Source: a virus
Reading direction: 5' to 3' (one strand)
DNA: 27,350 bases
IMG/VR virus record: IMGVR_UViG_3300032215_000213
Location: 1 to 27,350 of that record
Position 1 is the stretch's first letter; every line of letters starts with the position of its first letter. This document shows positions 1 through 27,350 of this stretch, in pieces. A program made the position numbers and the translations under genes. Below the pieces are notes generated by a model. That model was not told the DNA's origin and ran no database searches. It saw only the letters and a program-made list of their open reading frames with translations.

Positions 1-75
1 AATACTGCCTGTAGTGGCTGTATTAGTAATTGTTAAGACTGCTTGAGCCTTTGCGATTTTTAGAGGACGTCCCAT
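1..75 (-). CDS. small virion-type protein, 3' truncated by window edge
   Basis: The first 25 codons of a minus-strand gene are present. It opens with MGRPLKIAKAQAVLTITNT and runs off the left edge of the window. An AAGGAAA ribosome site lies about five bases before the ATG, and a late-type promoter box (GATAAATA, 159-166) lies about 85 bases upstream. The Thr/Ala-rich start resembles the other small beta-rich, Ser/Thr/Ala-rich proteins of this window (195-479 and 9579-9968). A role on the virion surface or tail is inferred from composition and promoter class only. The remainder lies outside the window, so length and function cannot be judged. Confidence 0.7.
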   Translation of the reverse strand, partial: MGRPLKIAKAQAVLTITNTATTGSI

Positions 76-158
76 TTGATTTTCCTTTGTAATATTAGTG
101 AGTTCTAGTCACTACGCAGTGGGTACTGCATAAATTCTCCCTATGAGAATGTATAAAG

Positions 159-166
159 TATTTATC
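159..166 (-). promoter_or_regulatory. late promoter box (GATAAATA)
   Basis: Read on the minus strand the box is GATAAATA followed by CTTTATAC. It matches the T4 late promoter consensus TATAAATA at seven of eight positions. It lies in the 119-base gap between the genes starting at 75 and ending at 195. The same GATAAATACTTTATA string occurs at 8536-8543 before another late-type gene. Confidence 0.6.
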
Positions 167-194
167 TATATTACGTAAAAATCGCAGTTTTGGG

Positions 195-479
195 TTATTC
201 TGTGCCAGTAGCTGGATGATTTGCACCCAGTGGTGTAACACTAAATGCACCGGCTGTACCTGCTACATTGATAAAAGCAATGTAATTACCTTGACCTACA
301 ATGAAACTACGTTCAACTGTGTTAGCTGGAATAATTTCGCTTGATGTAAGATTAGCCACAACGCTTGAATTACCAACTGATACTGCTATTGCTGATGTGG
401 TTGTAGCAATACGAACTTTATCTGTTGTACTTGCTGATGTTAATTGACTTGATCCGTTAGCTGTATAAATTGTTGCCAT
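195..479 (-). CDS. small Ser/Thr-rich virion-type protein
   Basis: This encodes a 94-residue protein with no Cys, rich in Ser, Thr, Ala and Val, with alternating hydrophobic residues that suggest a beta-sandwich. It has no signal peptide or membrane segment. A GATAAATA late box (498-505) and an AGGAAG ribosome site lie directly before the ATG, so it is very likely a late gene. It sits between the long fibre gene (506-3733) and another small protein of the same flavour, which fits a decoration or tail-tip accessory protein. I do not recognise a named family, so the virion role is inference from context and composition. Confidence 0.75.
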   Translation of the reverse strand: MATIYTANGSSQLTSASTTDKVRIATTTSAIAVSVGNSSVVANLTSSEIIPANTVERSFIVGQGNYIAFINVAGTAGAFSVTPLGANHPATGTE

Positions 480-497
480 TTTATTCTTCCTGTATTA

Positions 498-505
498 TAT
501 TTATC
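498..505 (-). promoter_or_regulatory. late promoter box (GATAAATA)
   Basis: GATAAATA on the minus strand ends 18 bases before the ATG at 479, with the AGGAAG ribosome site between them. It also fills the gap after the fibre stop codon at 506, so the small gene has its own late promoter. Confidence 0.65.
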
Positions 506-3500
506 TTAAAGTCTGCCGATTGCGACCTCGATAATACCTACACCTTCAAAATTTTCCAATGCTTTACCAATAACTGTACCAATTGATGGGGTAAATGCTG
601 GTCTTGCATATCCATTTCCACCACTGACTAGCATGTCGCCTTTCTTGATAGCACCGCGTACTTTACAAGGTACACGACCTTGAAGTGCAATTGCTACTGC
701 GATACCTGAACAAGTTGTATTCATTGCATACGCAGGGTCAGTTGAAACTACCCCAGCTACTCTGTTAGTTCCGTCTTCAGCGATTGTAACTTCTCGTTCA
801 CCGCCAAACTCTAGCACAGTGCCTGGTTCGTATTCAGCATCAGCTTCATAATATTCTGCCAAGTCAGCGTATGTAGAATTTAATCTAGAGCCTGCGCTTA
901 ATGACCAATTACCAGTGATAGTACCTGCTGTGGTGTTTGCTCCTGTCGTTAATGCTGTTGCACCAACAGTACCGGTAAACGTTGGCAAATATGCGGCAAC
1001 ATTGCTATTACTATATGCTCCTGCAAAACTAATTTGTACACCGTTAGCATAATAATAGTTATCAGTTTTAATACCACCTGTAGTAGTATTACCAGTAACT
1101 GCTAAACTTGTCAGTGTACCAACACTAGTAATGTTTGTTTGTGCATTAGTTGCTAAGGTACCAGTAATCAAACCTGAATTAGCAGTAATATTAACTGCGG
1201 TTAGTGTACCGTTAACACCCAAACCTGTTAGTGTACCTAATGAAGTGATATTAGGTTGTGCGGCAGTTGTTACAGTACCGGCTGTAGTTGCACTACTTAC
1301 TGTACCTGTTACATTAGCTCCGGCGATATTTGTTAAATTAGCACCAGAACCAGCAAATAATGTAGCTGTTAGTGTTCCTGTGTTTTTATTGTACACAAGA
1401 CCTGAACTACCCGCCATGTTACCTGCATCGTTAAATTGAACTTGTGTATTCACACCAGCTGGCGAATAATTACTTGTAACATTACCAATATTTAAACCAC
1501 CACCTACTACAGCCGCCCAACCTGCAACGGCTGATTGGAATGTAATAGTAAGTGCATTGGCGTTAGTGTAATTGATTGTAGGGAAATCATATCTTCCCAC
1601 ATATGAATTACCATTACCATCGATTGGTTCTACTGTTACATACTGTCTATTAAGATTGTGTACCACTGTCCATGTTGTAGCCGCAGATACTTGTGTATGT
1701 AGATAGTATCCACCTGTTGGATTAGTCCAACTGAGATTACCAGAACCATCTGTCTGTAAAATTTGATTAGCACTACCACCACTGATATACACGTTACCAA
1801 CACTATTAAGATTACTCTTTCCAGATACTGTTAAACTTGTTAATGTACCTGTGCTTGTAATATTAGGTTGAGCCGCTGTAGTTAGTGTACCACCTAATGT
1901 AGTACCACTTACATTACCTACAAATGTTGTTGCTATAACTGCGCCATTTGCAATATTTGCGGAAAATGTTGCATTGGAATTAAATCCATAGTTAGCACTT
2001 GCAGTACCAGAAATAAATGGTATGTAATATGTTCCACTTGTTATTGGTGTAATTGTGCTTGTATCTGCAACATTAGCACGACTTGAATATAAATTTGGTA
2101 CTTGAGTAGAACTTAATACAACTAGTGGACTAGTTCCAGTTGCCACGTTAGCTTGCAATTGAGTATTTGCAATAATAATACCACTAGCATTTAAATTACC
2201 AACAATTACATTACCACTGCCTGTATTCAATGTACCTGCTACGTTAACGCCCGTTCCAGTAACTGTTACAATATTATTTCCAACTGCTGAAATAGTTACA
2301 TTACCATTTGCAGTAGCAATACGTACATTACTGTTACCGTTTGCAAGAGGACCAAATACGGTACCTGATATATTTCCTGTTGCATTAATTGTACCTGCAA
2401 CGTTGATACCCGTACCAGTTACTGTTAATATATTGGCATTACCTGCTACGCCAAAGTTAATATTACCTGCACTTGATGAAATACTGATATTACTTGTGCC
2501 ATTGGCAAATATACCAATAAAATTACCACTAGTAGTATTTCCATTTACGGTTAAACTTGTTAGTGTACCCAAACTTGTGATGTTTGGTTGAGCATTAGTT
2601 GTTAGTGTACCTGTCAGTAGAGTAGCACTTAAATTACCAGTAGCCGCATTGAATGATAAGTTAGCATTTGCAAATTGTGCAACATTGCCTGTTTGTGCGT
2701 TTGTTAATACAGGGTAATAACTACCTGTAGTTGCTGTTGTAATATTTGTAAAATCTGTGACATTTGAATAAGCAACATTTAAATTAGCTACACGTGTTGT
2801 ACTTGTTACTGTTAAGGGACTAGTGCCAGTTGCAATATTGGAAATCAACACAGTTGATGTTATAACGCCGGTAGAATTAATGTTACCTGTGTTTACATTA
2901 CCAGTTACTGATAACGCACCTGTTGACTGATTGAATGTAAATCCAGTATTACCTGTTAACACACCACCATTGTTATACTGTACGCTGTTTTGTGTTCCTG
3001 AGGCTGCACCAGTACCTCCGCCACCTCCTGAAATAACTGCGGTTGCAAGACCTGTATTTGCAGTTGCTGTTAGTGTGGCTCCGTTTGCTCCGATTAATCT
3101 GGATACGTCTGTGTATAAACTTACATTACCTGAAGTTGGATAATTGTTAGATAGTGTAATATAAAAAGATTGTCCGTTAACTACGCTATTTGCATTTGTA
3201 CCAAGTACACCTGATATAGTTATCTGTTGTCCATTAACATAAGGAACAGTATTAGCTACTGTCATTACAATAGGATTAGCATTAGACAATGCTTTGATAG
3301 GTGTGTATAATGTGCCTTTTGGCGTCCAACTTAAATTACCAAGACCATCAGTTTCTAACACATAACCAATAGCACCGCCACCCATGTTGATATTGGCTAC
3401 GTTGCCTAGCTGTAATTTACCACCGTTTAATTGTGTGTTTTGTCCTGTGTAGTTTTCCCATGTATTGGTACTTTTTGCATATGTTAAAATTTGTCCGTTC

Positions 3501-3733
3501 TGTGCATTAGTAACGTTGAAGTTTCCGCCATTGCTTCCATCAATCTGACTGAAGCTGATGTTACTATAGCTGGTTAATACTTCAATGTTTTCACTGGATA
3601 TTGTATTTCCAGTACGACCAATGAATAGTCTATTTTGGTCAGATGCGAAACCGAACTCAGCGTTATCTAACTGAGGTAGGTCAACAAGATTTCCGGACCT
3701 TGTTTGAATTTTGCTGATTTGGATAATGGCCAT
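506..3733 (-). CDS. long repetitive tail fibre protein
   Basis: This 1075-residue fibre-type protein is rich in Asn, Thr, Gly and Ser. Residues 1-45 resemble the short N-terminal domain of phage fibres and tropism determinants (an NAEFGFASDQNRLFIGR-type motif). The body carries modular repeats. An AQPNITSLGTLTSL-type unit recurs near residues 375, 615, 817 and 857, and a TGTSPL-V-S-T-x-V-xNL unit recurs near 299 and 529. A domain with HNLN...YVTVEPIDGNGN lies near residues 675-745. The C-terminal part (from about 955, YADLAEYYEADAEYEPGT) is a type seen at the ends of marine phage fibres; I see no S74 chaperone after it. A GATAAATA late box precedes the gene. It probably contributes to host recognition. 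Receptor and position in the tail are unknown. Confidence 0.88.
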   Translation of the reverse strand: MAIIQISKIQTRSGNLVDLPQLDNAEFGFASDQNRLFIGRTGNTISSENIEVLTSYSNISFSQIDGSNGGNFNVTNAQNGQILTYAKSTNTWENYTGQNTQLNGGKLQLGNVANINMGGGAIGYVLETDGLGNLSWTPKGTLYTPIKALSNANPIVMTVANTVPYVNGQQITISGVLGTNANSVVNGQSFYITLSNNYPTSGNVSLYTDVSRLIGANGATLTATANTGLATAVISGGGGGTGAASGTQNSVQYNNGGVLTGNTGFTFNQSTGALSVTGNVNTGNINSTGVITSTVLISNIATGTSPLTVTSTTRVANLNVAYSNVTDFTNITTATTGSYYPVLTNAQTGNVAQFANANLSFNAATGNLSATLLTGTLTTNAQPNITSLGTLTSLTVNGNTTSGNFIGIFANGTSNISISSSAGNINFGVAGNANILTVTGTGINVAGTINATGNISGTVFGPLANGNSNVRIATANGNVTISAVGNNIVTVTGTGVNVAGTLNTGSGNVIVGNLNASGIIIANTQLQANVATGTSPLVVLSSTQVPNLYSSRANVADTSTITPITSGTYYIPFISGTASANYGFNSNATFSANIANGAVIATTFVGNVSGTTLGGTLTTAAQPNITSTGTLTSLTVSGKSNLNSVGNVYISGGSANQILQTDGSGNLSWTNPTGGYYLHTQVSAATTWTVVHNLNRQYVTVEPIDGNGNSYVGRYDFPTINYTNANALTITFQSAVAGWAAVVGGGLNIGNVTSNYSPAGVNTQVQFNDAGNMAGSSGLVYNKNTGTLTATLFAGSGANLTNIAGANVTGTVSSATTAGTVTTAAQPNITSLGTLTGLGVNGTLTAVNITANSGLITGTLATNAQTNITSVGTLTSLAVTGNTTTGGIKTDNYYYANGVQISFAGAYSNSNVAAYLPTFTGTVGATALTTGANTTAGTITGNWSLSAGSRLNSTYADLAEYYEADAEYEPGTVLEFGGEREVTIAEDGTNRVAGVVSTDPAYAMNTTCSGIAVAIALQGRVPCKVRGAIKKGDMLVSGGNGYARPAFTPSIGTVIGKALENFEGVGIIEVAIGRL

Positions 3734-3757
3734 AGGTGTAATTTCTTCTGTTACACT

Positions 3758-3765
3758 TATTTATC
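3758..3765 (-). promoter_or_regulatory. late promoter box of the fibre gene (GATAAATA)
   Basis: GATAAATA on the minus strand lies 24 bases before the fibre ATG at 3733, with an AGAAGAAAT stretch between them. It is the same octamer as the boxes at 159, 498 and 8536. Confidence 0.65.
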
Positions 3766-3783
3766 ACAAACCTACACGAAACT

Positions 3784-4470
3784 TTATACAAATTGCAGGT
3801 AGTATTGTTCTACTCGTTTAAACCATAAATTAGTATAACTATCAAATTCAATACCTTCGATTATGAATTCTTGGTACAATCCTGTAGGGTCACACATGAA
3901 AATCACACCCTTACGTATGTTTGTACCATGCACTTCATTGTGTGCATTTGCGTATGCGGCTAGTTGAACAAAGTAGTCATCAATCCACTCACGTTTTTTG
4001 GGTTTATTTGTCTGTTTATGATCCATGATAGCTTCACTACCATTGTGAATACCACACAAGTCAGTAGTACCAGCATAGATTTGAGGAAAATATAAACCAA
4101 CCTCAGTACCCCAAAACTCATTACAGTTTACAAGCCCCTGCTTGATAATACTGTTTGCCATCATGTGACTTTGAATACTATAGGGATTACTGCCCGGGTC
4201 ACCTGTTTCACCGTTCTTTACATAGTTCTCAAGCCACTTGTGCATACGTGTACCACGACCTGCAGCCTCAGTTGTAATCTCTTGTGCTTTTTGTGCCCCT
4301 ACACGTTTACGCCAATTGTTAAGTGCTTGTTTGCTTTCTTCACTTTTAGTTGCATCTAGTATGGTTGTAACACTGGGAAGTTTTTCTCCGTCTGGGGTAA
4401 GATATCTGCGTTTGCCTTCTATTTCTACCCTTTGCATGGGCTGATAATTATATTTGTTGGGTATGTACAT
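3784..4470 (-). CDS. PD-(D/E)XK exonuclease, MGME1/RecB-like
   Basis: This 228-residue protein has the whole motif order of the MGME1/Cas4/RecB-like branch of PD-(D/E)XK nucleases. PSVTTIL is at residues 32-38, a GTRMHKWLE helix at 73-81 (His77), Glu123, AGTTD at 133-137 (Asp137), the catalytic DHK at 150-152, and the QLAAY motif at 169-173. Members degrade or trim single-stranded DNA ends using metal ions, which fits a role in phage DNA recombination, repair or host DNA degradation. It lies between the fibre gene and the DUF6492-like pair. An extended -10 box (TGATATAAT) is placed six bases before its ATG, so it may be expressed from a leaderless transcript apart from the late genes around it. 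Family assignment is firm, precise role is not. Confidence 0.85.
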   Translation of the reverse strand: MYIPNKYNYQPMQRVEIEGKRRYLTPDGEKLPSVTTILDATKSEESKQALNNWRKRVGAQKAQEITTEAAGRGTRMHKWLENYVKNGETGDPGSNPYSIQSHMMANSIIKQGLVNCNEFWGTEVGLYFPQIYAGTTDLCGIHNGSEAIMDHKQTNKPKKREWIDDYFVQLAAYANAHNEVHGTNIRKGVIFMCDPTGLYQEFIIEGIEFDSYTNLWFKRVEQYYLQFV

Positions 4471-4476
4471 AGGTTA

Positions 4477-4485
4477 ATTATATCA
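4477..4485 (-). promoter_or_regulatory. extended -10 promoter, TATAAT six bases from ATG
   Basis: The minus strand reads TGATATAAT, then TAACCT, then the ATG at 4470. The TG one base before TATAAT is the extended -10 feature. No good -35 is visible (TAGATA at 17 bases), and no ribosome site lies between box and start. The predicted start point falls at or next to the A of ATG. Confidence 0.5.
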
Positions 4486-4524
4486 TGAATTTCAAGTATT
4501 ATCTAGAGATTTTGGTAATAGATA

Positions 4525-5370
4525 CTAACTGTCATCGGGTATAGGATGTACACCGTTAGTTAGACCCAAACGATTTATCAACCAATCATTGATAAAATCA
4601 AGAGCAGAAGGAGTTATTTTAGCTAACAAAGCTCGCCGAATTCCGTATATTTTACAATGTTTGTTCTCTATTCCATATATCATACTAGGTAAATTCTGTA
4701 AATCATGTTCAGTTAGCATTGTACCTATTCTATGCTCTTTCATGTTTGATATTTCTTCTCTTACCAAATATGAATAAAATAAAAATTCACTTACATTGTG
4801 TTTTGGTTCTAGAAATATACGTGCCAATGTATCAGGTGTGAATTTTCTGATTAATTCTGATTTAATAACAAATGGGGTGCTTGTTTCTAAAAAATCAGTT
4901 AATGGTTGAGTATTGAATAGACTAGCATATTGCTGGTTAGCTTCTGGAAAGGGATTTTGGTGTCTTGCTACTAGTCCTGAACCTAGAACATCTTTAAAGT
5001 CTTCTAGTTTTGCTGGTTTGACAAAAAAGTTTTTACTATCTAATAACAGATAGTCACTATCAGATTCATAATAATCACCGTACGCAATTAACAACTTGTG
5101 TAGTTGTTGCTTATGCCACCCACTGTAATAGGCATTATACATAGAATTATGTTTTATTCCCTGCGCAGGGTAAATTAATAGAGTATGATTCTTATAGTAG
5201 GGTATTAACCATTTGTACCAAAAATTTATATCAACCTCTATAGTTGAATCATTTATATTTTCGTTGATTATTACCACGTGAGTACATGGCTCTAGATATT
5301 TCTCAATGCTTTGTGCTTGTAAGAGCATTTCATGAAAATCTCGGATACAGGTTATAGTAGCTAAAAACAT
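4525..5370 (-). CDS. DUF6492-like protein, copy 1 of tandem pair
   Basis: This 281-residue protein is clearly related along its whole length to its neighbour at 5382-6254. Shared blocks include the N-terminal LATxTCxRDF, the MLLQAxSI helix, EPCxHxxxxNE, WYxWLxPYYKNH, SGWxxQQLxKLLI, DYxLLDxKNFF, SEFxxYSYL and the C-terminal DFINDWL. The pattern resembles DUF6492 proteins, thought to have a glycosyltransferase-A-like fold. The LLDSKNFF strand sits where such enzymes carry their DxD motif, but no DxD is present, so activity is uncertain. The gene starts eleven bases after its sister's stop, in one operon with iscA. A sugar-related role is inferred from the family, not shown. Confidence 0.7.
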   Translation of the reverse strand: MFLATITCIRDFHEMLLQAQSIEKYLEPCTHVVIINENINDSTIEVDINFWYKWLIPYYKNHTLLIYPAQGIKHNSMYNAYYSGWHKQQLHKLLIAYGDYYESDSDYLLLDSKNFFVKPAKLEDFKDVLGSGLVARHQNPFPEANQQYASLFNTQPLTDFLETSTPFVIKSELIRKFTPDTLARIFLEPKHNVSEFLFYSYLVREEISNMKEHRIGTMLTEHDLQNLPSMIYGIENKHCKIYGIRRALLAKITPSALDFINDWLINRLGLTNGVHPIPDDS

Positions 5371-5381
5371 AATGAATATTT

Positions 5382-6254
5382 TTACCTTCTTACTAGCATT
5401 GGATAAATTTTATTGTTTAAACCTATATGGTTTTTTAACCAATCATTGATAAAATCAAATCCTGAAGGATACAGATGTTTTAGCACCTGTCGATGAAATC
5501 CAAAAACTTTTACTTTTTGGTCGTCGGGTTGATATAAAAGCTGTTCCATTGAATCCATATTCCATTCCCAAACAATATTTGCAATACGAAAATTATAATT
5601 ACTATCATTTAATAAATCAAATTTGCTCCTATCCATCAGATATGAATACAGCATAAATTCACTGACCATAATGGGTTTACCTAAATTAGGACCTGATTTG
5701 CATACTCCATGTATTAACATATCTTCTATTTGCTCTGGCCAATATTTTCTTAAGTAACTGTTGTGTATAACAAAAGGTGTTACCACTGCAAATGCCCTTC
5801 GCATAACAGGAACATTAAAATAATCTGCATAATACTCAGTCGTATATTTAAATCCGTCTTCACCGACCTGACTCACTTGACCAGACCCATACATATCTTG
5901 GAATTCACTTAAATTTGTTGGTCTAATAAAAAAGTTTTTAGTATCTAGTAAAACATAGTCATCTGTACGATAAGTTTTCATTCCTATTAATAATTTTTGC
6001 AATTGTTGGCTAGTCCACCCACTTATAACATCATTTGTTATTTTGTGCCTAGTAAGCATTGGATAAGGTGGAATAATTTCTAATTCATGATTCTTATAAT
6101 AGGGAGCTAGCCATCTATACCAAAATTTTATATTAGGATTGGGTTCATTAACTAAAATTATATGTCGGCAAGGTTCTACAAATTTTCCAATACTCTCTGC
6201 TTGCAAGAGCATCTGTCGAAAATCTCTATTACATGTTACAGTAGCTAGGTACAT
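5382..6254 (-). CDS. DUF6492-like protein, copy 2 of tandem pair
   Basis: This encodes 290 residues when started at the ATG at 6254. That start gives MYLATVTCNRDF, matching the sister protein's MFLATITCIRDF, and follows the iscA stop by one base (TAA-A-ATG), so I prefer it to an in-frame upstream ATG inside iscA. It shares all blocks with the gene at 4525-5370, including SGWTSQQLQKLLI and DYVLLDTKNFF. It differs mainly by an insertion around the middle (GEDGFKYTTEYYADYFNVP region). It looks like a tandem duplicate that diverged. Function is probably glycan-related by family resemblance to DUF6492; substrate unknown. Confidence 0.7.
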   Translation of the reverse strand: MYLATVTCNRDFRQMLLQAESIGKFVEPCRHIILVNEPNPNIKFWYRWLAPYYKNHELEIIPPYPMLTRHKITNDVISGWTSQQLQKLLIGMKTYRTDDYVLLDTKNFFIRPTNLSEFQDMYGSGQVSQVGEDGFKYTTEYYADYFNVPVMRRAFAVVTPFVIHNSYLRKYWPEQIEDMLIHGVCKSGPNLGKPIMVSEFMLYSYLMDRSKFDLLNDSNYNFRIANIVWEWNMDSMEQLLYQPDDQKVKVFGFHRQVLKHLYPSGFDFINDWLKNHIGLNNKIYPMLVRR

Positions 6255-6255
6255 T

Positions 6256-6582
6256 TTAGACTCTGAAACTTTCACCGCACCCGCAACGGTCACGTTCATT
6301 GGGATTTATAAACTCAAATCCCTCATTGAGTCCATTGCGGACCCAATCAATATTCATGCCATTTAAGTATACCAAACTTTTGGCATCTACTAGGATAATA
6401 AAATCATTTTGTGCAAAATTTGTAATACCTTCTTCAGGCTTATACTCATCAACATATTCTAGTGTATATGCTAATCCGCTACAACCGGTAGTCTTTACGC
6501 CCAAACGAATGCCCAAACCCTTACCGCGCTTCTGTAAACTTTGCTTTATTTTATTGGTTGCTTTTTCTGTTAGAGTAATCAT
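6256..6582 (-). CDS. iscA: IscA/HesB A-type iron-sulfur cluster carrier
   Basis: This 108-residue protein has the full A-type carrier length and all three cluster-ligand cysteines: Cys34 in TTGCSGLAY, and Cys100 and Cys102 in the C-terminal CGCGESF motif. Such proteins carry Fe-S clusters to target enzymes. Phages of aquatic bacteria are known to carry hesB/iscA-like genes as auxiliary genes, probably to sustain host or phage Fe-S enzymes during infection. Nothing looks degraded. A canonical TATAAATA late box (6588-6595) ends five bases before the ATG, so it is probably expressed late and possibly without a leader. The stop is followed after one base by the next ATG, implying coupling with the DUF6492-like gene. 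No other Fe-S assembly gene is in the window. Confidence 0.95.
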
Positions 6583-6587
6583 TCATC

Positions 6588-6595
6588 TATTTATA
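6588..6595 (-). promoter_or_regulatory. canonical T4 late promoter box (TATAAATA) of iscA
   Basis: This is an exact TATAAATA match on the minus strand, then GATGA, then the ATG of iscA. In T4 the late start point lies about six bases past this box, which here would be the A of the start codon. Confidence 0.65.
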
Positions 6596-6596
6596 A

Positions 6597-7451
6597 TCAC
6601 AAACTCCAACGGTTTTTAATTATGTTATAGTAATGATTTGCCAAATAAGTTTGGCCTTCTGGAGTTGTATGGTAGCCAGGATCAGCACCAGGTGGGCCAT
6701 ATGGCTGAGTCGGAGAATGTCCATGTGGTGGAAACATAACATATGCACCATGTGGACTTTTTATTTTATCCTCTTGTATATATATAGATTCTAATACATT
6801 ATATAATACATGTTGCATCTCAGCAATATCTGCCCAAAATGAGTAGCCCGGATTTATCAAAAAAGGAATGTTATTGGCTTTTAGCTGAACCAATCCATCA
6901 CGTATTATCCATTCGTCAAGTTGCCTTTTCCAGTTTTTATCGTATAAAAAATTAACATACATTTCTAGTGCTTTTTGAACATCAGCAGGTAGAGGATGTT
7001 TACTTCGGTATTGATGTCCTCTATTTTCAACCAGACTAAACATAGTTTCAGATATCAATCTAGATGTAGAAGCATTATGAGAATAATTGATATTATCCAA
7101 CCCAACATGTTTGTCATATTCATAGCTGTCATTGTTGTTTCTAAGTAGAAGAAATCTCATGAGTTGGTCTGTTATATCTTTACCAAATTCCAATAATGTC
7201 TTGCTAGCAATATTGTTTGGGATCTCCATCCTATCATATGATGTGGGGGTAACAATAACAAAATCAGGTCGTTGTTTTATTGCCTCGTCTATTTGAATTC
7301 TTATACCGCCATTGCTACAGCCCTGACGTGCGTAGTTTTCTAAATTCCAACCTAATTTCTTTGCTAGAACTTCACTCCAACTTGTGCCTACGTATTCCGG
7401 AAGACTACTAGGTGCGCTGTAACTACAACCACAAACTATTAATTTTTTCAT
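6597..7451 (-). CDS. SGNH/GDSL-like hydrolase
   Basis: This 284-residue protein starts with MKKLIVCGCSYS, a block I motif of SGNH-type esterases with Ser10 as the probable nucleophile (GCSYS instead of GDS). Block II/III-like glycine and asparagine lie in ARQGCSNGGI (residues 41-50). The C-terminal Asp257-x3-His261 (DPGYH) fits the acid/base pair, and a helix follows it as usual. Members remove acyl groups from sugars or lipids. No signal peptide is visible, so it acts in the cytoplasm or on the virion. It sits two bases after the upstream structural gene and before iscA and the DUF6492-like pair. With those sugar-type proteins it could modify surface glycans, but this is inference. Confidence 0.75.
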   Translation of the reverse strand: MKKLIVCGCSYSAPSSLPEYVGTSWSEVLAKKLGWNLENYARQGCSNGGIRIQIDEAIKQRPDFVIVTPTSYDRMEIPNNIASKTLLEFGKDITDQLMRFLLLRNNNDSYEYDKHVGLDNINYSHNASTSRLISETMFSLVENRGHQYRSKHPLPADVQKALEMYVNFLYDKNWKRQLDEWIIRDGLVQLKANNIPFLINPGYSFWADIAEMQHVLYNVLESIYIQEDKIKSPHGAYVMFPPHGHSPTQPYGPPGADPGYHTTPEGQTYLANHYYNIIKNRWSL

Positions 7452-7453
7452 AT

Positions 7454-7789
7454 TTATTTCATTGCACGTTGAGCCATTTGCTGTACTACTTTTTTGTCAT
7501 CTTCTGGAGCTGGCGGAGGTTCAGTAGTATTGTCAGGTTGATCCTGACCTTTGAAAATAATTTTACCATCTTGTATATTAGTGATGGTATTGCTCAATGG
7601 AGGATTTTTTATCATGGTAAACAAATCAGAAGGATCTAAATTAATACCATTTAATTGCAGGTATTCTAAAAATTCTTCTGTTGTCCAATCTGTCTTACCA
7701 GTACCATTATCAATATCGTTTTTCAGCTTATTAGCAAGTGCTGTAAGTTTGACAGTCTCTGGTGGACTATCAAGTTCAAAGAGTAACAT
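7454..7789 (-). CDS. conserved phage protein of the late block
   Basis: This encodes 111 residues from the ATG at 7789. That start follows the previous stop by one base (TAA-T-ATG) with an AAAGAGA site upstream. A longer reading would need a TTG inside the previous gene. The N-terminal half is helical (TALANKLKNDI, TEEFLEYLQLNGINL), followed by a PLSNTITNIQDGKIIFKG hairpin and a Pro/Asp/Glu-rich linker ending in a basic helix. The pairing with the 238-residue gene upstream resembles a gene pair I recall from marine T4-like phages, where it is unassigned. Late promoter at 8536 would drive both. Possibly a minor virion or assembly protein; function unknown. Confidence 0.7.
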   Translation of the reverse strand: MLLFELDSPPETVKLTALANKLKNDIDNGTGKTDWTTEEFLEYLQLNGINLDPSDLFTMIKNPPLSNTITNIQDGKIIFKGQDQPDNTTEPPPAPEDDKKVVQQMAQRAMK

Positions 7790-7790
7790 A

Positions 7791-8507
7791 TTATCTCTTT
7801 GCTCTACCAACTCCGCCGGTTGGTTCTTCTGGTTCTTCTGGGAAATTCATTTCAGGTTCTTCTACAGGAGCTTGTTCAGGTTCTTCAGCTTGCGCTTCTT
7901 CTTCACCTGCAACTTGACCGTCATCAACTGCTTCTTCTTCACCTGCACCAAATGCACCTGCGTCCATTGCTTGACCAGTGATACCATTCAATGCTGATTG
8001 CAATCCTGATTTAGTTTCTGTTACTGATGCCTGAAGGGCTGTTAATGCTTCGCTTACTTGACTGTTGAACTGTTCGGCTTCATTGGCACCAATTTCACTT
8101 TGAATTCCTGTTGTTAGTGCAGGTAATTCTTTTACTAACATGTCAGATACTTCTTCTAACATTTTTTGTACGCTATCTACTAAATCTTGTGCAGCCAATA
8201 CAACTTGTGACTTTTCAACTTCTTCGTTTTCAACAACAATACGTGGTTGAGGGCGATTGCGTAGTTCATTGTAATGATGTACCAATGATTGTTCCATGAA
8301 CACTAACTTCATATATGAAGGTGATGTTTGCTCCTGGTAAAAGTTACCAGACTGCTTTGATTCTTTAATTAAACCGCGAACTTTATTAAGCATACCTCTT
8401 GTAGCTGCCATTGGCATTTTTGCTACGTTGAAAGGCATTTCATAATGCTCTTTAAGTGCTTTAGTAGCACTACTAATTCTGCTGTTGTCAAGGTCTTGTA
8501 GTTTCAT
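7791..8507 (-). CDS. acidic-tailed late protein, possible virion or assembly factor
   Basis: This 238-residue protein has a helical N-terminal half (MKLQDLDNSRISSATKALKE, then KVRGLIKES and a FMEQSLVHHYNELR helix). A long amphipathic helical region follows (about 85-170), and a highly acidic Glu/Pro/Ala tail from about 190 to 232 ends in a basic GRAKR. That build recalls scaffold or internal virion proteins, but no named family is recognised. A GATAAATA box lies 28 bases before the ATG, making it a late gene, and the stop is coupled to the next start. Related-looking proteins occur in marine T4-like phages, from memory, without a known function. Confidence 0.75.
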   Translation of the reverse strand: MKLQDLDNSRISSATKALKEHYEMPFNVAKMPMAATRGMLNKVRGLIKESKQSGNFYQEQTSPSYMKLVFMEQSLVHHYNELRNRPQPRIVVENEEVEKSQVVLAAQDLVDSVQKMLEEVSDMLVKELPALTTGIQSEIGANEAEQFNSQVSEALTALQASVTETKSGLQSALNGITGQAMDAGAFGAGEEEAVDDGQVAGEEEAQAEEPEQAPVEEPEMNFPEEPEEPTGGVGRAKR

Positions 8508-8535
8508 AATTTTTATTCCAAAGAAATATATAAAG

Positions 8536-8543
8536 TATTTATC
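8536..8543 (-). promoter_or_regulatory. late promoter box (GATAAATA)
   Basis: The minus strand reads TTGATAAATACTTTATATA about 28 bases before the ATG at 8507. The GATAAATACTTTATA part is identical to that at 159-166. Confidence 0.65.
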
Positions 8544-8558
8544 AATATCTTTTAGATA

Positions 8559-9068
8559 TTAAGGTTTTGTACTAAACCTTTTTGCTTGCCAATACTTTGA
8601 TTCAGTGACATATCTGTCTAGTTCTTCTGTAATCACACTACGTTGAATCTTTTCTTCACCTAATTTTGCCAAATATATTAGTTTATTTTCTATGTCTTTG
8701 GTTTTTTTCGATAGATTTTGATGTATGGCAATTGATGATTCAATGCTGGTCAGTCGGTTATCTAGGTCTTGAATTCGCTTAGAATCCATAATACGATTGC
8801 GTTTGTCATAGGTACACCAGGTAACTGCATGTTTTAGTATATAAAAATAGGTATTACTTTCAGCTAGGTCATGTCGAGTAACTAGATATTTTCCGTCAAT
8901 TTTCTTTATAATATATCTGTTGTATAGACTATATGAACCATCGCCATTTTGAAGTATTGATAGGTCTGCTAGTCTTTCAATTTCTGCAGGTGTTATAGTC
9001 TTCTCTATTTTAGAGATTATTTGTTCGGGGGAAAATTTTACTTTTTTACCGTTTTTCTTTTTAACCAT
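8559..9068 (-). CDS. conserved T4-like phage protein, coiled-coil C-terminus
   Basis: This 169-residue protein begins with a Lys-rich stretch (VKKKNGKKVKF). A helical ITPAEIERLADL segment follows, then a beta-type GDGSYSLYNRYIIKKIDGKYLVTR block. The helical C-terminal half (from about 90) has heptad-like IQDLDNRLTSIESSIAIHQNLSKKTKDI, typical of a coiled coil. Its ATG overlaps the end of the upstream gene by eight bases, so the two are translated together. No catalytic motif is visible. The pair resembles conserved unknowns of marine T4-like phages. Function unknown. Confidence 0.72.
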   Translation of the reverse strand: MVKKKNGKKVKFSPEQIISKIEKTITPAEIERLADLSILQNGDGSYSLYNRYIIKKIDGKYLVTRHDLAESNTYFYILKHAVTWCTYDKRNRIMDSKRIQDLDNRLTSIESSIAIHQNLSKKTKDIENKLIYLAKLGEEKIQRSVITEELDRYVTESKYWQAKRFSTKP

Positions 9069-9516
9069 TCAACACCTCAAAATATATATTTTTCAATTCT
9101 TCACTTGTATCTAGATATGCAGATACTTTATCCCACATTGAATTAGTTTTAATCATAGGTACCAGATTACAGTCTTTATACAATGATCCTAATTCATTTA
9201 TGCCATCATAAAATACACTACTATGATGTACTGAAAATTCAAATGTCCAACAAGGATATGTTTTATCTTCTTCTTGGTCAAATAAAAATCCAAATTGTGT
9301 AAACTCATCAAATCTAATATCTGACTTTATAGGATTACTTAAAATATCAGGTTGACTACGCAATGATATCGCCTGCACTATTGTATCAAAATTACATTGT
9401 GTGTTGCGTTTTTGTTTCCACTGTTGTAATAAATCGTCACCCTCAGGCTTACCTCTATTACGCACATTCGTAACAGTAATATCAAATAGTGTATAGCATT
9501 TAATTCGTTGATCCAT
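9061..9516 (-). CDS. conserved T4-like phage protein of unknown function
   Basis: This 151-residue protein opens with DQRIKCYTLFDITVTNVRNR, then has a FDTIVQAISLRSQP helix, an aromatic WTFEFSVHHSSVF strand and an Asn/Trp-rich C-terminal segment (NSMWDKV...LDTSEELKNIYF). No known motif is seen. A TTAAATA-type late-like box lies only four bases before the ATG (9521-9528), and a strong terminator of the upstream gene lies just before that. It is coupled to the gene at 8559. It resembles, from memory, conserved unknowns in cyanophage-type T4-like genomes. Confidence 0.72.
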   Translation of the reverse strand: MDQRIKCYTLFDITVTNVRNRGKPEGDDLLQQWKQKRNTQCNFDTIVQAISLRSQPDILSNPIKSDIRFDEFTQFGFLFDQEEDKTYPCWTFEFSVHHSSVFYDGINELGSLYKDCNLVPMIKTNSMWDKVSAYLDTSEELKNIYFEVLNG

Positions 9517-9533
9517 ACAGTATTTAATAGAGG

Positions 9534-9561
9534 TAAAAAAACCCTAGAAAATCTAGGGTTT
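9534..9561 (-). terminator. rho-independent terminator after the 9579-9968 gene
   Basis: A ten-base-pair stem (AAACCCTAGA / TCTAGGGTTT) with a three-base loop is followed on the minus strand by a run of seven T. It lies 17 bases past the stop at 9579, so it ends the transcript of the small virion-type gene. Confidence 0.9.
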
Positions 9562-9578
9562 CTTTAGAACAAACTAGA

Positions 9579-9968
9579 TTAGTTTGTGAATGATGCTGTG
9601 TTAGAAACAACAGTTGTGTTAGCAACACCAGCCGCTGTCAATTCTGCATTGATAGCTGTCTGTAATGTTGTGCTTGTCCATGCACCGTATGGATATACAG
9701 CCATTGCCAATGTGTCAGGACCTGCAGTTGTAAACTCATAAATGTAAACTGTAGCTAATTGTTGTGTAGCTTGGATGATTACGTTTGCTTGTGTACCTGT
9801 TAACGCACTTGAACCGCTAGCTGTAACTGTGAAGAAAGCTAGTTTAGGACCTTGTGGTTGTACTGAAGAACCTGAACTAACAGCGTTTGCACCGCTGTTT
9901 GTATATGCTGCCGCATCTAAATGTAATACTGGTAGTAAGTCACCATTAACTTTTGTAAATTGTGCCAT
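9579..9968 (-). CDS. small Ala/Thr-rich virion-type protein
   Basis: This 129-residue protein lacks Cys and is rich in Ala, Thr, Ser and Val, with alternating hydrophobics (LAFFTVTASG, ANVIIQATQQLATVYIYEFTT) that suggest a beta-rich fold. A CATAAATA late box lies upstream and a strong terminator directly downstream, so the gene forms a transcription unit of its own. This suits a highly expressed late structural protein such as a decoration or tail component. It resembles in style the proteins at 1-75 and 195-479, though I cannot show homology. The virion role is inference. Confidence 0.78.
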   Translation of the reverse strand: MAQFTKVNGDLLPVLHLDAAAYTNSGANAVSSGSSVQPQGPKLAFFTVTASGSSALTGTQANVIIQATQQLATVYIYEFTTAGPDTLAMAVYPYGAWTSTTLQTAINAELTAAGVANTTVVSNTASFTN

Positions 9969-10012
9969 TTTGACATTCCTTTAATATGTTGAAGCCTACT
10001 GCTTCATATAAT

Positions 10013-10020
10013 TATTTATG
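10013..10020 (-). promoter_or_regulatory. late promoter box (CATAAATA)
   Basis: CATAAATA on the minus strand lies 44 bases before the ATG at 9968, with an AAAGGAA ribosome site about six bases before the ATG. Between them is a GAAGCAG-TAG-GCTTC inverted repeat that could form a small leader hairpin. Confidence 0.55.
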
Positions 10021-10047
10021 CCATTTGTAAAAAAATGTTGGTTTTGG

Positions 10048-11295
10048 TTATCTACTACCGAAATTTTGACGGCTAAAGCCCATTCTATCTACGTATTTGT
10101 AGCCGTTAGCAACAAAGCCTTCTTGTCCTTTAGTACCATCATCCAATGCACCCTGTACAGGACTAGCTTCTGCGGCTCTATTCAGTTGATTTAATATCTC
10201 TGTCTTCAACTGATATACTGCAATCCATATGTGCATCAACGCATCAACACCTGCTTTGTTTGCAGGAATATGTCCAGGATATTCTTTTCCTGTTTTTTTA
10301 TCTGTGTAACCTGTTAGTAGTTTTTGTTTCATTGGACCTGTTAATGGTCTAGACTCAATGAAGTCATAAAAACCTTGTGTTAGGTTATTCAAGTTACCAT
10401 CACGGATTTTCTTGTTAAAGTAAACACCAATCAAGTTGTTTGCAAATGTTCCAGGATTAATTCCCAAGTAACTTGTATCTAATAGTTTATCCAGTGCAGG
10501 ACCATACTTGGCTAATTCTGATTTAAGATGTGCTATTTCAACTTTAGGAACTTGAATCTTAGGGGTTTGTGGCATCTTGCTAGGTAATATAGCAACATCA
10601 GAGTTATTTTTTAATCCACCCAACTCACCGTTCAATGATACTGCTAAATCAGTAGCATGTACCTTTTCGCCGGCTGCTGTCATTTGTGTTGCTTTTTCAG
10701 CGGCATCAGCTTGAATATATTGATGTACTGCGATACCTGCAGTTTTTCCTGCTAACTCACGTCCTATTTCACTATTAGCATCTACTGTATATGTGATACC
10801 ATTTGGATTGGCTTTGAAAATAAATTGACCGTTATTATCTTTTAATGGTTGACTGAATAGCAAGTCGCCCCAATAATATCCCTTTGTGCCTTTGCTTGAC
10901 TTTTCTAAACCTGGCCATATTGCAGGAATAATAGCTGCCAACCCACTACGCTCAACACCACGTGCTTTATCATATTCAATAAATTGTTCGGGACTGTAGA
11001 TTGCACGACCTGAACCATCAGGCTTATTAAACATATGTTTGTCACTAATACTAAACTTGCCATTGGTACCGTGACCAAATATCAATGCAGGATATCCGTC
11101 CCACTTGATAGTAGCGGTCTGTGGCTTTTTAATCGTAGCTTCTACAGATTTCAATGCGTCTTGTACTCCTGCGGTACCTTGCAAGTAAACGCTGTCTTCT
11201 AGGTGAGGGGCATGTCCACCGGTAAAGGCTTCATTGATAACTGATAGGCTATCAATCTTAGCTTTAAGCATTGACAGTGATTCTGATAGATTCAT
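10048..11295 (-). CDS. DUF6267-like protein with nucleotidyltransferase KxDG motif
   Basis: This encodes 415 residues from the ATG at 11295, one base after the upstream stop (TAA-T-ATG). A longer reading would lie inside that gene. HAPHLED at residues 28-34 and TIKWDGYPALIFG around Lys64-Trp-Asp-Gly67 resemble DUF6267 phage proteins. The KxDG matches motif I of the covalent nucleotidyltransferases (DNA/RNA ligases, capping enzymes), where the Lys takes AMP or GMP. KFSISDKHMFNK (80-91), YYWGDLLF (140-147) and FIFKANPNGITY (158-169) are placed like the later ligase motifs. The rest, from about 270, is helical. It is embedded in late genes, so it may act on nucleic acid in the particle or late in infection. 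Ligase chemistry is inference. Confidence 0.7.
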   Translation of the reverse strand: MNLSESLSMLKAKIDSLSVINEAFTGGHAPHLEDSVYLQGTAGVQDALKSVEATIKKPQTATIKWDGYPALIFGHGTNGKFSISDKHMFNKPDGSGRAIYSPEQFIEYDKARGVERSGLAAIIPAIWPGLEKSSKGTKGYYWGDLLFSQPLKDNNGQFIFKANPNGITYTVDANSEIGRELAGKTAGIAVHQYIQADAAEKATQMTAAGEKVHATDLAVSLNGELGGLKNNSDVAILPSKMPQTPKIQVPKVEIAHLKSELAKYGPALDKLLDTSYLGINPGTFANNLIGVYFNKKIRDGNLNNLTQGFYDFIESRPLTGPMKQKLLTGYTDKKTGKEYPGHIPANKAGVDALMHIWIAVYQLKTEILNQLNRAAEASPVQGALDDGTKGQEGFVANGYKYVDRMGFSRQNFGSR

Positions 11296-11296
11296 A

Positions 11297-12970
11297 TTAC
11301 GCTGTCGCTTTTTTAGTTCTAGTTTTTTTAGGTTTTGCATTTTGAGCAAAATCAATTTTACTATCTAAATCTTTTGCTTGATTGGGATTTGTAGGACTTG
11401 CTGTATGACGTACCCCAGTACCTGTTGGAGTTGATGTTCCACCTGTACTAGATTTAGCTTGACCCATAGTATCTAACTGTCTTGCCATGTTACCAAATGC
11501 ACTTGGTTGTTCTTTTTCTGGTTCTTGTTGAGTAGGTGCTGAACTAATTCCCAAACTCTTTTCAATGTATTTTAGTATACGTTGTTTACCTTTTTTATCC
11601 AACTTGCTGATTAATGGCATAGCTTGTTTATATGCAGTCTGTTGCTTTTCAGGCGCTTTGTTAGCATCTGTTGCAGGTGCGCTAGTTGCAGTAGTCGCTT
11701 GTGGTTTTTCTGCGCCAGTTGCTTGAGTTGTGGGTTCTGCTGTAGTGGCTCCATTTCCAGTGGACGCAGTTTGTCCGGCTACAGCAGAAGTATTAGCTGA
11801 TTGTGTTGACTGTTCTGGTTCAGCAGTCGCTGATTGTTTGTTTAGTCCTTGATTAACACCGGCTTTGATTGCATCTAATGCACTCTGTGGTTTTGCAGTA
11901 CTATCTGCTGGTTCTGCTCCGCTACCTTGACTATAGCTTGTTGCAAATGCTAATTCAGCCATTTTACCTAATGGTGCTTTAATACTTGGATAACTCTTTT
12001 GTACTTCGTCAGCCAATGCTTTCATCTGTGATAATGCTTGTGGATCATTTACCTTACCACCCATGTACTGCTTAAACATGTTTTGTAAATATTGACTGAT
12101 AGTTTGTTTTGCTGGCTGAGCTGGTTGTTCACCTGCTTCAATAATAGATTCAAACAATGCATTTAATTTATAGAACTTACTTTCTCTATTGATTTTTACT
12201 ACCTTAGGTGATCCATCAGGATTAGCACCTTGAATGCGTTCACCACTTCCACCTACATAATTCTTGAAACCGCTCTGTGTAGTGCCTGCAGTTTTACCTG
12301 CTTGACGCTGTCCTTGCAATTTTGCCTTCATCGCGGCTTGTTGCTGTGGTGTCATTTTTTGATTAGGTTGACTAGCAGGTTGTGTGACTTTAGGAGTCAT
12401 AGATGCCTGAGCAGTCTGTGCCGCGGCATTTTGTTTTTGTTGTCTTTGATTAGCTATTTGTGTTTGTGCTTGATTAGCTGGTAATTTACTAAATGGTACA
12501 GCTTGTTTATCAATATTTTGTTGTGCGGCTTTTTGTAATCTAATGCGTTTTTGCTCTGGTGTTTCTGGTTGACTTTGTGCATTTGCATTAGGTTGCTGTG
12601 CGTTAGGTTGTTGTGCGTTAGGCTTTGTTGCCTGTGTTGCATTAGGACTAGGTGTGTTCTGATTAGCCTGCGGACTAGTATTAGCAGGAGTAGTCGGTTG
12701 TGCCGGGGGTTGCTGTTGTGTTTGTGCAGTTTGCCCACTAGCCTTAGGGTCTACTAAACCACTTTTGATTGCGCTATTTAAGTTTGTATTTGCTCTACCG
12801 ATAAAGTCTGCTATAAACTTTTGTTTAGCCATTTTATCTTTAATAGATAATTGACCCTCTGCGTTACCCATGATTCTATTGCCAACTTGTTTAACAGCGG
12901 CGGAACCATAGTCACCCAATACATGACTTAAGTTGACTTCATCAACTTGTTTGAATTCGTTTAGTTTCAC
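11297..12970 (-). CDS. low-complexity Gln/Ala/Pro/Thr-rich protein of the late block
   Basis: This 557-residue protein has a GTG start (residue 1) with a TGAGGA ribosome site about seven bases upstream. The N-terminal 65 residues (KLNEFKQVDEV..., DKMAKQKFIADFIGRANTNLNSA) and a segment near 275-345 (ISQYLQNMFKQYM...AELAFATSYSQGSG) look folded. A shorter helical piece lies near 447-475. The regions between are Gln/Pro/Asn/Ala and Thr/Ala/Glu linkers and probably disordered. The C-terminus is basic (KPKKTRTKKATA). It overlaps the upstream 87-residue gene by 29 bases and is coupled to the KxDG protein downstream. The architecture suggests a tethering or virion-internal protein; no family is recognised. 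Confidence 0.7.
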   Translation of the reverse strand: MKLNEFKQVDEVNLSHVLGDYGSAAVKQVGNRIMGNAEGQLSIKDKMAKQKFIADFIGRANTNLNSAIKSGLVDPKASGQTAQTQQQPPAQPTTPANTSPQANQNTPSPNATQATKPNAQQPNAQQPNANAQSQPETPEQKRIRLQKAAQQNIDKQAVPFSKLPANQAQTQIANQRQQKQNAAAQTAQASMTPKVTQPASQPNQKMTPQQQAAMKAKLQGQRQAGKTAGTTQSGFKNYVGGSGERIQGANPDGSPKVVKINRESKFYKLNALFESIIEAGEQPAQPAKQTISQYLQNMFKQYMGGKVNDPQALSQMKALADEVQKSYPSIKAPLGKMAELAFATSYSQGSGAEPADSTAKPQSALDAIKAGVNQGLNKQSATAEPEQSTQSANTSAVAGQTASTGNGATTAEPTTQATGAEKPQATTATSAPATDANKAPEKQQTAYKQAMPLISKLDKKGKQRILKYIEKSLGISSAPTQQEPEKEQPSAFGNMARQLDTMGQAKSSTGGTSTPTGTGVRHTASPTNPNQAKDLDSKIDFAQNAKPKKTRTKKATA

Positions 12971-13205
12971 GATTTTTCCTCAATGATTTGGAAAACTTAG
13001 TTTGATCCTTGCTTTTGATTGCACCTAGAAGTTTTCTTTCGAGGATTTGGGCTTCTTCCTCAGTATAATGTTTGTTAATTAACTCAACTAAGTTAATTGC
13101 ACTAGTAATTATACTGTGGGCTCTGCTTTCAATAACGTGTGAAGTATCACGGTTATTGCCAAGTTCTTCCAGTTCTTGCAATAGTGAGCGGGTTTGTCTT
13201 TGCAT
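12942..13205 (-). CDS. small helical conserved phage protein
   Basis: This 87-residue helical protein has an N-terminal RQTRSLLQELEEL helix, a SHVIESRAHSIITSAINLVELI helix and a very basic tail (KFSKSLRKNRETKRIQ). It could bind nucleic acid or a partner protein. A CATAAATA late box (13227-13234) and a TAGGAAA ribosome site precede the ATG. The 3' end overlaps the next gene by 29 bases. It lies directly after gp41 but appears to have its own late promoter. Similar small proteins occur in marine T4-like phages, from memory. Function unknown. Confidence 0.7.
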   Translation of the reverse strand: MQRQTRSLLQELEELGNNRDTSHVIESRAHSIITSAINLVELINKHYTEEEAQILERKLLGAIKSKDQTKFSKSLRKNRETKRIQTS

Positions 13206-13226
13206 TTTATTTAGATTTCCTAATAG

Positions 13227-13234
13227 TATTTATG
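13227..13234 (-). promoter_or_regulatory. late promoter box (CATAAATA)
   Basis: CATAAATA followed by CTATTAGGAAA lies 21 bases before the ATG at 13205 on the minus strand, in the 45-base gap after the gp41 stop codon. It marks the switch from replication to late genes. Confidence 0.6.
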
Positions 13235-13250
13235 CTAGGACCCACATTAT

Positions 13251-14705
13251 CTATTTCTTTAATGAACTGAGTAATGACTTTAATTTTGAACCCTGAACAT
13301 CTGCAACAATGTGTTTAGTGACTGGTTCTAGTATTTCACCTGTTGCTTGATTGATGATAGGCTGTGTAGAAACTAATGTTGCTTGAGGTTTAATCATGTT
13401 CATTAACTCATTTGGACTAGGTTGGGCGTTTGGACGATAACTATTTTCATCTTCTCCCGGATCAGTAATACGCATTGTTTCAATATTATATTCCAAATCA
13501 ATCTTTTGACCAACACCTGTACTACTACGTGACTTCATACATTGAATCTGATATTTACCACGTTCACGCATACTACGACTTGTAAAGATACCAAACACAT
13601 TATCCGCAGTATTAATCTTACTGATACCACCTGCAATATGACTATGGTCAAATTCAATTTCTTCTACTGCACTACGATTCAACTGACTGGCAGTTACCAT
13701 GAGAATTCCAAGTTCTTTTGACAAATTACGCAATTCTTCACTAACGTACTTGTCTTTGATAAACTGGTCGTTAGGATTAACTTTAACAGAGACTGGCATA
13801 ACTAAATCCAAATAATCTACCATAACAAAGTCAATTTTAATACCTGTTTGAATCTGCACTTCTTTTAGATAGCTACGAATATCATTTACAGTACTCTGTG
13901 CTGGTAATCCCTTGACACGATATGAACCTGATTTTTTACCTGCCATTTTAACTTTTAATTCAGTTACTTCAATATCCTTGCGAATATCACGTGTACTCAT
14001 GCTAGTTAACATAGCATCTGTTCTTAGACTAGTTAATTCTTCGCTTAATTCTAGACTGATATAGACACCACTTAGACCCTTTTGCAACCAGTTTAGTGCA
14101 ATGTTCATCATAACCAAACTTTTACCTGAACCACTACCACCTGCAAAGATATTCAATTCACCCCTGCTGAAACCACCATATAGTAGCTTATCCATCTGTT
14201 GCCAGCCTGTACTAACTTGTCCACCTGCATTGAAGTATTTGTTAATACGTTCTTTGGGATTTGCAAAATAATCCGTACCCATGTCTTTTTGCAGACTGAT
14301 TTGTACAGCATCTTTAATCATTTTCTCAATAGGACCATAATCACCACGTTTATCCAACATGTCAGCCGCTTTAAGAATTGCACGTTCTAATTCTTGTCGT
14401 TTAGTAAACTGTTCAAAGTTATCCAAGAACCATTCAAAATGTCCTTCATTGAGATTTTCAATAGGCTGAATATCAATACCAGTTACTGCCTTAATCTGTG
14501 TAGGGTCTGGTAATACTTTGTATTTGTCTGTGTGTTCTTTGAACATTTCTGCTACTGGACGCAATGACCTATCAAAGTTTTCGCTATTCATGATGTTCAT
14601 AACCCGAGTATATAACTCAGCATTTGTCAACATCATAGATAAGAAAAACTGTTGCGTTGCAGTATTATATTCTATCTGCTCTTTAGAATCCGTTTTGTTT
14701 GCCAA
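13251..14705 (-). CDS. 41: replicative DNA helicase, gp41-like (DnaB family)
   Basis: This encodes 484 residues. The C-terminal RecA-like domain has a Walker A GGSGSGKS (189-196), the ISLELSEE strand (216-223), Walker B FVMVDYLD (293-300), a SQLNRSAVEE segment and a KSRSSTGVG arginine-finger region. The N-terminal about 150 residues are helical, as in DnaB/gp41. It unwinds the fork on the lagging strand in partnership with the primase gene directly upstream, which it overlaps by 23 bases. The start is a TTG with AAAGGAAG four bases before it. The first in-frame ATG (residue 24) would remove a conserved-looking helix, so I keep the TTG. No late box is seen before it. Identification is firm. 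Confidence 0.95.
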   Translation of the reverse strand: MANKTDSKEQIEYNTATQQFFLSMMLTNAELYTRVMNIMNSENFDRSLRPVAEMFKEHTDKYKVLPDPTQIKAVTGIDIQPIENLNEGHFEWFLDNFEQFTKRQELERAILKAADMLDKRGDYGPIEKMIKDAVQISLQKDMGTDYFANPKERINKYFNAGGQVSTGWQQMDKLLYGGFSRGELNIFAGGSGSGKSLVMMNIALNWLQKGLSGVYISLELSEELTSLRTDAMLTSMSTRDIRKDIEVTELKVKMAGKKSGSYRVKGLPAQSTVNDIRSYLKEVQIQTGIKIDFVMVDYLDLVMPVSVKVNPNDQFIKDKYVSEELRNLSKELGILMVTASQLNRSAVEEIEFDHSHIAGGISKINTADNVFGIFTSRSMRERGKYQIQCMKSRSSTGVGQKIDLEYNIETMRITDPGEDENSYRPNAQPSPNELMNMIKPQATLVSTQPIINQATGEILEPVTKHIVADVQGSKLKSLLSSLKK

Positions 14706-15660
14706 TTTTCTTCCTTTGCATTTCTATCTTGATTTTACTACTTGTTGCACTGTGTAGTATACTAAGTAGGGTACTTAGCTTTCCATACTTTACTACAGCA
14801 TCATTTACATCTTTTACATCACTTTCCCAGTTGGGAATACTAACTTGATATCCCAATTCCAATGCTCTATCACAACTTTCAAGTCCTGTTTTATCCCTAT
14901 CGGGTACAAAGATAATTCGTTTGTTTAGTTGACTTAATAATAGTACTTGGTCATCATTAATTGTATTGTGTGTTAATGCACACGCATTCAAACTCAGTGC
15001 ATCAAAAATACCTTCTACCAATAAGCATACTTCCCATTCAGGTTTTTGAAAATCATAACCAAAAACATAACCAGGTTGTTGTTCATTGATATACTTAGGT
15101 ATCTTGTTGTCTAGGAATCTGCTTGTATGACCTACAATTTTGTTCTTGTAAGTATAGGGGATAATGATCCGATTACCCATTCTTCCCGATTCATTGGGTG
15201 TAACCATGAAAGGATAATCATTACTATCTATTCCCCTTGCAGTCAGATAATCTATGTAGACTTTGTGATTTGGGTTATTTATATCTAGTAATTCACCATC
15301 AGGTAATGTATGGTCATTGAATTTAATTTTTACACGTTTTGCTTTAGGCTGTAGTAAGTCTAGTAAGTCTTTGTGCTGTAGACTTTCCAAGCTCCAGCGT
15401 TGAACTTGGTCGCTATCAATACCACACCATACTAACAAATTGCGTGTCTTTGGACTAATCTGTCTACCTAATACGAAATTGCATTTGTATCCACAATTGA
15501 AACAATGCATAGACCAATTGTTTCCATCAAACTTAACCCCACCACGCATTCTACGGTCAGCTTTGTGTCCAAAATGACTACAACACACGGCATTAAAACT
15601 AGTCCAACCTGAACTAGTTTGTTTCTTTTTGCCCGGAAGAATCGATAGGATATCAAACAT
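14683..15660 (-). CDS. 61: DNA primase, gp61-like
   Basis: This encodes 325 residues from the ATG at 15660. An N-terminal zinc-binding motif (Cys26-x2-His29 and Cys53-x2-Cys56) is followed by a linker and a Toprim domain with the Glu motif VEGIFDA (215-221) and the Asp motif PDRDKTG (253-259) that bind catalytic metal. It makes RNA primers for lagging-strand synthesis and partners with the helicase whose gene overlaps its end. The order gp61 then gp41 in one transcript fits a primosome operon. A TATACT box with TTGATT 17 bases further on sits six bases before the ATG, suggesting a leaderless transcript, and no ribosome site is seen. A TTG one codon upstream is possible but unneeded. Confidence 0.93.
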   Translation of the reverse strand: MFDILSILPGKKKQTSSGWTSFNAVCCSHFGHKADRRMRGGVKFDGNNWSMHCFNCGYKCNFVLGRQISPKTRNLLVWCGIDSDQVQRWSLESLQHKDLLDLLQPKAKRVKIKFNDHTLPDGELLDINNPNHKVYIDYLTARGIDSNDYPFMVTPNESGRMGNRIIIPYTYKNKIVGHTSRFLDNKIPKYINEQQPGYVFGYDFQKPEWEVCLLVEGIFDALSLNACALTHNTINDDQVLLLSQLNKRIIFVPDRDKTGLESCDRALELGYQVSIPNWESDVKDVNDAVVKYGKLSTLLSILHSATSSKIKIEMQRKKIGKQNGF

Positions 15661-15666
15661 CAATAC

Positions 15667-15695
15667 AGTATAACACTTTTGTCACAACAAATCAA
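15667..15695 (-). promoter_or_regulatory. promoter TTGATT-N17-TATACT, six bases from primase ATG
   Basis: On the minus strand TTGATT (15690-15695) and TATACT (15667-15672) are 17 bases apart, with TGT before the -10 (extended -10). The six bases GTATTG follow, then ATG. The start point would fall on or beside the A of ATG. Confidence 0.5.
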
Positions 15696-15708
15696 CAGTT
15701 GTGGATAG

Positions 15709-16407
15709 TTATCTGGTCAAAATGTTAGTTACTGCACCCGAGTTGCTTATGAACTCCATGCGTATATATGGGTGAAAACCCTGTATAATGTATCCCACTG
15801 TTTGAGTATTGTTAGCTACTTCTTCAGTGGTAATGATATCATACCAATCACCATCAACAATTGCACTGCCCTGAATTGTTGTATTACCATAAAACTCAAC
15901 ATATTTTGTTTGAATTGTCAGTACAGGATTATCGTTGGTATCTAGTACACTTGAGTAATATATCAGATTGGAATTGCCGTTGCTATTCATATATGCATTG
16001 CTATTAGGAAACATCTGTGATGTGGGAATAGTAAGTTCATATGAAGGCATAAAGTTAGGTAATACACTATTGACAATATTCATATCACCACGTGCACCTG
16101 CATTCTGGTCTACAAACACGGGGAAATCAAAATCTCCAACTGGTATTTCTAGACTGTAATATGCTTTTTGTGGTATAATATTTTCAATATCCGCGGCATT
16201 AAGTATCAATGCACAGATTCCAGTAGCAGGAAATTGCGGTACTAATGTAGCTGATAACAATACCTCTGTACCTGCGTTGTTAAGAATTCTACAGGTAATA
16301 TCTTTTCCAGTGATATCGACAGGTTTTTGTTCCTGATTCAGGAATTGGAACTGAATCTGATTATCGACTCCTTTGTGCAATGTTAGTGGTTTTGCATAGA
16401 CTGGCAT
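15709..16407 (-). CDS. BppU-like virion protein
   Basis: This encodes 232 residues from the ATG at 16407, which has a perfect AAGGAG five bases upstream. The frame stays open further upstream but only with GTG. The N-terminal half (KPLTLHKGVDNQIQFQFLNQ, then PVDITGKDITCRILN) has the spacing of the N-terminal domain of baseplate upper proteins and similar immunoglobulin-like virion domains. The rest is beta-type and Asn/Thr-rich with no catalytic motif. The gene starts at a divergent region with the plus-strand gene at 16568. A CTAAATA-type box at 16506-16513 may be its late promoter. Baseplate or fibre-attachment function is inferred. Confidence 0.75.
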   Translation of the reverse strand: MPVYAKPLTLHKGVDNQIQFQFLNQEQKPVDITGKDITCRILNNAGTEVLLSATLVPQFPATGICALILNAADIENIIPQKAYYSLEIPVGDFDFPVFVDQNAGARGDMNIVNSVLPNFMPSYELTIPTSQMFPNSNAYMNSNGNSNLIYYSSVLDTNDNPVLTIQTKYVEFYGNTTIQGSAIVDGDWYDIITTEEVANNTQTVGYIIQGFHPYIRMEFISNSGAVTNILTR

Positions 16408-16505
16408 ATATCTCCTTGGTGAATTGCCTGACAATAGCACAACAATATTGCGTTGAATATAATAAAATACGGCTGTTGAATACACAAATGTAGGCTCCTA
16501 TAACA

Positions 16506-16513
16506 TATTTAGT
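16506..16513 (-). promoter_or_regulatory. possible late promoter box (ACTAAATA)
   Basis: ACTAAATA on the minus strand lies about 98 bases before the ATG at 16407. It differs from the T4 consensus at two positions, so support is weak. Confidence 0.35.
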
Positions 16514-16551
16514 CTAACAAAATTTTATTTAATTAACTTTGGTTGCCCAGT

Positions 16552-16559
16552 AATAAATA
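16552..16559 (+). promoter_or_regulatory. late promoter box (AATAAATA) of the plus-strand gene
   Basis: AATAAATA on the plus strand ends eight bases before the ATG at 16568, with GAG as the only ribosome-site-like sequence. It lies back to back with the minus-strand box at 16506, so the 160-base divergent gap probably fires both ways late in infection. Confidence 0.5.
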
Positions 16560-16567
16560 AGAGTAAC

Positions 16568-16954
16568 ATGAATCTACAACAACAAGAATTTTTCAAAAGA
16601 CTAACAGATAACCATCCCTTTATCACAGTTTGTTCGTATGCCGGTCAAGATTATGTAGGTATAGTGCAGAATCGTGATGAGATGGTTACTACCATTTATG
16701 ACTATGGTTCTATACTAGAATCGACTGCTAAAGAAAAATTTTTGGAACTGGGTGATGTGTGGTGGTGGGAAAGCAACAGACTTATACCCATTAACTTGTT
16801 CTTAAAGAGTGAGTGGGCACCCTTTAAAGAATATCTAAGAACATTCAACAATAAAAGTCTAGTAATTATTCATGGACCTATCACTAGTCTAAATGAACTT
16901 AGTAAACGCAGGTCGAAACGTAAAAGTATTACGTTGGTCCGAAAGTTGTCGTAA
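16568..16954 (+). CDS. conserved phage protein, the only plus-strand gene
   Basis: This 128-residue protein has an aromatic/acidic body (HPFITVCSYAGQDYVGIVQN, FLELGDVWWWESNRLIPI) and a strongly basic tail (SKRRSKRKSITLVRK). The composition argues for a real gene: it is the only long frame here and has its own late-type box. The 3' end overlaps the convergent 16929-17510 gene by 26 bases. The basic tail might bind nucleic acid or an acidic partner. Proteins of this kind are, from memory, conserved in marine T4-like phages, unassigned. Its inverted direction among some 35 minus-strand genes is unusual. Confidence 0.78.
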   Translation: MNLQQQEFFKRLTDNHPFITVCSYAGQDYVGIVQNRDEMVTTIYDYGSILESTAKEKFLELGDVWWWESNRLIPINLFLKSEWAPFKEYLRTFNNKSLVIIHGPITSLNELSKRRSKRKSITLVRKLS

Positions 16955-17510
16955 GCAGGTTCATATGCACAACGACTAAGTGTGCATAGGCTATAGCATG
17001 TGCTTTTTTGAACACATAGCCATCATCATTCTTATCCCATACAGTCTTGCTAATTTCTTTCCAAGTCTGACTAATCAAGTGTTTCTTTCCCGGTCTAATG
17101 ATAGCTAAGAACATAGCTAGTCTAGGGATACTATCAATAGGTTCAGGCATCTTTTGCATGTTATAAAACTGACCATTCAAGTGAATCAATTTTTCTACAA
17201 ATTCGCTGTCTTTTAGTTTATCCCAGACAGGGTCAGCCATTAATTCAACCAGATGTTTCTCGTCTTTGACTTGTTCGTATACGTGTACATTCAACAGGTC
17301 TAGTTTAAAATAACCACGCTTATCAGCTTCAGTATAATCAATACTTGCCATGTCATGAATAGGATCATAGGGAATAGGAGTAATATAGATACCACTTGCA
17401 TGTTTACGTATAGGATTTACATTACGCATACTTGCAGAAGTATGCTTAATCAAATCAAGCAATTGTTCTCTGTTTCCAAAGTCAATATCAATATCACTAT
17501 TGATTTTCAT
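16929..17510 (-). CDS. mini DNA polymerase III alpha-like palm protein
   Basis: This encodes 193 residues, against over 1000 for bacterial DnaE. It opens with SDIDIDFGNR (residues 5-14), like the PDxDxDF motif holding two catalytic Asp of C-family polymerases (here Asp8 and Asp10). KHASGIYITP (36-45) parallels DnaE HAGGVVIAP. YFKLDLLN (67-74) parallels VKFDFLG, with the third catalytic Asp at Asp71. LAMFLAIIRPGK (131-142) and FKKAHAIAYA (167-176) parallel DnaE's ALYRPGP and FNKSHAAAYA. PHP, fingers extension, beta-clamp and tau-binding parts are missing. It overlaps the upstream DEDDh exonuclease by ATGA, so the two are coupled, like an alpha/epsilon pair. Resemblance is strong by motif order; whether it polymerises DNA is unknown. 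Its 3' end overlaps a convergent gene. Confidence 0.72.
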   Translation of the reverse strand: MKINSDIDIDFGNREQLLDLIKHTSASMRNVNPIRKHASGIYITPIPYDPIHDMASIDYTEADKRGYFKLDLLNVHVYEQVKDEKHLVELMADPVWDKLKDSEFVEKLIHLNGQFYNMQKMPEPIDSIPRLAMFLAIIRPGKKHLISQTWKEISKTVWDKNDDGYVFKKAHAIAYAHLVVVHMNLLTTTFGPT

Positions 17511-18055
17511 CTGCTCATCAATCCAGCTTTAATTAAATTCATATAACCTTTTTGTACAACAATAGCCTGACGTTCTGCATCTTCTACAGCCTTATGCGTT
17601 GTAGTATGTCCACCATCTTTAAGACTGACTCCTGCAATTTCATATAATGTACGTGTATCACGTATTGTATAATAGGGCCATGGTATACGCATATCTAAGT
17701 TACGCCATGCACTTTCCATTGCCACAACGTCAAAACTTGCGCCGTTACTCCACACTGCACGACGGTTCCAACAAAACTTATATAGTTTTTCCATGCAGTC
17801 ATGAAATGATTCACGACCTTGGTCTCCCATGGCTTCTTCAATTGCCTGAGGACTTTGCTCACTCCACCAACGCAATGTGTCTTCGTTAATACTACGATTG
17901 TATTTTTCTGTTTGTTCATCAATGGTAGGACGCAATTCTAATCGTTCAACTACACCTTGCCCCTTAGGGTCAAAACGTACGGCACCGATAGTTAAGATAA
18001 CACAGTCAGGTGTTGTATCTAAACTTTCAATGTCTATCATAATATCGTTTGCCAT
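17507..18055 (-). CDS. dexA: DEDDh 3'-5' exonuclease, DexA/DnaQ-like
   Basis: This 182-residue protein has the DEDDh exonuclease set. Exo I is IDIESLDTT (Asp8, Glu10), exo II lies in SNGASFD (Asp109), and exo III is THKAVEDAERQA (His154, Asp159). The TLRWWSEQSPQA helix (60-71) is shared with T4 DexA (227 residues) and Rv2179c-type nucleases. It removes nucleotides from 3' ends of DNA or RNA. AAAGGA lies eight bases before the ATG, and the stop overlaps the ATG of the PolIII-alpha-like gene. The symbol is by family resemblance to T4 dexA. The coupling suggests it works with that protein, possibly as a proofreading-like partner; this is inference. Confidence 0.9.
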   Translation of the reverse strand: MANDIMIDIESLDTTPDCVILTIGAVRFDPKGQGVVERLELRPTIDEQTEKYNRSINEDTLRWWSEQSPQAIEEAMGDQGRESFHDCMEKLYKFCWNRRAVWSNGASFDVVAMESAWRNLDMRIPWPYYTIRDTRTLYEIAGVSLKDGGHTTTHKAVEDAERQAIVVQKGYMNLIKAGLMSR

Positions 18056-18064
18056 AATTATCCT

Positions 18065-18337
18065 TTAGTTTTTCCACATCTCATACATGGTTATATATTT
18101 GTCTTCCCAGAACTCTATTGTAACACAACCTGATATAAATTGAAAGTCCCAACCAACACCACGTTCACCAAAATTTCTACGACACCATTTTATAAGTTGT
18201 GTTGGGTCTTCTTTGCGTTTCTCACAGTCACGCACGTATACTGTTTTAAATCCAGACTTATATGTACGTTCTTTATCGGTTGTGTGATACCCAAGATTAC
18301 TAATAGGTATTAATTTAGGTAGAGATTGTGTTGCCAT
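18065..18337 (-). CDS. small conserved protein, member 4 of a four-paralogue set
   Basis: This 90-residue protein has a C-terminal pattern LIKWCRRNFGE-x-VGWDFQF-x-VTIEFWEDKYITMYEMWKN. It matches the pattern of the genes at 18993, 19217 and 19495 in its W-C/L-x-x-N/T-F/Y/M-G turn, Trp-led strand, aromatic FxF strand, E/D-K/R-D/Y and final aromatic-Trp segment. The N-terminal half (SLPKLIPISNLGYHTTDKER) is different. A TACAAT box lies five bases before the ATG, with TTGAAT 18 bases further. The function is unknown; the fold is likely a small alpha/beta domain. Confidence 0.7.
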   Translation of the reverse strand: MATQSLPKLIPISNLGYHTTDKERTYKSGFKTVYVRDCEKRKEDPTQLIKWCRRNFGERGVGWDFQFISGCVTIEFWEDKYITMYEMWKN

Positions 18338-18340
18338 AAG

Positions 18341-18991
18341 TTATTGTAGCATTAATTCGTTAACAAATTCAAGTAATAAGGTATAATGCTTTTCTTCATG
18401 CCATTTGTTTTCTATGTACTGCCATGGTTTTTCATACCAATACTTTTGACTTTCTGGATGACAGCCTATAATGCCAATACGATTTTGCATGATTGCCATT
18501 GGATCACCGTTACTGTAACGTGCAATAGTTTTGAATTTGGTTTCATCACCAATCAATGCACAACCATCATAAAAGTACATATCCTGTTGTATGCCTTTCC
18601 AATCAATACTTGCAGTAGTACCATAGCTACGTTTGATATCTGCTGTTGGGCGCTTGATGTACTGTACTGCATCCACATCTTCTAATATATCAAAGTAATA
18701 GCTACCCGCCCAATATGCACCCATGCATATGCCTAGATATCTTCCACCATTGGCAACATAGTCGGCAATACAATTTTCTGCCCTGCGTCTGAAAAACTTA
18801 TCATAACTATCTGAATCACCTATACCGCCGGGAAATGCAACTATATCAACATCAGCTAATAAGTTGCTATTTACCTCTGTTGTACCAAATGTTTTAATGT
18901 CATAATCATTACCCAATGCTAAGGTCATACCATTTACGCAGTCTTGCGAACATTCGGGGTGATTTAAAAATAATGCTATTTTAGGTTTCAT
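18341..18991 (-). CDS. class I glutamine-amidotransferase-like protein (BPL_N type)
   Basis: This 216-residue protein has the flavodoxin-like amidotransferase-1/DJ-1 layout. An N-terminal strand KIALFLN is followed by VDIVAFPGGIGDS (49-60), the nucleophile elbow GGRYLGICMGAYWAG (82-96) with Cys89, and a GCHPES motif (176-181) with His178 and Glu180. Together these make a complete Cys-His-Glu triad. GGxYLGICxGAYxAG is most like the N-terminal domain of biotin-protein ligase proteins (BPL_N). No synthase or biotin-ligase partner domain is present, so the ammonia acceptor, if any, is unknown. It lies among the small four-paralogue proteins in an early/middle operon, which suggests host take-over or nucleotide metabolism. 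Confidence 0.8.
   Translation of the reverse strand: MKPKIALFLNHPECSQDCVNGMTLALGNDYDIKTFGTTEVNSNLLADVDIVAFPGGIGDSDSYDKFFRRRAENCIADYVANGGRYLGICMGAYWAGSYYFDILEDVDAVQYIKRPTADIKRSYGTTASIDWKGIQQDMYFYDGCALIGDETKFKTIARYSNGDPMAIMQNRIGIIGCHPESQKYWYEKPWQYIENKWHEEKHYTLLLEFVNELMLQ
18343..18372 (-). promoter_or_regulatory. promoter TTGAAT-N18-TACAAT, five bases from ATG
   Basis: TTGAAT (18367-18372) and TACAAT (18343-18348) are 18 bases apart on the minus strand, with TGC before the -10. AACTT and then the ATG at 18337 follow. It lies in the end of the upstream amidotransferase-like gene. Confidence 0.4.
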
Positions 18992-18992
18992 T

Positions 18993-19220
18993 TTATTGCC
19001 ATGTTAGTGTGAACATGATATAGTCACGTTCGTATCTGAATTTAAACTGTATTGTATCATCGATAATACGCCAACGTGCATGTCTTTCGGGTTTACCCAT
19101 ATTGCTATACAACCAACTAATCATTTCAGGAAACTTTCCCGGTGAAAAGTCAATGACTACTTTGTGCCAATATTTGTCATGTTCCCAATCTTTTGATGGA
19201 TCATAGTTTTCAAATATCAT
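18993..19220 (-). CDS. small conserved protein, member 3 of a four-paralogue set
   Basis: This 75-residue protein has MISWLYSNMGKPERHARWRI and then IQFKFRYERDYIMFTLTWQ at its end. These parallel ...IEWCEKTYGE...WRF...FEFKHERDRTFFLLRW of the 19495 gene. The ATG overlaps the stop of the upstream 19217 gene by four bases. The Trp/Phe-rich strands and the ERD motif look like a compact domain. Function unknown. Confidence 0.7.
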   Translation of the reverse strand: MIFENYDPSKDWEHDKYWHKVVIDFSPGKFPEMISWLYSNMGKPERHARWRIIDDTIQFKFRYERDYIMFTLTWQ

Positions 19221-19504
19221 TGGAACTTTAATAGAAAAACCAAATATAATTTTTCATCCATTATTTTATATCCATCGGTGATATTTCCGTTGACTATGTT
19301 CATCTTGACACCATAGTATTTTTCTAAATAATCTTCAAACTCATACGCATCAAACTGTTCACTACCTGTCTTTTCTAGGTATTCTTTACGTACAAGTTTA
19401 AGTGCATTCCAATAATCCCATCGATTTTTACGACGGTCTATTTCTGTATCATCATCGTCATAATCTTGAAAGGGTTTGATGGTAGCCACAAACTTCACGC
19501 CCAT
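19217..19504 (-). CDS. small conserved protein, member 2 of a four-paralogue set (divergent)
   Basis: This 95-residue protein has a KPFQDYDDDDTEIDRRKNRWD acidic/basic start, a helix, then FEDYLEKYYGVKMNIVNG and a closing IMDEKLYLVFLLKFQ. The YG turn and the closing E-x-L-Y-L-x-F-L-L-K-F strand follow the pattern of the other three members more loosely. The ATG overlaps the upstream gene by ten bases and its end overlaps the next ATG. Function unknown. Confidence 0.68.
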   Translation of the reverse strand: MGVKFVATIKPFQDYDDDDTEIDRRKNRWDYWNALKLVRKEYLEKTGSEQFDAYEFEDYLEKYYGVKMNIVNGNITDGYKIMDEKLYLVFLLKFQ

Positions 19505-19752
19505 CTCAACAAGAAAAATGTTCTGTCTCGTTCATGCTTGAACTCAAAAACACCCTCACCCATAAAACGCCAGATGTAGTTATCCATAGATATTTCACCA
19601 TATGTTTTTTCACACCACTCTATGCAAGGTGTCCAGCCCTGATAACGATGTCCGTTTATGGGGTTGTAGTGAACCTCGGGAGCTTGAACACTGGCCACAT
19701 ACCAAGAATCAATAGCCACTTGATTTGAGTAGGTCTTTGATGTCTGTAGCAT
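19495..19752 (-). CDS. small conserved protein, member 1 of a four-paralogue set
   Basis: This 85-residue protein carries CIEWCEKTYGE, IWRFMGEGVFEFKHERD and the closing FFLLRWA. From the ATG at 19752 it overlaps the upstream zinc-finger gene by 44 bases. A GTG at 19719 would cut the overlap and remove eleven N-terminal residues, and neither start has a strong ribosome site. It belongs with the genes at 19217, 18993 and 18065. Function unknown. Confidence 0.68.
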   Translation of the reverse strand: MLQTSKTYSNQVAIDSWYVASVQAPEVHYNPINGHRYQGWTPCIEWCEKTYGEISMDNYIWRFMGEGVFEFKHERDRTFFLLRWA

Positions 19753-20422
19753 TCTCTGGTTCTCGTTTAAATTTCAATGCCCATTGCTCTGGATTGATAT
19801 AGTCAATAATGAGTTTAACATGGTCTGGGCCTAGATTATCTAAAAAAGTCACACCGCTATCACTTTGAAATAACATCCATGGGCTTATCTTACCCAGTGT
19901 AATTGCATAACAAATACGATTTACATTACCATAGCGTAGTATATCATGTGGTTGTATACCAGCTTCTTCAGCTAGTGCCTCACATGTTTGCATACTACGA
20001 TGTATTGCATCAGCATGATTTTCATGTCGCAAATACTCAATCAGATATTTTGTATAGGTTGTGTCACTATTCCAGTTATCGATTTTAATTTGATTCTTTA
20101 GTAGCCAATCTACATATCTACTGACATTGATTGCATTTACCTCTGCACAATAATTACCAAACTTAATAAAGGCAATGTAGTATGCGCTTTTTACAAATTC
20201 TTCAAATGTTTTATTCTTTTTACTTGATGTAGTATTCTTGGCATAGAACTGCAACCAACTCTGAAACCCTATGCGATTGCCCTGTTTGTCCTTATCCATC
20301 CAACGTCTTTTGCTTTCACACACATGTTTGGCAATGGTAGTCTCACGCAAGAATTCACGTTTACAAAAATCACAAGTAAATTTAGTTTCCAAGGTCTCGT
20401 TCATATTCTGCAATTTGGTCAT
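19709..20422 (-). CDS. zinc-finger-start helical phage protein
   Basis: This encodes 237 residues from the ATG at 20422; a second ATG at 20404 is equally possible. A C2HC zinc motif lies near the start (Cys17-x2-Cys20-x12-His33-x-Cys35 in FTCDFCKREF...KHVCESKRRW). The remainder is helical, with a GFQSWLQFYAKNTTSSKKNKTF loop and a conserved-looking GKISPWMLFQSDSG segment. It overlaps the upstream gp62 candidate by about 40 bases and the downstream small protein by 44. The finger suggests DNA, RNA or protein binding beside replication genes. I do not recognise a named family. Similar proteins lie in replication regions of marine T4-like phages, from memory. Confidence 0.75.
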   Translation of the reverse strand: MTKLQNMNETLETKFTCDFCKREFLRETTIAKHVCESKRRWMDKDKQGNRIGFQSWLQFYAKNTTSSKKNKTFEEFVKSAYYIAFIKFGNYCAEVNAINVSRYVDWLLKNQIKIDNWNSDTTYTKYLIEYLRHENHADAIHRSMQTCEALAEEAGIQPHDILRYGNVNRICYAITLGKISPWMLFQSDSGVTFLDNLGPDHVKLIIDYINPEQWALKFKREPENATDIKDLLKSSGY

Positions 20423-20969
20423 CACTTGTTATCTCATTTAATGTTTCAATATCACTTTGCTTTAAGTGAGGGAATAATTCAGCCAGATGTTTTTTACGCT
20501 TGTGCCCATCAACGTATGCTTTACTAACTTCATCAATATCACTTGGGTCAGCCTTAGGATATATCTTTTTATAGTATTCCTTGATATCTTTTAGTTTAGC
20601 AGGTGCCTCAAGTTTTGCAACCTTTTGACTGATGTTTGGTATCCATTGATGAAACTGTTTACCTAAACCAGGGCTAGCCGCACACAGCATCAACCATTGT
20701 AGCTTGGGATGTTTGTAGACATTTTCATTAAAGAAATACTTATTAGCATGATACTCTGTGCTACTCAGATAATAATTCTGCAAATCACTATTGCCCTTGA
20801 TTGCACTGATCCATTGAATCATCATAAAGGGAACAAACTTCTTTTGTTGCTCAGGTGTCAGTCTATCATAGTACCCATAGTCTTTTTTATCAATAGCCGC
20901 AAGCATATCAAACAAGTCTACATCTTGTTTTTCAAACTTCTCATCAGTTGCGACTTTTTCTTTTGCCAT
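20382..20969 (-). CDS. 62: possible clamp-loader small subunit, gp62-like
   Basis: This 195-residue all-helical protein has FDMLAAIDKKDYGYYDRLTPEQQKKF (19-44), an FMMIQWISAI helix (48-57), HANKYFFNE and KHPKLQWLMLCAASPGLGKQFHQWI (86-110). The order and character (AI-x-x-K, K-F-x-P-x-M, hydrophobic LxWLxxxxxPxxGKxxxxW) echo T4 gp62 (187 residues: AINNK, YSKFM, FNYLMAAVPRGKRYGKW). In T4, gp62 joins four gp44 subunits to load the gp45 clamp. No gp44 lies in this window, so the assignment rests on a weak pattern and length. The ATG shares one base with the upstream stop (TAATG). Treat as tentative. Confidence 0.5.
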   Translation of the reverse strand: MAKEKVATDEKFEKQDVDLFDMLAAIDKKDYGYYDRLTPEQQKKFVPFMMIQWISAIKGNSDLQNYYLSSTEYHANKYFFNENVYKHPKLQWLMLCAASPGLGKQFHQWIPNISQKVAKLEAPAKLKDIKEYYKKIYPKADPSDIDEVSKAYVDGHKRKKHLAELFPHLKQSDIETLNEITSDDQIAEYERDLGN

Positions 20970-21277
20970 TATTTTCTCAACATCTCAAGTGTAATCACGT
21001 GTGCAATACTTTGACCCAAATCTTTGTCACCTGGAATAAGATGTAGTGTGTTGATATTTTCATCTTTACGTTCATCATACTCACTATATTCTAACACATG
21101 TCCGCCATTTGCAGAATAGATGGTAAAATTCATAGAAGTTTTATGATTACGGCGATGCAGTCTGTCATGACCATCTGTCTCACATACCAACATATCATTT
21201 CCATCTTCTTCGTTGTTAAGATGTTGCATTCCATTTCTGGCTCTTTTAGCTAACCATTTATCAAACCACTTAAACAT
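20969..21277 (-). CDS. small protein of unknown function
   Basis: This 102-residue protein has a basic N-terminal helix (MFKWFDKWLAKRARNGMQ), an acidic/His-rich middle (CETDGHDRLHRRNHK) and a beta-type second half (NFTIYSANGGHVLEYSEYDERKDE...LHLIPG) ending in a helix. A perfect AAGGAG lies six bases before the ATG. It is read together with the gp62 candidate, whose ATG overlaps its stop. No motif identifies it. Confidence 0.72.
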   Translation of the reverse strand: MFKWFDKWLAKRARNGMQHLNNEEDGNDMLVCETDGHDRLHRRNHKTSMNFTIYSANGGHVLEYSEYDERKDENINTLHLIPGDKDLGQSIAHVITLEMLRK

Positions 21278-21287
21278 ATTACTCCTT

Positions 21288-21788
21288 TTAAAATGCCTGA
21301 CTGTAATCTACTATCTCACAATTTCTACTGATTTCTTTTACAAAATAAACACATTTAGGTTTATCACCATCTTCAATCGGTACACACAAGAACTGACCAT
21401 TCTTTAATCGAGGTGCATACCAAGTTACATCATGGTATATGTCTACGATTTCGATTGGTAAAAAGCTAGGACTAAAACTACTCAATGGGTTAAACTCAAA
21501 TGCATTGAACCCTCGGTCATTGATACTTGTTAATGGTAGTGTTTCCAAATCACCATGCTCTTTTTCACCAATCAATATTTGCCAATCAACTGGCATCTTA
21601 ATCGTCTGCTTACCAATTTTAAGTACCAATGCAGGTGCGCTGAAACTTTCTAAAAAGATTAAGGGTATATAGTGATAGTCCACGTTGTTTGGATTACTAT
21701 TATCCAAGATAGCAAAACGCAGGTCATCTATTTCTTCTGGTAATGTTTCTAAGTTGTAGTAGTTATTATCTAGGGTAAGTATTCTCAT
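21288..21788 (-). CDS. conserved phage protein beside uvsW
   Basis: This 166-residue protein is mainly beta-type: IPLIFLESFSAPALVLKIGKQTIKMPVDWQILIG, a GDLETLPLTSINDRGFNAFEFNP segment, then VDIYHDVTWYAPRLKNGQFLCVPI. The MPVDWxIxIG...GDLExxPLTSxNDRGFxAF stretch looks strongly conserved and is familiar from T4-like cyanophage unknowns. No catalytic motif can be named. A TACAAT box with TTGAAA 17 bases upstream lies six bases before the ATG, overlapping the end of uvsW. Confidence 0.72.
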   Translation of the reverse strand: MRILTLDNNYYNLETLPEEIDDLRFAILDNSNPNNVDYHYIPLIFLESFSAPALVLKIGKQTIKMPVDWQILIGEKEHGDLETLPLTSINDRGFNAFEFNPLSSFSPSFLPIEIVDIYHDVTWYAPRLKNGQFLCVPIEDGDKPKCVYFVKEISRNCEIVDYSQAF

Positions 21789-21794
21789 GTTTAT

Positions 21795-21823
21795 ATTGTA
21801 TCACTTGTATTTTAATTTTTCAA
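21795..21823 (-). promoter_or_regulatory. promoter TTGAAA-N17-TACAAT, six bases from ATG
   Basis: TTGAAA (21818-21823) and TACAAT (21795-21800) are 17 bases apart on the minus strand, with TGA before the -10 (extended -10). ATAAAC and then ATG follow. It lies across the uvsW stop codon. Confidence 0.5.
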
Positions 21824-23279
21824 CATCAAACGGGTAGTTGGCTTCTTTATAAAAAGCCTTGCGTTGTGTTAAATGTCTTTTGGCAAATTTGCAACTACTG
21901 GTTATGTCCCAAATCTGCACAAAATCCTTGTCTTCTGCTTTACGTATTCCTCGACCAATCGATTGAATCACTCTGACAAAACTCTTGCCCGGTTCTAATA
22001 ACATCACGTTAAAGATACGGGGAATATTGATACCAACTGCCGCTACACCATAAGTAGCGATAATGATTTTATTGGTAGCAGTAGCAATGTCATCATAGTG
22101 TTCGGTACGTGTTGTGCCTTTAGTATCGCCAGAAATGAATACTACATTTTCTTCTTTAACACCATTTTCTTCTAGTTTAAGATGTAACAGTTTACCGGCT
22201 TCAATTCTATCTACTAAAATAAGTGTGTTACCTGAATCTTTAATCTTAGTAGATAATTCGGCAATTTTATTAAATCTTTTCTCATCACTAGTTAAATATT
22301 TCAATTCGCTTTGGTAGTTACCGAACTCTACACCATCTTGCAGTTGTATAATGTTGACATGACATTGAGATAGTACACCCATTTCTTGTAGCGTACTTGC
22401 GGCTAGTTGATTGATAACAGGACCTATACTAACATGTAATGATGTTGATTCATGTTTAGCCTTGGGGATAGTTCCAGTCAAGCCCCAACGCAATGGTATA
22501 TGGCTCATGACTCCTGTCAATAGTGTTTTTAATACATCAGCCTTAGCTTGATGTACCTCATCTACAATAACACAGACAACACCCTCTAAGAAGTCACCAA
22601 TTGGTACCTCGGCTTCTCCTGCCTTAGTATTCTTTAACATATTGCCAAGACTTTGCCATGTGCAAATAGTATGTGTCTTATCATACTCTTTACGTCCACC
22701 ATAGTATACACCAACATCTAGTCCCAAGTTAATATAGTCACGTTCAGTCTGTGTAACTAGACTGGTGTTGGGTACAATAACAATGCTACGACCATACTGT
22801 TCTACACTATAACTCAGTGCCGCGGTCATGATTGTTTTACCTGCGCCTGTTGCAATCTCTTGTAATGACTGCGGACTCTTTAGGTAGTTGTTGATGATTT
22901 CAATCTGATAGTCACGCAACACAATTGGCTGACCCTCAGCAGGATGCTTTTTAGGCCATACCTTGTGTTTGAATGTTTCCTCGGACACTTCAGCAAAATT
23001 AAATGTTGTTTGATATTGACGCACATCTTCTAACTGAATATCATAGCCTGCGGCGTCGAGCAATGGTAGTATTTCTTCTAGTAGATTTACGTATGTACTA
23101 CCTGCTAGACTAAAGAAACTTTGTTTACCATTCCAACGACCTAATCTTACACTTGGTAAGTATCTTGCTCCTGGAACTTCAAATTCAAATTTCTTCATCA
23201 ATGCTTTACGTTCGGGTAACTCTAGTCCCTCAATCTTTACATTGACTTCATCCTTGATGATTAACTTACATTCTTTCAT
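21801..23279 (-). CDS. uvsW: UvsW-type superfamily 2 DNA helicase
   Basis: This 492-residue protein is close in length to T4 UvsW. The N-terminal small domain (1-110, with EVPGARYLPSVRLGRWNGK) precedes helicase motifs LRDYQ (121-125), Walker A ATGAGKT (143-149), DEVH (240-243) and GLTGT (266-270). The C-terminal lobe has ISGDTKG, NIIIATYGVAAVGINIP-like strands and the SIGRGIRK arginine motif. UvsW unwinds branched DNA and R-loops and drives the switch from origin- to recombination-dependent replication. Its ATG overlaps the stop of the 330-residue gene upstream (ATGA), so both are made together. Identification is firm. Confidence 0.95.
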   Translation of the reverse strand: MKECKLIIKDEVNVKIEGLELPERKALMKKFEFEVPGARYLPSVRLGRWNGKQSFFSLAGSTYVNLLEEILPLLDAAGYDIQLEDVRQYQTTFNFAEVSEETFKHKVWPKKHPAEGQPIVLRDYQIEIINNYLKSPQSLQEIATGAGKTIMTAALSYSVEQYGRSIVIVPNTSLVTQTERDYINLGLDVGVYYGGRKEYDKTHTICTWQSLGNMLKNTKAGEAEVPIGDFLEGVVCVIVDEVHQAKADVLKTLLTGVMSHIPLRWGLTGTIPKAKHESTSLHVSIGPVINQLAASTLQEMGVLSQCHVNIIQLQDGVEFGNYQSELKYLTSDEKRFNKIAELSTKIKDSGNTLILVDRIEAGKLLHLKLEENGVKEENVVFISGDTKGTTRTEHYDDIATATNKIIIATYGVAAVGINIPRIFNVMLLEPGKSFVRVIQSIGRGIRKAEDKDFVQIWDITSSCKFAKRHLTQRKAFYKEANYPFDVEKLKYK

Positions 23280-24268
23280 TTAATCTCCACTAGTGTTGAG
23301 TCTACCATTCTGACTATCTTTGCAAATTTTTGTGTTAGTGTATTGGTAGTGCTTTTAAATCCAATGACCACAGGAAAATTATATTTCTTTTTAATTATTG
23401 TATCTTCTAGTATGATATCTATCTTTGTTTTTTGCAGTAGGTCTATCATGTGTTTTACTACTTCTGTATGTGTGTATCTATAGCTATTCAAGTATACCGC
23501 ATCACATCCTATTTCATGTAACCATGGCACAATGGCTAGTGTATCAGATACCTCAACTTCAGGAACCATACTGGCTATAAATTTTTGTTTTTTATCGTTG
23601 ACATCATACACCGATTCGTCTATTGTTACACCATGATAAACTAATGTGGCAATTGTATTGCTATCAGTATTTAATACCATGTTACCTAGGGCTTCATCCA
23701 AATAACTGTTGCTAGCAAGTATGTATAAATTATTGTTAACCCTAGATAATGTTGGTTGCCAATATATTGCACCTTGGTATTTTTTCAACTGGGCTAGAAT
23801 TTCTGAGGTAGTGTCACAATAGAACATGTCTTTATAGAACTTGTCGGCAACATTTAGTAACAATTTCAATTGATGTAGACTATATGTAGCTTCATATTGT
23901 TTGGTATCACGGTCCCATAGAAAGTTATTGCCCGGTTCTTTTCTAAAAAGGTTAAGAAAGTTTTTGTTGTAGGGACTTCTGAAATAGATTTTATTATTTT
24001 CTATTGTAACATGTCCAGTGGTATAATGAGGTGAACTTTCAACTACCATCATGGACCATGGCAAATAAATCAATTGGTCTACATCCAATTCATGTTTAAC
24101 AAACTGCCTACGATATTTGAAAACAATTTTATAAAATAACTCAACTTGGTTGGTAGTTATCTGTGATAGACTTAGTAAATTGGTAACAAACCTTTCATCA
24201 AACCTGCTTAGGCTGATGTTCTTTTGCATAAAGTGTGCAACGTGTTCGGATGTTTTTAAGTCTACCAT
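23276..24268 (-). CDS. UvsW-partner protein with HARP-like segment
   Basis: This encodes 330 residues from the ATG at 24268. In-frame ATG and GTG starts further up lie inside the promoter. The segment at 86-140 (VTIENNKIYFRSPYNKNFLNLFRKE...FLWDRDTKQYEA) resembles the HARP-type substrate-recognition domain found before SNF2-like helicases: a PYN turn, a Trp-Asp loop and a closing Tyr/Trp strand. The C-terminal part (from about 180) looks alpha/beta with no helicase motif. It is translationally coupled to uvsW, so it may be a DNA-structure-recognising partner of that helicase. No named family is certain. TATAAT lies six bases before the ATG with no ribosome site. Confidence 0.68.
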   Translation of the reverse strand: MVDLKTSEHVAHFMQKNISLSRFDERFVTNLLSLSQITTNQVELFYKIVFKYRRQFVKHELDVDQLIYLPWSMMVVESSPHYTTGHVTIENNKIYFRSPYNKNFLNLFRKEPGNNFLWDRDTKQYEATYSLHQLKLLLNVADKFYKDMFYCDTTSEILAQLKKYQGAIYWQPTLSRVNNNLYILASNSYLDEALGNMVLNTDSNTIATLVYHGVTIDESVYDVNDKKQKFIASMVPEVEVSDTLAIVPWLHEIGCDAVYLNSYRYTHTEVVKHMIDLLQKTKIDIILEDTIIKKKYNFPVVIGFKSTTNTLTQKFAKIVRMVDSTLVEIK

Positions 24269-24274
24269 TTTAAG

Positions 24275-24303
24275 ATTATACATTATTATTAAAGAAAATG
24301 CAA
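24275..24303 (-). promoter_or_regulatory. promoter TTGCAT-N17-TATAAT, six bases from ATG
   Basis: TTGCAT (24298-24303) and a perfect TATAAT (24275-24280) are 17 bases apart on the minus strand, followed by CTTAAA and then ATG. It starts ten bases past the terminator of the upstream ATPase gene, so the uvsW operon has its own promoter. Confidence 0.65.
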
Positions 24304-24313
24304 GCACAAAAGG

Positions 24314-24338
24314 AAAAAATAGGGACCAAAGTCCCTAT
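24314..24338 (-). terminator. rho-independent terminator after the AAA+ ATPase gene
   Basis: An eight-base-pair stem (ATAGGGAC / GTCCCTAT) with a four-base loop is followed on the minus strand by TTTTTT. It lies about 28 bases past the ATPase stop. A weaker CTTGCA-T-TGCAAG hairpin lies just before it. Confidence 0.88.
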
Positions 24339-24365
24339 ATAAACTTGCAATGCAAGATGAGTAAA

Positions 24366-25391
24366 TTATGCCTTCATACAAGTTGTACGTGCAAGTGCTT
24401 TCCAATTGCTAGGGCTAATCTTAACCAAATCAGCAATCTTCAAACTCATACGCAAGGACACTTCACGTAATTTTGAATGATTGTCCCACATGAAGTCCAG
24501 TACCTCAGTTGCCTGAGCATCAGTAAAATCATAGTCTTTGAACAAGCCACCATCAGCATCACGATGGACCTGTTTAATACGCAACATCTTGTCACGCTCA
24601 CTATCAATAGTGAGGTCCAAAAAGTGACAACGTGATTGCAACGCTTCCAAGTGATCCTGCATTTTCTTGCTTTTCACATTGTCAAACTTAATGTTTGTAA
24701 TGAAAATTGCACTACCATTGAAGTGAAACATGTTAGGGATACCTTCATCCTTCAACAAACGTGAATCACTATTCCAGCAAATCTTACGTGTTTTACCTGA
24801 ATCCAATGCAGCCTTGAGAATATTCAATGCCAACTCATCACTAAAAACGCTGTCACAGTCATCGAAAATCAACACATTCTTTTTGTCGCTGTACTTGTAC
24901 AATTGTGCATACAAGCCCAGTGCTGTCATAGCACCTTTGACAATGTTGAAACGGACCTTCTTGCCAGCAATCTTGTCAAACATGCTAGCCTTTTCCATTT
25001 GTGTTTCAACACCGTATGATTTACCAACACCTGGGGGGCCTGAAACAATCATAGCACGAATATCACCACTGATACATGCCTTAGACATTTCATCAAGCAC
25101 CGCAAAACGTGTTGCAATACGATCCATAGCCTCGACTTCAGATTCTTTAGTCTCGGGCTTTTTAAATTCCACTGTGTTTTCTTTCACGATTTCTCCATTT
25201 AAAAATTGAATATCTTCAATGCTATCTACCTTAACTTTCACTTCATCAATTGCAATTGCAAATTGACCATCATTTTTTACAGTAACATAACTGCCTTTTT
25301 TACCTGTTTGAAAGCCTTTAACTAGAGTAAAAACTTCACCTGCTACTGGTTGATTGCGATATGAACCAGAAAGAATGCGAATTGTTGACAT
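24366..25391 (-). CDS. AAA+ ATPase with N-terminal KOW-like region
   Basis: This 341-residue protein has Walker A GPPGVGKS (118-125), Walker B LIFDDCD (174-180), a sensor-1 FITN (230-233) and a possible arginine finger in the QSRCHFLDL segment near 250. The first 75 residues (IRILSGSYRNQPVAGEVFTLVKG, GSYVTVKNDG) read like one or two small beta barrels of KOW/Tudor kind. Similar single-copy AAA+ proteins occur in T4-like phages of cyanobacteria and pelagic bacteria; target unknown. Two tandem strong promoters (25426-25539) precede it and a terminator follows, so it forms its own strongly expressed early unit. CGGAGC is the ribosome site. It is not gp44: its layout differs and the usual clamp-loader SRC motif placement is not seen. 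Confidence 0.88.
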   Translation of the reverse strand: MSTIRILSGSYRNQPVAGEVFTLVKGFQTGKKGSYVTVKNDGQFAIAIDEVKVKVDSIEDIQFLNGEIVKENTVEFKKPETKESEVEAMDRIATRFAVLDEMSKACISGDIRAMIVSGPPGVGKSYGVETQMEKASMFDKIAGKKVRFNIVKGAMTALGLYAQLYKYSDKKNVLIFDDCDSVFSDELALNILKAALDSGKTRKICWNSDSRLLKDEGIPNMFHFNGSAIFITNIKFDNVKSKKMQDHLEALQSRCHFLDLTIDSERDKMLRIKQVHRDADGGLFKDYDFTDAQATEVLDFMWDNHSKLREVSLRMSLKIADLVKISPSNWKALARTTCMKA

Positions 25392-25425
25392 ATTTATAAG
25401 CTCCGTTTAGTTAATCAATACAAGT

Positions 25426-25454
25426 ATTTTAACACACACTTGATTTATTGTCAA
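25426..25454 (-). promoter_or_regulatory. early promoter P1 (TTGACA-N17-TAAAAT)
   Basis: A perfect -35 TTGACA (25449-25454), a 17-base spacer starting ATAAATCA, and TAAAAT (25426-25431), followed by ACTTGTATTGATTA. It drives the AAA+ gene 35 bases downstream. Confidence 0.85.
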
Positions 25455-25510
25455 ATTTTGGGTACATTCTTAAACAAGAATTTCTGCACCTTCAATCAAT
25501 CAATACAAGT

Positions 25511-25539
25511 ATTATACGCCCAAATTGATTTATTGTCAA
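25511..25539 (-). promoter_or_regulatory. early promoter P2 (TTGACA-N17-TATAAT)
   Basis: Perfect sigma70 consensus at both boxes (25534-25539 and 25511-25516), spacer 17. It stands two bases after the stop of the 25542 gene and 56 bases upstream of P1, so the AAA+ gene has tandem promoters. Confidence 0.88.
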
Positions 25540-25541
25540 AT

Positions 25542-25709
25542 TTAGGAGTTGGCTGTTGCAAAAGGACTATACTGTTCATCCCAAATTGATTCCATTACAT
25601 CATCAACCATTTCCACTGGAATATCTAATGTCCTAGCAATGTATTCAGGACTACTACCATGATTTAACATAATACGAATTTCCATATCCAATTCGGCCAT
25701 TTTTGACAT
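25542..25709 (-). CDS. small helix-turn-helix-like early protein
   Basis: This encodes 55 residues from the ATG at 25709, with AAAGGA six bases upstream. An apparent earlier in-frame TTG overlaps that ribosome site. GSSPEYIARTLDIPVEMVDDVME (19-41) has the spacing of a helix-turn-helix: helix, tight turn at Asp-Ile-Pro, recognition-like helix. The protein is acidic overall, unusual for a DNA binder, so it may instead bind a protein. It shares the P3 transcript with the 70-residue gene just upstream (gap of eleven bases). Function unknown; a role in early take-over is plausible from position. Confidence 0.7.
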   Translation of the reverse strand: MSKMAELDMEIRIMLNHGSSPEYIARTLDIPVEMVDDVMESIWDEQYSPFATANS

Positions 25710-25720
25710 TTTGTGTCCTT

Positions 25721-25933
25721 TCAAAGTTTTGCAATTAATTGATTGTGGATGAGGTTCATCTCATCCTGCTCTACATAAAAATCAGTCCTTGGGTCATAGT
25801 ACTGACCTTCTTTGTTGTCATAATACAACACTCGACCACTGAAGTTGAATGGACCTTCTAGTCCTTTACGTGGACCATATTTGGTACGCATTTCATCCAT
25901 TTGAAATTTGTCTGCGACAACTTTATAGCCCAT
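25721..25933 (-). CDS. small early protein of unknown function
   Basis: This encodes 70 residues from the ATG at 25933, with a perfect AAGGAG six bases upstream; a nearby TTG two codons earlier would cover that site. The sequence has KYGPRKGLEGPFNFSGRVLYYDNKEGQYYDPRTDFY, a Gly/Tyr-rich beta-type core with charged ends. Nearly identical-looking short proteins are widespread in aquatic phage genomes, from memory, without known function. Promoter P3 lies directly upstream. Confidence 0.72.
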   Translation of the reverse strand: MGYKVVADKFQMDEMRTKYGPRKGLEGPFNFSGRVLYYDNKEGQYYDPRTDFYVEQDEMNLIHNQLIAKL

Positions 25934-25963
25934 GAACAACTCCTTTTGACTGAATAAGATTCT

Positions 25964-25992
25964 ATTATATATCCAAACTGATTTATTGTCAA
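25964..25992 (-). promoter_or_regulatory. early promoter P3 (TTGACA-N17-TATAAT)
   Basis: Perfect boxes at 25987-25992 and 25964-25969 with a 17-base spacer. The -35 begins two bases after the TAA of the upstream gene (25995). It drives the 70- and 55-residue genes. Confidence 0.88.
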
Positions 25993-25994
25993 AT

Positions 25995-26369
25995 TTAGGC
26001 TAATTTTTTGAAGTATCCATAGGGCAAACCCTGTGTAAAACAAAAGTATTCAAAATCACCGTTAGCACCCTCAGCATCCATGAGCCAAGTAATCACACGT
26101 TCACGATTGGTACCTGTGTGCATTAGGTTAGTTACACTATCCTCAAATTTTGAAATAGCCTCAGCCTCAGCAATTTTACGCTGGGCTTCTTCCTTCTCAA
26201 TTACACGACCTAGTTCCACGAACTCAGCCTCAAACTGTTCCAGTGTCCAAGAAGAAGTGTCAATACCGCGAGGGCGAACGCCATAAGCATCCTTATACAT
26301 GTCCCAATAAATGCACTGGGCCTGTTCCAAAGATGACATTTCTTCCCAAGACTTTAATTCGTTTGACAT
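25995..26369 (-). CDS. early phage protein of unknown function
   Basis: This 124-residue protein has an N-terminal WEEMSSLEQAQCIYWDMYKDAYGVRPRG segment, a Trp-Thr-Leu-Glu helix, a long charged helix (VELGRVIEKEEAQRKIAEAEAISKFED) and a C-terminal WLMDAEGANGDFEYFCFTQGLPYGYFKK. The MYKDxYGxRPR and GLPYGY motifs recur in many unknown phage proteins. It may be a helical hairpin adapter. CGGAGC precedes the ATG by five bases and promoter P4 lies upstream. Function not recognised. Confidence 0.75.
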   Translation of the reverse strand: MSNELKSWEEMSSLEQAQCIYWDMYKDAYGVRPRGIDTSSWTLEQFEAEFVELGRVIEKEEAQRKIAEAEAISKFEDSVTNLMHTGTNRERVITWLMDAEGANGDFEYFCFTQGLPYGYFKKLA

Positions 26370-26399
26370 TGTGTGCTCCGTTAATCAATCAATACGTGT

Positions 26400-26428
26400 A
26401 TTATAGACCCAAACTGATTTATTGTCAA
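26400..26428 (-). promoter_or_regulatory. early promoter P4 (TTGACA-N17-TATAAT)
   Basis: Perfect boxes at 26423-26428 and 26400-26405, spacer 17. A 12-base-pair hairpin (26433-26460) lies four bases upstream. The leader TGATTGATTAACGGAGC resembles that of P1. Confidence 0.88.
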
Positions 26429-26432
26429 ATAT

Positions 26433-26460
26433 GGGCATGTTGTATTTCTACAACATGCCC
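26433..26460 (-). terminator. stem-loop after the micro-gene, probable terminator
   Basis: A perfect 12-base-pair stem (GGGCATGTTGTA / TACAACATGCCC) with a four-base loop starts eight bases after the micro-gene stop. The following ATATTT is a poor T-run, so it may terminate weakly or be part of a promoter/stem-loop cassette. Confidence 0.65.
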
Positions 26461-26467
26461 TACCTGT

Positions 26468-26545
26468 TTATTTGTTTTGTCCGGGGGTGCAAGGATTAGT
26501 ATGAAAGTGCCATTTTTTACATTTTGTACATGTCCAAACTGTCAT
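26468..26545 (-). CDS. 25-residue Cys/His-rich micro-protein
   Basis: A 25-codon frame starts MTVWTCTKCKKWHFHTN and ends TAA at 26468. It has a perfect AAGGAG five bases before the ATG, promoter P5 29 bases upstream and a hairpin right after the stop, so a whole transcription unit encloses it. Cys6-x2-Cys9, His13/His15 and Cys19 could bind one zinc ion, like half of a zinc ribbon. A 25-residue protein could act only as a small folded knuckle or a peptide ligand. It could alternatively be the remnant of a longer gene, but the intact signals argue for expression. No family recognised. Confidence 0.6.
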   Translation of the reverse strand: MTVWTCTKCKKWHFHTNPCTPGQNK

Positions 26546-26573
26546 ATAAACTCCTTTTTGTTAGTGAATACGT

Positions 26574-26602
26574 ATTATATGTGATAACTGATTTATTGTC
26601 AA
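26574..26602 (-). promoter_or_regulatory. early promoter P5 (TTGACA-N17-TATAAT)
   Basis: Perfect boxes at 26597-26602 and 26574-26579, spacer 17. The TGA stop of the gene ending at 26599 lies inside the -35 box (ATTTGACA). It drives the micro-gene. Confidence 0.88.
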
Positions 26603-27350
26603 ATTGCGGTGAAATCAATTTCCCAGTTTTTAATATGATAGTAATCTATATTATCTTTTCTAGAATACTTGTAATAACCATGAATCGGGACTTCATTTTG
26701 TTCAAAGAAATGCTCCCATAAATGTGCTAGTTTATTATCCAAGGGGATTTCTATTTTGTACATTTTTTTAGAATCATCTTTTAACCAATATTCAGTAAAT
26801 TTACCTGCTCTCTTTTTTACAATTAGCTTACTCAATGGATTGAGTTTTACTGTTTTTGAAAAGTTATCTGTGGGCTGAAATTGTTTATCTAAGTCATTCA
26901 TCATGACCATATCATCAAAACCAATATCATACTCATAGAATTCAGGCAAGCGATATACCAATGGCATCATTGTTTCTTTAAATATTAAACCATCACTATG
27001 AATAAACGAATTTAAATCTTTTCTAAAGGCTGTTAACTTTTGTTCCTTTAGTGTAAAGACCATAAATTTTTTACTATAATAATCACGGATTTCTTTTGCA
27101 CGTTCTCTATCACACGGTTCAATATTTTCAAACAAGATATTGTCAGTTAGATTCATTGGGCGAGGAATAACTTGATTACCAGCTTTTCTCATCTTATGCC
27201 ATACTACACTTAGCACTAATAAATCCTCAGGACTTTCAAAGACTTCATATCTTTTAACATGGCGATGTGAAAATAGTGAATCCATTTCGTGTTGTGACAC
27301 ACTTCCGCCAAGTGTTAGATTACCTAATCCAATACTAGACAATTGACCAT
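26599..27350 (-). CDS. conserved phage protein, 5' end beyond window
   Basis: About 250 residues are visible. The frame is still open at the right edge (Gly-Gln-Leu-Ser-Ser precede the GLGNL segment), so the true start is outside. Features are FESPEDLLVLSVVWHKMRKAGNQVIPRP, a helix with DRERAKEIRDYYSKKFMVFTLK, a FRKDLNSFIHSD segment and a Lys-rich C-terminal strand region (HIKNWEIDF at the end). The EDLLxLSVxW and IRDYYSKKxMxxxLK motifs look conserved, and similar unknowns occur in marine T4-like phages from memory. No catalytic motif is named. Function unknown. Confidence 0.75.
   Translation of the reverse strand, partial: GQLSSIGLGNLTLGGSVSQHEMDSLFSHRHVKRYEVFESPEDLLVLSVVWHKMRKAGNQVIPRPMNLTDNILFENIEPCDRERAKEIRDYYSKKFMVFTLKEQKLTAFRKDLNSFIHSDGLIFKETMMPLVYRLPEFYEYDIGFDDMVMMNDLDKQFQPTDNFSKTVKLNPLSKLIVKKRAGKFTEYWLKDDSKKMYKIEIPLDNKLAHLWEHFFEQNEVPIHGYYKYSRKDNIDYYHIKNWEIDFTAI

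Follow-up and report, generated by a model that had tools for sequence, protein, structure and literature searches.

A 27,350-base virus fragment (the whole stretch of DNA analysed here, referred to as the window) raises the question of whether a protein of 193 amino acids can be a DNA polymerase of the C-family and whether it would act alone, together with the exonuclease encoded directly upstream or with a partner encoded elsewhere in the genome. Both open reading frames concerned (193 and 182 codons) were found on the minus strand at the positions claimed for them in the original prediction, and the claimed overlap of the two frames by ATGA was also found (Table 1). As far as can be read from the sequence, this overlap makes translational coupling of the two genes likely. 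Our preferred answer, to which we assign a probability of about 0.66, is that the 193-residue protein is the C-terminal half (C-unit) of a two-piece minimal C-family polymerase of T4-related jumbo phages, and that it assembles with a separately encoded N-terminal half (N-unit) into an active, dNTP-using enzyme.

Table 1. Positions of the polymerase unit, its putative catalytic codons and the neighbouring genes in the window
Feature	Position	Strand	Evidence
Predicted C-terminal unit of split minimal Pol III alpha, 193 aa, PHROG 11778	16929..17510	-	PHROG E 9e-56, fold model, invariant catalytic residues
DexA / Rv2179c-like DEDDh 3'-5' exonuclease, 182 aa, clade-specific neighbour	17507..18055	-	PF16473, PHROG 255, PDB 8kel
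ATGA start/stop overlap of exonuclease and C-unit genes	17507..17510	-	sequence
Codons D6-D8-D10 (DIDID; equivalent to E. coli DnaE D401, D403, D405)	17481..17495	-	motif mapping; invariant 113/113
Codon D71 (equivalent to DnaE D555, third metal ligand)	17298..17300	-	motif mapping; invariant 113/113
Codon H171 (equivalent to DnaE steric gate H760)	16998..17000	-	motif mapping, PMC8485763; invariant 113/113
Convergent PHROG 11637 gene, conserved 3' neighbour of the C-unit	16568..16954	+	synteny
DNA primase (TOPRIM), conserved neighbour	14683..15663	-	domain match, synteny
DnaB-like (T4 gp41-type) replicative helicase, conserved neighbour	13251..14705	-	synteny

The 193-residue protein is a member of PHROG 11778, a family of phage proteins annotated as 'DNA polymerase', and over its full length it shares 39-45% identity with the C-units of the phages CBB, Atu_ph07, Paride, Phosso, SCTP-2 and Vibrio 2.275.O. 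Full-length matches to C-units of this type were obtained in 63 phage records, mostly jumbo phages and including Rak2-like and PA5oct-like phages, Atu_ph07, Phosso and SCTP-2. Viral metagenomes contained at least about 540-590 more copies. Cellular genomes yielded 12 matches, all within metagenome-assembled bins, which are probably mis-binned phage contigs. Between close relatives, dN/dS ratios of 0.04-0.09 were calculated for the C-unit and these values indicate strong purifying selection.

When the sequence of the window protein alone was used for direct searches of Pfam and PDB, nothing relevant was returned, and structure prediction from this single sequence reached a pLDDT of only 36. An alignment of 113 diverse C-unit sequences, which also served for the counts of invariant residues, was used as input for AlphaFold2 and gave a model with a pLDDT of 94.4 and a pTM of 0.85. 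When this model was compared with the PDB using Foldseek, the top seven matches were all bacterial Pol III alpha proteins (T. aquaticus, M. tuberculosis; probability 0.89-1.0) and the eighth was an unrelated P450 (probability 0.11). Among the viral structures of BFVD, the top 21 matches were Pol III alpha-type polymerases wherever they were named. The Pfam family DNA_pol3_finger matched 48 of the 113 C-unit members, every other family matching two at most, and a PDB profile search with the C-unit returned DnaE alone, weakly but in colinear order. Alignment of the C-unit profile with the single E. coli DnaE sequence by hhalign remained partial because DnaE segments of about 100 residues are absent from the C-unit; here, the fold search decided the relationship. 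Taken together, sequence and model indicate that the protein is a true relative of the C-family polymerases, an identity that we regard as nearly certain. Thus, the homology to the C-family palm and fingers that had been proposed for this protein holds, since the modelled fold matches DnaE only and the motifs are colinear; the structure prediction suggested as a check (pLDDT 94) led to DnaE-type proteins and not to an unrelated fold.

All sequence motifs named in the original prediction are present in the order given there: DIDIDF (6-11), RKHASG (35-40), FKLDLL (68-73), RPGK (139-142) and FKKAHAIAYA (167-176). They are colinear with PDFDVDF (400-406), KHAGG, KFDFLG (553-558), LFRPG (637-641) and GFNKSHSAAYA (755-765) of E. 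coli DnaE. In the 113-sequence set, D6, D8, D10, H37, G40, K69, D71, R139, P140, K142, H171, Y175 and N184 are invariant. Because these residues are invariant, dN/dS is low and the fold matches DnaE only, the motif conservation exceeds what chance would give. The assignment of the metal ligands had to be revised in part. D8, D10 and D71 had been named, and it is correct that the catalytic aspartates are retained and that D71 is one of them, but the ligands D401, D403 and D555 of E. coli DnaE align with D6, D8 and D71. In the AlphaFold2 model, D8 is located on the strand 7-11, D6 just before it and D71 on the strand 70-74, which in this predicted structure is the arrangement expected from DnaE. 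D10 aligns with D405, a residue that is absolute in the DnaE groups and replaced by Asn in PolC (PMC3919608), and the C-unit is therefore DnaE-like. Similarly, H171 aligns with H760 of DnaE, the steric gate by which ribonucleotides are excluded (PMC8485763). Compared with the DnaE type of the C-family, the C-unit thus has the three metal-binding aspartates, the fourth aspartate (D405) and the palm/fingers core fold. The GRGS motif and the thumb, PHP, beta-binding and C-terminal domains were looked for in the 193-residue chain and none of them was found. The chain skips the DnaE thumb, which we take to span residues of about 433-510, as well as residues of about 643-748.

The missing GRGS motif is carried by a second phage protein. 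According to Iyer et al. (2021; PMC7824862), jumbo phages of group 2.2 encode, in addition to a B-family polymerase, a minimal Pol III alpha that is specific to phages. They predict that it consists of two proteins whose genes lie far apart, of which the N-terminal one would bind NTP and the C-terminal one Mg and the template. From the text of this paper and the phage group, we infer that their C-terminal unit is the PHROG 11778 family. In all six isolate genomes examined, PF07733 matched a small N-unit of about 170-180 residues, which is encoded tens of kb from the C-unit and beside the clamp-loader gene. The N-units of these isolates contain G-x-GRGS and end at the equivalent of E. coli DnaE residue 393, and the C-unit resumes at about residue 396. 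GxGRGS was invariant in 80/80 N-units, and every one of 86 phage N-units ended 35-41 residues after the start of this motif. Fusion to the remainder of DnaE was found in none of the 86, and one-gene versions of the split polymerase were rejected on this basis. According to the sequence alignment, the palm is divided in such a way that the GS motif for triphosphate binding falls on one side of the cut and the metal-binding DxD motif on the other, and therefore a complete Pol-beta-type site is present in neither half.

The N-unit, the C-unit and a B-family polymerase occur together in each of the six isolate genomes, and the match lists of the N-unit and the C-unit have at least 43 named phage records in common. 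Most of the tested contigs larger than 200 kb contain both halves. Two of them (G011, G038) carry the C-unit without the N-unit. In a third (G024, 359 kb, locus L150), the N-unit and a B-family polymerase are encoded, but no C-unit was detected. All three may be fragments; for G024, the contig may be incomplete, or one half may have been lost or have diverged extremely. The 27-kb fragment itself contains no N-unit, but the contig with the nearest relative of its C-unit (76% identity) carries one, and this relationship suggests an N-unit in the window's own phage. A T4-like setting with a B-type replicase had also been proposed. This is true for complete relatives, and 11/14 large contigs of relatives encode a B-family polymerase, but none was found among the scanned open reading frames of the 27-kb fragment. 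Two Alishewanella phages of 141 kb (OQ508956.1, OQ508957.1), which are well below jumbo size, have both halves about 11 kb apart.

Inspection of the gene neighbourhood indicated that the most constant neighbour of the C-unit is the PHROG 11637 gene, which lies downstream in convergent orientation in 195/196 loci and whose 3' end often overlaps that of the C-unit gene. The primase is also located downstream of the C-unit, in 148/158 loci, and is followed by the DnaB helicase. The N-unit gene precedes the clamp loader by 0.8-2.9 kb in 63 of the 74 loci with enough sequence, and the same arrangement was seen in isolates. Thus, both halves are encoded in replication gene clusters. The exonuclease upstream of the C-unit matched PF16473 over residues 3-168 (E 6e-33) as well as PHROG 255 and PDB 8kel, and its DEDDh residues can be read from the sequence as D8, E10, D109, H154 and D159. 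It had been described as DexA/DnaQ-like; DexA-type (PF16473 / T4 DexA) is right and DnaQ is not. This gene precedes the C-unit in 68 of the 73 loci of the window's clade, in 42 of them within 20 bases, and it stands beside the C-unit in none of the 119 more distant loci, where a DexA-type exonuclease is encoded elsewhere in the genome, gives a weak match or is absent. A conserved alpha/epsilon-like pairing was rejected on the basis of these 119 loci, and the exonuclease is at most a clade-specific partner of the C-unit.

Several other features of the window were recorded. On the minus strand, positions 18065-19752 contain four small open reading frames (75-95 residues) that share a loose C-terminal pattern at 14-27% identity and look like diverged paralogues. 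Among them lies a gene for a class I glutamine-amidotransferase-like protein (BPL_N, Pfam E 5e-11; 18341-18991, minus strand), which is present in the closest relatives only. A DUF6267 protein (10048-11355, minus strand) with a ligase-like KWDG motif (KWDGYPALIFG) is possibly a nucleotidyltransferase. The window also encodes a phage-borne Fe-S carrier protein of the IscA/ErpA type (PF01521; 6256-6582, minus strand) and, inside an open reading frame of 94 residues at the contig end, a predicted tRNA-Lys (TTT; 220-306, minus strand).

In the two-piece polymerase that we favour, the N-unit would bring the GxGRGS triphosphate-binding motif, and the C-unit would contribute the three metal-binding aspartates, the palm lysine and the fingers core with the steric-gate histidine. 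The halves would associate without covalent joining to form an active polymerase that uses dNTPs. Because the three aspartates and the steric-gate histidine are invariant, it is likely that the C-unit is complemented in trans to give an active DNA polymerase, and about two chances in three may be given to an activity of the assembled pair. Since the thumb is absent, the grip on DNA, and with it a real polymerase activity of this pair, is uncertain. Without the thumb, the PHP domain and the rest of DnaE, the enzyme would be expected to synthesize short stretches of DNA, either by extending primers before hand-off to the B-family replicase or by filling gaps. This specific job, which is suggested by the gene neighbourhood and by analogy, is proposed tentatively. 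In the window's clade, the probably co-expressed DexA-type exonuclease may trim or proofread the 3' ends made by the polymerase. A full two-polymerase replisome, in which a B-family enzyme works beside a C-family enzyme whose active site derives from two genes (in the primase-helicase and the clamp-loader clusters), the latter extending primers before hand-off and a DexA-type proofreader being recruited in the window's clade, appears rather doubtful.

A stand-alone polymerase, another nucleotidyltransferase and a decoy are all less likely than a polymerase made of two halves. Originally, the protein had been seen as a self-sufficient miniature polymerase that, with its own exonuclease, mimics the alpha/epsilon core of Pol III, and the retained metal ligands and steric-gate residue as well as the adjoining exonuclease with its ATGA overlap are in keeping with this idea. 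However, the chain lacks the GS motif needed for a complete active site of the Pol-beta type, this motif being located on a separate, co-occurring phage protein encoded at another locus, and the exonuclease is of the DexA type and is a neighbour in one clade only (68/73 versus 0/119 loci), which leaves this explanation highly improbable. Pol-beta-type folds serve many nucleotidyltransferases. Together with the tiny, thumb-less palm of the C-unit, this is compatible with a nucleotidyl transfer other than DNA polymerization, in which the active enzyme adds a nucleotide, for example, onto an end, an RNA or a protein, probably with the help of the N-unit. We consider such an activity unlikely, since the fingers core FKKxHxxxYA and the steric-gate histidine are invariant, as expected for templated dNTP selection (PMC8485763), and since both halves are encoded among replication genes.

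The small size of the protein, too small for a replicase alone, and the absence of every alpha domain beyond the palm/fingers core might point to a non-catalytic replisome part or to a decoy that mimics the palm of the host Pol III alpha and captures, for instance, host tau, beta or epsilon. However, the parts that are absent are exactly those that a decoy would require for beta or tau, the metal-binding aspartates are invariant across a family present on at least 500 viral contigs, and purifying selection is strong, so that this role is very unlikely. The lack of a single-sequence Pfam match and of a significant direct PDB sequence match would be expected if the motifs resembled DnaE by chance on an unrelated fold. 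This idea has largely been refuted by the structure search with the predicted model; the confident fold matches DnaE only, the motifs are colinear with it and the N-unit covers exactly the preceding DnaE segment, and the chance explanation retains next to no probability.

The two-half polymerase differs from known systems in several respects. In cyanobacteria, DnaE is encoded in two pieces at distant loci that are rejoined by a split intein. The phage enzyme resembles this arrangement in that Pol III alpha comes in two pieces from distant loci, but it is cut elsewhere and its halves end cleanly, with no intein-like extension. With bacterial DnaE (E. coli), it shares the palm/fingers core and colinear equivalents of D401/D403/D405/D555, H511, K553, R639 and H760, but it is split at about 393-396 and lacks the PHP domain, the thumb, residues of about 643-748 and the HhH/beta-binding, OB and C-terminal domains. 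The gene upstream of the C-unit in the window encodes the same type of DEDDh 3'-5' exonuclease as T4 DexA (PF16473), whose gene is not known to lie next to a Pol III-like gene in T4. The closest likeness in kind is the split Pol III alpha predicted in group 2.2 jumbo phages (PMC7824862), which has a C-terminal metal- and template-binding half, an N-terminal half at a distant locus and a B-family polymerase in the same group. The cultured phages with this split polymerase have other genes upstream of the C-unit, whereas the window member comes from a clade, so far uncultivated, in which a DexA-like gene stands directly upstream.

The family and its split nature were thus already published in 2021 (PMC7824862), and we found no experimental study of the split polymerase in the literature searched. 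New are the exact split point, the corrected catalytic assignment, the conservation of the steric gate and the affinity to DnaE rather than PolC, as well as the clamp-loader linkage of the N-unit, the occurrence of both halves in 141-kb phages and the DexA gene as a neighbour in one clade. With the split point and the invariant residues at hand, cultured phages that contain both halves, such as 121Q and Paride, are open to direct tests. If our reading is true, two proteins would share one active site without an intein, one supplying the metal ligands and the other the triphosphate motif. This would be an uncommon way of building an active site, and the enzyme might be the smallest one of the C-family. 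A further question is why a second, strongly conserved polymerase is maintained in T4-like jumbo phages that possess a B-family replicase. Iyer et al. propose that the split minimal form resembles the ancestral Pol III alpha (PMC7824862), and the split polymerase thus bears on the origin of Pol III alpha.
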